A stretch of 60,825 nucleotides of DNA from an uncultured Alistipes sp. Lineage in GTDB: Bacteria > Bacteroidota > Bacteroidia > Bacteroidales > Rikenellaceae. Positions 1 to 60,825 of this stretch are shown in pieces (within the stretch, counting starts at the first letter, position 1; each line of letters opens with the position of its first letter). The stretch is from the NCBI GenBank assembly GCA_944321755.1, contig CALUMM010000009.1, forward strand, positions 1 to 60,825, given 5' to 3'. A program made the position numbers and the translations under genes. The notes below the pieces were generated by a model. It saw nothing but the letters and a program-made list of their open reading frames with translations. It made no database searches and was not told the origin of the DNA.

Positions 1-10
1 CAAGTCGGCA

Positions 11-53
11 AAAACGCCCGGATCGGGCCTCGGAAGCCCTCCTGCCGCGTTTT
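11..53. terminator. Structured hairpin, possible terminator of the upstream gene
   Basis: AAAACGC at 11-17 pairs with GCGTTTT at 47-53. The interior can form smaller GC hairpins (CCCG/CGGG or GGGC/GCCC). It lies at the window edge, so the gene it serves is not visible. It could equally be a leader structure of a minus-strand transcript starting near 60. Confidence 0.3.
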
Positions 54-61
54 CGGCTCGA

Positions 62-69
62 CAAAGATA
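62..69 (-). promoter_or_regulatory. Possible minus-strand -7 box (TATCTTTG)
   Basis: The minus strand reads TATCTTTG, matching the Bacteroidetes -7 box TAnnTTTG. It would drive a gene to the left of the window. No clear TTTG box is found at the usual 19-21 nt spacing, so the call is weak. Confidence 0.3.
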
Positions 70-110
70 GGTAAAAAATTACAGAAAGCTTGCACTTGCC
101 ACCATTAAAT

Positions 111-1433
111 ATGCGCACGCGCCTTTTGCTGCTCCTCGCTTTCGCGGTTGCCGCCGTCTGTACAAACGCGGTTGCCGCGGGGAATATTGCGCACGGCGTC
201 GGGGTCGTGGTGATCGATGCCGGACACGGCGGCAAATTCCCCGGAGCACACTACGGCGGCGTCTACGAAAAGGACCTTACGCTGAAGGTAGCCCTCAAAC
301 TCGGGAAACTCATCGAGGAGGGAATGCCGGGCGTCAAGGTCGTCTACACGCGAACCTCGGACAAGGCCCTGGGTGCCGATCTGGCGACGGACCTCCAGGC
401 CCGGGCCGACATCGCGAACAACGCCGGGGGCGATCTCTTCATTTCGATCCATGCCAATGCGGCGCCGCGGGCCACGGCCGTCAAGGGCGTTGAGACGCTC
501 ATCATGGGCGAAACCCCCAAGGAGCAGCGCTATAACGAGAATGCCCTCTACGAAAGCAACCGCGAGGACCTGATCGACATGTCGGACGAACGAACCGCCG
601 CCATCGTGCGGGCCTATATCCAGAACCTGCAGTTCACCTACGGTGAGTACAGCATGGCCATCGCCCGCTGCATCCAGACGCAGTACACCAAGGCCGGACG
701 CAACTCCCGGGGCGTGAAACGGCAGCTGCTGCGCGTGCTGTACGCCACGGACATGCCCAGTGCGCTGACCGAGATCGGGTTCATGACCAATGCCCAGGAG
801 CTGGCCTACATGAAGTCGGAGAAGGGCCAGAACGAAATCGCCGCGTCGATCTACCGCGCCGTGAAGGAGTATTCGTCCTACGTGCTCGAAACCCGCACGG
901 CCGAGGAGGGTGCCGCCGTGGAGCGTGCAACGCCGGACGCCGGACCGCAAAAGGAGATGCCCGCCGCCTCGAAACCCGCCTCGAAACCCGCTGCCGGAGA
1001 TGCCGCGAAGGTGGATGCCTCCGCCGGGAAGAGCGCGGCAAAACCCGACCCGAAGGTCGAACCGGCCGGGAAAAACTCCAAGGCCGAAAAGGAGGAGAAG
1101 GTTGCAAAGGACGGTTCGGTAAAGGACGGGTCGGCAAAAGACGATGCGGCGAAAGCAGGTGCGGCGAAAAGCGGGGCTGCGGCGTCGGAACCCTTGCGCT
1201 ATACGGTGCAGGTGCTCGCCTCGGCCAAGCCCGTGTCGCTGAACTCCGCGCAGTTCCGGGCCTACCGCGGCAAGGTGAAACAATATCTCTCGGACGGACG
1301 ATTCCCCTACAAGTACGGTGTCGGGGAGTACGATTCGCGTGCCGCCGCCCAGCGCAGGGTCGCCGAAATCCGCAAAACGTTCCCCGACGCCTTCGTCGTC
1401 TGCTGCCGGGGTACGCAAATTGTAAAGAAGTAA
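111..1433 (+). CDS. N-acetylmuramoyl-L-alanine amidase with SPOR-like domain
   Basis: Periplasmic peptidoglycan hydrolase of the Amidase_3 family, which cuts the amide bond between MurNAc and the stem peptide. The ATG at 111 (440 aa) is chosen over a TTG at 90 because it opens directly into a signal peptide (about residues 1-23). Zinc ligands are visible as H39 in DAGHGG, E53 in YEKD and H114 in SIHANA, and the later TEIGF motif supplies the catalytic glutamate. An Ala/Lys-rich linker (about 265-360) leads to a C-terminal YTVQVLAS...AQRRVAEIRK segment resembling a SPOR domain, which would target the enzyme to denuded glycan at the division site. It lies 8 nt upstream of the MCE gene and is probably co-transcribed with it. 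The family call is firm; the SPOR call is inferred from pattern. Confidence 0.92.
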   Translation: MRTRLLLLLAFAVAAVCTNAVAAGNIAHGVGVVVIDAGHGGKFPGAHYGGVYEKDLTLKVALKLGKLIEEGMPGVKVVYTRTSDKALGADLATDLQARADIANNAGGDLFISIHANAAPRATAVKGVETLIMGETPKEQRYNENALYESNREDLIDMSDERTAAIVRAYIQNLQFTYGEYSMAIARCIQTQYTKAGRNSRGVKRQLLRVLYATDMPSALTEIGFMTNAQELAYMKSEKGQNEIAASIYRAVKEYSSYVLETRTAEEGAAVERATPDAGPQKEMPAASKPASKPAAGDAAKVDASAGKSAAKPDPKVEPAGKNSKAEKEEKVAKDGSVKDGSAKDDAAKAGAAKSGAAASEPLRYTVQVLASAKPVSLNSAQFRAYRGKVKQYLSDGRFPYKYGVGEYDSRAAAQRRVAEIRKTFPDAFVVCCRGTQIVKK

Positions 1434-1441
1434 AATAGCAT

Positions 1442-2443
1442 ATGAAAAGGGAAGTCAAGATCGGCATATTCGCCGTGACGATGATCGTGGCCGCCTGGGC
1501 CGGAATCCGGTTCCTGCAGGGACTGGACATTCTCAGCCGCAATGTGGTCTACTACGCCTCCTACGACCAGGTGAGTGGAATCCAGGCCGCCTCGCCCATC
1601 ATGTTGAAGGGTGTCAAGGTCGGAACGGTCACCGATATCTCGCTCGATCCCCAGCGCAGCGACAATGTCGTGCTGCAGTTCACCATCAAACGCCAGTACC
1701 GCATCCCGAAGGATTCCGAAGCCAAGATCTTCAGCGACGGTTTCATGGGCGGAAAGGCTATCGAAATCGTCTACGGAAAATCGGCGGAGTATCTCGAAAA
1801 GGGCGATACGCTGCGTTCGGTGCGGAGCCGCGATCTGATGGATATGGCCGGCTCGGAGCTGGAGTTCTTCAAACAGAAGGTCTCGCAGGTGACCGCCGAC
1901 CTCTCGCGGACACTCAACAACCTGAATCTCCTGATGGAGGACAATGCGCAGAGTATCAACGGAACACTCCGGCATCTCGATGCCATGTCGGGCGATCTGG
2001 CCGACCTGCTCGATACCGAAAAACAGAATCTTGCCTCCGCCGTGGAGAACCTGACGGCCTTCTCCGAAATGTTGGGCGAGAATGCCCCGCGGGTCGACAG
2101 CATGATGGGAAACCTGAACCGTATCACCACGGAGCTGGCCGATGCGGGATTCGCCCGGGAGCTCTCCGAGACGGTCGGGGAGATGAACCTCCTGCTGGAA
2201 CGTATCCAGGAGGGCAAAGGGACCGTCGGACGCTTGCTGAACGATCCGTCGCTCTACGAGTCGCTGAACGAAGCCAGCGTCAACCTGGCCTCGCTGCTGG
2301 CCGATCTGGAGCAGTATCCCGGCCGTTACGTCCACTTCTCGCTCTTCGGCCGCAGCCCCGAAAAGATGCAGGCCAAGGCCGAACGCAAGGCCGCCAAGGC
2401 TGCAGAACAGGCCCGGCGGGATTCGCTCAAGGCCCTGCGCTGA
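1442..2443 (+). CDS. MCE/MlaD-family lipid transport protein
   Basis: Single-span inner-membrane protein of the MlaD/MCE family (333 aa). Family members form rings that carry phospholipids across the periplasm. One transmembrane helix lies at about residues 8-24, followed by the MCE domain (about 36-115, with GIQAASPIMLKGVKVGTV). The rest is a long helical, coiled-coil-like periplasmic tail with an Ala/Lys-rich end. No ABC permease or ATPase gene is adjacent, so its transporter partners must lie elsewhere. The gene follows the amidase by 8 nt and ends just before a strong terminator, so the two form a short operon. Confidence 0.88.
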   Translation: MKREVKIGIFAVTMIVAAWAGIRFLQGLDILSRNVVYYASYDQVSGIQAASPIMLKGVKVGTVTDISLDPQRSDNVVLQFTIKRQYRIPKDSEAKIFSDGFMGGKAIEIVYGKSAEYLEKGDTLRSVRSRDLMDMAGSELEFFKQKVSQVTADLSRTLNNLNLLMEDNAQSINGTLRHLDAMSGDLADLLDTEKQNLASAVENLTAFSEMLGENAPRVDSMMGNLNRITTELADAGFARELSETVGEMNLLLERIQEGKGTVGRLLNDPSLYESLNEASVNLASLLADLEQYPGRYVHFSLFGRSPEKMQAKAERKAAKAAEQARRDSLKALR

Positions 2444-2465
2444 AAATCCGGAATGTAAAATGCTT

Positions 2466-2497
2466 CGGTCCCGGGCGAGCCGCGGGACCGTTTTTTT
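2466..2497 (+). terminator. Rho-independent terminator after the MCE gene
   Basis: CGGTCCCG (2466-2473) and CGGGACCG (2483-2490) form a perfect 8-bp stem with a 9-nt loop, followed by seven T residues (2491-2497). It lies between the MCE gene and mutS2, so mutS2 needs its own promoter or read-through. Confidence 0.85.
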
Positions 2498-2510
2498 CGA
2501 TACCTCACAC

Positions 2511-5003
2511 ATGATCTATCCAACCACTTTCGAGCAGAAAATCGGGTTCGACCGCCTGCGGGAACAGGTTGCCGAACGTTGTACGATGCAGGCCGCCCGC
2601 GAACGGATTGCCGCGGAGGGCTTTTCGACCTCCCCGCGTGAGATCGAGCGCCGCCTGGCCCTGGCAGACGAAATGCGTCTGGTGCTCGAAATGGAGCGCG
2701 ACTTCCCCGGCGGGGAGTATCCCGATGTCGATCAGCTTGTCGCCAAACTGCGCGTCGAGGGTTCGTTCCTCGACGTGGAGGAGGTCGTCACCCTCGGCCG
2801 TGCCCTCACGACGATCGGCGGCATCGTGTCGTTCATCCTGAACCGTGCGGAGCGTTACCCGACGCTCCATGCCCGCACGCGGGGCGTGGAGGCCTTCCCG
2901 GAGATCGTGCGGCGCATCGAGACGATCGTCGACCGCTTCGGCAACGTGAGGGACAATGCCTCCCCGGCGCTGCAGGAGATCCGCCGTGCGATCCGCGAAC
3001 GCGAGGGGCAGGCCGCCAAACGGCTGCAGGCCGTACTGGCCGCCGCCAAGGGGGCGGGAATCGTCGAGAGCGACGCGCAGATCTCGATCCGCGACGGGCG
3101 TGCCGTGATCCCCGTCTCGGCCTCGAACAAACGCAAGCTCAACGGCTTCATCCACGACGAATCGGCCACCGGAAAGACCTTCTATGTCGAACCGGTCGAG
3201 GTGGTGGAGATCAACAACGAACTGCGTGAGCTGGAATATGCCGAACGGCGCGAGATTGTGCGCATCCTCACGGAGTTCACCGAAGGGATCCGTCCCGATG
3301 CGGAGCTGATCGCCGCGTCGGGCGACTACCTGGCCGAGATGGACATGCTGCGCGCCAAGGGGCGCTGGGCCTCGGAGAACGGATGCGTGAGGCCGATCCT
3401 CTCGACCGACGACCGGCTGGTGCTCAAAAATGCCCGCCATCCGCTCTTGCAGCAGACCCTGCGGGCCGCCGGGCGCGAAATCGTCCCGCTCGACCTGCAG
3501 CTGGACCGCCGCAAGCACATCCTCGTCATTTCGGGTCCCAATGCCGGCGGGAAATCCGTCTGCCTGAAGACCACCGGCATCGTCCAGTACATGTTCCAGT
3601 GCGGGTTCCCGGTCCCGGCGTCGGAGATCTCCGAGCTGCCCGTCTTCGAGAGCCTCTGCATCGACATCGGCGACGAGCAGTCGATCGACAACGACCTCTC
3701 GACCTACTCCTCCCACCTGCTCAACATGAAGCACATGCTTGCCGGAGCCTCGCCGCGGACCCTGGTGCTGATCGACGAGTTCGGGTCGGGCACCGAGCCG
3801 ATCATCGGCGGGGCGATTGCCGAGGCGATTCTCGAACGCCTGCTGGAGAAGGGGTGCTACGGCGTCATCACGACCCACTACGCCAATATCAAATACTATG
3901 CGTCGAATACGGAGGGGATTGCCAACGGTGCGATGCTGTTCGACGTGCAGAACATCCGGCCGCTCTTCAAGCTGGAGACGGGCAAGCCGGGCAGTTCGTT
4001 TGCCGTGGAGATTGCCCGCAAGATCGGACTCCCGGAGGAGATCATCCGCCGGGCCAGCGAGAAGGCCGGGTCGGACCATATCAATATCGAGAAGCAGTTG
4101 CGCGAGATTGCCCGCGACAAACACTACTGGGAGCAGAAGCGCGACCGCATCCGGCTGACGGACCGCAAGGTCGAGGAGCTGGAGCAGACCTATGCGGAGC
4201 AGCTGTCGAAGATCCGCGCCGAGCGGCAGGAGATTCTCAAACGGGCCAAGGAGGAGGCGCAGCAGCTCATAGCCGACGCCAACCGCCAGATCGAGAACAC
4301 GATCCGCACGATCCGCGAGGCGCAGGCCGAGAAGGAGTTGACCCGTCTGGCGCGCCGGGAGCTGGACGATTTCCGGGATACGGTGGAGAAGGAGGATACG
4401 GCCGGGCGGGATGCTTCGGTGGCGCGCGAGATCGAGCGGATCGAACGCCGCCGCCAGCGGCGTGCCGAACGCCGCGCGCAGCAGGGGGAGAAGGGCCCGG
4501 AGAAGTCGGCGGTGGAGCCCGAAAAACCGCGCGAGGTGGAGGTCGGCTCGAAGGTCCGGATGGCCGGGCAGGCGATGGTCGGCGTGGTGCAGTCGGTGAA
4601 GGGCAAGCGGGCGCAGGTGGCCTTCGGGCAGATCCTCACGACGGTCGACAAGTCTTCGCTGACGGTCGTCTCGAACAACGAATACCGCGAGGCCACGCGC
4701 CCGACAACGGCCCGCACGGTCGTATCGGTCGACATTTCGTCGCGCAAACTCAACTTCAAGGACCACATCGACGTGCGCGGAATGCGTGCGGCGGAGGCCC
4801 TGGAGGCGGTGCAGGACCTGGTGGACGATGCCCTGATGGTGGGGGTCGGGTCGGTGACGATCCTCCACGGAAAGGGGACCGGTGCCTTGAAGGAGGAGAT
4901 TCGCCGCTACCTCAGGACCGTTCCCGAGGTGGTCTCGGCCGTCGACGAACACGCCGACCGCGGCGGCGCAGGCATCACCATCGTGACCTTCGATCTGTCA
5001 TAG
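2511..5003 (+). CDS. mutS2: Endonuclease MutS2
   Basis: MutS2-type ATPase (830 aa from the ATG at 2511; an in-frame ATG at 2460 lies before the terminator and is rejected). MutS2 proteins bind branched DNA or collided ribosomes rather than mismatches, and lack the mismatch-binding N domain of MutS. Visible parts: core and lever region (1-300); Walker A GPNAGGKS at about 342-349; Walker B LVLIDEFGSGTEP; a charged coiled-coil clamp (about 520-660); a KOW-like linker; and a C-terminal Smr domain with the HGKGTG motif at about residue 786. Length and domain order are normal for the family. The gene stands alone between two transcription breaks. Confidence 0.95.
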   Translation: MIYPTTFEQKIGFDRLREQVAERCTMQAARERIAAEGFSTSPREIERRLALADEMRLVLEMERDFPGGEYPDVDQLVAKLRVEGSFLDVEEVVTLGRALTTIGGIVSFILNRAERYPTLHARTRGVEAFPEIVRRIETIVDRFGNVRDNASPALQEIRRAIREREGQAAKRLQAVLAAAKGAGIVESDAQISIRDGRAVIPVSASNKRKLNGFIHDESATGKTFYVEPVEVVEINNELRELEYAERREIVRILTEFTEGIRPDAELIAASGDYLAEMDMLRAKGRWASENGCVRPILSTDDRLVLKNARHPLLQQTLRAAGREIVPLDLQLDRRKHILVISGPNAGGKSVCLKTTGIVQYMFQCGFPVPASEISELPVFESLCIDIGDEQSIDNDLSTYSSHLLNMKHMLAGASPRTLVLIDEFGSGTEPIIGGAIAEAILERLLEKGCYGVITTHYANIKYYASNTEGIANGAMLFDVQNIRPLFKLETGKPGSSFAVEIARKIGLPEEIIRRASEKAGSDHINIEKQLREIARDKHYWEQKRDRIRLTDRKVEELEQTYAEQLSKIRAERQEILKRAKEEAQQLIADANRQIENTIRTIREAQAEKELTRLARRELDDFRDTVEKEDTAGRDASVAREIERIERRRQRRAERRAQQGEKGPEKSAVEPEKPREVEVGSKVRMAGQAMVGVVQSVKGKRAQVAFGQILTTVDKSSLTVVSNNEYREATRPTTARTVVSVDISSRKLNFKDHIDVRGMRAAEALEAVQDLVDDALMVGVGSVTILHGKGTGALKEEIRRYLRTVPEVVSAVDEHADRGGAGITIVTFDLS

Positions 5004-5044
5004 GAATTTCACGGACGGCAGTTTCTTTTTTACGAAAAATTGTG

Positions 5045-5071
5045 TAATTTGGTTCCCGTTTTTACGGAACC
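5045..5071 (+). promoter_or_regulatory. Possible promoter and overlapping hairpin upstream of the sigma factor gene
   Basis: TAATTTGG at 5045-5052 resembles the -7 box TAnnTTTG with one base missing. It runs into an inverted repeat GGTTCC (5051-5056) / GGAACC (5066-5071), which could sit at the start of the mRNA or act as an operator. Weak but well placed, 25-50 nt before the start codon. Confidence 0.35.
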
Positions 5072-5095
5072 AACCCCGATTCATACTTCACCGGA

Positions 5096-5686
5096 ATGGA
5101 CAGGCAGGCGGACAGGCAGGCGGACAGGCAGGCGGACAGGCAGACGGATGAACGGATTCTGCAAGGTCTCTTGCAGAACGATTGCAAGGCTTTTGACGAA
5201 CTCTACATGCGTTACGCTCCGCATGTGGAGGCCTTTGCCTGCTGTCTGCTGAAAAACCGCTCCGAAGCCGAAGACCTCGCACACGATATCTTCCTCAAAA
5301 TCTGGGAAAACCGTCAGACAATCGGCCGTGTCAAGTCGTTCCGGAGCTATCTCTTCCGGATGACCCGGAATGCCGTCTTCGACCTCTTCGAACACAAGAA
5401 CGTCCGCGTCCGCTATGAACGGCAATACCTCCGGATCGGGGACTTCGTGTCGGAGGATGTCGCCGCAAAGGTCGCCTCCGAGGACCTGATGATGATTATC
5501 GAAATGGCCGTGGAGCAGATGCCCGAACAGCGCCGGAAGGTCTTCCGCATGAGCCGCTGCGAAGACCGCTCCTACCAGGAGATCGCTTCCGAACTGGGTA
5601 TCTCGACCAAAACCGTCGAATACCACATCCGCACGGCACTCGCCGAACTCCGGAAAATTATCGGTATTATCGCCTTCTTTTTCTGA
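5096..5686 (+). CDS. ECF RNA polymerase sigma factor (Bacteroides expansion type)
   Basis: Group IV sigma factor of 196 aa. Region 2 spans about residues 20-100 (AFDELYMRYAPHVEAF, AEDLAHDIFLKIWENR) and region 4 about 130-185, ending in a helix-turn-helix (SYQEIASELGISTKTVEYH). In Bacteroidetes such factors are released by a FecR-type anti-sigma when a TonB-dependent receptor is occupied. The next genes are exactly a FecR protein and an STN-domain SusC, so this factor should switch on the locus starting at 6997. The first 17 residues are an unusual DRQA repeat encoded by a 12-bp tandem repeat. A later in-frame start is possible if the repeat is untranslated. Confidence 0.9.
   Translation: MDRQADRQADRQADRQTDERILQGLLQNDCKAFDELYMRYAPHVEAFACCLLKNRSEAEDLAHDIFLKIWENRQTIGRVKSFRSYLFRMTRNAVFDLFEHKNVRVRYERQYLRIGDFVSEDVAAKVASEDLMMIIEMAVEQMPEQRRKVFRMSRCEDRSYQEIASELGISTKTVEYHIRTALAELRKIIGIIAFFF
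5099..5146 (+). repeat. 12-bp tandem repeat, four copies, in the sigma factor N terminus
   Basis: Three exact copies of GACAGGCAGGCG and a fourth with one change encode DRQA-DRQA-DRQA-DRQT right after the start codon. Since 12 is a multiple of 3, copy-number change would lengthen or shorten the protein without breaking the frame. Confidence 0.95.
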
Positions 5687-5794
5687 TCCCTTTCCCGGAA
5701 ACCCGTTTACGGTGTCGTCTGACGGTACCTTACATGTCCGTTAAACTCCCCGGACCGGGACGGTATGTCCGGGAAAAAACTCTGTTTTTGTCTC

Positions 5795-5823
5795 GCTCCG
5801 ATCCGGATATCGGGGCTTTTTTT
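5795..5823 (+). terminator. Probable terminator between sigma factor and FecR genes
   Basis: GCTCCGAT (5795-5802) pairs with ATCGGGGC (5809-5816), including one G-T wobble, with a 6-nt loop and seven T (5817-5823). A second GC hairpin (CCCGGAC/GTCCGGG) lies just upstream around 5750-5773. Either could uncouple sigma from anti-sigma expression. Confidence 0.5.
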
Positions 5824-5913
5824 CTGTCTCCATGAAAAATTTTCGTAAAAAATGATTTCCTGACTGGGGGAGGAGCCCCTCTTCCCGTCCTATTCATGTA
5901 AACACCGCGGAAA

Positions 5914-6897
5914 ATGAATCTTGTAAGAAAAATCATCCACACGTTCCTCAACAACCCGATGCCCGAACGGGTGCAGCGGCAGTTCCGTTCCTGGCTGCTG
6001 GACCGGGAGCAGGCCGCAGCGAAGAACGATGCCCTCTGGCAGGAGTGGCAGCAGCTCGATCCCGCCTCCGTCTTCCCGATCGACGAGAAGGAGTATCGCC
6101 GGAAACTCGACCTCCTGCACCGGGAGATGCGTGTGGCGCCCAAAGGGCGTCTGTTGACCCTTTCCAGAAAGGCTGCGGCCGTGGCTGCCGCCGTGATCCT
6201 CCTCGCCATGACGGTCGAGTATTTCGTCGTCAGCCGCTTCGCGGCCGATACGACGACCTGGCTCGTGACGGCCGAAAACAGCAAGGGCCGCTTCTCGCTG
6301 CCCGACGGGTCGGTCGTCTGGCTCAATGCCGACTCCCGGCTGGGCTATTCCGACTCGTTCGCCGACGGCGGCGTCCGCCATGTCCGGCTCGAAGGCGAGG
6401 CCTTCTTCGACGTGAAGCGCGACACCCTGGCCCCCTTCGAGGTGGAGATGGGCGATCTCCGCGTCCGGGTCCTCGGAACCCGCTTCAATGCCAGCCATAT
6501 CGTCAAATTCGGAGTCGAGGAGGTGACCCTCCAGTCGGGGTCCGTCGAGGTCGAACACACCCGTCTGGAGAAAAGCGTCCGCCTCCGCCCCGACCAGAAC
6601 TGCTCGTTCGATGCCGCTACCGGGCGCATGACCGTCCGCAACGTCGCCGCCGACAACTATTGCAGCTGGACCGGCGATTCGATCGTCTTCGAGAACCGGA
6701 CCCTCGAAGAGATCGCCGTCAATCTCGAACACTGGTACAACATCCGGATCCAGATCGACCCCGAGGTCGACGCTTCGGTGCGGATCTCCTTCACCCTGCG
6801 CCCCGAAACCCTCGACGAAACCCTCCGCATCATCGAAAACCTCACCCGCTACCATTGCCGGCAGATCGACCGACATCACATAATCATCCACAAATAA
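5914..6897 (+). CDS. FecR-family anti-sigma factor
   Basis: Inner-membrane anti-sigma regulator of 327 aa. A cytoplasmic N-terminal part (1-80, with WQEWQQLDP) would hold the sigma factor. One transmembrane helix lies at about 85-103. The periplasmic FecR domain (about 115-215) shows FSLPDGSVVWLNADSRL and GEAFFDVKRD, and a C-terminal STN-like contact domain (about 245-325) shows FENRTLEEIAVNLEHWY. It is expected to contact the STN domain of the SusC at 6997 and to release the sigma factor at 5096 on ligand binding. Roles are from the family; no regulatory data exist in the sequence itself. Confidence 0.92.
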   Translation: MNLVRKIIHTFLNNPMPERVQRQFRSWLLDREQAAAKNDALWQEWQQLDPASVFPIDEKEYRRKLDLLHREMRVAPKGRLLTLSRKAAAVAAAVILLAMTVEYFVVSRFAADTTTWLVTAENSKGRFSLPDGSVVWLNADSRLGYSDSFADGGVRHVRLEGEAFFDVKRDTLAPFEVEMGDLRVRVLGTRFNASHIVKFGVEEVTLQSGSVEVEHTRLEKSVRLRPDQNCSFDAATGRMTVRNVAADNYCSWTGDSIVFENRTLEEIAVNLEHWYNIRIQIDPEVDASVRISFTLRPETLDETLRIIENLTRYHCRQIDRHHIIIHK

Positions 6898-6996
6898 AAA
6901 AACGATCCGACCTATGAAACCATCCACCTGATCTCCGCATTGCCGGAAAAACGATGCTCGAAAAAAACTACAATCTGAATTTAAACCTTTTTACCC

Positions 6997-9900
6997 ATGA
7001 AACATGAAGGACCCAATCTGTTCGGGTGCAACTTCCTTGTCCCGAAATTCCTCGTCTCGCTGGTCTTGTCGTTGAGTGCGGCGGTCGCCGTCGCACAGAC
7101 CCGGACGATCTCGATCGATTTGCGGAATGTTCCGGTGAAGACCTTCCTCGATGAAGTGGAATCCCGCAGCAACTACACCTTTGCCTACAACAATGCCGAG
7201 ATCGACCTCGCGGCGATCGTGAGCGTCAAGGCCGAATCCGAAGACATCGTGGCGATTGTCGACCGGGTGCTCGGACCCCAGCGCCTCAAAGCCCGCATCG
7301 AGGGCAACCGCGTGATCCTTGCGCCCGCAACGAATGCCGATACGGCCGCCTCCCGTGCCGGAAAGGCGCAGAAGGGTGTGATCTCGGGCCGGGTGACCAC
7401 CGTGGCCGGTGATCCCGTCATCGGCGCCAGCGTGATCGTCAAGGAGACCGGCAGCGGCAACGTAACCGGACTCGACGGCGAATATTCGATCGCCGCAGAG
7501 CCCGGGCAGACCCTGTCGTTCGCTTTCCTCGGCTACAATACCCGGGAGGTCAGGGTCGGAACCCGCACGGTCATCGACATCACCCTCGAAGAGGACAACA
7601 AGCAGATCTCCGAGGTCGTGGTCGTCGGATACACCCCCATGCGCAAGAGCGACTTTACGGGATCGATCGCCAGCGTCAAGGCCAGCGAACTCTCCGTGAC
7701 GGCGCCCACCGTCGGGCAGTCGCTCGTCGGAAAGGTCGCCGGTGTCGAGGTGCACCAGACCAGCGGCGCCCCCGGCGACGGCGTGACGATCCGCGTCCGC
7801 GGCGTCAACTCCCTCTCGGCCAGCAGCGACCCCCTCTATGTGATCGACGGCTATCCCGCGTCGGAGGATGTCTTCATCAACCCGAACGACATCGAGTCGA
7901 TCGATATCCTCAAGGATGCCGCATCGGCCGCAATCTACGGTTCGCGCGGCGCTTCGGGCGTCGTCCTGATCACCACCAAGCGCGGCAAGGAGGGCGAGGC
8001 CGCCAAAGTCAGCTATGACTTCTCGTATGGTATCCAGCAACTCGACCATAAGGTGAAACTACTGGATGCCACGCAGTTCCGCGACCTGCTGATCGACGCC
8101 CGCAACAACTCCTACCGCCTGCGCGCCACGGCCGCCGGTGTGTCGTGGAGCCCCTATGACGACAATTCGGTGCGCGCCGCCAAGGGATTCTCCCTGGCCG
8201 AGGTCGGAATCCCCGACATGTTCTACGACTTCACGACCCGGACGCCCGTCACCCCGCAGTACAATACCGACTGGCAGGACGAGCTCTTCTCCAATGCCGG
8301 AATCATGCGCCACAACATCTCCGTCACGGGCGGCACCAAGGCCATCCGCTACATGGCCAGCGTCGGCTACATGGATCAGGACGGTATCATCGCCCCGTCG
8401 AACCACAACCGCATCAACGCCCGGCTGAACCTCGACGCCCAGATCACGAAGCGTTTCTCCGTAAGTCTGAGCTACTCGATGTACGACGCCAAGAACCGCG
8501 TCGTGCAGGCTGCGGGCCGCATGATCAACGACGGCGTGATCCAGAGCGCCCTGATGTACCTGCCCAACTTCCCCGTCTATGCGGAGAACGGCGACTACGC
8601 CCGCAGCGCCATGATCGCCATGAAGAACGACTGGGGCATCAACTTCCCCGAAAACCCCCTGGCCATCGCCCATGAACTCGACATTCAGGAGAAAATGTCG
8701 CGCCACAACCTCAATGCCAATCTGGTTTACGAGATCATCCCCGACCTGAAACTCTCGGCGCGCCTCGGACAGCAGTGGTACAACTACCGCTATTTCTACT
8801 ACCGCCCGATGAGCCTCGGACGCGACAGCGCCGTGGCCTACAGCGACGCCCTGAAACCCTACAACATCGCCCGCACGACCTCGACCTATGACGTCGACCG
8901 CCTGGGTGAGTTCACGCTCAGCTACAAGAAAGAGTTCGGACGCCACCATTTCGACGCCCTGGCCGGATATACGCTCCAAAAGAAGACCTACGACCGCCTG
9001 GGGGTCGAAGCCACGGGATTCGCCGATGACCGCATCCACGAGGTCACGGCCCACGGCTCCGAAGCCACGGATATCAAACTCTACGATACGCGGAAGGCCG
9101 CCTGGTCGATGATGTCGTTCCTCACCCGTGTGAACTACGCCTTCGACGACCGGTATACGTTCACCGCGTCGTTCCGTGCCGACGGCTCCTCGCGCTTCGG
9201 CGCCGACAGCCGCTGGGGCTACTTCCCCTCGGTATCGGCCGGTTGGACCCTCTCCAACGAACCCTTCCTGAAGGATGCCCTCGACCGCATCGTCTCGATC
9301 CGTCTGCGCGCCAGCTGGGGTAAGAGCGGCAACAACGACATCGGAAACTACGCCAGCATCGCCGCCATCTCGACCGGCAGCTACGCCTTCGGCAATACGC
9401 CCGTGTCGACCACCTACGAGGGCTCGTTCGCCGATGCCGCGCTCGGATGGGAGACCACCACGCAGACCAACCTCGGTATCGACCTCGGATTCTTCAACGG
9501 TCGCCTGAACATCATCGGGAACTACTACAACTCGATCTCCTCGGATATCCTCTACGACTATCCCATCTCCTCGATCTCCGGCGCCACCTCCACCAAGACG
9601 AACCTCAGCGCCGCGAAGATCCGCAACCGCGGTTTCGACCTCCAGCTCGATGCCCGCCTGCTCACCGGAAAGGTCAACTGGAACGTCAGCACCAACATCT
9701 CGGTCAACCGCAACAAGGTGGTCAGCATGGGCGGCCTGGACGACATCATCTCCACGTCGGAGCGCTCCGTGGGTTCGCACATCACCAAGGAGGGCTATCC
9801 GATCGGGTCGTTCTACGGGTACAACGCCATCGGCATCATGTCGAAGGCCGACTATGCCAATGCGCTCCTCGACCGTGAGGTCTATCTCCAGAACGGCAAC

Positions 9901-10554
9901 AAGTTCCCCGAAGGCTACGTGCTGAAAGGCCCCGCCGTGTCGTCCTACTCGCTCGACGCTCTCTCCTACGGAAATGCCATCTGGGAGGATGTCAACGGTG
10001 ATGGCCTGATCACCACCGACGACAAGACCATCATCGGCGACGCCTATCCCGACTTCACGGGCGGTTTCTCGACCAGCCTCTCGTGGAAGGGCATCGATTT
10101 CAGCGCCAGCTTCGCCTACTCCTATGGCGGCGAGGTCATCAACTTCCAGGACTACTACCTCTACAACATGGAGGGTTCGGGCAACCAGTATGCCATCGTC
10201 GCCGACCGTTACATCTCCGACGAGCAGCCCGGACGCAACAACGTCCCCATCGCTTCGCGCATCTCGACGCCCAACACGTCGCTCAAACTCTCGTCCTACT
10301 ATGTCGAGGACGCCTCGTTCTTCCGCTGTGCGAACATCACCCTCGGCTATACGCTGCCCAAGCGCTGGATGAACAAGCTCCATATCGCCTCGTGCCGCGT
10401 CTATTTCAGCGGTGACAACCTCTTCACCATCACCCCGTACCGCGGCTACAACCCCGAGGTATCCTACAAGAGCAGTAACCTGATGCCCGGTTTCGACTGG
10501 GGATGCTACCCGCTCTCGCGCATCTATTCGGTCGGACTGAACCTTACCTTCTAA
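6997..10554 (+). CDS. SusC-type TonB-dependent transporter with N-terminal STN signalling domain
   Basis: Outer-membrane importer of 1185 aa. After a signal peptide (cleavage near residue 33, AVAVAQ), an STN domain (about 35-110, ISIDLRNVPVKTFLDEVE) marks it as a transducing receptor that talks to FecR. Then come a carboxypeptidase-regulatory-like domain (about 128-205), the plug (SEVVVVGYTPMRK, then IRVRGVNSLSASSDPLYVIDG) and the beta barrel, ending in a C-terminal aromatic residue (VGLNLTF). The 99-nt leader shows no TAnnTTTG box, as expected if the ECF factor reads it. SusD follows 6 nt later. The downstream phosphodiesterases suggest a phosphodiester ligand. Confidence 0.95.
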   Translation: MKHEGPNLFGCNFLVPKFLVSLVLSLSAAVAVAQTRTISIDLRNVPVKTFLDEVESRSNYTFAYNNAEIDLAAIVSVKAESEDIVAIVDRVLGPQRLKARIEGNRVILAPATNADTAASRAGKAQKGVISGRVTTVAGDPVIGASVIVKETGSGNVTGLDGEYSIAAEPGQTLSFAFLGYNTREVRVGTRTVIDITLEEDNKQISEVVVVGYTPMRKSDFTGSIASVKASELSVTAPTVGQSLVGKVAGVEVHQTSGAPGDGVTIRVRGVNSLSASSDPLYVIDGYPASEDVFINPNDIESIDILKDAASAAIYGSRGASGVVLITTKRGKEGEAAKVSYDFSYGIQQLDHKVKLLDATQFRDLLIDARNNSYRLRATAAGVSWSPYDDNSVRAAKGFSLAEVGIPDMFYDFTTRTPVTPQYNTDWQDELFSNAGIMRHNISVTGGTKAIRYMASVGYMDQDGIIAPSNHNRINARLNLDAQITKRFSVSLSYSMYDAKNRVVQAAGRMINDGVIQSALMYLPNFPVYAENGDYARSAMIAMKNDWGINFPENPLAIAHELDIQEKMSRHNLNANLVYEIIPDLKLSARLGQQWYNYRYFYYRPMSLGRDSAVAYSDALKPYNIARTTSTYDVDRLGEFTLSYKKEFGRHHFDALAGYTLQKKTYDRLGVEATGFADDRIHEVTAHGSEATDIKLYDTRKAAWSMMSFLTRVNYAFDDRYTFTASFRADGSSRFGADSRWGYFPSVSAGWTLSNEPFLKDALDRIVSIRLRASWGKSGNNDIGNYASIAAISTGSYAFGNTPVSTTYEGSFADAALGWETTTQTNLGIDLGFFNGRLNIIGNYYNSISSDILYDYPISSISGATSTKTNLSAAKIRNRGFDLQLDARLLTGKVNWNVSTNISVNRNKVVSMGGLDDIISTSERSVGSHITKEGYPIGSFYGYNAIGIMSKADYANALLDREVYLQNGNKFPEGYVLKGPAVSSYSLDALSYGNAIWEDVNGDGLITTDDKTIIGDAYPDFTGGFSTSLSWKGIDFSASFAYSYGGEVINFQDYYLYNMEGSGNQYAIVADRYISDEQPGRNNVPIASRISTPNTSLKLSSYYVEDASFFRCANITLGYTLPKRWMNKLHIASCRVYFSGDNLFTITPYRGYNPEVSYKSSNLMPGFDWGCYPLSRIYSVGLNLTF

Positions 10555-10560
10555 ACTCGG

Positions 10561-12027
10561 ATGAATATGAAAATCAAACAGATATTTGCAGCTTTGACCG
10601 TCTCGGCGGCGTTGATGTCGTGCAGCTTCCTCGACGAATACGACCCCAACGCCACCACGGCCGGAAACTTCTATGCGTCGGAAGCCGACATCGTGACCTC
10701 GCTCAACGGCGTCTACCAGTCGCTCACGCAGGATTACTACTATCAGTACAACTACTATTTCACCGACGTGCGGGCGCATGTCACCGTGGTGACCGACAGC
10801 GGCGCCAGCAGCGGCATTCCCTACCAGTTCTACAACTATACGCTCACCGAGGAGAACCAGTATGTCTACAACCGCTACACGGAGCTCTTCAAGAGCATCT
10901 CGCGGGCCAATACGCTGCTGAAGCATCTCGACGACGTGAGCTACGCCAACCCCGATTCCCGGAACACCTACGAGGCCGAGGCGCGTTTCGTCCGTGCGCT
11001 GACCTATTTCCATCTGGTGACCGAGTGGGGCGACGTGCCGCTGGTGCTTAAGCGCCTGGAGACCAAGGATGAGGTGGAGGCCAACAACTACCGGCGTCCC
11101 AAGAAGGAGATCTACGGGGCGATCTTCGACGATCTGGATTTCGTGCTCGGGAGTCCGCTGGCCGATTTCCAGCCGGCCTCCGAGTGCGGGCGCGCCAGCA
11201 AGGCCGCAGCCATGGCCCTCTACGGCAAGGTGGCCCTGCAATGCGCCTGCGACGAGGATTTCGCCGCCGACAAGAGCGCCTATCTGGCGACGGCCGTCGA
11301 GAAACTGACCCAGGTATGGGAGATGCGCCCCTTCGGTGAACTCGCCGACATCCCCTACAACCAGCTCTGGGATCTCTCCACGCAGAAATCTTGCCCCGAG
11401 AGCATTTTCCAGATCAACTACGTGCAGGGAAATGCCGACCTGGGATCGATCTGGAACTTCCAGTTCGGGCCCAGCACGACGGGCGTCACCTCCTACAAGA
11501 TCGGTCAGATGCACAACATGACCACCCCGGAGGTTTACGATTCGTTCGATCCGAGCGACGTGCGCCGCGACTATCTGCGGGAGACAACCGTGGCTGGCGT
11601 GACCTATTACCACACGATGAAGTATGCCGACCTGGAGTGCGGCGCCAACGGCTACGGCGGCAACAACTGGATCGTGCTGCGCTATGCCGACGTGGCGCTG
11701 ATGCTGGCCGAGGCCTACTATTGGCAGGGCACGGAAGCGACGGCGAAGAGCTACCTGAACATGGTCCGCAAGCGGGCCGGGCTGGCTGACTGGTCGGGCA
11801 GCGACCTGCGGCAGGGTATCTACGACGAGCGACTCTTCGAATTCATGCAGGAGGGGCTGCGTTGGCAGGACGTGCGCCGCATGTACTCGAACCAGGAACT
11901 GATCGAGCACTATAACGCGCTGAATTCCAACTTCTCGGTCAAGGACCTGCTCCTGCCGATCCCCTACAACGAACGGATCCTCAATCCCGACGGACTCTAT
12001 CAGAATCCGGGTTACAATGTCGATTGA
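10561..12027 (+). CDS. SusD/RagB-family outer-membrane lipoprotein
   Basis: Surface substrate-binding lid of the SusC partner (488 aa). A lipoprotein signal (SAALMSC, Cys about residue 21) is followed by the typical SusD start FLDEYDPNATT. TPR-like helices (SRANTLLKHLDDV, YEAEARFVRALTYFHLVTEWGDVPL) and the conserved end (DERLFEFMQEGLRWQDVRRM, LLLPIPYNERILNP) are present. It is complete and immediately follows susC. What it binds cannot be read from sequence; the neighbours point to phosphodiester-containing molecules. Confidence 0.94.
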   Translation: MNMKIKQIFAALTVSAALMSCSFLDEYDPNATTAGNFYASEADIVTSLNGVYQSLTQDYYYQYNYYFTDVRAHVTVVTDSGASSGIPYQFYNYTLTEENQYVYNRYTELFKSISRANTLLKHLDDVSYANPDSRNTYEAEARFVRALTYFHLVTEWGDVPLVLKRLETKDEVEANNYRRPKKEIYGAIFDDLDFVLGSPLADFQPASECGRASKAAAMALYGKVALQCACDEDFAADKSAYLATAVEKLTQVWEMRPFGELADIPYNQLWDLSTQKSCPESIFQINYVQGNADLGSIWNFQFGPSTTGVTSYKIGQMHNMTTPEVYDSFDPSDVRRDYLRETTVAGVTYYHTMKYADLECGANGYGGNNWIVLRYADVALMLAEAYYWQGTEATAKSYLNMVRKRAGLADWSGSDLRQGIYDERLFEFMQEGLRWQDVRRMYSNQELIEHYNALNSNFSVKDLLLPIPYNERILNPDGLYQNPGYNVD

Positions 12028-12037
12028 CCTGCGGAAC

Positions 12038-13462
12038 ATGGAACGTTTGAAACGAATATTTACGGTTTTCGGTCTGGCCGGGGTGCTGCTCCTCGCCGCC
12101 TGCTCGAAGCAGGCGGGGGACGCCCCGGGACCGGAAACGGGGGCGGAGGCGGCGATCCGCTGGGAACCCGCCTCCCCGACGGTGGATCAACTCGTGAGCT
12201 TCTCGCTCGACGGCGACATCTCGGCGCTCCGCAGCGTGCTGTGGATGTTCGGCGACGGCAAAACCGCCTCGGCGCAGCCCGCGGAGAGTGTGGAACATGC
12301 CTACGCCGCGGCCGGAGAGTATACTGTCAAGGCGGTCGTCACACCCCTCTCCGGGGCGATGCGCGAGTTGTCGTGCACGATTGCCGTGCACGACACGCAG
12401 GCCGGCATGATCGTGAGCAACGATTTCCCCGCCCGGATGGAGGAGGTTCGCTTCTCGCTCAACCGGCTCTCCGACGTGACGGGCGTGACCTGGGACTTCG
12501 GCGACGGAAGCGAGCCCGAAACCACCTCTTCGGCGCAGCAGCAGCTGACGCACAGCTTCGCCAAAGAGGGCTCCTATACGGTTCGGGCCGATGTCGCCTT
12601 CGCCGGCGGCGAGACCCGGACGCTGCAGCGCACGGTCGAGGTCGAGGGCCTTTCGTTGAGCTGGGCCTGCCGGAATTTCGACCGCTCGAAGATGTGGATC
12701 ATGGCCCACCGCGGCAATACGAAGAACGGCTACGAACTGCCCCCGAACTCGATGGCGGCCTTCCGCCGCTGCGTCGAGCTGGGGTGTGTGGAGTTCATCG
12801 AAACCGACGTGCAGATCACCCGTGACGGGGTTGTCATCTGTCTGCATGACAACTATCTGAGCCGCTTCACCGACTACAATGACTACTACTCGGGAAAGGG
12901 CATGGTCTCGGACTTCACCTACGAGGAGCTGGGCCGCTTCCGGCTGAAAACCTCCGACGGAAAGGTCTCCGAGGAGAAGATCCCCACGCTGGAGGAGGCT
13001 CTTACGGAGTTCCGCGGGAAGGTGTGGTTCAATCTCGACAAGTGCATGGAGGGCGACGTCAACATCGAGAAGGTCTACGACGTGGTCAAACGCTGCGGAT
13101 GTCTCGACCGCGTGCAGTTCTACATCTCCGACAACACCGACCGTGCCGACTGGCTCTCCCGGCAGGAGATTCCCGGCATCCTCGCACCGCACGCCAACAA
13201 GGAGTCGGTGCTGACCCTGATGACGGCCTACGAACCGGTCTACATGGTGCAGACCTCCACGGAGTATGTCACCTCCTCCTGGATCGCCGCCATCAATGCC
13301 CGGGCCCTCGCGGTCTCGAACCTGCTCGATGACAACGGACAGAACTTCTACAACGGCAATACGGCGCTGATGGATACCTTCGTCGCGGCCGGTGTGCGCA
13401 TGATCCAGTGCGACTATCCCGCCGAAATGGACGAATACCTCCGCGGCAAAGGAAAACGCTAA
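12038..13462 (+). CDS. Lipoprotein with two PKD domains and a glycerophosphodiester phosphodiesterase domain
   Basis: 474 aa from the ATG at 12038, chosen because it begins a good lipoprotein signal (LLLAAC). An ATG at 12017 would overlap susD by 11 nt. Two PKD-like Ig folds follow (about 40-115 with VLWMFGDGK; about 120-205 with VTWDFGDGS). The C-terminal half is a GDPD domain with the full active-site signature: H224-R225 in MAHRGN, E255 and D257 in ETD, H270 in LHD. Such enzymes split glycerophosphodiesters into glycerol-3-phosphate and an alcohol. Anchoring behind SusC/SusD suggests surface or periplasmic processing. The PKD domains may act as spacers or ligand-binding modules. Confidence 0.9.
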   Translation: MERLKRIFTVFGLAGVLLLAACSKQAGDAPGPETGAEAAIRWEPASPTVDQLVSFSLDGDISALRSVLWMFGDGKTASAQPAESVEHAYAAAGEYTVKAVVTPLSGAMRELSCTIAVHDTQAGMIVSNDFPARMEEVRFSLNRLSDVTGVTWDFGDGSEPETTSSAQQQLTHSFAKEGSYTVRADVAFAGGETRTLQRTVEVEGLSLSWACRNFDRSKMWIMAHRGNTKNGYELPPNSMAAFRRCVELGCVEFIETDVQITRDGVVICLHDNYLSRFTDYNDYYSGKGMVSDFTYEELGRFRLKTSDGKVSEEKIPTLEEALTEFRGKVWFNLDKCMEGDVNIEKVYDVVKRCGCLDRVQFYISDNTDRADWLSRQEIPGILAPHANKESVLTLMTAYEPVYMVQTSTEYVTSSWIAAINARALAVSNLLDDNGQNFYNGNTALMDTFVAAGVRMIQCDYPAEMDEYLRGKGKR

Positions 13463-13487
13463 ACCTTAAAACGACTAAACGAATATC

Positions 13488-15344
13488 ATGAAACGATTCA
13501 TTTCCCTATTGAGCGTCGTGTCGCTCCTCGCGCTGGGCGCCTGTACGAACGGCAGCGACGACGTGAACAACGTATATGATTCGGTCATCACGCCCGATTT
13601 CTCGTTCTCCGGCGGCGAGATCGTGGCCGGTACCACGGCCGTGACCTTCACCAATGTCACGACTGTCGAAGGTACGACCGTTACGGACTATTTCTGGCAC
13701 TTCGGATTCTCCGGCGAGGGCAACTGGTCGGAGGAGGCCCAGCCCGATCCGGTGGTCTACAAGCAGGCCGGCGAGTACACGGTGACCCTCACGGCCTGGG
13801 GTGCCGACGGAAACCGCGCCACCGTCAAGAAGATCGTGACCGTGCTGGCCGACAACGTGCTGCCGACGGCCGACTTCTCCTATACTCCGATGATGGTCAA
13901 TGTCGGCGACGAGGTGACCTTCACCGACAAGTCGTCCGATTCCGACGGCGAGATCGTCTCGCGCAAATGGACCTTCCCCGACGGTTCGACCTCCACAGCC
14001 GCAAGCCCCACCTATACCTTCTCCGCCCAGGGCATGTTCCGCGTGACACTCTCCGTCACCGACGACCGCGGCGGCGAGAGCAGCGTCACCAAGTCGGTCA
14101 ACGTCCGCGAAGGCGACGTCTCGGCCTTTACCGTGCTGTGGAGCCGGGAGGTGGCGTCGGCCGATGCGCTCTGTGCGGCCAATGTCGTCACGGTGAGCGA
14201 CCTGGGATACATCTATGCCGTGACGGGCGACGGGGTGCTCGTGGCGCTGGATGCCGCTGGTGAGCCGGCCTGGGAGTACGATGCCGCCGCGCAGGACAAG
14301 GTCCTCCTGACGAAGGAGATCGCCTATGCGTCGGTAGATGCCGACGGTACGGTCTACTGGGCCGCACACGCCTACGGCGATAAAAATGCCGCACCGACCG
14401 TCTATGCCTTCGAGGGCGCCACGGGTTCGGTCGTCTGGAAGAACCAGACCGCCTATGTCAGCGAAGACCGGATCGCCTACTCCACGCCATGTATCACGCC
14501 GGAGATGCTCGTGGTCGGAAACCGCGGTACGTCGGGTATGCTGCGCCGCTTCGACAAGGCTTCGGGGCGCAACACCGCAACCGTAAAACCCGCAAACGGC
14601 GGTATCAGCGCCGCATCGATCGTGCTCAAAAACGGCGCGGCCGTCTATACGGCGTCGGGAACGCACGGATACGGTCTGATGGTGCCCGACAACCTGTCCG
14701 GCTGGGCGGCCGTCTCCAAAGACAACGGTTTCACGCCGGGAGACATCCTCTCGTCGAACCAGTGCCAGCCGTGCGTCGGTTCCGACAACGTCCTCTATCT
14801 GGCCGGTACGGTCAACGGCAGCGGCACGTGGAACCTCGCCGCCTTCGACTGCACGAACCTGACCGCCACCTCGTCGAAGAATCCCAAGTGGAGCGTAGCT
14901 CTCGACGGCGGCTTCAAGCAGACCGGCGCCTCGTTGAGCGCTGACGGACAGACCCTCTACATCGTGGCCGATGCCGTGACGCCGTCGGTGGTCTACGCCC
15001 TCAATACGTCGAACGGAGCGACCCGCTGGTCCTGGACGCTCGACGCGGAGTGCCACAGCGTCCCGGCCGTCGACAACCTCGGGCAGGTGCATGTCGTCAC
15101 CGCAAACGGAACCTATGTCGTCCTCTCGCCGGAGGGTGAGGTGGTGTACAGCCAAAAACTCGCCGACAGTTTCGAGGGGTCGGTTTCGATCGCCGAGTGG
15201 GGCTACGCCTACGTGCTGGGCAAGGACTCCGCTGCCGGGAAACTCAAAGTCTACGCCGTGGCCCTGCCGGGCGTGACCTCTGCCGCGGATTCCTCCTGGT
15301 CGCAGTACGGCGGCAATGCCCGACACATCAACTACCAGAAGTAA
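13488..15344 (+). CDS. Lipoprotein with PKD domains and a PQQ-like beta-propeller
   Basis: 618-aa predicted lipoprotein (LLALGAC, Cys about 19). Two PKD-like domains (about 35-120; about 125-205 with RKWTFPDGS and FRVTLSVTD) precede a repeat region of about 400 aa with PQQ-propeller features (GVLVALDAAGEPAWEYD, VVYALNTSNGATRWSW, GTYVVLSPEGEVVYS). No catalytic signature is visible. Its position after SusD and between two phosphodiesterases fits a surface binding protein, analogous to surface glycan-binding proteins of glycan loci. This role is inferred from position. Confidence 0.82.
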   Translation: MKRFISLLSVVSLLALGACTNGSDDVNNVYDSVITPDFSFSGGEIVAGTTAVTFTNVTTVEGTTVTDYFWHFGFSGEGNWSEEAQPDPVVYKQAGEYTVTLTAWGADGNRATVKKIVTVLADNVLPTADFSYTPMMVNVGDEVTFTDKSSDSDGEIVSRKWTFPDGSTSTAASPTYTFSAQGMFRVTLSVTDDRGGESSVTKSVNVREGDVSAFTVLWSREVASADALCAANVVTVSDLGYIYAVTGDGVLVALDAAGEPAWEYDAAAQDKVLLTKEIAYASVDADGTVYWAAHAYGDKNAAPTVYAFEGATGSVVWKNQTAYVSEDRIAYSTPCITPEMLVVGNRGTSGMLRRFDKASGRNTATVKPANGGISAASIVLKNGAAVYTASGTHGYGLMVPDNLSGWAAVSKDNGFTPGDILSSNQCQPCVGSDNVLYLAGTVNGSGTWNLAAFDCTNLTATSSKNPKWSVALDGGFKQTGASLSADGQTLYIVADAVTPSVVYALNTSNGATRWSWTLDAECHSVPAVDNLGQVHVVTANGTYVVLSPEGEVVYSQKLADSFEGSVSIAEWGYAYVLGKDSAAGKLKVYAVALPGVTSAADSSWSQYGGNARHINYQK

Positions 15345-15368
15345 CAACCGAAAAATACCGACACTGCA

Positions 15369-17384
15369 ATGAAACGATATCTGTTTTTCTCCCTGTGCGC
15401 GGCCGCCAGCCTTCTGGCGGGCTGCGGCGAGGATTTCCCGACCCGGCTGAACCATCACTATTACGAGGACGATACGCCCCCGGCCCAGCCCGACATCACG
15501 GAGCAGACCGTCAGCCTCGGGACCTACAACCTCTGGATCTCCGACAAGGGTACGGGCGACTACGCCTGGACGAACCGCCGCGACGTGCTCGCACAGTCGA
15601 TCGTCAACAACGGCTGGGACATCTTCGGCTTCCAGGAGGCCAACGCCACGATCCAGTCCGAACTCCCGGCGCTCGTGGCCGGCAAGGGCGGCAACTACGA
15701 GTGGTGGTTTGTCGGGCGCGATTCGCAGGACGGCCGAAGCGGCGAGGCCCTCGGCATCGCCTACAATCCGGAGCGCTTCGCATTGAGCGAGCAGCATTTC
15801 TACTGGCTCTCCGCGACCCCCGACGAGGTGAGCTACGGATGGGACGAGGTGGGGTATCACCGCATCGCCTGCTGCGTCGTCGTGACCGACAAACTCCACG
15901 GCAAGCAGTTCTTCCTGACGGTGACCCACCTGCCGCTGGCCGATCAGGCCCGCTCGGAGGCTGCCAAACTGATCGTCGAACGCGAGCAGATGTACAATAC
16001 GAAGGGAATGCCTTCGGTGCTGGTCGGCGACATGAACGCCACGCCCGACGATGCTGCGTCGAGTACGTTCCGCTCCCACTGGGAGGATGCCCGCGAGGCT
16101 GTGGATGCCCGCTTTGTCAGCGGACCCGTCGGAACCTTCAACGGGCATAAGATCACGGCCGACCTCTCGGTGGAGACCGCACGCCTGGACTACATCTATA
16201 CCCGCGGTCCGCTTGCGTTGAAGTCCTACAAGGTCGACAATTCGGTCTTCGGGAACATCTATCCTTCGGACCACTGTCCGGTGACCATTCAGGCCGATTT
16301 CAACTACGATGCGCCGGAGGCTCCCCAGATCGAGGGCGCCGGAACCGAGGCCGATCCCTGGCAGATCAACTCCTCGGCCGACTGGAATGCCGTCGCCGAG
16401 TCGATCAACGGCGCTGCGGCCGATGCCCGCTATCTCCCGACGCATTACTATGCCCTGACGGCCGACATCGACTTCAAGGATCAGGCTGCCGTGCCCATTT
16501 CGTTCAACACCGAGAGCCTGGTCTATTTCCAGGGGCTGTTCGACGGCCGCGGACATGCGATTCGCAACGTGAAGACCACCGCCTCGGGATCCTCCTTCGG
16601 GCTCTTCGGCGGCAATGAGGGCACGATCCGCAACCTGGTCGTGGAGAACCTCTCGCTCGCGACCGCCTACAAGACCGCCGGAGGCGTCGTCGGAACGAAC
16701 CTCGGCGTGATCGACGGCGTGACCTTCCAGGGTACGATCAACGGTTCGGGCTCGGCCTCCATCCTGGGCTGCATCGCGGGCCAGAACCAGAGCACCGGTG
16801 TGGTGATCAACTGCGGCAACCGCGGCGGGGCGATCGAGGCCGGTGAGGCCACCAAGAGCGAGAACCTCGGCGGAATTGTCGGCCAGGTCTCCGCCGGAGC
16901 CTACATCGTCAACTGTTACAGCTGGATCGAGCGCATCGTTTCGAGCAACAACAACATCGGTGGCATTGTCGGAATCGTCAGCACCGACAGCTTCGTCATC
17001 AACTGCTACTCGACGCTCGACAACGTCACGCAGAACGACTCCTACGCCTCGGCCGTGGGTTACAGCAAGGTGGGCAACATTTGGAACGTCTACGGCAATG
17101 CCGCCTGCCCGTCGGGTAAGGCAAACGAAAACTGGATCGTCGGCAACGATAAGGAAGCCGGTACGGTCTGGAAAAAGAGTGCCGGGGCGCTGTTGAGCCT
17201 TGACGTGATGAAGACGGGCACCGTGACAGTACCCTCGTCCCAAGAGGCGTGTGCGTCGTTCGTCGAGGCGCTGAATGCCGGTGCCGGACTCTATACGGCG
17301 CTGACCGGCGAAACGCTCCCGACCAAACCCGAAACGGCCGTCCGCCGCTGGGCGGCCTCGGAAAGCTATCCGGTCCTGGAATAA
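15369..17384 (+). CDS. Endonuclease/exonuclease/phosphatase-fold lipoprotein with C-terminal GLUG-like repeats
   Basis: 671-aa lipoprotein (SLLAGC). The N-terminal half (about 45-310) has the metal-dependent phosphodiesterase fold: TYNLWISD, GFQEAN, VTHLPL, VGDMNATPDD, LDYIYTRG and the closing SDHCPV. The fold covers sphingomyelinases, inositol phosphatases and nucleases. The C-terminal half (about 325-670) has repeated GGVVGTNLGVIDGV / GGIVGQVSAGAYIVNCYS units like GLUG repeats, probably a beta-helix adhesion or carbohydrate-contact region. In this operon a phosphodiester or phosphomonoester lipid or headgroup is the likeliest substrate, but a nuclease role cannot be excluded. Confidence 0.87.
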   Translation: MKRYLFFSLCAAASLLAGCGEDFPTRLNHHYYEDDTPPAQPDITEQTVSLGTYNLWISDKGTGDYAWTNRRDVLAQSIVNNGWDIFGFQEANATIQSELPALVAGKGGNYEWWFVGRDSQDGRSGEALGIAYNPERFALSEQHFYWLSATPDEVSYGWDEVGYHRIACCVVVTDKLHGKQFFLTVTHLPLADQARSEAAKLIVEREQMYNTKGMPSVLVGDMNATPDDAASSTFRSHWEDAREAVDARFVSGPVGTFNGHKITADLSVETARLDYIYTRGPLALKSYKVDNSVFGNIYPSDHCPVTIQADFNYDAPEAPQIEGAGTEADPWQINSSADWNAVAESINGAAADARYLPTHYYALTADIDFKDQAAVPISFNTESLVYFQGLFDGRGHAIRNVKTTASGSSFGLFGGNEGTIRNLVVENLSLATAYKTAGGVVGTNLGVIDGVTFQGTINGSGSASILGCIAGQNQSTGVVINCGNRGGAIEAGEATKSENLGGIVGQVSAGAYIVNCYSWIERIVSSNNNIGGIVGIVSTDSFVINCYSTLDNVTQNDSYASAVGYSKVGNIWNVYGNAACPSGKANENWIVGNDKEAGTVWKKSAGALLSLDVMKTGTVTVPSSQEACASFVEALNAGAGLYTALTGETLPTKPETAVRRWAASESYPVLE

Positions 17385-17394
17385 ATCGTGGTTT

Positions 17395-17437
17395 CGGCGG
17401 GAAGCCCCTCCGCAAGGCGTGCTTCCCGCCGGTTTTT
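17395..17437 (+). terminator. Terminator or attenuator before the second GDPD gene
   Basis: CGGCGGGAAGC (17395-17405) and GCTTCCCGCCG (17421-17431) form a perfect 11-bp stem with a 15-nt loop, followed by GTTTTT. It ends only about 15 nt before the ATG at 17453, so it would limit read-through from the susCD operon into the next gene. Confidence 0.8.
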
Positions 17438-17452
17438 CAATCCTTTTCAAAA

Positions 17453-18364
17453 ATGAACCGTATTTTGTTTCTGATTGCGGCGGCGCTCTGCTCGTGCGCC
17501 GCACAACCCGATCCGGCATCGCTCCGCACGACCGACCGGATCCTCGCCGAACTCCATGATCCGACCTCGAAAAACGTGCTTGTCGTCTCGCACCGCGGCG
17601 ACTGGCGCAACTGGCCCGAAAACTCGATCGACGCCATCGAGTCGGTGATCGACATGGGAGTCGACATCATGGAACTCGACCTCAAACTGACGCGCGACAG
17701 CGTGCTGGTGCTCTGTCACGACAAGTCGATCGACCGCACGACCAACGGCCACGGACTGGTGTGCGACATCACCTACGATTCGATCTGCCGCTGCGTGCTG
17801 CGGACCGGCCACGGTGTGAAGACCGCGCTGCGTATGCCCACGCTCCGCGAGGCCCTCGAAGTCTGCAAGGACCGCATCGTGGTCAACATCGACCAGGGGT
17901 ATGAATATTACGATCTGGCACTGGCCATTACCGAGGAGCTCGGCATGACCGATCAGGTCCTCATCAAGGGCAAGCGCCCGGCGGAGGTCGTGGCCGCGAA
18001 GTTCGCCGAATACCCGCACAACATGATGTACATGCCGATCGTCGACATCCTCAAACCCCAGGGTCGCGAACTCTTCGAGGCGTACCGCGCCTGCGGGGAG
18101 CAGCCGCTGGCCTACGAGATCTGCTGGGACACGATGACCCCCGAGGTGGAGGCATGTATGCGGCAGGTCGTTGACGGCGGTTCGAAACTCTGGGTCAACT
18201 CGCTCTGGCCGTCGCTCTGCGGCGGGCTGGATGACGACCGGGCCTTCCGCGGCGAAACGGAGGCCGTCTACGGACGCCTGCTCGACCTGGGGGCGACGAT
18301 CATCCAGACCGACCGCCCGGAGTTCCTGATCCGTTATCTCGAATCCAAGGGGCGCCGTCCGTAA
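17453..18364 (+). CDS. Glycerophosphodiester phosphodiesterase family lipoprotein
   Basis: 303-aa GDPD. The ATG at 17453 is chosen because it starts a short lipoprotein signal (LIAAALCSC). Active-site residues are present: H47-R48 in SHRGDW, E74 and D76 in MELDLKLT, and a later LCHDKS histidine. The length is typical of a single-domain GDPD, shorter than the PKD-GDPD at 12038. It follows a terminator, so it may be partly independent of the operon. Its product glycerol-3-phosphate would feed the organophosphate antiporter encoded next. A separate weak coding trace follows its stop codon. Confidence 0.9.
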   Translation: MNRILFLIAAALCSCAAQPDPASLRTTDRILAELHDPTSKNVLVVSHRGDWRNWPENSIDAIESVIDMGVDIMELDLKLTRDSVLVLCHDKSIDRTTNGHGLVCDITYDSICRCVLRTGHGVKTALRMPTLREALEVCKDRIVVNIDQGYEYYDLALAITEELGMTDQVLIKGKRPAEVVAAKFAEYPHNMMYMPIVDILKPQGRELFEAYRACGEQPLAYEICWDTMTPEVEACMRQVVDGGSKLWVNSLWPSLCGGLDDDRAFRGETEAVYGRLLDLGATIIQTDRPEFLIRYLESKGRRP

Positions 18365-18497
18365 CAGGCCCGGAACCTTCAACACCCTGCGCTTCGGCAT
18401 TCAGACCGACGCCTGCCGCTCGGAAGAGCTCGCCGACGGCGAACTCCGTTATCGGGTCCGTACACCGTCGGGCTTTCCCGGTACTGCTTCAACTTGA
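18363..18497 (+). pseudogene. Short coding-like remnant between GDPD and the antiporter gene
   Basis: In the frame starting at 18363, about 44 codons ending at a TGA (18495-18497) show GC-rich third positions like true genes here, including FNTLRFGIQTDAC and DGELRYRVRTPSG. There is no start codon in the intergenic part and no domain is recognised. It may be the tail of a lost gene or chance; it is in a different frame from the GDPD. Confidence 0.25.
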
Positions 18498-18512
18498 ATT
18501 TTTGAAATAATC

Positions 18513-19895
18513 ATGTCTCTTCTCTCCTTTTTTCACAAAAGCGAACCGGCGGCCCCGTTCGAAGGCGACGACGAGGCCCGCATGAAACTCTACAAGAAGC
18601 TCCGTTTCCAGAGTTTTCTGGCCGGAACCGTCGGATACAGCCTCTACTACGTCTGCCGGACGAGTCTCAACGTGGTGAAGAAACCCATTCTCGAAAGCGG
18701 GGCGCTCGACGCCTCGCAGCTCGGACTGATCGGTTCGGCCCTGCTCTTCGCCTATGCCATCGGGAAGTTCGTCAACGGATTCCTCGCCGACCACAGCAAC
18801 ATCAAGCGCTTCATGGCCGCGGGTCTCTGCGTCTCGACGGTGGCGAACCTGCTGGTCGGCGTGCTGGGATTTGCCAACGGCGGCGGGTTCGTGGGCAACA
18901 TGACCCTCTTCGTGGCCTTTGCCGTGATGTGGGGGCTCAACGGCTGGGCGCAGTCGATGGGCGCACCTCCGGCCATCATCGCCCTCTCGCGCTGGTACCC
19001 GTTGAGCATTCGCGGCACCTATTACGGATTTTTCAGCGCCAGCCACAACCTCGGCGAATTCCTCTCGTTCCTCTTCGTGGGCGCCGTCGTGGGAATCTTC
19101 GGCTGGCAGTGGGGATTCGTCGGCTCCTCGGTGGCCGGGGTCGTCGGCGTGGTGATCATCCTCTTCCTGCTGCACGACACCCCCGAATCGAAGGGCCTGC
19201 CCCCGATCGGCGTGCTGACCGGCGAGGAGTCCGAGGCGCAGAGCCGCAAACACGGATCCACCTCCGAACTCCAACGCTCCGTGATCCGGAATCCCTTCGT
19301 GTGGATCCTGGCCCTGTCGAGCGCCTTCATGTACGTGAGCCGCTATGCGATCAACGGCTGGGGCGTGTTGTTCCTGCAGGAGGTCAAGGGCTACTCGCTG
19401 GCCACGGCCACGCAGGTCATCTCGGTGAACGCCCTGCTGGGAATCGTCGGAACGGTCTTTTCGGGCTGGCTCTCCGACCGCCTCTTCCACGGGCGGCGCA
19501 ATGTCCTGGCCTTCGGGTTCGGCGTGCTGAACACCCTGGCCCTGACGCTCTTCCTCTACTCGGGAAACGGCATGTTCGTCAACCTCCTCTCGATGGTGCT
19601 GTTCGGTATGGCCATCGGCGTGCTGATCTGCTTCCTCGGGGGACTGATGGCCATCGACATCGTACCGCGCGAAGCCACGGGCGCCGCGCTCGGCATCGTC
19701 GGTATGGCCAGCTACGTCGGGGCCGGTCTGCAGGACATCGTCAGCGGATGGCTCATCGATTCGGGCAAGACGCTCGTCGACGGGGTTGCCCATTACGATT
19801 TCGGCACCGCAGCCCTCTTCTGGATCGCCGCCTCGGCCCTCTCGTTCATCCTCGCCCTTTTCGTCGCCCGGGGATCCCGGGCATCCCGGCACTGA
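18513..19895 (+). CDS. MFS organophosphate:phosphate antiporter (GlpT/UhpC family)
   Basis: Inner-membrane transporter of 460 aa with about 12 hydrophobic helices. The GYSLYYVCR motif in helix 1 matches the substrate-binding arginine region of GlpT. The RYAINGWGVLFLQEVKGYS segment in the second half matches the region of the second binding arginine, and WYPLSIRGTYYGFFSASHNLGE matches the central signature. Family members exchange glycerol-3-phosphate, hexose phosphates or similar for phosphate. Located right after two GDPD genes, glycerol-3-phosphate is the natural substrate guess; UhpC-like sensing without transport is the alternative. Confidence 0.9.
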   Translation: MSLLSFFHKSEPAAPFEGDDEARMKLYKKLRFQSFLAGTVGYSLYYVCRTSLNVVKKPILESGALDASQLGLIGSALLFAYAIGKFVNGFLADHSNIKRFMAAGLCVSTVANLLVGVLGFANGGGFVGNMTLFVAFAVMWGLNGWAQSMGAPPAIIALSRWYPLSIRGTYYGFFSASHNLGEFLSFLFVGAVVGIFGWQWGFVGSSVAGVVGVVIILFLLHDTPESKGLPPIGVLTGEESEAQSRKHGSTSELQRSVIRNPFVWILALSSAFMYVSRYAINGWGVLFLQEVKGYSLATATQVISVNALLGIVGTVFSGWLSDRLFHGRRNVLAFGFGVLNTLALTLFLYSGNGMFVNLLSMVLFGMAIGVLICFLGGLMAIDIVPREATGAALGIVGMASYVGAGLQDIVSGWLIDSGKTLVDGVAHYDFGTAALFWIAASALSFILALFVARGSRASRH

Positions 19896-19920
19896 ATCGC
19901 ACGGTAACCCCCTGCGGACG

Positions 19921-19950
19921 ACGGGCTGCGGAAATCCTTCCGCAGCCCGT
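19921..19950 (+). terminator. Strong hairpin terminator closing the phosphodiester locus
   Basis: ACGGGCTGCGGAA (19921-19933) and TTCCGCAGCCCGT (19938-19950) form a perfect 13-bp stem with a 4-nt loop, followed by TCTGTT. The T tract is short, but the stem is very strong. Confidence 0.75.
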
Positions 19951-19980
19951 TCTGTTGCCGGGAAGGAGCGCCTCCGCGGC

Positions 19981-20011
19981 TTTGTATTTCCGACAAATTT
20001 GGCTACCTTTG
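19981..20011 (+). promoter_or_regulatory. Promoter for murF-alr
   Basis: TTTG (19981-19984), 19-nt spacer and TACCTTTG (20004-20011) match the Bacteroidetes -33/-7 consensus. Transcription would start about 110 nt before the ATG at 20134. The long upstream in-frame extension of the reading frame is therefore untranslated. Confidence 0.8.
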
Positions 20012-20133
20012 CACCTCCGGGACCCCGGGTCCCGAATCCGTATCCCCGCAGCCGGAGAGGCCGCCCGCCCCGCCGCTCCCGGATCCGGACATACAGCACC
20101 GGAATGGCCGATGCCGTTAACAGTCGGTATGTC

Positions 20134-22503
20134 ATGAATTACAAACTTTCGCAGATCGCCGCCATCGTCGGCGGTCGCTTCTCGGGCGAGGAGTCCGATG
20201 TGCGGTCGGTCGTCACCGACAGCCGCTCGCTCTCGTGCGAACTGGGCTGCTGCCCGATGTTCGTCGCCATGTGCGGGGCCAACCACGACTCGCACGATTT
20301 TATCCCGCAGATGTATGCCCGCGGCGTGCGGGCTTTCCTGGTCGAACGCCCCGTCGAGGAGCTGCCCGGGTGCGGCTATGTGGTCGTGAAGAACGCCATC
20401 GCCGCGCTGCAGAGCCTCGCGGCCTACCACCGCGCCCGGTTTAAGGGTACGGTCGTCGGAATCACCGGCTCGAACGGAAAAACCGTCATCAAGGAGTGGA
20501 TTGCCGAGGAGCTGCCTGCCGGGATGAAGTGCTACCGCTCGCCCAAGAGCTACAATTCGCAACTGGGCGTGCCGTTGTCGGTGCTGATGATCGAGGGCGA
20601 CGAACAGTTGGCGCTGATCGAGGCCGGAATCTCGAAACCCGGCGAGATGGAGCGCCTCGAACGCATCATCCGCCCCGACGTGGTGATCTTCACCTCGATC
20701 GGCGACGCCCATCAGGAGAATTTCCTCAATCTCGAACAGAAGTGCCTCGAAAAGATGGTCCTGGCCCACCGCGCCCGGGTGATCATTTACCACAGCCACT
20801 ACGAACCCCTCGGGCGCCTGATCGCCTCGCGTTTCGCCGAACGGAAACTCTTCGATGCGGCCGCGGCCCCGCAGCTCCCCGAGGCGGTGATCGGCAACGA
20901 GGCTTCGCGCCGCAATGCCCAGATCGTCGAGGCCTTCTGTACGGCGATGGGATTCCCGGCCCCGTCGTTTTCCGCGGCCCCTCAGGTCGCCATGCGCCTC
21001 GAAGTCAAGGACGGAATCAACGACTCGGTGCTCATCAACGACGCCTACAACCTCGACCTCAATTCGCTGGCCCTCGCGCTCGACTACCTGCACAGCGTGG
21101 CCCTGACGCGCCGCCGCACGCTCGTCCTGTCGGACATCGCCCAGAGCGGCCTCTCGGACGACGAACTCTACGGACGGGTGGCCGGAATGGTCGCCCGGGC
21201 CGGAATCGACACCCTCGTGGGGATCGGTCCCAAACTGAAACGCTATGCCGCGTTGTTCGACTGCGACAAGGTCTTCTACGCCTCGACCGACGAGTGCATC
21301 GCCCGGATCGGGCGGCGCGTCGTGGCCGGGCGTGCCGTGCTGCTGAAGGGGGCCCGTGACTTCCGTTTCGAGAAGCTGGCCCACGCCCTCTCGCACAAGA
21401 GCCATACCACCGTGCTGGAGGTCGATCTCGACGCCATGACGCACAATCTCAACTATTTCCGTTCGAAACTCGATTTCCGCACGAAACTCGTGGCCATGGT
21501 CAAGGCCGGCTCCTACGGGGCGGGGGATTTCGAGGTGGCGCAGATGCTCCAGCACCAGCGGGTCGACTACCTGGCCGTGGCCTTTGCCGACGAGGGCGTC
21601 CTGCTGCGCGAACGCGGCATCACGATGCCCGTCGTGGTGCTGAATGCCGACGCCGACAGCTTCGACCAGATGATCGCCAACCGCCTGGAGCCCGAAATCT
21701 ACAGCTTCCGGTCGCTCGACGACTTCGCCCGGGCCGTGAACCACGCCGGGGAGATCCGCTATCCGATTCACGTCAAGCTGGATACCGGAATGCACCGACT
21801 GGGATTCATGGAGGGGGAGATCGGTCGGCTGTGCGACGTGCTGAAGGAGCTCCCGGCCGTGAAGGTCGCCTCGGTCTTCTCGCACCTGAACTGCGCCGAC
21901 ATGCCCGAAGAGGATGCCTACACGCGGGCGCAGATCGACCGCTTCGACCGCATGAGCACGCAGCTCGTCGAGGCGCTGCCCTACGCCGTCATCCGCCATA
22001 CGGCCAACTCGGCGGCTATCGAGCGCTTCCCCGAGGCGCAGTTCGACATGTGCCGCCTCGGGCTGGGGCTCTACGGCTTCGGGTGGCAGCACAATCCGGC
22101 GCTGCGGCCCGTCTCGGCGCTGAAGACCCGCATCGTGCAGATCAAGCACCTCGAAGCGGGCGATGCGGTCGGATACGGCCGTGCCGGTCGCTTGACCCGT
22201 CCGACGGTCACGGCAACCGTCCCGATCGGCTATGCCGACGGACTGGACCGCCACCTCGGGTGCGGGCGCTGGTCGATGCTCGTCGCCGGGCAGCCGGCCC
22301 CGATCGTCGGGCGGATCTGCATGGACAGTTGCATGATCGACATTACGGATATTCCGGGCGTGGAGGAGGGCGACGAGGCCGTCGTCTTCTCGGCCGCTCC
22401 GGGCAACGACCTCGAAACCATGGCCGAGGTGCTGGGAACGATCCCCTACGAGATCATGACCTCCATATCGGGCCGGGTCAAACGCATCTATCTCAAGGAG
22501 TAA
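20134..22503 (+). CDS. murF: Bifunctional MurF / alanine racemase fusion
   Basis: 789 aa from ATG 20134 (an in-frame ATG at 20104 is possible; anything earlier lies upstream of the promoter). The N-terminal half is MurF, which adds D-Ala-D-Ala to UDP-MurNAc-tripeptide: TDSRS, the ATP loop GITGSNGKTVIKEW and EAGISKPGEME. The C-terminal half (from about residue 430, TTVLEVDLDAMTHNL) is a PLP-dependent alanine racemase. Its lysine lies in AMVKAGSYGAG, a tyrosine lies in VGYGRAG, and RICMDSCMIDIT is the conserved C-terminal motif. The fusion is typical of Bacteroidetes and couples D-Ala supply to its use. The next gene starts directly after its stop codon. Confidence 0.94.
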   Translation: MNYKLSQIAAIVGGRFSGEESDVRSVVTDSRSLSCELGCCPMFVAMCGANHDSHDFIPQMYARGVRAFLVERPVEELPGCGYVVVKNAIAALQSLAAYHRARFKGTVVGITGSNGKTVIKEWIAEELPAGMKCYRSPKSYNSQLGVPLSVLMIEGDEQLALIEAGISKPGEMERLERIIRPDVVIFTSIGDAHQENFLNLEQKCLEKMVLAHRARVIIYHSHYEPLGRLIASRFAERKLFDAAAAPQLPEAVIGNEASRRNAQIVEAFCTAMGFPAPSFSAAPQVAMRLEVKDGINDSVLINDAYNLDLNSLALALDYLHSVALTRRRTLVLSDIAQSGLSDDELYGRVAGMVARAGIDTLVGIGPKLKRYAALFDCDKVFYASTDECIARIGRRVVAGRAVLLKGARDFRFEKLAHALSHKSHTTVLEVDLDAMTHNLNYFRSKLDFRTKLVAMVKAGSYGAGDFEVAQMLQHQRVDYLAVAFADEGVLLRERGITMPVVVLNADADSFDQMIANRLEPEIYSFRSLDDFARAVNHAGEIRYPIHVKLDTGMHRLGFMEGEIGRLCDVLKELPAVKVASVFSHLNCADMPEEDAYTRAQIDRFDRMSTQLVEALPYAVIRHTANSAAIERFPEAQFDMCRLGLGLYGFGWQHNPALRPVSALKTRIVQIKHLEAGDAVGYGRAGRLTRPTVTATVPIGYADGLDRHLGCGRWSMLVAGQPAPIVGRICMDSCMIDITDIPGVEEGDEAVVFSAAPGNDLETMAEVLGTIPYEIMTSISGRVKRIYLKE

Positions 22504-23217
22504 ATGGCTTACGGAACCCTCTACCTGATCCCGTGCCCGATTTCGGACGAAACGGCACCCTGGGATGTGCTGCCCGCCGCCAACCGCGCGGTGATGGACG
22601 CGCTGGACTACTTCATCGTCGAGAATACCCGCACGGCGCGGCGGTTTCTCTCGCGGGCCGGGATTGCCCGGCCGATCGAGGAGCTGGAGTTCCGCGAACT
22701 GAACGAACATACGGTCGCCGGACGCGAAGTCGAGGAGCTGGTGGCCCCGATTCTGGCGGGGCGCTCGGCCGGGGTGATCTCCGAAGCCGGCGTGCCGGGC
22801 GTGGCCGATCCGGGGGCGCTGGTCGTTGAGGCCTGCCACCGCCGCGGAATCCGTGTGGTGCCGCTCGTGGGACCCTCGTCGATCCTCCTCGCGGTGATGG
22901 CCTCGGGGCTGAACGGACAGTCGTTCGCCTTCAACGGCTACCTGCCCGTCAAGCCGCCCGAGCGGGCCAAGGCCATCCGTTTCTTCGAACGCCGGGCCCG
23001 CAGCGAGGGGCAGTCGCAGCTCTTCATCGAGGCGCCGTACCGCAATGCGAAGCTCCTGGAGCAGCTCCTGCAGACGCTGGCGCCTGAAACGCGGCTGACG
23101 GTCGCTGCGGACCTCGCGGCCCCCGCGGCGCGGATCGCAACCCGCACAGTGGGGGAGTGGCGCCGGATGTCGCTGCCCGAACTGAAGAAACGCCCGGCTA
23201 TTTTCATCATCGGATAG
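22504..23217 (+). CDS. SAM-dependent methyltransferase, tetrapyrrole methylase fold (RsmI-like)
   Basis: 237-aa cytoplasmic protein of the tetrapyrrole methylase / RsmI superfamily: a GTLYLIPCPIS start, AGVISEAGVPGVADPGALVV loop and VPLVGPSSILLAVMASG. True RsmI 2'-O-methylates C1402 of 16S rRNA. This shorter Bacteroidetes form lacks the usual RsmI C-terminal extension, so the exact substrate is uncertain. The start codon is immediately adjacent to the murF-alr stop, so translation is probably coupled. Confidence 0.85.
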   Translation: MAYGTLYLIPCPISDETAPWDVLPAANRAVMDALDYFIVENTRTARRFLSRAGIARPIEELEFRELNEHTVAGREVEELVAPILAGRSAGVISEAGVPGVADPGALVVEACHRRGIRVVPLVGPSSILLAVMASGLNGQSFAFNGYLPVKPPERAKAIRFFERRARSEGQSQLFIEAPYRNAKLLEQLLQTLAPETRLTVAADLAAPAARIATRTVGEWRRMSLPELKKRPAIFIIG

Positions 23218-23271
23218 CGTTGGTATGCAATTTGTGCGAAAGATCCTTCGGAAACTGAAAAAATACCAGAT

Positions 23272-23898
23272 ATGAAAAAGGAAAAGGTTTATAATGAGGC
23301 TGTTAAGGAGGACGAAAAACAGATCTCGGAAGGCGGGAATCCTTCGGGTGGAGCGGCCTCCGATGCCAATGTGTCAGATGCTGCGGCGGAAGAGTCTGCC
23401 AAAATGGCAGATGACAACGCCGGGAACAGCGAGGACGCGGAACACTCCGAAGCCGTGGCACAGGCCGTAGAGGAGGCCGTTGCCGAGTGGAAGGACAAGT
23501 TCCTGCGCCTGCAGGCCGAATTCGACAACTACCGCAAACGCACACTCAAGGAGAAGATGGATCTCGTGCAGACCGGCGGCCGCGACGTCCTGCTGGCGAT
23601 GCTTCCGGTGCGCGACGACGTGCAGCGCGCCGTGGCGGCCATGGAGAAGAGCGACGACGTGGAGGCCCTGCGGCAGGGCGTGCAGCTCATCTCGCAGAAG
23701 TTCACCGAGGCCCTGCGCCAGAAGGGCGTTGTCGAAATGGATCTGAAAGAGAAGGAGTTCGATGCCGACATCGCGGAGGCGGTGGCCAAATTCGCGGCCG
23801 GCGAGGAGATGAAGGGCAAGGTCATCGATGTCGTTCAGACGGGTTACATGCTGGGCGACAAGGTGCTGCGCTTCGCTAAAGTTGTCGTAGGAGAGTAA
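23272..23898 (+). CDS. grpE: Nucleotide exchange factor GrpE
   Basis: 208-aa co-chaperone that releases ADP from DnaK. A charged, disordered N terminus (1-65) leads into the long helix ([24 protein letters not shown]) and the beta-rich head ([42 protein letters not shown]). dnaJ follows 4 nt downstream, while dnaK is not in the window. No TAnnTTTG or CIRCE-like element was found in the 54-nt upstream gap. Confidence 0.96.
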
Positions 23899-23902
23899 GG
23901 CC

Positions 23903-25069
23903 ATGGCAGAGAAAAGAGATTATTACGAAGTGCTCGGCGTTGAGCGCAATGCCAACGCCGACGAGATCAAGAAGGCCTATCGAAAGGCCGCTATCAAATA
24001 CCACCCGGACAAGAATCCCGGGGACAAGGAGGCCGAAGAGAAGTTCAAGGAGGCCGCCGAAGCCTATGACGTGCTGTCGAATCCCGACAAACGCGCCCGT
24101 TACGACCAGTTCGGACACGCCGGAATGAGCGGCGCGGCAGGCGGCGGTGCCGGAGGCTTCGGAGGTTTCAGCGGCGGAGGATTCTCCATGGAGGACATCT
24201 TCTCGCAGTTCGGCGATATCTTCGGCGGACACTTCGGCGGCGGATTCCGCTCGTCGGGAGGCGGCTCGCGCCGCGTCAACCGCGGGTCGGACATCCGGGT
24301 GCGGGTTCGGCTGACGCTTGCCGAGATCGCCTCGGGCGTCACCAAGAAGCTCAAGATCAACAAGACCGTGGCGTGCGACAAGTGCGGCGGCTCGGGTGCC
24401 AAGGATGCAAACGCCTACGCAACCTGCTCGACCTGCAACGGGACGGGATACGTCACGCGCGTGGAGAACACCTTCTTCGGAAGAATGCAGACCCAGGGCG
24501 TCTGCCCGACGTGCGGCGGCACGGGCAAGGTGATCACGGCGACGTGCGACAAGTGCAAGGGCGAAGGAACGCTGCGCGGCCAGGAGGTCGTCGAGATTCA
24601 GATCCCGGCCGGTGTGGGCGAGGGAATGGTCCTCACGGTCACCGGCAAGGGCAATGCGGCGCGTCAGGGCGGCGTGAACGGCGACCTGCAGGTCGTCATC
24701 GAGGAGGAACCCAATCCGGAACTGGTCCGCGACGGCAACGACCTGATCCACAACCTGAACATCACCGTAACGACGGCGCTGCTGGGCGGTACGGTGGAGG
24801 TCCCGACCGTGGACGGCCGCGCCAAGATCAAGATCGCTCCGGGAACCCATGCCGGCAAGGTGCTGCGCCTGGGCGGCAAGGGCCTGCCCGACGTGAACGG
24901 ATACGGACGCGGCGACGAACTGGTCGTCGTGGACATCACGATCCCGGCGAAACTCACCTCCGAAGAGAAGCGTCTGGTCGAACAGCTGGCGGCCCAGCCC
25001 TCGTTCCAGCGGGCCGAGTCGGTCAAGAACCAGAACATCTTCGAGCGCATGAAGAGTTTCTTCCGGTAG
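23903..25069 (+). CDS. dnaJ: Chaperone DnaJ
   Basis: 388-aa Hsp40 of type I, partner of DnaK. The J domain (about 1-70) carries HPD in YHPDKNPG. A Gly/Phe-rich linker (about 75-120) follows, then four zinc-binding CxxCxGxG repeats ([32 protein letters not shown]) and the substrate-binding C-terminal domains. It is complete and of normal length. It lies 4 nt after grpE, so the two form a heat-shock operon. Confidence 0.97.
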
Positions 25070-25172
25070 TCGTGCCGGACGGCGACCGAACGGGGCGAAT
25101 GGGGCGAACGGATTGCAGTCGGCCCTTCCGGACCCGGTTTCGGGGGCCGTTGCGGGATCGGCGTCACGAAAA

Positions 25173-25190
25173 CCCCTCCCTTGGGAGGGG
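25173..25190 (+). terminator. Perfect hairpin downstream of dnaJ
   Basis: CCCCTCCC (25173-25180), TT, GGGAGGGG (25183-25190). It is followed by CTTGTC on the plus strand and by a short T run (TTTTCG) on the minus strand. It is the likely end of the grpE-dnaJ transcript, although the T tract is poor. Confidence 0.5.
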
Positions 25191-25233
25191 CTTGTCGTAT
25201 CGGCCGGGGCGTCTTTCCGGCCCGGAAATACAA

Positions 25234-25241
25234 TAAATTTG
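25234..25241 (+). promoter_or_regulatory. -7 box (TAAATTTG) upstream of the mutL operon
   Basis: TAAATTTG matches TAnnTTTG exactly, 40 nt before the ATG at 25282. A second candidate, TATCTTTA, lies at 25254-25261. No well-spaced -33 TTTG is evident for either. Confidence 0.45.
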
Positions 25242-25281
25242 CAAAGATATTCGTATCTTTACCGAAAAAGAGGACAACACC

Positions 25282-25695
25282 ATGTTTACCCCGTTCAAAA
25301 GACACGCGAACAAGTTCAACTACATTCCGCGTTACTACGACCCCGAAAAGGAGGCGCGCGAACAGCGCCGCGCCGAGCTGCGCGGTGAGCGCGCCGAAGA
25401 TGCGGACCGCGAGTACACCCCCGGACAATACATCCGGACCCAGCGCGAGGCGCGTGCGGCGCGGCGTGCCGGAGCCGAAGAGCGGGGAAGGATGCGGGTT
25501 TTCAAGATCGCCGGAGCGGCGGTGCTGATGCTGCTGTTCATCTACCTGCTCTATCCGAAACTGGCCAACTGGGTGCTGCAGTTGCAGCAGGCCCCGCGGC
25601 GTCCGGTTCCGGCTGCGCAGGCCGAAGGGGAGTTCAACCCCTATGCGCCGATCGTCGTTGTCCCGAATGATTACCAGGAGGAGCAGGAGAAGTAA
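25282..25695 (+). CDS. Hypothetical single-span membrane protein
   Basis: 137 aa with no recognised domain. A highly charged, Arg/Glu-rich N-terminal half (about 1-72) is presumably cytoplasmic. One transmembrane helix follows (about 74-90, FKIAGAAVLMLLFIYLL), then a short Pro/Gln-rich outer tail. Its stop codon abuts the mutL start codon, so the two are probably translated together. The function is unknown; nothing in the sequence links it to repair beyond position. Confidence 0.7.
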   Translation: MFTPFKRHANKFNYIPRYYDPEKEAREQRRAELRGERAEDADREYTPGQYIRTQREARAARRAGAEERGRMRVFKIAGAAVLMLLFIYLLYPKLANWVLQLQQAPRRPVPAAQAEGEFNPYAPIVVVPNDYQEEQEK

Positions 25696-27750
25696 ATGGC
25701 AGACAAGATCAGACTGTTACCCGAAGTCGTCGCCAACCAGATTGCGGCGGGCGAGGTGGTCAACCGCCCGGCTTCGGTGGTGAAGGAGATGATGGAGAAT
25801 GCGCTCGATGCGGGCGCCCGCTCGGTGAAGGTCAACTTCCGCGACGGAGGCAAGGACCTCATCCAGATCGTCGACGACGGTTGCGGCATGTCGCCCATCG
25901 ACGCCCGCATGGCCTTCGACCGCCACGCCACGAGCAAGATCGGCGCCGTGGAGGATATCTATGCGCTGCATACGTTCGGATTCCGCGGTGAGGCGCTGGC
26001 TTCGATCGCCGCCGTGGCGCAGGTCGAACTGCGCACCCGGCAGGAGGGCGACGAGGTGGGTACGCAGACCGAAATCAACGGCGGACAGTTCGCCGGACAG
26101 ACTCCGGTGATGTGTCCCGTGGGGTCGCAGTTCTTCGTGCGCAACCTCTTCTACAACGTCCCGGCCCGGCGCCGCTTCCTCGACAAAAGCACCACTTCTT
26201 CCGCCCAAATCCGAGCGGAATTCCAGCGTATAGCCCTCTGTTATCCGCAGGTGGCCTTCGAACTTTATGCCAACGACGCTCCGGTCTACAACCTGCAGCC
26301 CGCTTCGCTGGCCGGGCGGATCGTCGATGTGGTGGGACGTCATATCAAGCAGAATCTGCTGGAGGTCGAGGCCGATACCTCGATCGCACGCCTCGACGGA
26401 TTTATCGGTCGCCCGGCTGCGGCCAAAAAACGCAATACGGAGCAGTATCTCTTCGTCAACGGCCGCTTCTTCAAGAGCACCTATCTCACGAGCGCTATCC
26501 TGAAGGCCTACGAAAAGCTGATTCCGGAGAGCTGCCAGCCGTCGTATTTCCTCTATCTGACGATCGATCCGGCGCGTATCGACGTGAATGTCCATCCGCA
26601 GAAGACCGAGGTCCGGTTCGCCGACGAGGAGGCCGTATGGCAGATCGTCAATGCCGCCGTGCGCGAGACGCTGGCCAAGACCGGGGCGGTCCCGATGATG
26701 GATTTCGACCGCGAGGGGGCGCTGGAGATTCCCGTCCTGCAGAAAGGGGCGGTTTACAGCGAGCCCGCGGCGATGTCCAATACCGACTACAACCCCTTCC
26801 GCGAGGAGTACATCGACCCCTCGGCTCCGGATCCGAATGTCGATTTTACGGGTTTCGACGTCCCCTTCAGCGATGCGGATGCGGCAGCGGGTGCTGGCGG
26901 AACCGCCGCAGCGGGACGATCGCCGATGGGGGCGGGAGCTTCGGGGGCGTCCGGCCTCCGGGGCGCAGGAGTCCGGGTCCCTTCGTTCCTGCGCGGCGGC
27001 GTGCTCGCCTCCTCCGAGTCCGACGAATTCGAGGATTTCGAATCGGGAAGCGATTTCTCGGGAAGCTCGCTCCCGGACGGCGGCCCCGGGACCCCTTCCG
27101 GAGAGGAGGGATTCGGGGAGAGTTCGCTCGATTTCATCCCCTCGTCGGTCACGCCCGAACAGCAGCGGCTGGATATTGCCTCGCAACCCGAATTCACCGA
27201 TCCGCTGCCGCTACCGGGCGGCTACCTCGTCGCACTGTTGAACGGCCGTTTCGTGGCGGTCGACGTGCGCCGGGCCCGTGAGCGTGTCCTTTACGAGGAG
27301 TACCTCCGGATGCTGGGCCACGGTTCGGCCGTCAGCCAGCAGCTGCTCTTCCCCGAACGGCTGCTCCTCTCGGGCGACGAATACGCCCTGCTGGAGGAAC
27401 ATGCCGTGGAGTTCGCCGCCCTGGGCTTCGACCTCGATCTCTGCGGCGCAGGGGCCGTGGAGGTCAAGGGAACCCCGGCCGACCTGCCCGCCGATTCGAT
27501 GGACCAACTGCTGTTCGATCTGCTGCAGGTCTTTGCGACGCCCGTGTCGCTGGACGACGTGCGCCGCGAGAAGATCGCCGCGGTGATGGCCCTCTCGGGT
27601 GCGAAATGCGGCGTGCGGAACCTCTCGCGCGAGGAGGCCGCGGCGTTGCTCGACCGCCTGGCCCAGACGGGCAACGTGAGCTTCACGCCCTCGGGCAAAA
27701 CCATCCTCGCCGAAATTACCCCGGAAGATTTGCGCGCCAAATTGGGGTAA
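25696..27750 (+). CDS. mutL: DNA mismatch repair protein MutL
   Basis: 684-aa GHKL ATPase that couples MutS to downstream excision. N-terminal motifs: IAAGEVVNRPASVVKEMMENALDAG, DDGCGM, ATSKI, GFRGEALASIAAVA. A Gly/Ala/Ser-rich linker (about 365-480) leads to the dimerisation domain. At the place where endonuclease-type MutL proteins carry DQHAxxE, this one reads DVRRARE, and near the C terminus it has FTPSGK instead of a metal-binding CPHGRP-like motif. It therefore probably lacks the metal-dependent nicking site. The gene starts directly after the stop of the preceding gene. Confidence 0.95.
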   Translation: MADKIRLLPEVVANQIAAGEVVNRPASVVKEMMENALDAGARSVKVNFRDGGKDLIQIVDDGCGMSPIDARMAFDRHATSKIGAVEDIYALHTFGFRGEALASIAAVAQVELRTRQEGDEVGTQTEINGGQFAGQTPVMCPVGSQFFVRNLFYNVPARRRFLDKSTTSSAQIRAEFQRIALCYPQVAFELYANDAPVYNLQPASLAGRIVDVVGRHIKQNLLEVEADTSIARLDGFIGRPAAAKKRNTEQYLFVNGRFFKSTYLTSAILKAYEKLIPESCQPSYFLYLTIDPARIDVNVHPQKTEVRFADEEAVWQIVNAAVRETLAKTGAVPMMDFDREGALEIPVLQKGAVYSEPAAMSNTDYNPFREEYIDPSAPDPNVDFTGFDVPFSDADAAAGAGGTAAAGRSPMGAGASGASGLRGAGVRVPSFLRGGVLASSESDEFEDFESGSDFSGSSLPDGGPGTPSGEEGFGESSLDFIPSSVTPEQQRLDIASQPEFTDPLPLPGGYLVALLNGRFVAVDVRRARERVLYEEYLRMLGHGSAVSQQLLFPERLLLSGDEYALLEEHAVEFAALGFDLDLCGAGAVEVKGTPADLPADSMDQLLFDLLQVFATPVSLDDVRREKIAAVMALSGAKCGVRNLSREEAAALLDRLAQTGNVSFTPSGKTILAEITPEDLRAKLG

Positions 27751-27774
27751 TCCGGCGGAAAAAAGTTACCTTTG
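27742..27774 (+). promoter_or_regulatory. Promoter for the rhomboid operon
   Basis: TTGG (27742-27745), 21-nt spacer, TACCTTTG (27767-27774). The -7 box is exact and lies 17 nt before the ATG at 27791; the -33 match is partial. It overlaps the mutL stop region. Confidence 0.65.
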
Positions 27775-27790
27775 CAAAAATTGATCTCGA

Positions 27791-28405
27791 ATGAATCGCT
27801 ATTTCCAGACCCCTCCGGTCGTCAAGAACCTGATCATCATCAACCTGCTCGTCTATATGGCGATGGCGCTGATCCCCGAAGCCTACCGTTTTCTCAACGA
27901 GTTCGGGGCGCTCCAGGTCGGACCCCGGATGCTCGGGTATCAGTTCCATACCTACCAGTTCATCACCTACATGTTCCTCCACGCCAATTTCGAACATATC
28001 TTCTTCAACATGTTCGCCCTGTGGATGTTCGGCCGCACGCTGGAATACGACCTCGGGTCGCGGCGCTTCCTGATCTACTACATGGTCTGCGGCGTGGGTG
28101 CGGCGCTGATTCAGGCGGGAATCGCCTGGAGCCTGGGACAGCCGATGGCCCTGGTCGGGGCGTCGGGAGCCGTGATGGGACTGCTGCTGGCCTTCGGCGT
28201 GATGTACCCCAACGCCGTGATCATGCTCCTGATCCCGCCCATCCCGATGAAGGCCAAGTGGTTCGTTATCATTTATGCCGTCATCGAACTCTTCCTCGGC
28301 TGGCGGGGCGTGGGCAACGTCGCCCATTTCGCCCATGTGGGCGGTATGTTGTGGGGCTTCCTGCTGCTCTACTGGTGGAAACGCCGCGGTATGATCCGCT
28401 TTTAG
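27791..28405 (+). CDS. Rhomboid-family intramembrane serine protease
   Basis: 204-aa membrane protein with about six helices. The catalytic dyad is visible: serine in ALVGASGAVMG (about residue 123) and histidine in AHFAHVGGMLWG (about residue 179). The loop-1 region (HANFEHIFFNMFALWMFG) with its HxxxN-type motif is present. Rhomboids cut transmembrane helices of other proteins; the substrate here is unknown. The next gene begins 3 nt downstream and is also membrane-bound. Confidence 0.92.
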   Translation: MNRYFQTPPVVKNLIIINLLVYMAMALIPEAYRFLNEFGALQVGPRMLGYQFHTYQFITYMFLHANFEHIFFNMFALWMFGRTLEYDLGSRRFLIYYMVCGVGAALIQAGIAWSLGQPMALVGASGAVMGLLLAFGVMYPNAVIMLLIPPIPMKAKWFVIIYAVIELFLGWRGVGNVAHFAHVGGMLWGFLLLYWWKRRGMIRF

Positions 28406-28408
28406 ACC

Positions 28409-29557
28409 ATGGCTTCCGAATACTACTCCGGATACGGGGAGCGCCCCGCAGGCAAACGCCGCCGCAATTGGGCGCTCTGGCTCCTCGACGGCCTGATGAC
28501 GGCCGTCTCGCTCGTGGTTGCCGTCACCCTGGTGCTGACCTATTTCGTGCCCTATGTCAACCCTTCGCGCGTCTGGTTCTTCCCCGTGCTGGGGCTCGCC
28601 ACTCCGATCACCTATGTGGCGGCGGTGATTCTGATGCTCTACTGGATCATCCGCTGGCGCTGGCTCCGGGCCGGCGTGATGATCGTGATCGTGGCGATCG
28701 GATTCTTCAAGGTCTCGCTCTTCTGGCGTCCCGACATCCGCCGCGTCTACGAAGAGGCCGAGGGCTCCGACCGCGGAACCTTCAAGGTGATGACCTACAA
28801 CGTCCGCAGCTTCTACGGCGAAAACGGCCACAGCAGCGTGGAGGACATCCTGCGGCTGATCGACGAACAGGACCCGGACATCATCTGCCTGCAGGAGTTC
28901 AATGCCCGGCTGGCGGCCCGGTCCGAGGAGTTTTCGCTGCTGGAGGAGAAGTACGAGAGTGCGGGTTTCGGCCGCACGGCGGCTCCGGACTCCGTGTACG
29001 AGGCGCCGCTTGCGATCCTGAGCAAATTCCGGATCCTGCGTTCGCGGACGCTGCTGACCCCCGCCTCGTCGGTGTGGGCCGACGTGCTGGTGGGCGACGA
29101 CACCGTGCGGGTCTTCAACAACCACCTCCACTCCACGGCCATCAACGCCGCGGACAACGAATACATCACCGAACACCGCTTCCTCTCGGATACGGCCCGC
29201 GAGACGAAGATCCGCAGCATCGTTTCACGCCTGCGTGAGAACAGCGTCCTGCGTGCCGCCCAGGTCGACAGCATCGCCCGGGTGGTCGGGGAGACCCGCA
29301 CGCGGCGCATCATCTGCGGCGATTTCAACGACACGCCCATGTCTTACGTCTATCGGACGATGGCCCGGGGAGCACGCGATGCCTTCCGGGTTTGCGGTTC
29401 GGGCTATTCGCACACCTTCCGGGGCTTTTTCAACACGCTGCGCATCGACTACGTGCTGAGCGGGGGGCTCGAACCGGTGGCTTACGAAACCCTGCCGGTC
29501 GACTATTCGGATCACCATCCGGTTGTCGTGCGCCTGAAGAAGACGGATAAAAACTGA
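28409..29557 (+). CDS. Membrane-anchored endonuclease/exonuclease/phosphatase family protein
   Basis: 382 aa. Three hydrophobic segments (about 27-48, 58-80, 88-103) precede an EEP domain (about 128-380) with MTYNVRSFYG, ICLQEFNAR, NNHLHSTAIN, ICGDFNDTP, LRIDYVLSGG and YSDHHPVVV. All metal- and phosphate-contact motifs are intact. Family members cut phosphodiester or phosphomonoester bonds in lipids or nucleic acids, and the topology puts the domain on one face of the inner membrane. It is probably co-transcribed with rhomboid. Confidence 0.9.
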   Translation: MASEYYSGYGERPAGKRRRNWALWLLDGLMTAVSLVVAVTLVLTYFVPYVNPSRVWFFPVLGLATPITYVAAVILMLYWIIRWRWLRAGVMIVIVAIGFFKVSLFWRPDIRRVYEEAEGSDRGTFKVMTYNVRSFYGENGHSSVEDILRLIDEQDPDIICLQEFNARLAARSEEFSLLEEKYESAGFGRTAAPDSVYEAPLAILSKFRILRSRTLLTPASSVWADVLVGDDTVRVFNNHLHSTAINAADNEYITEHRFLSDTARETKIRSIVSRLRENSVLRAAQVDSIARVVGETRTRRIICGDFNDTPMSYVYRTMARGARDAFRVCGSGYSHTFRGFFNTLRIDYVLSGGLEPVAYETLPVDYSDHHPVVVRLKKTDKN

Positions 29558-29591
29558 AATACGACCATCTACAAACTTAAACAGACGAGCT

Positions 29592-30041
29592 ATGATTTTA
29601 GATTCACTGAAAAACAGCGCGCTTTACTACGGAGTAAGCCCGCGTATGCAGAAGGCATTCGAACTGATCGCCTCGACCGACTGGACGAAGGTGGAGCCGG
29701 GAATCCACGAACTCGACGGCCGGGATATCTACGTCAACGTCATGGAGCGGGAGCTCAAACTGAAGAAGGATGCCAAACTGGAGGTCCACAACGAGTATAT
29801 CGACATCCAGGTGCTGATCTCCGGAGTGTCGGAGACCTTCGGCTGGAGCGAGCGCAAGGACCTCTGCCAGCCGCAGTCGGAATTCAACGCCGAGAAGGAT
29901 ATCCAGCTCTTCGACGATGAGCCCCAGACCTACTACACGCTGCGTCCGGGACAGTTCACGGTACTCTTCCCCGAGGACGGCCACGCTCCGATGGTCGGTG
30001 AAGGCAAAGTTCGCAAGATCATCTTCAAGGTACGCAAGTAG
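29592..30041 (+). CDS. YhcH/YjgK/YiaL family protein (DUF386)
   Basis: 149-aa cupin-like protein. The conserved pattern VHNEYIDIQVLISG...ETFGW, the DEPQTYYTLRPGQFTVLFPEDGHAP segment and the end KIIFKV match the family (NanQ/TabA-like), whose members act on sugars such as sialic acid anomers. There is no sugar gene cluster nearby, so the substrate is open. It ends 56 nt before a strong terminator. Confidence 0.9.
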   Translation: MILDSLKNSALYYGVSPRMQKAFELIASTDWTKVEPGIHELDGRDIYVNVMERELKLKKDAKLEVHNEYIDIQVLISGVSETFGWSERKDLCQPQSEFNAEKDIQLFDDEPQTYYTLRPGQFTVLFPEDGHAPMVGEGKVRKIIFKVRK

Positions 30042-30097
30042 CCTCGGTTTTTCGCATCCCGAGAGCCGTTCATTCCCGGGGAAACCGATCCTGAAAA

Positions 30098-30132
30098 CCC
30101 CTGTCGCGTTGAGGCGGCAGGGGCTTTTTTTC
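30098..30132 (+). terminator. Rho-independent terminator after the YhcH gene
   Basis: CCCCTGTCGC (30098-30107) pairs with GCGGCAGGGG (30114-30123), with one wobble, followed by eight T. It separates the plus-strand block from the convergent exporter gene. Confidence 0.88.
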
Positions 30133-30207
30133 GAGAAATGGGATTGCTCCCGAACGGGAGAGGCTGGGATGGCCCGTCGTTTTGCTGCGCGGCGGACCGG
30201 TGTCGGG

Positions 30208-31389
30208 TCAGGCCGCTACGGCCGGACGGGGCGAGTGTCGGAGCCCGAACCGGATGCTGAGCCACGAACAGAGGGCACACGCCACGAAAACTCCGCCCGT
30301 GGAGAGGAGCGTATTGCCCATGCCGACCAGCGGTGAGACGATGCCTCCGAAAGCGAAGCAGACGGCGCCCAGCAGGGCCGAAGCTGTTCCGGCGTGTTCC
30401 CGGGCGGCCTCCATGGCCAGGGCCGTGGAGGAGGTGAAGGTGAGCCCCATGGAGAAGAGCAGGGCGAAAAGCAGGCCCTCATAGACCCAGAATCCGCATC
30501 CCGATGCGAGGGCGAGGGCCTCGGCGAGAGCGAAGACCACCATGCCGAGACATCCGACCCGGGTGCTCTGTTCGGAGCTTCGGAAACGGACCGAGAAGGC
30601 GGCGGCACAGCCGATGGCGACGGCATTGGCCGCAAAGCAGAGGCTGAATTCGAAGGCCGAGAAGCCGTAATGCTGCTGGACGAGGAAGGGCGACGAGGCG
30701 ATGTAGGCGAACAAGACGCCCTGGGCGAATCCCAGTTGAAGGACACAGGCCCGGTAGCGGCGGTTGCGGAGTACGGTTCCGAAACTGCGGATGAGAGTGC
30801 TCCAGGCTACGGTGCTGCGCTGCTCCCGGGGCAGCGATTCGCGGAGTCGGAAGCCGCCGGCCAGAAGCAGACACCCCAGACCGAGCAGAATACAGAAGAT
30901 GCCCCGCCAGCCGATCGAGTCGCAGCACGTGCCCCCGACGATGGGTGCGACGACCGGGGCTACGCCGTTGACGGCGCCGATCAGCGCCAGCATCCGGGTC
31001 AAGTCGCGGCCTGCGAAGCGGTCCGTGGCCACTGACCGCGAGATGACGATGCCGCCCGCCCCGGCGATGCCCTGCAGAAAGCGCATGAAGACGAATTGGC
31101 GGATGTCCGTGGCGAAGATGCAGAGCAGCGTGGCTGCGATGAAGAGCCACAGGGCCGTGAGCAGCGGAAGCCGCCGCCCGTATTTGTCGCTCAGGGGCCC
31201 GAAGAGCAGCTGGCCGAGGGCCAGTCCGATCATGCTGGTCGTGAGACCCATCTGCACCATCGATGACGATGTGTGGAAATAGTCCGTCATGGCGGGGAGG
31301 GTCGGCAGGTACATGTCCGTGACGAAGGGCCCGAATGCCGTGAGCATCCCCAGCAGGACGAGCAGGAAGGTTTTGCTGTTTTCGTTCAT
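30208..31389 (-). CDS. Bcr/CflA-like MFS multidrug exporter
   Basis: 393 aa with 12 predicted helices. The start at 31389 (MNENSKTF) is chosen because the upstream extension crosses a promoter. The N-terminal part carries FVTDMYLPTLPAM and GPLSDKYGRR, and the 14-TMS/12-TMS drug-proton antiporter style motif FLQGIAGAGGIVISRSVATDRF, as in Bcr/CflA proteins that export chloramphenicol or bicyclomycin. The actual substrate is unknown. It stands alone, convergent to the YhcH gene. Confidence 0.87.
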   Translation of the reverse strand: MNENSKTFLLVLLGMLTAFGPFVTDMYLPTLPAMTDYFHTSSSMVQMGLTTSMIGLALGQLLFGPLSDKYGRRLPLLTALWLFIAATLLCIFATDIRQFVFMRFLQGIAGAGGIVISRSVATDRFAGRDLTRMLALIGAVNGVAPVVAPIVGGTCCDSIGWRGIFCILLGLGCLLLAGGFRLRESLPREQRSTVAWSTLIRSFGTVLRNRRYRACVLQLGFAQGVLFAYIASSPFLVQQHYGFSAFEFSLCFAANAVAIGCAAAFSVRFRSSEQSTRVGCLGMVVFALAEALALASGCGFWVYEGLLFALLFSMGLTFTSSTALAMEAAREHAGTASALLGAVCFAFGGIVSPLVGMGNTLLSTGGVFVACALCSWLSIRFGLRHSPRPAVAA

Positions 31390-31408
31390 AATTCGAGGTT
31401 TGACGCCA

Positions 31409-31416
31409 CAAAAGTA
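31409..31416 (-). promoter_or_regulatory. -7 box (TACTTTTG) of the exporter gene
   Basis: The minus strand reads TACTTTTG, an exact TAnnTTTG match, 20 nt before the start codon at 31389. No clear -33 box. Confidence 0.5.
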
Positions 31417-31554
31417 CGGCGGATTCCCGACTTCGACGCGGTCGTTTGTTGGCGGGTTTTGTTCATTTCCGGAATTCAACAGACGATCCCGACCCATCGA
31501 GGACCGGGATCGTGAGATGTGTGGGTTGCCGCCGTTCCGAAGCGTTTCCGCCGC

Positions 31555-32871
31555 CTACTTTCCGATTCCGAAGTAGCGGAATCCCGCGGCACGGACCTCC
31601 TGTTTGTCGTAGATGTTGCGGCCGTCGACGACCACGTCGCCGCGCATCGTGCCGCGCAGTTGCGCCCAGTCGGGCATCCGGAACTCCTTCCATTCGGTGA
31701 GCAGCGCCACGGCATCGGCCCCTTCGGCCGTCTGGTACATCGTGCGGGCCGTACGGAGCTCCCAATCATCGTGTTTGCGGAGGAATTCGGGAACCGCGAC
31801 GGGGTCGCAGACGCACACCTCGGCGCCGGCCTGGAGCAGCCGTTCGATCACCTCTGCAGCCGGGGCTTCGCGGATATCGTCCGTCTCGGGCTTGAAGGCG
31901 AGGCCCCAGATCGCCACCCGTTTTCCGGCCAAATCGCCCAGTGCCGTGCGGAGTTTCTCGAAGACCACGCTCTTCTGCGCCTCGTTGACGCGCTCCACGG
32001 CCTCGATGACCTGCATCGTGTAGCCGTGTTCGCGGGCCGTGCGGGCCAGGGCCTTGACATCCTTCGGGAAGCACGAACCCCCGTATCCGCACCCCGGGTA
32101 GAGGAACTTGTTGCCGATGCGCGCGTCGGAGCCGATGCCCTTGCGGACCATCTCCACGTCGGCACCCACCCGGTCGCAGAGGTTGGCGATGTCGTTCATG
32201 AACGAAATGCGGGTCGCCAGCATGGCGTTGGCGGCATATTTGGTCATTTCGGCCGAGGCGATGTCCATGAAGAGCACGCGGAAGTTGTTGATCAGGAAGG
32301 GACGGTACAACCGCGCCATCAACTCCCGGGCGCGCTGGCTCTCGACGCCCACCACCACGCGGTCGGGCGACATGAAGTCCTTGATTGCCGCACCCTCCTT
32401 CAGAAACTCCGGGTTCGAAGCGACGTCGAACGGCACCTCGCAGCCGCGGGCCTGCAGCTCCTCCTCGATCACGGCCTTGATACGAGCCGACGTGCCCACG
32501 GGCACGGTGCTCTTCGTGACGAGCAGCGTGTAGCGGCGGATGTGGCGCCCGAAGGTGCGGGCCACCTCCATCACCTGGCTCAGATCCGCCGCACCGCCCT
32601 CTCCGGGCGGGGTTCCGACGGCCGAAAAGACCACCTCGACCCGGTCGAGACACGATGTCAGGTCGGTCGTGAAGTGGAGCCTTCCGGCGGCGGCATTCCG
32701 CCCGACGAGTGCTTCGAGTCCGGGTTCGTAGATCGGGATCCGTCCGGCGTTCAGCGCCTCGATCTTCCGTGCGTCGGTGTCGACGCACGTAATGTCGAGC
32801 CCCATCTCCGCGAAGCAGGCCCCCGAAACCAACCCGACATATCCGGTTCCGACGATGGCGATCTTCATCAT
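31555..32871 (-). CDS. ugd: UDP-glucose 6-dehydrogenase
   Basis: 438-aa enzyme oxidising UDP-glucose to UDP-glucuronate for capsule, LPS or exopolysaccharide. NAD-binding start KIAIVGTGYVGLVSGACFAEMG; STVPVGTS; catalytic cysteine in GYGGSCFPKDVKAL; C-terminal lobe with WGLAFKPETDDIREAPA. It lies 6 nt downstream of the flavodiiron gene on the same strand, so they share a transcript although no metabolic link is obvious. The protein is complete; UDP-N-acetylmannosamine dehydrogenase is a less likely alternative. Confidence 0.94.
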   Translation of the reverse strand: MMKIAIVGTGYVGLVSGACFAEMGLDITCVDTDARKIEALNAGRIPIYEPGLEALVGRNAAAGRLHFTTDLTSCLDRVEVVFSAVGTPPGEGGAADLSQVMEVARTFGRHIRRYTLLVTKSTVPVGTSARIKAVIEEELQARGCEVPFDVASNPEFLKEGAAIKDFMSPDRVVVGVESQRARELMARLYRPFLINNFRVLFMDIASAEMTKYAANAMLATRISFMNDIANLCDRVGADVEMVRKGIGSDARIGNKFLYPGCGYGGSCFPKDVKALARTAREHGYTMQVIEAVERVNEAQKSVVFEKLRTALGDLAGKRVAIWGLAFKPETDDIREAPAAEVIERLLQAGAEVCVCDPVAVPEFLRKHDDWELRTARTMYQTAEGADAVALLTEWKEFRMPDWAQLRGTMRGDVVVDGRNIYDKQEVRAAGFRYFGIGK

Positions 32872-32877
32872 CTTCCG

Positions 32878-34071
32878 TCAGGCTTTGCCGTGGATCTTTT
32901 CGGCGGCCTCATGTGCCAGTGCCCGGCAGCAGTCGTGCATTTTCGGGGAGAAACCCTGCTTCATCTCCACGGGTTCGCAGAGCGTCTCCCACTTCATCTT
33001 CTGGGCGAACTCTCCCAGCAGCTTGACGGCGGCTCCGGCCCACGTGAAGGACCCGAACCAGCCGAAACGGCGCTGCGGGATGCAGCGAGCGGCGAGTTTG
33101 TCGAGCAGTTCGGCTACGGGCGGGAAGAGCCCGGCGTTGTAGGTGGGTCCTCCGACCAGCAGCGTGTCGAAACGGAAAATGTCGCGCAGCACGACCGACG
33201 GATCGGCATACGAGAGGTTGTAGATGCGGATGTTGCGGACCCCTTCGGCTGCGAGTTCACGGGCGATGCGCTCGGCCAGCTGCTCGGTGTTTCCGTACAT
33301 CGAGGCGTAAGCGATGACCACGCCCGGTTCCCCTTCGTAGCGGCTCATCCGGTCATAGAGGCCGATTACACGGTCGATTTGCTGTTGCCAGACGGGTCCG
33401 TGGGTCGGGCAGATGCTCCGGATTTCAAGCCCGGCGAGTTTCTGGAGCGCCTTTTGTACCGGAGCGCCGTATTTGCCGACGATCGTGGCGTAGTAGCGGC
33501 GCATTTCGTCCCAGTAGCGTTCGGGATCGACCTCGGAGTCGGTGATGCCTCCGTCGAGGGCCCCGAAGCAGCCGAAGGCGTCGCCCGAGAAGAGCGCCTG
33601 CTCTTCGGGGCACCACGAAACCATCGTTTCGGGCCAGTGGACCATCGGGATCATGTGGAACGAGAGGCTTTTTCCGCCCAGATCGAGCGTGTCGCCCTCC
33701 TTGACCTCGATCGTGTTGCCGCAGAGGCCGTAGAAACCCTCGATCATCTGCAGGGCCTTGGCATTGGTGACGATCTGCAGGTCGGGGTAGATGCGCCGCA
33801 GGGCGGTGATCGACGACGAGTGGTCGGGTTCCATGTGGTTGACGACGAGGTAGTCGACCTTTCGGTCGCCGATTATTTCGCGGATATTGGCTTCGAGACG
33901 GCTGCCGAAAGCCTCCTCGACGGTATCTATGAGTGCGACCTTCTCGCCGACGACGAGGTAGGCGTTGTACGAAACGCCCTGGGGGAGCGACCAGAGCCCT
34001 TCGAAACGGGTCGTGGTCCGGTCGTTGACGCCGACATAGTGGATGCCGGGTGCGATTTGAGTGATTGCCAT
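32878..34071 (-). CDS. FprA-family A-type flavodiiron protein
   Basis: 397-aa cytoplasmic enzyme that reduces oxygen (or nitric oxide) to protect anaerobic metabolism. The N-terminal metallo-beta-lactamase-like domain carries the di-iron ligands: HMEPDH, VHWPETM, SGDAFG and CPTHGPVW. The C-terminal flavodoxin-like domain (about 250-397) has the FMN loop YASMYGNTEQLA and GGPTYNAGLFP. Electrons come from rubredoxin or a reductase encoded elsewhere. It is the first gene of a two-gene operon with ugd. Confidence 0.93.
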   Translation of the reverse strand: MAITQIAPGIHYVGVNDRTTTRFEGLWSLPQGVSYNAYLVVGEKVALIDTVEEAFGSRLEANIREIIGDRKVDYLVVNHMEPDHSSSITALRRIYPDLQIVTNAKALQMIEGFYGLCGNTIEVKEGDTLDLGGKSLSFHMIPMVHWPETMVSWCPEEQALFSGDAFGCFGALDGGITDSEVDPERYWDEMRRYYATIVGKYGAPVQKALQKLAGLEIRSICPTHGPVWQQQIDRVIGLYDRMSRYEGEPGVVIAYASMYGNTEQLAERIARELAAEGVRNIRIYNLSYADPSVVLRDIFRFDTLLVGGPTYNAGLFPPVAELLDKLAARCIPQRRFGWFGSFTWAGAAVKLLGEFAQKMKWETLCEPVEMKQGFSPKMHDCCRALAHEAAEKIHGKA

Positions 34072-34093
34072 AAACGTTCTGTTTTGTTCTGCG

Positions 34094-34101
34094 CAAATTT
34101 A
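34094..34101 (-). promoter_or_regulatory. -7 box (TAAATTTG) of the flavodiiron-ugd operon
   Basis: The minus strand reads TAAATTTG, an exact match to TAnnTTTG, 23 nt before the start at 34071. The -33 position reads ATTC, a poor match. Confidence 0.55.
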
Positions 34102-34187
34102 CGAAAAAAACAGGAATATGAATCTTTCTTTTCCTGAAGACTCCTTTTTAAGATTGGCCGCGACTTCATATTGGCGATGCCCGTAAG

Positions 34188-34225
34188 AGAATCACCCCTG
34201 TTGCAACGGCAACAGGGGTGATTCT
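34188..34225. terminator. Perfect 17-bp hairpin downstream of the left susCD operon
   Basis: Arms at 34188-34204 and 34209-34225 are exact inverted copies (AGAATCACCCCTGTTGC and its complement) with an AACG loop. It lies 26 nt beyond the SusD stop codon. No long T tract follows on either strand, so it may protect the mRNA 3' end as well as terminate. Confidence 0.75.
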
Positions 34226-34251
34226 GAATTTCGGTGTGAACGTAATTTCTA

Positions 34252-35763
34252 TCAAGGATTTTGCTGATCCGAGGAAATTTCTGTGTTGTTTTCCAACTCT
34301 ACGGTCGGAATCTTGTAGATCATCCGATAGTCCCGGGCACTGTATGTCATGGCATCGTTGCTGGCTAAAGATGCTGCAAAGTTGGTGGATTTCGTACGGT
34401 CGATGGTTTCGTTGCGCCGCTTCGCATCGAAGATGCGGCACCCCTCACCCCATGTTTCAACCCGCTTCTGGAAGCAGATCTCCTCATAAAGTGCATCTCC
34501 CGACTTGCCGGATGCATCGTATCCCGGAATACGGGTCGACATGACGTCGGTGAGCCATTTGCGGGCGTTGGCCTCATCTTTGTTGAGGTAGTGGGCCTCG
34601 GCTGCGACGAAATACATCTCGGCTACACGCATATAGATCAGATCGCACAGGAAATTGTTCGGGCAAAGGAACTTGTTGGGAACATAGGCCGCAAACCCGG
34701 CAGTCTGAATCTGGGAGAAATCGAACTTGTTGGTATTGAGGGTCTCGCTGTATCCGAACCATCCTTTGCGGATGTCGTTTGCGTCGATCTTGTCAACCAG
34801 GGCGCTGGCACCCAGTTTCGGGTAGTATCCGGGAGGCGCATATCCGTCGACGTAAGGATTCATGTGGGACATGAAGGACCCGTAGATAAGATTCCACTCC
34901 TCGGTGACGGCATAGCCCCAGATCACTTCGCTCATCGACACACTGTTCATACCGGCCAACAGTTCATTCGCTCCGGCAAGCGTACCGCCTTTGGTGGCAT
35001 ATTCAGCCCGCGTGGCAGCCTCATCGTAACGCCCCAGGAACATCAGCGCGTTGGCATAGATTCCCGATGCCGCATATTCATTGATGGCCGTATTGCCGAG
35101 TTGCTTGCCTTTGAGCAGGTCACAGGCCTGGGACAGGTCGGCATCGATGCGTGCGTAAACATCCTTGACGGGTGCGCGCCCGATGATGCTCTCGGATTCA
35201 TCATCGAGAATCAGCGGTACGCCCAATGCGTCGGGATTGGCATCATAGGGCTGCTGCCACATGTTGATAAGCCAATAATAGGCCCATCCTCGCAAAGCAT
35301 ACGCCTGACCCAACATCGCATCGAGTTCGTTGTTCGTACCTGCGCTTGTCTTCAGAACTTCAATGACCGTGTTTGCCGAGGATACGATGTGATAGAACTG
35401 CCGCCACATCGAGACGGGACGCCGATAATCCGGCTCCCGGAAGATCAACTGTTGGTCAAAGGCGAACCCTCCGGAGTTGATGAAGAATGCGATGTCGTCG
35501 CACATGACATCCGTTGCAATCTTGTAGGAAGACATTCCCCAATCATCCTGGGATGAACTCATATAGGGATCGCCGCTGTAAACTGTCGTATAGGCTCCGC
35601 TGATGATGGAGGCGAGCATCTCGGGGTTTTCGAGGAGGATCTCATTCTGCCGATCTCCCGATACTACGCTTGTGGGCTCGGTTTCCAGAAAATCACTTGA
35701 ACAAGATGCAATCAGAGCCCCCGTGCCCAGCACGAGAAGGTATTTGATATGATTTGCTTTCAT
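34252..35763 (-). CDS. SusD/RagB-family lipoprotein (left operon)
   Basis: 503-aa substrate-binding lipoprotein (lipobox ALIASC). FLETEPTSVVSGD follows the cysteine, as in SusD proteins. The SusD core is present: SSANTVIEVLKTSAG, AYALRGWAYYWLINMWQQPY, the MRVAEMYFVAAEAHYLNKDEANA helix and KRVETWGEGCRIFDAKR. It is the second and last gene of a two-gene operon, 13 nt after susC; no hydrolase genes accompany it, so the ligand is unknown. Expression should follow the invertible promoter at 38920-38951. Confidence 0.93.
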   Translation of the reverse strand: MKANHIKYLLVLGTGALIASCSSDFLETEPTSVVSGDRQNEILLENPEMLASIISGAYTTVYSGDPYMSSSQDDWGMSSYKIATDVMCDDIAFFINSGGFAFDQQLIFREPDYRRPVSMWRQFYHIVSSANTVIEVLKTSAGTNNELDAMLGQAYALRGWAYYWLINMWQQPYDANPDALGVPLILDDESESIIGRAPVKDVYARIDADLSQACDLLKGKQLGNTAINEYAASGIYANALMFLGRYDEAATRAEYATKGGTLAGANELLAGMNSVSMSEVIWGYAVTEEWNLIYGSFMSHMNPYVDGYAPPGYYPKLGASALVDKIDANDIRKGWFGYSETLNTNKFDFSQIQTAGFAAYVPNKFLCPNNFLCDLIYMRVAEMYFVAAEAHYLNKDEANARKWLTDVMSTRIPGYDASGKSGDALYEEICFQKRVETWGEGCRIFDAKRRNETIDRTKSTNFAASLASNDAMTYSARDYRMIYKIPTVELENNTEISSDQQNP

Positions 35764-35776
35764 GTTTGTCTGCTAT

Positions 35777-38700
35777 TTAAAAGTTGATGGTAACGCCACC
35801 CGAAACGGTGCGCAGAACCGAGTAGTTTGCCTGCGACTGTCCCTGGATGTACTGGCGCGGATCAAGACCCTTTCGTTTCGACAGCAAGGCCACATTGTCT
35901 GCCGCAACATAAATGCGCACGCTCGACATCTTGATGGCCTTTGCCCACTTTTGCGGCAAGGTGTATCCCAGGGTGATGTTGCGCAGGTTGAAATAGGAGG
36001 CGCTGATCATGTAGGGATCCAGGGCCTGGGTCTGATTGTTGTTGCCGTTGAGTTTGGGCACATTGGTGTTGGTGTTTTCGGGGGTCCAGGCATTCAGAAT
36101 ATCCTTGTGCCAGTTGGCGCCGTCCGAAGTACCGGCATGCATCAGACTCTTGTACATTGCATCGTACACCTTGCCTCCGATCTGGTAGTTTCCGGCAATC
36201 GAGAAGTCCAATCCTTTCCAGTTGAAATTGATCGTGATGCCGCCAATGAAATCGGGGATGGCCGTGCCGAGATAAAATTTGTCACCTACGGCATCCGTAT
36301 TCTCATAGGTCACCTTGGTCAGCGTCTCTTTTCCGGTTTCATCCGTTTCACGATGCCAATAAAGTGCATCTCCGGTTTCGGGATCCACCCCGGCCGATTT
36401 GAGCCCGTAGAAGTCCCATACCGAACCGCCGTCCTTGATGTTGTAATAGGAGAGGTGGGTGATACCCGTTTCCAGTTTGTCGGCCGGCAGATCCGTTACG
36501 GAGTTGGTATAGGTCGTTCCGGTCAGGATTACCTCCAGCGACGTATTTTTCGTCCGCAGAGGAACGGCACTGAGCGTGAATTCGAAGCCCTTGTTGATCA
36601 TGGTCATGATGTTCATCGGCTTGCTGGGGATGCCGGTCGACGGCGAGAACGGCATATCATAAAGCATGTCGCTCGTTTTCTTGTGGAAATATTCCGCATT
36701 GAGGTTGAACCGTGCGTCGAACAGCGAGACGTTGATGCCCGCATTGAGGTTGTTGGAAACCTCCCAGGTCAGATCCGGATTGCCCCAATAGACCTGGGTG
36801 ACGGAGAATTCGTCGCCGTTGGGGCTTACAGAGTACTGATCCTTGTAGGGATAGTAGTTCGGAATCTGGTTGTTTCCGGTCGTACCGTAAGAGACCTTGA
36901 ACGCTAAATTGTTAATCCACTCCACGTCTTTGAGGAAACTCTCCTGCGAAATGCGCCAGTTGGCTCCGACCGACCAGAAAACGCCCCAACGGTTCGCCTT
37001 GGCGAAGCGCGACGATCCGTCACCTCGGATATTGGCATCGATGTAATAACGATTGCCATATTCGTAATGGAGGCTTCCGAACCACGATTCGATCGTTTCG
37101 TCGTAAGTGTACGAGTTGAGATTCTGCATGGAGATGGCATTGCTGAATTCGCTGTTTTCCGGGTCGTAGTAGTTTTGCTTGGTTCCCGTGAAATAGCGGT
37201 ATTCCCATTTGTAGGATTCATGACCGGCCATGACGCTGAAGGCGTGATTGCCAATCGTCTTTTCATAGGTAAGCAACTGGTTACCCGTCAGGGTCTGATC
37301 CCGGAGTGTATAGCGGGTTCCTGTTCCGTTGTAGGTCTTGGCATCGCCGTATGAAGGCGTCATGAAGCTGACATTCTGCTGGTTGGTCAGGTCGTAGGAG
37401 AGATTGGCCGAGAACTTCAAGCCTTCCAGGATGCTCAGGTTGATACCGGCACGGGTACTGATCTGATCGGTCAGCGTTTCGTTCTTGTTGGCCTTGTCCG
37501 TTGCTACGATGTTCTGTCCCTTACCCCAGGAGCGGGTTCCATAGGTGCCGTCTCCGAAGTCGTAGATCCGACCTCCGTTCTCGTCGCGGATCAGATTTCC
37601 GTCCTTGTCGTAGGCGTAGACCGGGTAGATCGGGGCGATGCTCTGGATGAACATAAACGTATTGTTGTAATCGCTCAGTCTGGAGATCATCTGCGAATTC
37701 TGCTCTCCGTGCGAATAGGCGAGATTTCCGTAGAGGTCGACCCATTTGTTGACCTGGTAGGAGGCGTTGGCACGTCCCGAATAACGCGAATAGTCCGAGT
37801 TTTTGATGATACCTTCGTCGTTGAGATAGCCCAGGGACATGAAGTGCTTGAGTTTGTTATTTCCGCCCGAGATGCTGACATTGTACTCCTGACGCAGGCC
37901 TGCATGGAGTGCCTCGTCGCTCCAGTCATCCGTATAACGACGCTGGGTGGAGATGAGTTCTCCGTCTTCGGTCATGAGTTTGTCCGGAGTGGCCGAAATA
38001 TAGGGATTGTATCCCAGGCGATTCAAGATGACGCTTGCTGCCGTAGCACCATCTCCTTCCGTATTGACCAGATACTGATAAAAGGTCTTCAGATACTGGT
38101 CGGGAGAGGTCATGATGTCGTAATTGCCGACGCCGCGGGAGTTGACACCCACGCGAGCGTCGAACTGAACGTTTGTGCGGGTGGCGTTACCCTTTTTGGT
38201 GGAAATGATCACCAGACCGTTTGCGGCACGGGAACCGTACAGGGCGGTCGACACGGCATCCTTCGAGACGGAGATGGATTCGATATCCGCCGGATTGATG
38301 GCAGCGATGCTGCCGTTGTACGGAGCTCCGTCCACGATATAGAGCGGGTCGCTTCCGGCGTTGATCGAGCCGATGCCTCGGATCGAGATGGTGGAACTCG
38401 ATCCGGGTTGTCCCGATTGGGAGGCTACCTGAACACCGGGAACAAGGCCTTCGAGAGCTTTAGAAACGTTGGAGACCTGCAATTTTTTGAGTTCCTCACC
38501 GGATACTGCACTGACGGATCCCGTGAACGACTCCTTTTTTGCGGTACCGTATGCCACGACGATCACATCGTCGATTGCATGGGTATCTTCCTGTAAGGAT
38601 ACGTTGATTTGGGTTTTGCCGGCGATCGACACTGTTTGGGTTTGGTAGCCGATGAACGAGATTTTCAGTGTACCGTCAGCGGGAGCCGAGATTGAAAAAC

Positions 38701-38878
38701 GTCCGTTGGCATCGGTTGTCGTACCGACAGTCGTACCCTCCACCAGAACCGTAGCTCCGGCGATCGGTCGATTGTCCATATTGGCAACCGTACCGGTTAC
38801 TTGCTTACTTTGCGCGGAGGCGAGCAGCACTCCCCCCCCCACAATGGCAATTAACGATAGTAGGAAATTTCTTACCAT
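35777..38878 (-). CDS. SusC-type TonB-dependent transporter (left operon, promoter currently facing it)
   Basis: 1033-aa outer-membrane importer. Signal peptide (about 1-22, ending LLASAQ), carboxypeptidase-regulatory-like domain (about 25-100), plug (AIDDVIVVAYGTAKKESFTGS, IRGIGSINAGSDPLYIVDG), barrel and the terminal VTINF. It has no STN domain, and no sigma/FecR pair is adjacent, so control is not by transenvelope signalling. Instead the start codon lies 18 nt from one arm of a 23-bp inverted repeat next to a strong promoter. Codons 14-17 of the signal peptide contain a G9 run; loss or gain of one G would destroy the protein. Confidence 0.93.
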   Translation of the reverse strand: MVRNFLLSLIAIVGGGVLLASAQSKQVTGTVANMDNRPIAGATVLVEGTTVGTTTDANGRFSISAPADGTLKISFIGYQTQTVSIAGKTQINVSLQEDTHAIDDVIVVAYGTAKKESFTGSVSAVSGEELKKLQVSNVSKALEGLVPGVQVASQSGQPGSSSTISIRGIGSINAGSDPLYIVDGAPYNGSIAAINPADIESISVSKDAVSTALYGSRAANGLVIISTKKGNATRTNVQFDARVGVNSRGVGNYDIMTSPDQYLKTFYQYLVNTEGDGATAASVILNRLGYNPYISATPDKLMTEDGELISTQRRYTDDWSDEALHAGLRQEYNVSISGGNNKLKHFMSLGYLNDEGIIKNSDYSRYSGRANASYQVNKWVDLYGNLAYSHGEQNSQMISRLSDYNNTFMFIQSIAPIYPVYAYDKDGNLIRDENGGRIYDFGDGTYGTRSWGKGQNIVATDKANKNETLTDQISTRAGINLSILEGLKFSANLSYDLTNQQNVSFMTPSYGDAKTYNGTGTRYTLRDQTLTGNQLLTYEKTIGNHAFSVMAGHESYKWEYRYFTGTKQNYYDPENSEFSNAISMQNLNSYTYDETIESWFGSLHYEYGNRYYIDANIRGDGSSRFAKANRWGVFWSVGANWRISQESFLKDVEWINNLAFKVSYGTTGNNQIPNYYPYKDQYSVSPNGDEFSVTQVYWGNPDLTWEVSNNLNAGINVSLFDARFNLNAEYFHKKTSDMLYDMPFSPSTGIPSKPMNIMTMINKGFEFTLSAVPLRTKNTSLEVILTGTTYTNSVTDLPADKLETGITHLSYYNIKDGGSVWDFYGLKSAGVDPETGDALYWHRETDETGKETLTKVTYENTDAVGDKFYLGTAIPDFIGGITINFNWKGLDFSIAGNYQIGGKVYDAMYKSLMHAGTSDGANWHKDILNAWTPENTNTNVPKLNGNNNQTQALDPYMISASYFNLRNITLGYTLPQKWAKAIKMSSVRIYVAADNVALLSKRKGLDPRQYIQGQSQANYSVLRTVSGGVTINF
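38832..38840 (-). repeat. G9 homopolymer in the susC signal-peptide codons
   Basis: Nine consecutive G on the coding strand (C on the plus strand) encode part of IVGGGV. The current length keeps the frame open. Such runs are classic slippage sites. Confidence 0.9.
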
Positions 38879-38896
38879 AAGCGTTAATTTTAATTG

Positions 38897-38919
38897 TTTT
38901 TAAAATAAAAAGTCCACGG
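38897..38919 (-). repeat. Left 23-bp inverted repeat (IRL) of the invertible segment
   Basis: Read on the minus strand it begins CCGTGGACTTTTTATTTT and ends with five A. It is identical to 40639-40661 on the plus strand. The -7 promoter box abuts its inner edge, so transcription would start inside the repeat. Confidence 0.95.
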
Positions 38920-38951
38920 CAAAGGTAGGCAAATGCGAAAAGCTTTACAAA
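38920..38951 (-). promoter_or_regulatory. Invertible promoter facing the left susCD operon
   Basis: On the minus strand: TTTG (38951-38948), exactly 20 nt, TACCTTTG (38927-38920). This is an ideal Bacteroidetes promoter. It lies inside the segment bounded by the inverted repeats. No equivalent promoter is present inside the right end, so only one of the two operons is served at a time. Confidence 0.88.
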
Positions 38952-39048
38952 TAAACGACGAAAAAAATCAAACAAGGTGATATTATTGTTCATTTAGGAC
39001 AAAATACATTACATTTTCATCGTATTTATAAAAAATAAATTGCAATTT

Positions 39049-39071
39049 AAAACCGCTGTTTTGCGGTTTTT
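39049..39071. terminator. Bidirectional hairpin terminator after the recombinase gene
   Basis: AAAACCGC (39049-39056) pairs with GCGGTTTT (39063-39070), followed by more T on the plus strand. On the minus strand it lies between the recombinase stop codon and the invertible promoter, so it would shield susC from recombinase transcription. Confidence 0.7.
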
Positions 39072-39152
39072 CGGACTTTGACTCCTATTTTCATCTTTTT
39101 TTCTTCTTGTTTTCTTCTATTTCCCGGCTTTTTCCAGCCAATCGGACGATGA

Positions 39153-40397
39153 TCAGATTTCAACCGGGACCGGAACCAGGTCCTGATACAGGCTGTCGAT
39201 CTTCTTCGAAAGAAGCATCATGTCCCTTTCGAGTTTCGAGGGGGTGATCTTCGCATAGATCTGTGTCGTCCGCACGCTTTTATGTCCCAGCAACTCACTG
39301 ATCGTCTCGATTGCCATCCCCTGTGAGAGTGTAATCGTGGTAGCAAACGTATGGCGTGCCACATGAAACGTAATCCGACGGGTGATGCCCGCCATGGCCA
39401 TCAGCCGCTCAAGACACGAATTGCACCAACCGTTGGTCGGCAGGTCGAATATGGGGGTGTCGCATCCGTCGGGCAGATACTTCCGGACGATCGCACGGGC
39501 CACGTCGAACAGCCGTATATGGACCGGAGAGCCGGTTTTTTGGCGGAACGTATGGATCCACAGGCAATCGCGTGTCCTCTGGAGATGCCGGGGCGTCAGC
39601 CTGCGAAGATCGATATAGGAGAGTCCCGTGAAGCAGCTGAACAGAAAGGCATCCCGGATCAGTTGCAGAGTTGGTGACTCGGGTTTGAGGCGTATGATGC
39701 TCCGCAGTTCCGGCATGGAAAGGTAATTCCGGGTGACGGATTCGCAATTCAACTTGTAGTCGGCGAACGGATTACGATCCATGTATCCGTGTTCCCGCGC
39801 CAGCATGAGGATATGTTTGAAGGCAATCATATAGACCCAGGTCGTATTCTTCTTGCGGTTGCATTCCAACACCATGTAACGGTGGAAATCCGCCAGAAAT
39901 TTACGGTCTATCTCTTTGAAACGAAGGTCGTTGCATCCATAATGCTCCGGAATGAACCTTTCAAGATGACGGTATACGCTTCTGTATTTATAATAGGTCG
40001 TCTTGCTTCGGGAGATTCCGACCATGCGATGAAATTCGTCGTTATGCCTGCGGAAAAAGTCCAACAGACCGTGTTTTCGCTGGTCGATTCCCAAATAGCG
40101 CTCCTTGATCATGCAGGGAGTTACCGGGACCTGTTCGCAAAGCAACGTATGATAGCAATGTTCAATACGATAGTGGATCCGGTCGAGTTGTTCATTGACG
40201 AGCAACGCTTGGCTGCTCCGTCCGATGGCACGTCCCAGACTGGCATTCCAAAGCTTGAGCGGTACGGATTGTCGGGTCGAGATTTGCGTGCGTTCGCCGT
40301 TGAGGGTGATGCGCCCCATGATGGGAATATTCCCATTCCGCAAAGGGGCATTTTTCTTGGCGTAAAACAGGATTTTAAACGTGTTTCTCATGCTCAT
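39153..40397 (-). CDS. Tyrosine site-specific recombinase (IntDOT-like family)
   Basis: 414 aa. An N-terminal arm-binding part and a SAM-like core-binding domain (about 105-210, LLDFFRRHNDEFHRM, YKYRSVYRHLERFI) precede the catalytic domain. Residues seen: lysine in RQKTG, H345 and R348 in HVARHTFA, histidine in LLGHKSVRTTQIYAKI and the nucleophile Y381. The first catalytic arginine is replaced by S260 in FTGLSYIDL, a change known in IntDOT. It lies between two inverted repeats with susC genes on both sides and no conjugation or phage genes nearby, so inversion rather than integration is its likely job. An alternative start two codons later is possible. Confidence 0.92.
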   Translation of the reverse strand: MSMRNTFKILFYAKKNAPLRNGNIPIMGRITLNGERTQISTRQSVPLKLWNASLGRAIGRSSQALLVNEQLDRIHYRIEHCYHTLLCEQVPVTPCMIKERYLGIDQRKHGLLDFFRRHNDEFHRMVGISRSKTTYYKYRSVYRHLERFIPEHYGCNDLRFKEIDRKFLADFHRYMVLECNRKKNTTWVYMIAFKHILMLAREHGYMDRNPFADYKLNCESVTRNYLSMPELRSIIRLKPESPTLQLIRDAFLFSCFTGLSYIDLRRLTPRHLQRTRDCLWIHTFRQKTGSPVHIRLFDVARAIVRKYLPDGCDTPIFDLPTNGWCNSCLERLMAMAGITRRITFHVARHTFATTITLSQGMAIETISELLGHKSVRTTQIYAKITPSKLERDMMLLSKKIDSLYQDLVPVPVEI

Positions 40398-40638
40398 AAC
40401 CTAACGATTTCGATCCCTAAAGGTAACGTTTAAGTAACGACCGAAACTTCCATGATCAAATCCAAACGGCGTATTTTCAAATGAATGATCCTTTGTTTGG
40501 GGTTACCTCCCGGTAACGGACCGCCTGCACTTCCGGATCGGAGAAATTGATTGTCCGCTCACAATCAATAATTTGCGGATTTACGTGGATATCCGCACTA
40601 ACGCATTTATGCTCAGGTATTTAAAGACTCGATCCGGT
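40398..40638. promoter_or_regulatory. Recombinase upstream region: candidate promoter and repeats
   Basis: On the minus strand TACCTTTA (40425-40418) is a near match to TAnnTTTG, 21 nt before the recombinase start. GTAACG occurs three times between 40423 and 40520, twice followed by ACC or GACC. ATTGATTGT (40546-40554) and ACAATCAAT (40561-40569) form a 9-bp inverted repeat, and GCGGAT/ATCCGC a further hairpin. They may be recombinase accessory sites. No plus-strand TAnnTTTG box lies near the right repeat. Confidence 0.4.
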
Positions 40639-40661
40639 CCGTGGACTTTTTATTTTAAAAA
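40639..40661 (+). repeat. Right 23-bp inverted repeat (IRR) of the invertible segment
   Basis: Exact inverted copy of 38897-38919. It lies 98 nt before the start codon of the right susC. The inner flank (GATCCGGT) contains no promoter in the present orientation. Confidence 0.95.
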
Positions 40662-40700
40662 AACAACGGAATAACATTTTATCCCATTCAGCTTGAAGAA

Positions 40701-40720
40701 CCCGAATACACCCATTCGGG
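40701..40720 (+). promoter_or_regulatory. Hairpin in the right susC leader
   Basis: CCCGAAT (40701-40707) pairs with ATTCGGG (40714-40720). No T run follows, so it is more likely an mRNA leader structure than a terminator. Confidence 0.45.
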
Positions 40721-40759
40721 CGTTATGGATTCGTACACTCACTTCTAAACCATTTATGC

Positions 40760-43700
40760 ATGAGAAAATTTTTACTGCTGTTAATCATCATTAACCTGAG
40801 CTTGTCGAGTGCTTTTGCACAGGTTAAGGTGTCCGGTAGCGTGACGGATTCCGAAGACGGAATGCCGATTATCGGTGCTACCGTGACTGTGAAGGGTACC
40901 GCCAGCGGAACCGTCACCGATACGAAAGGTGCGTTTACCATCTCGCTGCCTTCCACCCCCGGAACGATCATCGTCTCGTTCCTCGGGTATCAGGAACGGG
41001 TGATCGCCGTGTCGAAGGGTATGACCCGTGTGGACGTGAAACTCGAAAAATCGACCACCGCAATCGACGATGTCGTCGTGACGGGTTTCAAAAATGCCAA
41101 GAAGGAGACTTTTACGGGATCCTCGGTCAAGATCAGTGCCGATGATATCGCCATCGCCGGTGTGACCGACGTGAGCCGTATGCTCGAAGGCCAGGTGGCC
41201 GGCGTCTCGGTCCAGAACGTCTCCAGTACGTTCGGTTCGGCCCCCAAGGTCCGCATCCGCGGTGTGACGTCGCTCAGCGGTGAGAACAAACCCCTTTGGG
41301 TCGTGGACGGAGTCGTCCTGGAGGATGTGGTCAACATCTCCAACGACCAGCTTTCGAGCGGTGACCCCACGACGCTGCTCGGATCCTCCGTAGCCGGTAT
41401 CAACGCCTCGGATATCGAGACGTTCGACATCCTGAAGGATGCCGCCGCAACGGCTCTCTACGGTGCCCGTGCCATGAACGGTGTCGTGGTGATCACCACC
41501 AAGAAAGGTAAGCAGGGCGCTCCCCGGATCTCCTATACGGGCAACTTTACGATCCGTACCAAACCGCGCTATTCGAATTTCGACATCATGAACTCCGCCG
41601 ACCAGATGGCCGTCTATTCGGAGTTCGAACGCAAGGGCCTCCTCAATCAGGATATCGTCAACACCTCGAATTCGGGTGTCTACGGACTGATGTACAATGC
41701 CATTGCGGCCTACGACCCCGAAACGGGATTCGGACTGGCCAATACGCGGGAGGCGCGGAATGCCTTCCTGATGCAGTACGCCAAGGCCAATACCGACTGG
41801 TTCGATATCCTCTTTACGCACAACCTGCTCCAGGAGCACTCGCTGAGCATCTCGACCGGTACCGAGAAGTCGCGGACCTACGCCTCGATCGGTTTCATGA
41901 ACGATGCCGGATGGTCGGTTGCCGACAACGTGAGCCGTTATACGCTCAACTTCCGCAACGATTACGACATCAGCCGCAAGATTTCGGTCGGCTTCCAGGC
42001 CGTGGCGTCGCTGCGTCAGCAGGAGGCGCCGGGATCCTATCAGCGGTCGATCGACGTGGTGAGCGGCGAGTGGTCGCGTGACTTCGACATCAACCCCTTC
42101 AGCTATGCGCTCAATACGAGCCGGACGGTCCGCCCCTACGACAACGACGGCAATCTGGAGTACGTGACGATGAACTACGCTCCGTTCAACATCCTTAAAG
42201 AGCTGCAGGAGAACAAGATCCAGCTCAATGTGATGGATGCCAAGCTGCAGGGACAGTTCGACTACAACATCGTCAAGGGGCTCCGTTTCAACTTCACGGG
42301 AATGCTCCGTTATGTCAAGAGCGACCAGGTTCACCGGATTACCGAGGAGTCGAACGTCGCCGGAGCCTACCGTGCCGACGGCAACTCGACGATCCGCCAG
42401 CGGAACCGCTACTTGTGGACCAATCCCGACGATCCGAATGCCGAGCCGGTTTCGGTCATGGAGCAGGGCGGTTTCTACAACACGACCAACAATACGATGC
42501 TCAACTACGAGGTGCGCGCTTCGTTTGCCTACAACAAGGTCTGGAACAATGTCCGCACCCATGAATTGAGCATTCTGGCCGGTACGCAGATCAAGTATCT
42601 GGAGCGCGACAAGGAGACGGCGATCCAGGCCGGTTATCAGTACAACATGGGCGGCGTGGTCTTCAACAACCCGCTGTTCTACCGCATGATGAACGACCGC
42701 CAGCTGGATCTTTTCACGGCGACGACCTATCAGGACCGTTTCGTGGCCTTCTATGCCAATGCCGACTACGCCTTCGACCGGAAATACTCCGTTTCGGCCA
42801 CGGTGCGTTACGACGGAAGTAATGCGCTGGGTTCGAGTTCGAGCGCCCGGTGGCTTCCTACGTGGAACTTCGGAGCCAAGTGGAACCTGCAGAACGAACC
42901 CTTCCTGGAGGATGTGGAGTGGCTCGATGTCCTGAGCGCGCGTCTGAGCTACGGTCTGACGGCCAGTATGCCCAATGCGTCGAATGCCGCAGCCGTCTAT
43001 TACAGCTCCCAGGTATACCGTCCGGGCTGGAGCGAGAACCAGATCAGCATCGATGCGCTGGCCAACTCCGAGTTGACGTGGGAGAAGAGCTACCAGTTCA
43101 ATGCGGGCTTCGACCTCACGCTCTTCGACAACCGGCTCAACTTCTCGATCGACTATTTCAACCGTCAGGGCTTTGACCTGATCGCCTATATCAAGACCTC
43201 GGGAATCGGCGGACAGTCGTGGAAACTGGCCAACTACGCCGACCTCGATTCGCATGGTGTGGACATCACGCTGGGCGGTACGCTCATCCGGACGAAGAAC
43301 GTGACCTGGACCGCAAACTTCACGTTCGGCTATTCGGAGAATACGATCAAGAACGCCAAGGACCAACCGTCGGTTTACGACCTGGTGAAGAGCGAGGGCG
43401 GCAACAAGGAGGGCTATCCGGTGAACAGCCTCTTCTCGATTCCCTTTACGCGGCTCGATCCCCAGACCGGTATTCCGCTGTTCATCAATGCCGACGGCGA
43501 GGAGAGCCAGGATGTGAACATGCAGGGTACGGAGACCGACTTCCTGAAATACGAAGGCCCGGTGGACCCGAAATACACGGGCGGTTTCAATACGTCGGTT
43601 CGTTTCAAGAACTTCACGTTCAACGCCTTCTTCACCTACCAGGCCGGGAACAAGATCCGTCTGACGCCCGCCTACAATGCGCAGTACAGCGATCTGGACG

Positions 43701-44077
43701 CCATGTCGAACGAATTCAAGAACCGGTTCCTGATGACGGGCGACAACATCTCGCCGTCGATTTCGGACTGGGTTCACCAGTCGATTTCGCTCGATCAGGG
43801 CTATCCTTACGTCAACTACAACTATTCGACGGCCCGGGTCGTGAAGGGCGATTTCATTCGGCTGAAGACCATTTCGCTCAATTACGATTTCTCTCCGGCG
43901 TGGGTCAGCAAGAGCCGTTTCTTCCGGACTGCAAGTCTGCGCCTGACGGTCAAGGACCCGTGGTTGATCTATGCGGACAAGGCGCTGAAGGGTCAGGATC
44001 CCGAGTTCTTCAATACGGGAGGTGTGGCCATGCCTACCACGACGCAGTTTACGCTTTCGCTGAACCTCGGATTCTAA
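40760..44077 (+). CDS. SusC/RagA-type TonB-dependent transporter (right operon)
   Basis: 1105-aa outer-membrane importer. Signal peptide (about 1-21, ending SSAFAQ), carboxypeptidase-regulatory-like domain (about 24-100), plug (AIDDVVVTGFKNAKKETFTGS, VRIRGVTSLSGENKPLWVVDG), barrel and terminal SLNLGF. No STN domain. It differs clearly from the left SusC and has no promoter of its own in view; it is predicted silent until the segment 38897-40661 flips. SusD, a zinc peptidase-like lipoprotein and a DUF4302 lipoprotein follow, a set suggesting protein or peptide use, as for RagAB. Confidence 0.94.
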   Translation: MRKFLLLLIIINLSLSSAFAQVKVSGSVTDSEDGMPIIGATVTVKGTASGTVTDTKGAFTISLPSTPGTIIVSFLGYQERVIAVSKGMTRVDVKLEKSTTAIDDVVVTGFKNAKKETFTGSSVKISADDIAIAGVTDVSRMLEGQVAGVSVQNVSSTFGSAPKVRIRGVTSLSGENKPLWVVDGVVLEDVVNISNDQLSSGDPTTLLGSSVAGINASDIETFDILKDAAATALYGARAMNGVVVITTKKGKQGAPRISYTGNFTIRTKPRYSNFDIMNSADQMAVYSEFERKGLLNQDIVNTSNSGVYGLMYNAIAAYDPETGFGLANTREARNAFLMQYAKANTDWFDILFTHNLLQEHSLSISTGTEKSRTYASIGFMNDAGWSVADNVSRYTLNFRNDYDISRKISVGFQAVASLRQQEAPGSYQRSIDVVSGEWSRDFDINPFSYALNTSRTVRPYDNDGNLEYVTMNYAPFNILKELQENKIQLNVMDAKLQGQFDYNIVKGLRFNFTGMLRYVKSDQVHRITEESNVAGAYRADGNSTIRQRNRYLWTNPDDPNAEPVSVMEQGGFYNTTNNTMLNYEVRASFAYNKVWNNVRTHELSILAGTQIKYLERDKETAIQAGYQYNMGGVVFNNPLFYRMMNDRQLDLFTATTYQDRFVAFYANADYAFDRKYSVSATVRYDGSNALGSSSSARWLPTWNFGAKWNLQNEPFLEDVEWLDVLSARLSYGLTASMPNASNAAAVYYSSQVYRPGWSENQISIDALANSELTWEKSYQFNAGFDLTLFDNRLNFSIDYFNRQGFDLIAYIKTSGIGGQSWKLANYADLDSHGVDITLGGTLIRTKNVTWTANFTFGYSENTIKNAKDQPSVYDLVKSEGGNKEGYPVNSLFSIPFTRLDPQTGIPLFINADGEESQDVNMQGTETDFLKYEGPVDPKYTGGFNTSVRFKNFTFNAFFTYQAGNKIRLTPAYNAQYSDLDAMSNEFKNRFLMTGDNISPSISDWVHQSISLDQGYPYVNYNYSTARVVKGDFIRLKTISLNYDFSPAWVSKSRFFRTASLRLTVKDPWLIYADKALKGQDPEFFNTGGVAMPTTTQFTLSLNLGF

Positions 44078-44106
44078 ATGATTATTGAACCAACAAAGAG
44101 ACAGTT

Positions 44107-45807
44107 ATGAGAAAATTGATAGCAGGGTTGTCGGTTGTTTTCATGGTGGGTTTGTTCGCCTCTTGCAACAAATTCCTCGATGAGATGCCCGATAACCGGA
44201 CACAGATAGACAATTTGGAGAAGGTCAAGGCTTTGCTTGTGACGGCCTATCCGGCGAAATGCTATGCGACGTGGCTCGAACCCCGCTGCGACGGGATGGC
44301 TGACCACGGGGCAACCCTTGACGGCACCCAGCCGAGCGCGAGCTTCGCATTCATTTATACGGCTTACCGATGGGACGAATATCCCAGCATGGAGAACGAC
44401 GATGATGCCGAAGCCTATTGGACGGCCTGCTACGGGGCGATTGCCGCGGCCAATCATGCCCTGGAGGCCCTCGACGAATTGGGACACCCGAAGGGCAGCG
44501 AACCCTACCGTGCCGAGGCACTGCTTTGCCGGGCCTATGCGCACTTCTGCCTGCTGACGCTCTTCACGGACTTCTTCGACGAGGCAAACCGCGGAACCAA
44601 TCCCGGTATTCCCTATGTGACCGAGCCGGAGGATGTGATCAACAAGCAGTACGACCGGGAGACGGTTGCGGCGACGCTGGCCAAGGTAAAGGACGATCTG
44701 GCCGAAGGCCTGAAGGGAGTGGGTACGGCTTCGGATTTCGTGCAGCCGAAGTTCCACTTTACGCTCGATGCGGCCCGGATGCTGGCCCTGCGTATCGCCC
44801 TCTTCGAACGGGACTATCCCTCGGTAATCTCCTATGCCTCGCAGTTGATTCCGCAGCCGACGAATTTCGTCAATATCGTGGATCAGCAGCAGCAACCCCT
44901 GCTCAATGCCGACGGTTCGGAGGTCAAGATCCCGCATCCCAACGATTTCGCATCGCTGTTCTGCGTGAGCAACCTGTTTGACTGGCGATCCGCGAATAGT
45001 GCGTATTCGGGGTCGACGGAGTTCCAGTTGGCCTTCTGCAATGCCAACAATGCGAACATCATTTTGGCCGGAGAACCCTATTCGCTGCTCAACAGAACCT
45101 CGATGTCGACGGCCTATACCCGTTATACGCACGGAGGCAAGGAGTTCAATGCGATTCTGGGCGCGAACGCGTCGGGCGTGAACTGGTACATGCCGATTTT
45201 CGGATTCAATGGCGCACCGGCGGATGCTCCGGGATTCCTTCCCAAGATTTATGAGGATTTCAAGGTCACCAACATCAATGCCAATACGGGCCAGCCGTAT
45301 GTCCGGTTTGCCCTGTTCCGGCTGGAGGAGGCGTTGCTTGCCCGTGCCGAGGCCTATGCCATGACGGGTGAATACGACAAGGCGCTGGCCGATTTGACGA
45401 TGTTCTCCCAGCGGCGGGTCCAGAGCGAAAATATCGTTCAGTATTACTATTCGCGCGACAAGGTCGTCGACTATTACACCGATATTCTGACGTTGTCGGA
45501 TCACTACATGAATTCCAATTTCAATGCGGGGCGCTTCTCGGCCGCTCTTTCGACCTACGAGGGCAAACTGCAGCGGGGACTGGTGTTGGCCGTACTCGAT
45601 GCCCGCCGCATGGAGTATATTTACGAAGGAATGCGCTGGTTCGATATTCTGCGTTGGAACATTCCGGTTACGCACACGATGCTTTCGGGTGAGAGCAGCA
45701 CGCTGACGCCCGACGACGACCGTCGTGTGATTCAGATTCCGGAGACCGCTTCGCTTTCGGGCCTTGAGAAGAATTCTTACGACCATATTCCGCAGCCCTG
45801 GAGTTAG
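44107..45807 (+). CDS. SusD/RagB-family lipoprotein (right operon)
   Basis: 566-aa surface lipoprotein (lipobox LFASC) with NKFLDEMPDNRT after the cysteine. Helices typical of SusD follow: AAANHALEALDELG, RAEALLCRAYAHFCLLTLFTDFF, FRLEEALLARAEAYAMTGEYDKALADL and the end ARRMEYIYEGMRWFDILRW. It is longer than the left SusD. It begins 29 nt after susC and ends 2 nt before the first ATG of the next frame, so co-translation is likely. Confidence 0.93.
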   Translation: MRKLIAGLSVVFMVGLFASCNKFLDEMPDNRTQIDNLEKVKALLVTAYPAKCYATWLEPRCDGMADHGATLDGTQPSASFAFIYTAYRWDEYPSMENDDDAEAYWTACYGAIAAANHALEALDELGHPKGSEPYRAEALLCRAYAHFCLLTLFTDFFDEANRGTNPGIPYVTEPEDVINKQYDRETVAATLAKVKDDLAEGLKGVGTASDFVQPKFHFTLDAARMLALRIALFERDYPSVISYASQLIPQPTNFVNIVDQQQQPLLNADGSEVKIPHPNDFASLFCVSNLFDWRSANSAYSGSTEFQLAFCNANNANIILAGEPYSLLNRTSMSTAYTRYTHGGKEFNAILGANASGVNWYMPIFGFNGAPADAPGFLPKIYEDFKVTNINANTGQPYVRFALFRLEEALLARAEAYAMTGEYDKALADLTMFSQRRVQSENIVQYYYSRDKVVDYYTDILTLSDHYMNSNFNAGRFSAALSTYEGKLQRGLVLAVLDARRMEYIYEGMRWFDILRWNIPVTHTMLSGESSTLTPDDDRRVIQIPETASLSGLEKNSYDHIPQPWS

Positions 45808-45836
45808 TCATGACAGAAAAAGCAAAAAGAAAGAGT

Positions 45837-46781
45837 ATGAAAAAGACGAAAGTTATATACGCTCTCCTGTTGATGGGACTGGCCTTCGGGGCCCTTTCCT
45901 GCCGGGAGAAGGAGACGATTGCCGACGATATCGTAATTCCCGGGCTGGGCGGAACGGAAGAGGCGGCCAATGACCTGGACAAATGGCTCTACGAGAATTT
46001 CACCGAGCCCTACAACATCGAGGTGGTTTATCGTTGGGATGCGGCCCAGATGTACACGACGCTTGCCTCGCGGCTGGTGCCCGTGGAGTTCGATGCCGTA
46101 AAACCCATGATGGCGGCGATCCGCGACGTGTGGTTCGAACCCTACATCCAGGCTGCCGGTGCGGATTTCATCAAACAGATGTCTCCGAAGAAGGTGGTTC
46201 TGGTCGGAAGCCCCGAGTATCAGAATGGCTCGATCAAGTTGGGCCAAGCCGAAGGTGCTCGTAAGATTCTGTTGCTCAATGCGAACAATTTCGATCCGAC
46301 CGACGAGGCGGGGCTCAAGCAGGCATTGCATACCATTCTGCACGAATTTGCCCATATCCTGCATCAGACGGTGATGTTCGACAAGACGTATCAGGATATC
46401 AGCGCGGGTTTCTACAATGCGACGGGCTGGAAGGAGTACGACCGGAACCAGCCGACGGATTATAATCCGGAATCCTATGCCCGCGGTTTTGTCAGCAACT
46501 ATGCCATGAGCGGCAAGGACGAGGATTTCGTGGAGGTGCTCTCGATGATCCTGGTCTACGGCAAGCAGTGGTTCGACGAGACGGTGCTGCCTGCCGCCGA
46601 GAAGTCGGAAGAGACCGATGCATACAACGCCCTTCAGCAAAAACTGTCGATGGTGGAGAGTTATCTGCTCAACTCCTGGGGTATTCGCTTCCTGGACGAT
46701 GAGGTGACGGGAGAGCGCGGTCTTGAGAGTTATGTGCAGGAGGCGGTGTCCAAGGTCGTAGCGACTCCTCCGATGGAGTAA
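45837..46781 (+). CDS. Lipoprotein with zinc metallopeptidase motif (Peptidase_Mx-like)
   Basis: 314 aa from the ATG at 45837, which starts the lipoprotein signal (GLAFGALSC); an in-frame ATG at 45810 gives 9 more residues. The HEFAHILHQ sequence (HExxH) in the middle, with a downstream glutamate in DEDFVEVLSMIL, is the zinc-site pattern of the putative zinc-binding metallopeptidases common next to SusCD in Bacteroidetes. It probably trims proteins or peptides before uptake by the right SusCD pair. The substrate is not known from sequence. Confidence 0.85.
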   Translation: MKKTKVIYALLLMGLAFGALSCREKETIADDIVIPGLGGTEEAANDLDKWLYENFTEPYNIEVVYRWDAAQMYTTLASRLVPVEFDAVKPMMAAIRDVWFEPYIQAAGADFIKQMSPKKVVLVGSPEYQNGSIKLGQAEGARKILLLNANNFDPTDEAGLKQALHTILHEFAHILHQTVMFDKTYQDISAGFYNATGWKEYDRNQPTDYNPESYARGFVSNYAMSGKDEDFVEVLSMILVYGKQWFDETVLPAAEKSEETDAYNALQQKLSMVESYLLNSWGIRFLDDEVTGERGLESYVQEAVSKVVATPPME

Positions 46782-46805
46782 GTATCATTCAAAAAACAAC
46801 GGAAC

Positions 46806-48137
46806 ATGAAAAAAACTATCAGTATAGTAGCATTACTCTTCGGGCTGTCGTTTCTGACGTCGTGCGAATCGACGGTCACGATGGACGGCAGTGTCGATGC
46901 GCGTGTCGATGCGGTGATCAAGGGGTATATCGAGACGCTTGCGGATGCCGAGAGCGGTTGGATTTTCGATGTGATGACCAGCGAGGGCAATTACCGGTTC
47001 TACATGGAGTTCACCGATGACAACATGGTGACGATGTATACGGACAATCTCTATTATCCGCAGTGGAACGGCGTACCCAAGACCTCGACCTATAATATCC
47101 GGTCGCTGCAGCGCCCGACGCTGTCGTTCGACACCTATTCGTATCTGGCCGTGATCAACGATCCGGACAACGGCATCAGCCATGGTTCGGGGAATATGGG
47201 TCTTCAGACAGATTTCGAGTTTGAGGTCGAGACCTTTACGGATGGAATTTTCTATCTGACGGGCCGGGTCAACCGGGTTGAAGCGACGTTGCGTCCGGCA
47301 ACGGCCGAAGAGTCCGCCTCGGTGAAGTCGGGCGGTTTGATGGATGTGCTCACCAATGCTCAGAACTACCGTGCGGGAGAGTATTGTTACTTTATGATCG
47401 GGGAGACGAAGGTGAGCCTGATCCTCAATGCACGTTCGATCGATATTTCGTATGTGGATTCGGAGGAGAATGTGATCCAGGCCTCGGGTTATACGCGGAC
47501 CGATCTGGAGGGGAACATCAGTTTGCTGGAGCCGATCGAGGTTGCGGGCGAGATGTTGACCGGTTTTACCTGGGATTCTTCGGCATCGGCCTTTGAGGCC
47601 GATGTTGCGGGCGCTCCGCAGATTGTCGATGCACAGGCCGATCCGGTTATTCCGCTCCATTACATGCTGGGCCCGAATAAGACTTATACGGTTCTGGCCT
47701 CTATGTTGGACATGTATCCGACGTATTCTGCTTCGGAGAATGAATTTGCCTATTTGTTCTCCCAGGCCTATATGAAGATCGCTCAAGGATACGGTTTGGA
47801 ATTGCAGGAGCTGGATCTGGAGTTTTACATGACGGAAGGAGGAGCTCCGCGCATGATGATGGTATACTATTGCAGCGGTTATCAGGGATGGGTGACCTAT
47901 TCGCTGACGTTCAACGAAACGGAGGATCAGTTTACGGTTACCGGGATGTCGTTCGATGATGATGCCTACGGCAACGGAGCTCTCTTTGCGAATGCTTATA
48001 CGGCGTTGCCGTTGTTCTGGATGAACAAAACCTTCAAGATCGACTGGTTGAAGATGGTTTATGGATCTTATTCCATGGGTCAGGTTGTTTTGGTTGATGG
48101 CCAGACGCCAGCCGCTTTCCACGGAGCGCTTTTCTGA
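46806..48137 (+). CDS. DUF4302-type lipoprotein
   Basis: 443-aa predicted lipoprotein (LSFLTSC, Cys about 20). The mature start VDARVDAVIKGYIETLADAESGW and the following YRFYMEFTDDNMVTMY pattern resemble DUF4302, found in Bacteroidetes operons with SusC, SusD and the zinc-peptidase lipoprotein. No catalytic motif is recognised; a surface binding role is plausible. It is the last gene of the right operon, 21 nt before a strong terminator. Confidence 0.8.
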   Translation: MKKTISIVALLFGLSFLTSCESTVTMDGSVDARVDAVIKGYIETLADAESGWIFDVMTSEGNYRFYMEFTDDNMVTMYTDNLYYPQWNGVPKTSTYNIRSLQRPTLSFDTYSYLAVINDPDNGISHGSGNMGLQTDFEFEVETFTDGIFYLTGRVNRVEATLRPATAEESASVKSGGLMDVLTNAQNYRAGEYCYFMIGETKVSLILNARSIDISYVDSEENVIQASGYTRTDLEGNISLLEPIEVAGEMLTGFTWDSSASAFEADVAGAPQIVDAQADPVIPLHYMLGPNKTYTVLASMLDMYPTYSASENEFAYLFSQAYMKIAQGYGLELQELDLEFYMTEGGAPRMMMVYYCSGYQGWVTYSLTFNETEDQFTVTGMSFDDDAYGNGALFANAYTALPLFWMNKTFKIDWLKMVYGSYSMGQVVLVDGQTPAAFHGALF

Positions 48138-48157
48138 TCGGAAAAGCCGTAAATGCG

Positions 48158-48191
48158 ATGAGGGCCGCTCAAATTCATGAGCGGCCCTCAT
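48158..48191 (+). terminator. Terminator of the right susCD operon
   Basis: ATGAGGGCCGCTCA (48158-48171) and TGAGCGGCCCTCAT (48178-48191) form a perfect 14-bp stem with a 6-nt loop, followed by TGTTTGTTG. Confidence 0.85.
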
Positions 48192-48305
48192 TGTTTGTTG
48201 TCGTATTCATGCGTGGAATATCCCTGAAACCCGAGCGGGCGCAGCGCCCGTTAGTTGGAAGACGGACGGGATCGAAAGGGACGGCAAACAGCCGAAGATG
48301 TTTCC

Positions 48306-48394
48306 GGCACGAAGTCCGGTTACGAAGTCCGGCTGCAAAATCCGGTCGTGGAATCCGGTTGCAAAGCCCGGCCGCGGAATCCGGCGCGAAACCC
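48306..48394. repeat. Degenerate 13-bp tandem repeat, seven copies
   Basis: Units run GGCACGAAGTCC, GGTTACGAAGTCC, GGCTGCAAAATCC, GGTCGTGGAATCC, GGTTGCAAAGCCC, GGCCGCGGAATCC, GGCGCGAAACCC, with rough consensus GGYYGCRRAATCC. It lies between convergent genes. A small hairpin (CGGGCG/CGCCCG) precedes it around 48236-48250. The period is not a multiple of three, so it is not a coding repeat. Confidence 0.85.
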
Positions 48395-48409
48395 GGGACC
48401 TGAGGATGA

Positions 48410-49159
48410 CTACTCCTTATCGGCCGCTTTTTTGTCCTTCTTCTTGTCGGGAATGGGGTAGGGCAGGTTGGCCGCCTCGTCGCCCATCTCCGCCAGATAG
48501 GCATCATACATGTCGAGAATCCAGGAGTCGTTCTCTTCGGCCTCCTTGTCGTGGACCTTTCCTTCAGGACCCTTGAACCATTTCTTGCAGAAATCCTGAA
48601 GACCCGGGTAACGGTCCTTCATCAATACCGAATTGACCAGCGTGTAGGGGTAGACAATCCCTTCGGGGTCGTTGTGGAAACGGATGCCGTAGTTCGTCTG
48701 AAGCGATCGTCCCATGCCGTTTATTCCCGAAGAAACCCATATTTTCCACCAGTAGGTGGTGGCGTTCCTGCCCACCTTGTTGACGCAGAAGAGCACCTGC
48801 ATCGTGTGGTAGCGGCTCGCGAAGTTGGGCTTGGCAAGCGGGTGCGACTCCCAGCGCAGACCGTCGGGATGGTTCTCCGTCGTCTCGACATAGTCGATGC
48901 TCACGACATCGTCGGCCGTATATTCGATCGGCTCCTTGTCGTCGGGCGTCTTCGTGACCTTGAACGAGTAGTTCTCCTTCTTGAATACCGAATTCTCGGC
49001 GTGCCAGCCTCGATGGACGTAGCAGTCGACCTTTTCGCCCGATTTGAGGGTGATGATTACATGGTCCGCCTCCGCATCCTCGGGATTCTTGGCTTCGGCT
49101 CGGAAGATCAGGCCGATGGTGGCCAACGCGGCCAACGCACAAACAAAAAAGTGTTTCAT
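48410..49159 (-). CDS. Hypothetical exported protein
   Basis: 249 aa with a signal peptide (about 1-23, cleavage near AEA). The mature part contains HVIITLKSGEKVDCYVHRGW and YTADDVVSIDYVETT, a beta-rich pattern that recurs loosely in the next protein (IYLKDGRVVECGE, RYEEIDSIVCW), so the two may be distant paralogues. The C terminus is Lys/Asp-rich (KKKDKKAADKE). No domain is recognised. Last gene of the minus-strand run starting at lemA. Confidence 0.7.
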   Translation of the reverse strand: MKHFFVCALAALATIGLIFRAEAKNPEDAEADHVIITLKSGEKVDCYVHRGWHAENSVFKKENYSFKVTKTPDDKEPIEYTADDVVSIDYVETTENHPDGLRWESHPLAKPNFASRYHTMQVLFCVNKVGRNATTYWWKIWVSSGINGMGRSLQTNYGIRFHNDPEGIVYPYTLVNSVLMKDRYPGLQDFCKKWFKGPEGKVHDKEAEENDSWILDMYDAYLAEMGDEAANLPYPIPDKKKDKKAADKE

Positions 49160-49185
49160 CTTGTTTTAGGTTTGGGGTTAAACAT

Positions 49186-49821
49186 TCAATTCTTTTCGGG
49201 GTTGTAGGCTTCGAGCATCAGGATGGTCTTGCTGCGGTCGGCCCTCGACTGCAGGATCTGCCCGGCGAGTTCGGGATCGTCGGCGACGTAGGCAGCCACC
49301 GATTCGCGGAAGCGCTCTTTGCCCCGGCGGCTGGCCGAGCCGACGCCCTGGAATTTCTCTTCTCCGGTCTTGCGCAGGTAGTAGGCTGTGCGCGAACGGC
49401 TGAAATACCGGTACTTGACCAGCACCTCGATGCCGCCGTTCGAATCCACGCCGTAACCCTTGTGCGAATAGACGCCGACGCAGATATGCGGAGTCTCGAA
49501 ATAGACCCACAGCCAGCCGGTATCGGGCGCCGGGATGAATTTGCGCGGGCGTGCGGGCGCCGAGGCGTGCCAGCAGACGATCGAGTCGATCTCTTCGTAG
49601 CGGTAAACTTCTTTACTCTTGTCCTTGTAGAAGGCCCGGCGCAGGAGTTTGACATGCTGCGCATGTTTGGGAAGTTCGATGCGGTCTTTCTCGCCGCATT
49701 CGACGACCCGGCCGTCTTTGAGGTAGATACGTCCCTGAACCGTAGAGGCGGCCCTTGCGGCAAAAGCCGTTGCCATGCACAGCAACGACAGCAGAATGAT
49801 GCGGATGATTCGCGGATTCAT
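49186..49821 (-). CDS. Hypothetical exported protein with a C9/A7 leader tract
   Basis: 211 aa from the ATG at 49821, which opens a signal peptide (MNPRIIRIILLSLLCMATAF, cleavage near AARA). The frame stays open upstream to 50304, but that extension has no signal and overlaps another gene, so it is rejected. The mature protein has a beta-rich start (GRIYLKDGRVVECG) and a basic C-terminal half. Function unknown. The leader contains nine C followed by seven A 11 nt before the ATG, which may affect expression by slippage. Confidence 0.68.
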   Translation of the reverse strand: MNPRIIRIILLSLLCMATAFAARAASTVQGRIYLKDGRVVECGEKDRIELPKHAQHVKLLRRAFYKDKSKEVYRYEEIDSIVCWHASAPARPRKFIPAPDTGWLWVYFETPHICVGVYSHKGYGVDSNGGIEVLVKYRYFSRSRTAYYLRKTGEEKFQGVGSASRRGKERFRESVAAYVADDPELAGQILQSRADRSKTILMLEAYNPEKN

Positions 49822-49832
49822 GGTCCGGATAG

Positions 49833-49848
49833 TTTTTTTGGGGGGGGG
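49833..49848 (-). repeat. C9-A7 tract in the leader of the exported protein gene
   Basis: On the coding strand nine C are followed by seven A, ending 11 nt before the ATG at 49821. Length change would alter leader or promoter spacing rather than the protein. Confidence 0.85.
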
Positions 49849-49910
49849 AGTGTCGTAAATACTGATTTTATCCGAAAAAATATCGTTGAAAAACTCGGTT
49901 TTTGGGAGTA

Positions 49911-50294
49911 TTACCCGGCCGGACCGATCTCCCATATTCCGAAATGCAGCAACAGGAAACACTCGATGCCGGCGATGGCGGCCATGCCGGTCCAGATGCG
50001 TAACAGGTTTCGTCCCGGATGTTTGCTGCGAATCCGCGTGAGGAGCGCCTCGCGGCGTTGTGGCGTGTACCGCAACCGGCAGAATACAAACGGAATGGCG
50101 GCAAGTCCCGAGAAGAGGATGGCTTCGGCAATCCAACCGGCATCCAGTCGGCGGGCGAAACTCCACAAGGGGAGCGCGGCATCGAGATACCAGCCCCACA
50201 TGAGGAGCGTGCATCCGTCTCCCGGGGCCTTTTCCCGCACGTGGAACGATTCGCCCGCCGCCCAGATGCGGTCGATTGTCCTCAAAATGCCCAC
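49911..50294 (-). CDS. Small hypothetical membrane protein with start at a G9 tract
   Basis: 127 aa from a GTG at 50294. Two hydrophobic segments are visible (about 54-74, WIAEAILFSGLAAIPFVF; about 97-119). The only upstream ATG (50304-50302) is out of frame by one base because it is followed by a G9 run (including its own G). With eight G it would read in frame as M-G-G-V-G-I-L-R. The gene may thus be in an OFF state or use GTG. No family is recognised. Confidence 0.6.
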   Translation of the reverse strand: MGILRTIDRIWAAGESFHVREKAPGDGCTLLMWGWYLDAALPLWSFARRLDAGWIAEAILFSGLAAIPFVFCRLRYTPQRREALLTRIRSKHPGRNLLRIWTGMAAIAGIECFLLLHFGIWEIGPAG

Positions 50295-50302
50295 CCCCCC
50301 CC
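50294..50302 (-). repeat. G9 homopolymer at the start of the small membrane protein gene
   Basis: Nine G on the coding strand directly follow AT to make the ATG at 50304-50302 and continue to the GTG used at 50294. One base less would join ATG and the coding frame. Confidence 0.9.
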
Positions 50303-50309
50303 ATGGGGA

Positions 50310-50768
50310 TTATTTTTGGAGCAGGGCGGAGAACTCTTTGAGCGCGTCGAGGCTGTCGAAGAAGTCGACGTCGAACTTGACCGTCTTGCCGTCGTTGAGC
50401 ACAACGGTCAGGATGCCGTCGTCCTCGGCATACGCGAGGTCCGAGACCTCGGAAATGGCGAAGGATTCCTTTTCGACCTCTCCCTTGCGGATTACCGGAT
50501 AGGTCACCTGACCGTTGTCCACAGTAATGACGCCGCCTTTGGTCGACAGCGCCCGGGCCTGGCTGATTTTCCGGTAGGCCGAGTAGAGCATGTAGAGACC
50601 GGCGATGATCATCAGGATCGTCGTCGGTACGGGTCCGAGGATCGGTTTGGCACCGATGCGGATGCCGAAGGGGTGAACCAGCGGAAAGACGATCAGGGCG
50701 ATGCCCAGAATCAGCGAGATCAGGTTTTCCTTGATCGACGAGGTCGATGCGTAATTGAAGGTTTTCAT
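50310..50768 (-). CDS. Hypothetical membrane protein with PH-like C-terminal part
   Basis: 152 aa. Two hydrophobic segments (about 15-34 and 46-64) precede a soluble C-terminal half rich in beta strands (GGVITVDNGQVTYPVIRKGEVEKESFAISEVSDLAY, TVVLNDGKTVKFDVDFFDS), which resembles bacterial PH-like domains; this is pattern-based. The stop codon lies 5 nt before the ATG/G9 start of the next gene, so they are one transcript. Confidence 0.68.
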   Translation of the reverse strand: MKTFNYASTSSIKENLISLILGIALIVFPLVHPFGIRIGAKPILGPVPTTILMIIAGLYMLYSAYRKISQARALSTKGGVITVDNGQVTYPVIRKGEVEKESFAISEVSDLAYAEDDGILTVVLNDGKTVKFDVDFFDSLDALKEFSALLQK

Positions 50769-50894
50769 GATTGGATCGTTGTTTGATGGAAATGATGGAT
50801 CGGACCGTTGTCCCCGGTCTCTTCCGTCAGGCGGGGAACACCGCGCGGCGGAAGAGACCGGTTTCGTCCGGTTTTCGCAATGTGTTTTTGGGGC

Positions 50895-51986
50895 TTACGC
50901 CTCGTTGTCCTGTTTCGAATAGGCCGAGAACTCGCAGCCGAACTGCTCGACCATCATGTTGTCCATCTCGTCGGCCTTTTCGGCCAGCCGGACGAGGTCC
51001 TGCTGGATGCGCTCCTCAGACTCCTCCGAGATGTCGGCCAGATGCACGCGGTAGCAGATGTAGATCTGGCGCCCCTCGATGCCGAGTTTGTAGGGATAGA
51101 AGTCCGTGTCGAGCATGTAATCGAGCACTTTCTCGACGTCTTTCTTGGGCAGGAGGTTGATCGGCGAGACGGCGAACAGGTAGGTGCGGTCGTAGACGAA
51201 CAGCCGGATCTCGGAACTCCCCTTGTGGAACAACCACGCCTCGTTGCCGTCGCGGGCCAGTACGGGATTGATGCCCATCTTCGCGATGGCCGCCTCGCAG
51301 AATTCGCTCAGGGGCGAGAGCTGACGCTCCTCGAAAACCCCTTCGGGCAGCTTCTCGCCGCACGAGGGGCAGAACTCCTCCTCTTCGGAGATCAGGGAGT
51401 CGCAGCTCTCGCACTGCACCTGGAAGCACTCGCGGTCCAACTCCTCGATCGAATCGAAGAGCTTGTGCAGCGTCTCGACGCGGATGCCGAATCCCATGTT
51501 GTCGGCATCGGAGCCCGTGAACTTGCTGACGGTGATACCGACCACCTCGTTCTTTTCGTTGATGATCGGGCCGCCGGAGTTGCCGGGGTTCACCGCCGCA
51601 TCGGTCTGGATGTAATACTGGCCGTTCATCAGTTGCTTGGGCGACGAGACGGTGCCTTCGGTGACGGTGAAGGGCATCCCGTAGGGATAACCGGCGACGT
51701 GGATCTTGCTGCTGATGGCGAGCGAATCGTCGGGCGCAAGGTGCAGCTCCGGCAGTGCCGAGAAGTCGTGGTCGACGGCCAGCAGCGCGATGTCCAGCGT
51801 CGGGTTCACGAGCACGACCTTGGCCAGATAGGGATTGCGGTCGTTGTCGTGCACGGCAACGGTGTGGAACCCCTCGACCACATGGTAGTTCGTGACGAAA
51901 AGGTCCCGGTCCTTGAGGTAGAAGCAGCTTCCCGAGCCTCCGGCGTGTGTCACCTTGAATATAGCGCTATAGATGTTCTGTTCCAT
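50895..51986 (-). CDS. Trypsin-like serine protease with zinc ribbon and YbjN-like domain
   Basis: 363 aa with no signal peptide or membrane segment, so probably cytoplasmic, unusual for HtrA-type proteases. The catalytic triad is complete: H35 in TNYHVV, D65 in LDIALL, S137 in GNSGGP. No PDZ domain follows. Instead there is a zinc ribbon (C192, C195, C206, C209) and a C-terminal domain (about 225-345) with a YbjN/secretion-chaperone-like pattern (WLFHKGSSEIRLFVYDRTYLFAVSP). The gene is 12 nt after that of another protein with a similar chaperone-like N terminus, suggesting a protein pair. Substrate unknown. Confidence 0.82.
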   Translation of the reverse strand: MEQNIYSAIFKVTHAGGSGSCFYLKDRDLFVTNYHVVEGFHTVAVHDNDRNPYLAKVVLVNPTLDIALLAVDHDFSALPELHLAPDDSLAISSKIHVAGYPYGMPFTVTEGTVSSPKQLMNGQYYIQTDAAVNPGNSGGPIINEKNEVVGITVSKFTGSDADNMGFGIRVETLHKLFDSIEELDRECFQVQCESCDSLISEEEEFCPSCGEKLPEGVFEERQLSPLSEFCEAAIAKMGINPVLARDGNEAWLFHKGSSEIRLFVYDRTYLFAVSPINLLPKKDVEKVLDYMLDTDFYPYKLGIEGRQIYICYRVHLADISEESEERIQQDLVRLAEKADEMDNMMVEQFGCEFSAYSKQDNEA

Positions 51987-51998
51987 GGTGCATCGTTT

Positions 51999-53357
51999 TT
52001 AGTTGTTGAAGAATCCGCTCATCATTTTCTGCTGCAACTCCCCGGCCAGGCGCATGTACTCGGCCATGTCGCCGCGTGTCATCGCCTCGGTCATCTTCTT
52101 TTGCAGTTCCTGGATCTCGTCGCCGCCCATCGCCTCGGCCATCTTCTGCTGCATGGCCTGCGCCTGCGCCTGTGCCTGCTCCATCATCTGCCGGGCCATC
52201 GGGTTGCCCTCCATCACGCCGGAGAAGACCCCCTCGTCCTCGTCCTCTTCGATCTCTCCGTCCATGATCTTGTCCAGGGCGGTCCAGAGGATTTCAGCGG
52301 CCTTCTCCATCGGCTGTTCGGCAGCTTCCTGCAACGCCTTGACGAAGATGACGTTCAGGTCGTCCTGCATGTCGTTGTAGAAGTAGGCCTCGTAGAACTT
52401 GTAGCAGATGCGCACGGCGGCCCGTTCGAAGTCCTTGTTCTGCATGGCGGCCGTAGCCTCCTCGTAGACATCCTTCATGTTCTCCTGCACGTTCTGCAGT
52501 GACGACGGGCCCTTGATCGAGACGAGCGTATCGACATAGTAGAGGTCTTCGGCCAGTTTCTCCTTCGGCATGTCGAGCAGCTTTTGCAGGAAGGCCGTGC
52601 CTTTCATGACCAACTCGGCCACGGGCAATTCCTCATCCATGCCGTCGACCGCCTTGTCCAGGTCGTTGGCCAGCTGTCCCTGGGGCTGTGCGAAGTAGGA
52701 GATCTGGTAGAACGTGGTGTCGATGACGTTCCACGAATAGCCGTAGCGACGCTGGTCGTTGTACTCCTTGACGGCGTCGAGCGTCGCCCGGACAAGCGAC
52801 TGGATCGCCTCGTAAATGCGATCCACCGTCTCCGCAGGGTAGGGCGTTACGCGGGGTTCGTAGCAGCGCGTGGCCCCGAATTTCGTGCAGAATTCGTCGT
52901 CGTAGCGGTCGCCCACACGGCAGATGTTCTGCAGGATGTTGACGATCTTGTGCGGGTGAGTCTCCGCGAGCGGGCAGTGGTACTCCATCTTCAGACGGTC
53001 GCCCTCCTTGGTGAAGCGCGGCAGCAGCAACTGGTTGATGTTCATGTCGGCCACCTGTCGCAGCATGGCCACGCGGCCTTTAGCGGGCAGGTTCAGGAAG
53101 TCGGCATCGATGTACATCATCCCGTCGTCGAGGCGCACGTTGACGACGATCGAGCCGTGGGGCAGGTGGAACTCCGTTCCTGCCTCATTGCCGTATTTCG
53201 CACGGAACTCCGGGTTGAGGTGGTCGAGCAGCGTGTGGAACGCCTCGGCGTATTGCCCTTCGCCGTACAGGTCGATGCTTTTGTCGTACAGGTCGCGCTG
53301 CATGGCACTCTGCGTGGAGTCCACAACCGGCGCAATAAAGGGAAGTGTACGTTTCAT
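51999..53357 (-). CDS. Hypothetical cytoplasmic protein with YbjN-like N terminus
   Basis: 452 aa without signal or membrane segments. The N-terminal 150 residues (YDKSIDLYGEGQYAEAFHTLLDHL, then GSIVVNVRLDDGMMYIDADFLNLP) alternate helix and beta strands, like YbjN or type III chaperone folds. The middle is helical, and the end (about 375-452) is rich in Met, Gln and Ala (MARQMMEQAQAQAQAMQQ) with a low-complexity helix. It precedes the signal-less protease, so a scaffold or substrate-adaptor role is possible but not shown. Confidence 0.72.
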   Translation of the reverse strand: MKRTLPFIAPVVDSTQSAMQRDLYDKSIDLYGEGQYAEAFHTLLDHLNPEFRAKYGNEAGTEFHLPHGSIVVNVRLDDGMMYIDADFLNLPAKGRVAMLRQVADMNINQLLLPRFTKEGDRLKMEYHCPLAETHPHKIVNILQNICRVGDRYDDEFCTKFGATRCYEPRVTPYPAETVDRIYEAIQSLVRATLDAVKEYNDQRRYGYSWNVIDTTFYQISYFAQPQGQLANDLDKAVDGMDEELPVAELVMKGTAFLQKLLDMPKEKLAEDLYYVDTLVSIKGPSSLQNVQENMKDVYEEATAAMQNKDFERAAVRICYKFYEAYFYNDMQDDLNVIFVKALQEAAEQPMEKAAEILWTALDKIMDGEIEEDEDEGVFSGVMEGNPMARQMMEQAQAQAQAMQQKMAEAMGGDEIQELQKKMTEAMTRGDMAEYMRLAGELQQKMMSGFFNN

Positions 53358-53379
53358 AGGTCGTTATCGGGTTTAACGG

Positions 53380-54036
53380 TTATTCTTCTTCGGGCGAGAT
53401 CGAGCCGTCGGCATTCACCAGAATCTTGGCTTCGTAGTAGAGGTGCGTTACCTGACCTCCGGAGGTCTCGGTCTCCTTGCCGTCCTCCGTGAAGCAGATC
53501 TTGAATTCGGCCTCCGTGGCACCGATATTTCGGCCCCGGTTCATCAGACCGGTGCTCCGCGGAAGCACTTCGCTGATCTCGTAGACACTGACCGACTGGA
53601 AGGTGTGTCCTTCGGGCAGGAGCTGTTTGGCCTCTTCGATCTGGCGTCCGATGGCTGCGGGGTCGATCTTCGAGAGGCTGATGCCCTTGATCTTCGCATA
53701 GTCGATCTCGTTGACGCTCGTCGAGTAGTCGTTCATCTGTCCCACGCGGCCATCCATATAGTAGGCCTGGCGGAAGGCATAGTTGTCCGCATTGACCATG
53801 TCGAGCGAGATGCTGCTCAGGTCGTTGCATAACTCTTCGCGCTCCTGGAAGCGAATGCCGAAGATCTTGAACTTCGTCGTGTCGACCTTCTCCTTGAGGA
53901 TTTCCACGGCCTTGGCGTAGGATTCGGTCTGGTCGGCCGGATACTTGGCTCCTCCGAGCAGCGAACTGACATTGTTGCACGACACGAGCAGTGCGGTCAT
54001 GCCGACAAGGGCGGCGAGAGATGCTGTTCTTTTCAT
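53380..54036 (-). CDS. Hypothetical lipoprotein
   Basis: 218 aa with a lipoprotein signal (MTALLVSC, Cys about 20). The mature protein begins NNVSSLLGGAKYPADQTESYAKAVEILKEK and shows alternating helix and strand; no domain is recognised. It is 22 nt upstream of the YbjN-like gene and 42 nt downstream of the DUF3137 gene, all on the minus strand, so it belongs to the lemA transcript. Confidence 0.7.
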   Translation of the reverse strand: MKRTASLAALVGMTALLVSCNNVSSLLGGAKYPADQTESYAKAVEILKEKVDTTKFKIFGIRFQEREELCNDLSSISLDMVNADNYAFRQAYYMDGRVGQMNDYSTSVNEIDYAKIKGISLSKIDPAAIGRQIEEAKQLLPEGHTFQSVSVYEISEVLPRSTGLMNRGRNIGATEAEFKICFTEDGKETETSGGQVTHLYYEAKILVNADGSISPEEE

Positions 54037-54078
54037 GAGTAAAGTGTTTATTAAGGTTTGGTAATTTGTTTGGATGCT

Positions 54079-55104
54079 TCATTTCATTTCGGCCTCGACG
54101 GTGCGGCAGAAATCGATTTCTCGGTAGAGTTGTTCCAGCAGCCGTTCGTCGTTCAGGGATCTCCGTCCGGGACGCAGGAAGCCGTCCGGGGTCTCGGAGG
54201 CGAAATAGAGGGTGTCGTCCTTGAACGAGAGCATCAGGTCGCGGTTGAACGACCTTCTCAGTTCGGTCATGCGGCGCATCATGGCCGGAGTCAGCACCAT
54301 GCGGGCCTCGACCTCGTCGTCGGCATAGACCGCGAAGCGGCTTTCGAACTCGGGGTCCTCCAGGTGGACAAACTTCGCGCCGTTTTTCTGACGGGTGCGC
54401 TGGATGATTTGTGCCAGGTAGCCGAGTTTGTTCTCCAGACGGTCGGGCAGCAGCAGGACGCAGCCCTTGAATCGTCGTTGCGTCTTGCAGTAGCCGAACA
54501 TCCCCCGAAAACCGTGCATCGAACTCTCGATGCGGGCCCCGAAGATCGGTCGGATGATCGAGCGGTAGAGTATTGCGAGGGGGTTCATTGCAAGTTCCCG
54601 GTTGCGCAGCGGGGTGATGCCTACGTCGCAGACCTGCATCGTCCGCTCCCCGACGGGAATCTCCAGCCATCCGTAACCCGTCGTGCGGATCGAGGCGCGG
54701 GGAGAGTCCGCCGCGTGGTCGAAGAGTCGGCTTGCCGCCAGGATTTTCAGATCGATACCGCCTTCGGGCCTGTATCGGGCCTCGGGGAAGAGCTCGCCGA
54801 TGATGCGGCTCATCAGAGCGGTTTCCTGCCCGCCGAGCGACTGGAGCCCCCGCATGAAGGCGAAATGCAGGATGCAGAAGACGAGGAATCCGTAAAGGAT
54901 GTATTGGCTGGTCTGTACGTTTGTCGCATAATCGGCCGATGCGAGCAGGTAGCCGCCGAAAAGGCAGAATGCGAACCAGAGCAGCGTTGCCGTGTAGACG
55001 ATGATGAGCAGCCCCCGGACTGCACGGCGCAGGCGGGTGATGCGTGTCAACTCGCGGCGCATCCGGCCGGAGAGCTCCTTGAAATCGATTGCCGGAGTAT
55101 TCAT
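54079..55104 (-). CDS. DUF3137-type membrane protein
   Basis: 341 aa. Two hydrophobic segments in the first quarter (about 29-53 and 66-85) precede a soluble domain with GYGWLEIPVGERTMQVCDVGITP, FRGMFGYCKTQRRFKGCVLLLPDRLE and FESRFAVYADDEVEARMVLTPAMMRRM. The last segment is the DUF3137 signature seen in proteins paired with LemA. Its ATG overlaps the lemA stop by 4 nt, so the two are translationally coupled. The molecular function of the pair is not established. Confidence 0.85.
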   Translation of the reverse strand: MNTPAIDFKELSGRMRRELTRITRLRRAVRGLLIIVYTATLLWFAFCLFGGYLLASADYATNVQTSQYILYGFLVFCILHFAFMRGLQSLGGQETALMSRIIGELFPEARYRPEGGIDLKILAASRLFDHAADSPRASIRTTGYGWLEIPVGERTMQVCDVGITPLRNRELAMNPLAILYRSIIRPIFGARIESSMHGFRGMFGYCKTQRRFKGCVLLLPDRLENKLGYLAQIIQRTRQKNGAKFVHLEDPEFESRFAVYADDEVEARMVLTPAMMRRMTELRRSFNRDLMLSFKDDTLYFASETPDGFLRPGRRSLNDERLLEQLYREIDFCRTVEAEMK

Positions 55105-55673
55105 GAGCGGAAGAGTTCGTCTACGGAGGCAGGTTGTTTTTCATGGTCGGGAATCTCGATCAGCTCCTCTTGTGTGTGATGGGCCCACGCGGCGATGACC
55201 GACGAAGGGAACATCTCGATCAAGTTGTTGTAGTCGGTGACGGCGGCATTGTAGGTGCGGCGGATTGCCTGCAGTTCGTTTTCCATCTCCTCGATCTGGC
55301 TTTGCAGGTGGAGAAACTGTGCGTTGGCCTTCAGTTCGGGATAGTTCTCCACGGCGACGTTCAGACGCCCCAGCAGCGCGGAGATCTGGCCGCTTTCGCG
55401 GATCTGTTCGAGCTCCGGGGCTGCGGACGTCCGGGCGCGCAGGTCGGTAATCCGGGTCAGGATTTCGTTTTCGTGGCCCATGTAGGCCTTGACTGCGGCC
55501 ACCAGATTCGGAATCAGGCCGTTGCGCTGCCTGAGAACCACGCAGATGCCGCTTCGGCACTGCTTGACGCGGTTGCGTCGGGCGATGAGGCTGTTGTTGG
55601 TCGCGATGCCCCACACGATCAGCAGTGCCGCGACTGCAGCCACACAGATGGTGATGATTGTTCCGGTAGACAT
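55101..55673 (-). CDS. lemA: LemA family protein
   Basis: 190 aa. One N-terminal membrane helix (about 5-24) is followed by the long helical LemA body: VVLRQRNGLIPNLVAAVKAYMGHE (family signature RxxLIPNL), RLNVAVENYPELKANAQFLHLQ and YNAAVTDYNNLIEMFPSSVIA. It is the first gene of the minus-strand run. LemA proteins are envelope-stress or signalling associated but poorly defined. The leader shows a small CCGGGA-type hairpin but no clear TAnnTTTG box. Confidence 0.92.
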   Translation of the reverse strand: MSTGTIITICVAAVAALLIVWGIATNNSLIARRNRVKQCRSGICVVLRQRNGLIPNLVAAVKAYMGHENEILTRITDLRARTSAAPELEQIRESGQISALLGRLNVAVENYPELKANAQFLHLQSQIEEMENELQAIRRTYNAAVTDYNNLIEMFPSSVIAAWAHHTQEELIEIPDHEKQPASVDELFRS

Positions 55674-56129
55674 AATGTATATCTGTTTAGCGGGTCTTTA
55701 TTCCCGGTAGTCCCGGTTTTTCGTATCAACCCGGTTCATTCAGCATCCTTCGGATCTCGGGCTGCATACCCTTTTGATATACACAAAACGTGGGTCTGCG
55801 GCCATATCTGGTTTTGGAGGTCCTGAGATTACCTTTAGCACGGAATATGGTGATAGCAGCCCACGCAAACGTGAAAGCCGCCATGCCATCTCTCGTGCCA
55901 AGTTTGAAAATTTCTCAGGTTCCCAAAACTGCAAGATCAGCATAACGCTTCGTATGTATCCGACCGGGTATATCGCCCAATCTCTCTACAAATATAGTTT
56001 TTTTTCTTTATGCGCAAGACCTCATGCGCAAAAAAGAACGATTTATTCCGTCGTAAAGAAAACAATGGTTCGGGGGGCCGTCGGATCTGTTTCGGGCGTC
56101 CGAGAAGAGGCAGGTTTCCGAAAAAGTCC
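55674..56129. other. Intergenic region without a supported gene
   Basis: Between divergent lemA and the AraC-type gene. Open frames on either strand (for example plus 55774-56160) have no start context, domain or codon bias like true genes here. TTGGAGGTCCTGA at 55814-55826 recurs at 57173-57185 on the other side of the regulator gene, which may be a scar or chance. Confidence 0.5.
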
Positions 56130-56137
56130 TATCTTTG
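56130..56137 (+). promoter_or_regulatory. -7 box (TATCTTTG) of the AraC-type regulator
   Basis: Exact TAnnTTTG match, 19 nt before the ATG at 56157. No clear -33 box. It argues for the ATG at 56157 rather than the longer frame from 56010. Confidence 0.6.
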
Positions 56138-56156
56138 GACTGATATTTCGCAAGAT

Positions 56157-57002
56157 ATGAGGCGATTGTATGCAAATCTGGAGCGGGAGTCCCTTTCGTC
56201 GGAGTGGGACGACTGGCAGAAACACGTTTTGGCTTCGGCGGAAAGGGTCGAATTTTCGGACGCCGGAACCTGGGGACCTTTGGCGGCGCTGGGGAAAAAC
56301 ATCCCGGCCGTGCGCTGGCTCACGCGGCAAATCCGGTGCAGCCATCCCGTTCCGCCCGAACACCCCCGGGAAGAGTCCGTATTCTATATGCTGGCGGCAT
56401 TCTGCGCGGACAATTCGGTGCTCGGATACCTCATTGATACCTGGCAATATTACTGCCGGACGAGAAATTCCCGGGGCGTGTTGTCCTGTGCCCGCATCCT
56501 GTCGCTGGTCAATCGCCACGGCGAATACCCGCATTTGAATGCTCTTTACAACCTCGTCATGGGGGATATGCTCCGCGAATACCGGTTGTATGTCACGCCA
56601 GCGGATCGACGTTCCGTCTCTTCCTTCCTGACCGACCGGGACTTTCATCTTCTCGAAAAATACCTCCCGGATTTCCGGCCGTTCGGCTTTCGGGAACGGG
56701 TGCTGGCGGCCCAAAACAAAATGACGCACCTTCCGACGGGTGAGGCGTTGGCCCGGGAATGCTGCATGTCCGGTTCGGTGTTCCGGAAGCGGTTCAAGCA
56801 GGAGTTTGGCCTTCCGGTTTCCGAGTGGCTCCGACGACAGCGCAGGGAGCGGATCGAACGGATGCTCCGTGATCCGGGCATTCCGTTGGGAGAGGTGGCG
56901 GAGCGCAACGGGTTCAACATGTCCTCGACGTTTTCGGATTATTGCCGCCGGAATTTCGGTATGCCGCCCGGGCGGATGCGGAAAAGTTTTGGGGAGTCGT
57001 AG
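56157..57002 (+). CDS. AraC-family transcriptional regulator
   Basis: 281 aa. The start is set by the promoter just upstream. The first 190 residues carry no recognised sensing domain. The C-terminal AraC helix-turn-helix pair (about 190-281) is clear: PTGEALARECCMSGSVFRKRFKQEFGLPVSEWLRR and PLGEVAERNGFNMSSTFSDYCRRNFGMPPGRMRK. No intact target operon lies next to it; the truncated TonB-dependent receptor downstream may be what it once controlled. Confidence 0.85.
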   Translation: MRRLYANLERESLSSEWDDWQKHVLASAERVEFSDAGTWGPLAALGKNIPAVRWLTRQIRCSHPVPPEHPREESVFYMLAAFCADNSVLGYLIDTWQYYCRTRNSRGVLSCARILSLVNRHGEYPHLNALYNLVMGDMLREYRLYVTPADRRSVSSFLTDRDFHLLEKYLPDFRPFGFRERVLAAQNKMTHLPTGEALARECCMSGSVFRKRFKQEFGLPVSEWLRRQRRERIERMLRDPGIPLGEVAERNGFNMSSTFSDYCRRNFGMPPGRMRKSFGES

Positions 57003-57191
57003 AATCGTCGGCGATCCGAATTTTCCGACTTCCGGTCAGAACCCGGGATTCATCGGTGATGCCTATTTTTACCTCGCCGAAGAATCCCGAATCCATGCGG
57101 AATCCGATTGTCCGAAAAATATGTCTCGCGGCCAGGCCGTTGAGGGGAGCGAACTTCGCTCTTCGGCGGGTCTTGGAGGTCCTGAATCACG

Positions 57192-57641
57192 TTGCAGTCA
57201 AGCGGCATCGGGGGCCGCCGGTCGGATGGGGTGACCTATCCCTTCGACTGCGATATTCCGCATGACTTCGACACCTTCGCGATCTATGATGTGGTGAAGC
57301 AGCCCGTGCGGGGCCGTCGCCATACCTTTACGATCAACGTGGCGTGGCGCACGGGGCTTCCGTACCGACTGACGAACATGGCCTACCCCGATCCGGAGGG
57401 CGGGACGATCTTCGGCATCACGCCCCATCCGACGATGCGTATGCGCAACGACTTCCGCACGGACATCAGCTACAACATGGAGCGACTTCGGCGTAACGGT
57501 GTGCGCAACTGGCAGTTCTCGATTGTCAACGCCACGTGGCACAAGAACCCGGTGGGCATCTACCCGCATCATGGCCGTTACCGCGCCACGGTGCTGATTC
57601 CGATTCTGCCGTCGATCTCCTATACCCGCACCTTCCGGTAA
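57192..57641 (+). pseudogene. C-terminal remnant of a TonB-dependent outer-membrane receptor
   Basis: About 140 residues match the end of a TonB-dependent receptor barrel: HTFTINVAWRTGLPYRLTNMAYPDPEGG, MRNDFRTDISYNMER, NWQFSIVNATWHKNPVG and the terminal SISYTRTFR. Receptor-like sequence seems to start near 57228. There is no signal peptide, plug or most of the barrel. Only a TTG could start the frame. It is therefore a 5'-truncated gene. Confidence 0.8.
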
Positions 57642-58440
57642 CTGTTGTTATGGATTTTTTCCGTCTATTCGGAGAGCCGATCTTGGAGACATGCGGTTTT
57701 ATTTTTATATGGATCATCCGGTTCCTGGCTGGTTGCGGCTACGAAGAGATGTCGTGCCGTACAGGTTGTTTTCGGAGCAGAGATTTCGGCCGATCTTTCG
57801 GGTTTTCAGACAGCATGTCGAGGTTTCCGGCATTTAAGCGGAGCGGTAGATCGTCCGCCCGGTACGGAGTGAATCGATCCACACACCAACATTCTTGCAT
57901 CACAACATGGTGACATCCTTGCCGACATCAATAAAGCAGGGGAACATGAGATCGGGACATTAAGAGACCAGGAGATTACGACTTCAGGAGATCAAAAAGC
58001 CAAGAACTTAAAGTTTCAGCAAATTACAGGTTCAGGGTTTCAGGAGGTCAAGAAATTGATCAGTATTGATTGACTGATATCCATATTCATGATGGACCAA
58101 GTTCAAGCCTTATTCTTTCCGATTCCGGTCTTTTTTATTTCTGAAGTTGGCTTCGGGAACGGGGACCCTCTTAGTGCTGGTCAGCGAACAAGCGGGAACG
58201 GAACGCGCTGTTCGATCCGTTTTTGAGCTTCCGAAACATCTAAGTTCGGGACTCTGCAAGTTGTGTTTTCCGTTATAAAATAATCATTGTCTGATTTTTG
58301 GATTTGTATCTGTTCTTGACTACCTTGTTTAAAAGCCGATTAATTGTCGAAAATTATTATTTTTTCCTGACGATACTCCATGGTGGAGATGAATAATACT
58401 CCACTTTCATCTCCACCGATTGCTCCACCAGAAGGTGCCG
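57642..58440. other. Intergenic region, no supported gene
   Basis: About 800 nt with short open frames lacking domains. A frame from about 57877 to 58070 reads NILASQHGDILADINKAGEH and then a purine-rich, repetitive stretch (CAGGAGAT-like units around 57970-58050). It has no start codon and is probably decayed or non-coding. Confidence 0.45.
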
Positions 58441-58476
58441 AAAACCGCGGTTTTTTGCGCTGCCGGGGAAAAAGAG

Positions 58477-58509
58477 AAAACCCTGATTCCGTTTGGAAAT
58501 CAGGGTTTT
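58477..58509 (-). terminator. Hairpin terminator next to the tRNA fragment
   Basis: AAAACCCTGATT (58477-58488) and AATCAGGGTTTT (58498-58509) form a perfect 12-bp stem with a 9-nt loop. On the minus strand it is followed by a T-rich stretch (TTTTCTCTTTTTC). It is probably the original terminator of the tRNA gene whose 3' end remains at 58534-58554. Confidence 0.75.
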
Positions 58510-58533
58510 GCAACTTTTTGCTTCTCTTCAAAG

Positions 58534-58554
58534 TGGTACCACCAGGAATCGAAC
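58534..58554 (-). other. 3' tRNA fragment, predicted attachment site (att)
   Basis: Read on the minus strand the 21 nt begin GTTCGATTCCTGG and end TGGTACCA. They fit tRNA positions 53-73: G53, TTCGATT T-loop, C61-G65, acceptor 3' strand TGGTACC and discriminator A. The 5' half of the T-stem (AACAG) does not pair with CCTGG, so the tRNA is not complete here. This is the pattern left by elements that integrate into tRNA 3' ends. The intact gene, expected to begin GGTACCA, should lie beyond the window. Confidence 0.65.
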
Positions 58555-58680
58555 TGTTTGATTAAGTGGCTGTATCTCTTTGAATTGTATTTCGGCAAAA
58601 GGGACTGTCTCCCGCGGTTGCTCCACCGAAAAACCGCACCATTTTGCAGGGTTTCACGGGGTCGATTTCCTACTACGATG

Positions 58681-58710
58681 CAAAGATAACCTTTTATTTT
58701 GAGAAACAAA
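58681..58710 (-). promoter_or_regulatory. Minus-strand promoter reading into the att junction
   Basis: On the minus strand TTTG (58710-58707), 18 nt, TATCTTTG (58688-58681). The transcript would run toward the tRNA fragment. Only a 26-codon frame (58642-58562) lies downstream, without a recognised product, so a small RNA or a remnant is possible. Confidence 0.45.
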
Positions 58711-58835
58711 CAGATGTCCTCCAATTTTGCTCCACCTCGAAAAGAAATCGAATCGTATCAAAAAAATCGAACACTAAATAGATTATTACGATTACGTCAA
58801 TTGAGGTAATTGTCTGATTCTTATGACACTTATAT

Positions 58836-59402
58836 TTATATCTCGGTTCGGGGTAATTTGATATTTGTTGGAGTCAAAATAATGACTTGATTGTATCCAA
58901 GGATGATAACACCCAATTGGTCTTGCATTTGTTTTATATCATCAGGAGTCCAAATAAACGAAGTAAAAGGTTCTTTATGTGAGTGGTCTGGTATTGAAAT
59001 ATTTAAAAATATTTTATAATGTTTGTCAATATAATTATGTTCTTTGATTATTCTTTGAGTATTAACAAGTTGATGAATTGCATATGCTGAATTTTCTCTA
59101 ATATTTTTCTCTTTACAATATTTTAATTCTACAAAAAGAGCCCATTTTTTTGTGCCGTGGTCATTACGAATGGATGTAAACATGCATTCACAATTACTTT
59201 CTCCTCGAAAAAGAGCAGGACTTTTCTCTAGATTTATAGCCCAATAAGGATGATGATTAGGGTTGGATAAGTGAAATGTATGTATGTCGTTGGGTTCTTC
59301 ATACATTATCTCCACCCCACGTTCTTGTTTCGTTAATTCGCTATAATCCGCGACATAAGCGTCGTCATTGTGCTGTTCTGCTGAATTAAAATATCGATTC
59401 AT
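58836..59402 (-). CDS. Putative PD-(D/E)xK-like nuclease, partner of the ATPase
   Basis: 188 aa, AT-rich codons, no signal or membrane segment. A buried strand carrying E92-x-K94 (FVELKYCKEKN) after an earlier acidic residue, E72 (NCECMF), matches the core of PD-(D/E)xK nucleases, followed by helices (YAIHQLVNTQRIIKEHNYI) and a strand pair (KIFLNISIPDH). The match is by pattern only. Its ATG overlaps the ATPase stop by 4 nt, so the two proteins are made together. It is probably the effector of a two-gene defence-type module, though no such family is recognised with certainty. Confidence 0.65.
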   Translation of the reverse strand: MNRYFNSAEQHNDDAYVADYSELTKQERGVEIMYEEPNDIHTFHLSNPNHHPYWAINLEKSPALFRGESNCECMFTSIRNDHGTKKWALFVELKYCKEKNIRENSAYAIHQLVNTQRIIKEHNYIDKHYKIFLNISIPDHSHKEPFTSFIWTPDDIKQMQDQLGVIILGYNQVIILTPTNIKLPRTEI

Positions 59403-60727
59403 TGTTCAGGAATATATTGTAAAAGTTCAGCAAAGTCGGTAGTAATATTCTTCATTATTCTATCAAAATAATTGGAAGAAATTAACCCATCATGATCTTG
59501 AATTGTCATGTTTTCTTTTTTATCGAGACCTATAATACATCCATTACGTAATTCCCAAACAGAAACATTTTCGGGATTTACCCACGAGTCCTTGAATTTT
59601 ATTGCTTCTATTTCATCCTCGTATTCGATGTTATCTTTTACTAACCAACCAAGCATGCAATTATTAAGGGCATATAATATATATGGACTATGAGTCGTGA
59701 TTACAAGTTTATCTCGACTCTTATCTATTAGACTTAAAAGATAATATAATAATGTTTCTTGCGTTTTAGGAAATAAATTTTGCTCCGGTTCTTCAATTAT
59801 TATACTTGAAAAATGAGGTTTGGTGATATTGTCTTCTAGGCGGAGTATTTTTTCTATTGATGGTGATAATTTAGCGTCTCCTAACGCTGGAGATGCTTTT
59901 CTAAGCTCTGTGGTTATTGAAGTTAAAGCTCCAACAAGTTGCTCCTTTTGTTGCTGATTCTTTAATATATTATCGTCTATTATTCCTTTCTTGCGTAGAT
60001 TACGTAAAAGGGGTTCGTATATTAAATTTAAATATAGATTTCTTTTTTGAAAAGAGATATCTTCAATATGATCATACACCCATTTTACTACATCATAAAA
60101 ATATACACATAAAGGAACGATTGATTGTAATCCACTAGATGCAGTATATAGAGATATTATATTCCCATCTTCAAGCAAAATTGTATCTTGACGATTATCC
60201 TCATCAAAATAAAATTTAACTCCTAAATCTAATATATTAAAAGCGTTATTCTTATCATATTTGCGATGAATCGATAGCCAATCGAATAAGAAAGTTCTCA
60301 TATTATCACGAGGAAGAGGAAGAGCTTCTATCCCTGGTAATGTTATGAGATTTCGCTCAGAGGGGATATAGGCAATTTTTCCAACTTTCTTATCTTCAAA
60401 AGATTTTTCTTTTTCTATAGTGAACTTATCTTTTCCTTCAATTTGAAATTTGATTACATCTCCATGATAACAAATAAAAGAATTTTCTTTGAAATAATCT
60501 TTAAGTTTATGAAACTTAATGAGATTTTCTTCAATGAAGGTTGAAGTATCAATATAATCAGTACCTTGATGTACAAGTATATCTTTTTCTAGCCAATGGC
60601 TAAAACTTATAATCTTCGCAATTGTACTTTTTCCACTACTTTGTGGCCCAATAAAAATATTGAATTGATTTAATTCAATATTGATACATTTTATAGGCCC
60701 AACATTCCTAATTATTAGAGTACTCAT
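59399..60727 (-). CDS. AAA/ABC-type ATPase of a probable two-gene defence module
   Basis: 442 aa, AT-rich. ABC/SMC-like ATPase (AAA_15/AAA_21 type): Walker A GPQSSGKST at 27-35, signature-like SSGLQS at about 197-202, Walker B SSIIIEEPEQNLFP with the glutamates at 312-315, and the H-loop H346 in TTHSPYIL. No TOPRIM domain follows, unlike OLD nucleases. The architecture resembles ATPases of Septu- or Gabija-like defence systems, but the partner is a PD-(D/E)xK-like protein rather than HNH or UvrD. It is the first gene of the pair. Its location on an island supports transfer. Confidence 0.85.
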   Translation of the reverse strand: MSTLIIRNVGPIKCINIELNQFNIFIGPQSSGKSTIAKIISFSHWLEKDILVHQGTDYIDTSTFIEENLIKFHKLKDYFKENSFICYHGDVIKFQIEGKDKFTIEKEKSFEDKKVGKIAYIPSERNLITLPGIEALPLPRDNMRTFLFDWLSIHRKYDKNNAFNILDLGVKFYFDEDNRQDTILLEDGNIISLYTASSGLQSIVPLCVYFYDVVKWVYDHIEDISFQKRNLYLNLIYEPLLRNLRKKGIIDDNILKNQQQKEQLVGALTSITTELRKASPALGDAKLSPSIEKILRLEDNITKPHFSSIIIEEPEQNLFPKTQETLLYYLLSLIDKSRDKLVITTHSPYILYALNNCMLGWLVKDNIEYEDEIEAIKFKDSWVNPENVSVWELRNGCIIGLDKKENMTIQDHDGLISSNYFDRIMKNITTDFAELLQYIPEQ

Positions 60728-60748
60728 ATTTGTTATAATTTAGTTATA

Positions 60749-60780
60749 CAAAGTTACTACAAAAAAGTGAAATGCGGAAA
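60749..60780 (-). promoter_or_regulatory. Promoter of the ATPase-nuclease pair
   Basis: On the minus strand TTTC (60780-60777), 20 nt, TAACTTTG (60756-60749). The -7 box is exact and the -33 box has one mismatch. It ends 21 nt before the ATPase start codon. Confidence 0.6.
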
Positions 60781-60825
60781 GATATAGTGATAGAATTGAG
60801 TTACAAGGGTTTTGGTTGAAGTGGC

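Follow-up and report, generated by a model that had tools for sequence, protein, structure and literature searches.

Two divergent susC-susD operons lie side by side in the genome of an uncultured Alistipes sp., separated by a short segment in which a recombinase gene and a promoter are enclosed by inverted repeats. The locus raises the question of whether this segment turns over, and whether a single promoter could in that way serve either of two receptor operons. The window, as the term is used here, is the whole stretch of DNA analysed (60,825 nucleotides, contig CALUMM010000009.1). The reading favoured, with a probability of about 0.85, is a self-contained two-way promoter switch, in which the embedded recombinase would flip the 1.7-kb segment and the promoter would drive either operon.

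Structure of the locus

The following features were read directly from the DNA and from profile matches to the translations.

34252..35763, minus strand: left susD (PF14322, PF07980)
35777..38878, minus strand: left susC, a SusC/RagA TonB-linked receptor, faced by the promoter at present (TIGR04056, Pfam)
38897..38919, minus strand: left inverted repeat, proposed recombination site, on the promoter side at present (23/23 match to the right arm; exact inversion junction against genome G158)
38920..38951, minus strand: outward promoter, TTTG-N20-TACCTTTG, on the recombinase 3′ side of the segment (0 mismatches; same place in 19 measured loci)
39049..39070, no strand assigned: hairpin between recombinase and promoter, possible but weak bidirectional terminator (folding energy; not conserved)
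39153..40397, minus strand: tyrosine recombinase inside the invertible segment, 414 aa (open frame, Pfam domains)
40639..40661, plus strand: right inverted repeat, proposed recombination site (23/23 match to the left arm; junction against G158)
40760..44077, plus strand: right susC, without a promoter in the present orientation (TIGR04056; no outward promoter match)
44107..45807, plus strand: right susD (PF14322, PF07980)
45810..46781, plus strand: zinc metallohydrolase lipoprotein Peptidase_Mx1, right operon (TIGR04549, Pfam)
46806..48137, plus strand: DUF4302 protein, right operon (Pfam)

The two repeats were identical at all 23 positions in inverted orientation, and each lay just before an outward-facing susC gene, the left start being 18 bases outside the left repeat and the right start 98 bases outside the right one. 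On both sides the SusC/RagA receptor was followed by a SusD-family gene, which is the composition of a SusC/SusD import operon. The nearest solved structures by sequence were the SusC homologue 8aa4 for the left receptor and 8ypu/8ypt for the right. The first-pass annotation had described the exact 23-bp repeats, the susC genes outside them, the enclosed tyrosine recombinase, a consensus promoter touching the left repeat and present at that end only, and a right operon of SusC, SusD, metallopeptidase and DUF4302; all were recovered here, the four genes of the right operon by profile matches.

No third copy of the repeat with three or fewer mismatches was found across the genome (2.88 Mb, 168 contigs, 87% complete). 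When the two 600-nt flanks were shuffled 300 times under a Markov model, exact inverted repeats reached at most 12 bp, and a chance origin of the 23-bp repeats was rejected on this result together with the presence of only two copies in the genome.

The recombinase had an intact frame with the domains Arm-DNA-bind_5 (PF17293), Phage_int_SAM_5 (PF13102) and Phage_integrase, the last being the catalytic domain of tyrosine recombinases (PF00589, E 8.9e-12). Its translation contains the stretches HVAR, LGH and IYAK, which we take to be the catalytic motifs, and a Ser at the position of the first arginine, presumably as in IntDOT.

Promoters were sought by consensus matching alone. The promoter at 38951-38920 (minus strand) matched the Bacteroidales consensus perfectly, abutted the left repeat and read outward across it; a promoter flanked by inverted repeats and reading out across one of them is the arrangement of an inverton. 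Two perfect matches (spacing 19-21) were present in the whole 60.8-kb window, and the chance of a perfect match in a 233-nt stretch was approximately 0.006 under a Markov model of the same length and composition. A separate promoter for the right susC had been named in the first-pass annotation as evidence that would speak against a switch; the consensus search found no outward promoter with two or fewer mismatches in 40398-40759, which runs from the recombinase start to the right susC.

The hairpin at 39049-39070 has an 8-bp stem with T-runs beside it and folding energies of −12.0 and −12.8 kcal/mol on the two strands, which were equalled by 2 of 200 and 1 of 200 shuffles, respectively. It is a plausible but weak candidate for the bidirectional terminator claimed earlier: the hairpin and its T-runs are present, but no comparable conserved hairpin was found at other switch loci in a crude scan, and a terminator as a conserved part of the family was not supported.

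Inversion between related genomes

The locus or a close relative of it was found in four other genomes, namely G153 (a genome in one contig), G158 (CALUNH010000004.1), G009 (DXDA01000074.1) and G152, whose copy is divided between CALUKL010000061.1 and a second contig. The sister species G158 keeps both susC genes in the order found in the window. Over 1.5 kb its flanks are 97.3% and 98.3% identical to those of the window, and its inner segment, 89% identical, is reversed exactly at the repeats. Both junctions are exact: the promoter end joins the leader of the right susC and the promoterless end joins that of the left susC. The whole segment, recombinase and promoter together, is inverted, in line with the earlier claim that the recombinase turns with the segment. 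In G153, G152 and G009 the promoter points toward the left side as in the window, and the left susC of G009 is another gene, approximately 34% identical to that of the window.

A second pair, G138 and G179, carries homologous loci with susC proteins 96.7% and 95.5% identical and recombinases 73% identical. Their flanks, at 89.9% and 91.5% DNA identity, run the same way; the segments, 72.7% identical, run opposite ways. Both orientations of one locus, as expected of an inverton, were therefore seen between species in two cases (window and G158, G138 and G179), with one genome representing each state. A mobile element with its own ends was disfavoured by the inverted orientation of the repeats, the constant flanks and a difference limited to the orientation of the inner part.

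These comparisons support the earlier interpretation of an invertible promoter offering an either/or choice of receptor. That the promoter moves to face the other susC held in both species pairs, but which operon is transcribed in each orientation we infer from promoter position. In the proposed mechanism, the recombinase encoded in the segment would recombine the two 23-bp inverted repeats and so turn over the 1.7-kb segment. The promoter beside the recombinase 3′ end would read outward across a repeat while the receptor genes stayed in place, driving the left susC-susD operon in the present orientation and the right susC-susD-metallopeptidase-DUF4302 operon after inversion, and a cell would display one of two outer-membrane import receptors at any time. 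Since one promoter would serve both operons, no regulator would be needed to make the two receptors mutually exclusive; among the immediate neighbours no regulator gene able to explain an either/or choice was noticed. To judge from the position of the promoter, transcripts would start within the repeat, which would leave the leader of each operon unchanged by a flip. Flipping would presumably also occur inside one living population.

A different arrangement is considered unlikely, namely that one operon alone is tuned and the right susC is served by a promoter of its own outside the segment, either non-consensus or dependent on an activator. It would suit a promoter search made by consensus alone and the longer right leader (98 nt from repeat to start codon), but 40398-40759 gave no match at two or fewer mismatches and G158 has a consensus promoter before the same operon.

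The recombinase family and its sites

Searches of 180 Alistipes genomes, with up to the ten best candidates considered per genome, gave at least 83 recombinase matches (E up to 1e-80) in 59 genomes. With one weaker homologue (L051), 84 were examined, and the surroundings of all 84 were fetched. Two outward susC genes within 900 bp were present at 19 of these; five had one outward susC and a contig end opposite, two had one susC only, 44 had no adjacent susC, and 14 had none and lay near a contig end. In a maximum-likelihood tree (midpoint root, for drawing only) all 19 two-sided loci fell on one side of a branch with 100/100 support. That clade of 34 rows comprised the 19 two-sided loci, six one-sided loci and nine without an adjacent susC; no two-sided locus was found among the remaining 50 rows.

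Promoters were measured at 18 two-sided loci (all but L107) and at L061, and at each of these 19 the best match just inside the core of the recombination site was taken at both ends. At the recombinase 3′ end there were 0 mismatches in 12 loci, no more than one in 18 and no more than two in all 19; at the opposite (5′) end the best match had 3 to 6 mismatches in 19 of 19. Because the promoter is always at the recombinase 3′ end, the design is one of one recombinase, one promoter and two outlets.

The segment might instead invert through another recombinase acting in trans, with the embedded enzyme working elsewhere. Cross-acting invertases are known, Tsr19 of B. fragilis being described as one (PMC4747536), and Alistipes genomes contain several homologues. 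The repeat, however, is present only twice in the genome at three or fewer mismatches, both times beside the embedded gene, and within the recombinase tree the susC-flanked loci all belong to a single branch; such action in trans is regarded as very unlikely. Under the favoured reading of a self-contained switch, the embedded recombinase would itself catalyse the inversion.

Outside Alistipes, a susC neighbour within 1.5 kb was found at none of 22 loci in 20 of 393 order-level genomes, with up to four of the best candidates per genome scored, and the arrangement may still occur in other genera; the twenty-first matching genome was that of the window. A single scan of viral contigs with a 21-base exact pattern of the site, which detects exact copies only, gave no matches.

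Eight related recombinases (L062, L063, L065-L067 and L069-L071) form a sub-branch with no susC within 900 bp. One of them, L066, lies directly upstream of a response-regulator/PglZ-like gene, named from its translation.

A 15-bp core, TTTTTATTTTAAAAA in outward reading, is common to the sites and lies 7-10 bases past the promoter, with core variants in family members farther from the window. In the window, G153, G158 and G009 the left and right arms agree at every position over 21-23 bp. The G009 site differs by one substitution that is present in both arms alike, as expected if inversion keeps the arms alike. A one-base difference separates the 15-bp cores of the two ends at L050 and at L058. 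At L052 and L053 the arms are identical inward only as far as the core. These imperfect arms weigh against the favoured reading, as do the nine rows of the clade that lack a neighbouring susC, the weak terminator and the recognition of the promoter by consensus. At many loci identity between arms extends outward into the 5′ start of both susC genes.

At L057 (G145) a divergent susC pair shares at least 350 identical bases of leader and 5′ coding sequence (8007-8356 and 10161-10510), a degree of identity that would permit gene conversion or homologous inversion. At the window, where the arms are only 23 bp, ordinary homologous recombination is an unlikely cause of inversion; at long-arm loci such as L057 it is possible.

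Cargo exchange and additional sites

The receptor genes beside the switch vary between species. Related susC genes turn up beside different partners: genes of the L050_A type are present at L064, L068 and L061 too, the two at L057 are related to L050_B and L052_B, and L049_A resembles L058_B. Along the right operon of the window, 44.0-48.0 kb is 98.4-100% identical to G009 and 88.6-91.8% identical to G153, G158 and G152; over 43500-48000 the identity to G009 is 97-100%, though its recombinase is only 82% identical. The stretch 41.0-43.5 kb is nearer to G153, G158 and G152 than to G009. A recombination breakpoint near 43.5-44 kb of the window is read from these identities, and the contrast along the right operon marks it as a mosaic produced by exchange.

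In G141 (L058, 15372-18679) a third susC, 5 kb farther along, repeats exactly the core site and leader of the left, promoter-side susC; no promoter was found there. Recombination between the left and third sites could bring the promoter to the third operon, making a three-way switch possible. Throughout the 180 Alistipes genomes the core-plus-leader pattern occurred at 26 sites in 17 genomes. Twenty of these were at the switch-family loci examined, and six were elsewhere (G008, two in G011, G012, G139 C28 and G166). With six of 26 sites outside switch loci, a large store of dispersed silent susC cassettes was not supported.

In G011, G012 and G166 (L153, L154 and L166) three contigs end exactly at the core or 2 bases from it, before a susC-like start. 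No close recombinase was found in these three assemblies, the best identities being 40%, 34% and 29%. The breaks are perhaps assembly forks caused by mixed orientations in the sample; other causes are possible.

Recombinase frames are open in G153 and G009 too. In G158 (L046, recombinase 8152-9384) the gene is interrupted by an in-frame stop near codon 162, a position estimated by eye, and this switch may be locked or the stop may be an assembly error. Both G152 contigs (L047 1-133, L048 1-140) end inside the recombinase gene with approximately 130-140 unrelated bases, which looks like an element inserted near the HxxR motif. Since the gene is broken in G158, and apparently also in G152, the switches of these two genomes may have stopped flipping.

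These observations bear on whether the switch is a fossil that inverted occasionally during species divergence and is now inactive, each species being fixed in one state. Orientations do differ between species only, and the recombinase is broken in G158 and apparently in G152. Against this are the intact 414-aa recombinase and exact arms of the window, the open frames of G153 and G009, and the three contigs from three other Alistipes genomes that end at or 2 bases from the core, as mixed orientations could cause; a frozen locus is judged quite unlikely, and an active switch remains the preferred reading.

A wider proposal, for which the odds appear about even, is a genus-wide Alistipes family of autonomous promoter-selector cassettes with exchangeable SusC/SusD cargo, up to three positions and the capacity to be locked. 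The cassette would consist of the recombinase, one promoter and the 15-bp core, and a shared leader and signal-peptide stretch would often come next. It would act as a standard socket, with different SusC/SusD operons plugged in on either side and cargo exchanged between species, growing to three positions as in G141 and locking on loss of the recombinase as in G158 and G152.

Comparison with known systems

If the proposed mechanism is correct, a compact genetic coin-toss within 1.7 kb would decide which nutrient receptor is shown by a gut Alistipes cell, and perhaps also which phage or antibody target is displayed. The same switch with other receptor pairs, in at least 18 other Alistipes genomes, would open a direct way to ask which receptors selection keeps apart, and it could provide a portable two-state selector for Bacteroidales genetics.

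In the Hin flagellar switch of Salmonella the recombinase gene and a promoter lie within the inverting segment; Hin is a serine recombinase, and its promoter serves one operon, which also encodes a repressor. Invertible promoters and Tsr-type inversions of surface operons in Bacteroides were reportedly described by Weinacht in 2004, and the SusC/SusD shufflon of B. fragilis is said to have been described by Nakayama-Imaohji in 2009. The window resembles Hin in having the recombinase gene and promoter inside the inverted segment; it differs in that its enzyme has tyrosine-recombinase domains in place of those of a serine recombinase and its promoter would serve two divergent operons. The Hin switch is treated in a review (PMC11868660).

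According to PMC4747536, invertible promoters of B. fragilis are ON or OFF, and the gene for Tsr19 (BF2766) lies near a local invertible promoter, the enzyme acting also on a distant one. With such systems the window shares inverted repeats, a promoter inside, a tyrosine recombinase and surface-structure operons; unlike in the Tsr19 case, its recombinase is inside the segment and its promoter is common to two divergent operons. The same source describes the Tsr0667 shufflon, in which one enzyme mediates multiple inversions involving three clusters and nine other regions (PMC4747536). There too DNA inversion varies SusC/SusD proteins, but such a shufflon has several sites and more than two SusC/SusD genes, whereas the window has a single segment with two sites, lying between two operons that stay fixed (two sites at three or fewer mismatches, genome 87% complete). 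G141, with its third site, looks intermediate between the window switch and the shufflon.

In B. intestinalis, large inversions of TonB-dependent-transporter/SusD clusters, often flanked by a recombinase gene, are described in PMC8375218. SusC/SusD-type loci invert in both cases, often with a dedicated recombinase gene; in that account whole clusters invert, whereas at the window the receptors stay and the promoter and recombinase invert. Gut Bacteroidales commonly carry invertible regions close to susC/susD, and 311 invertible regions are tabulated for 39 Bacteroidales genomes (PMC10939037); loci of the present type may already be among them. Within the limited scope of the open-licence literature, no description of an Alistipes SusC either/or switch was recognised. 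The parts are known, and the arrangement differs: the recombinase is inside the segment, one promoter is placed for two divergent SusC/SusD operons, and the cargo changes across the genus.
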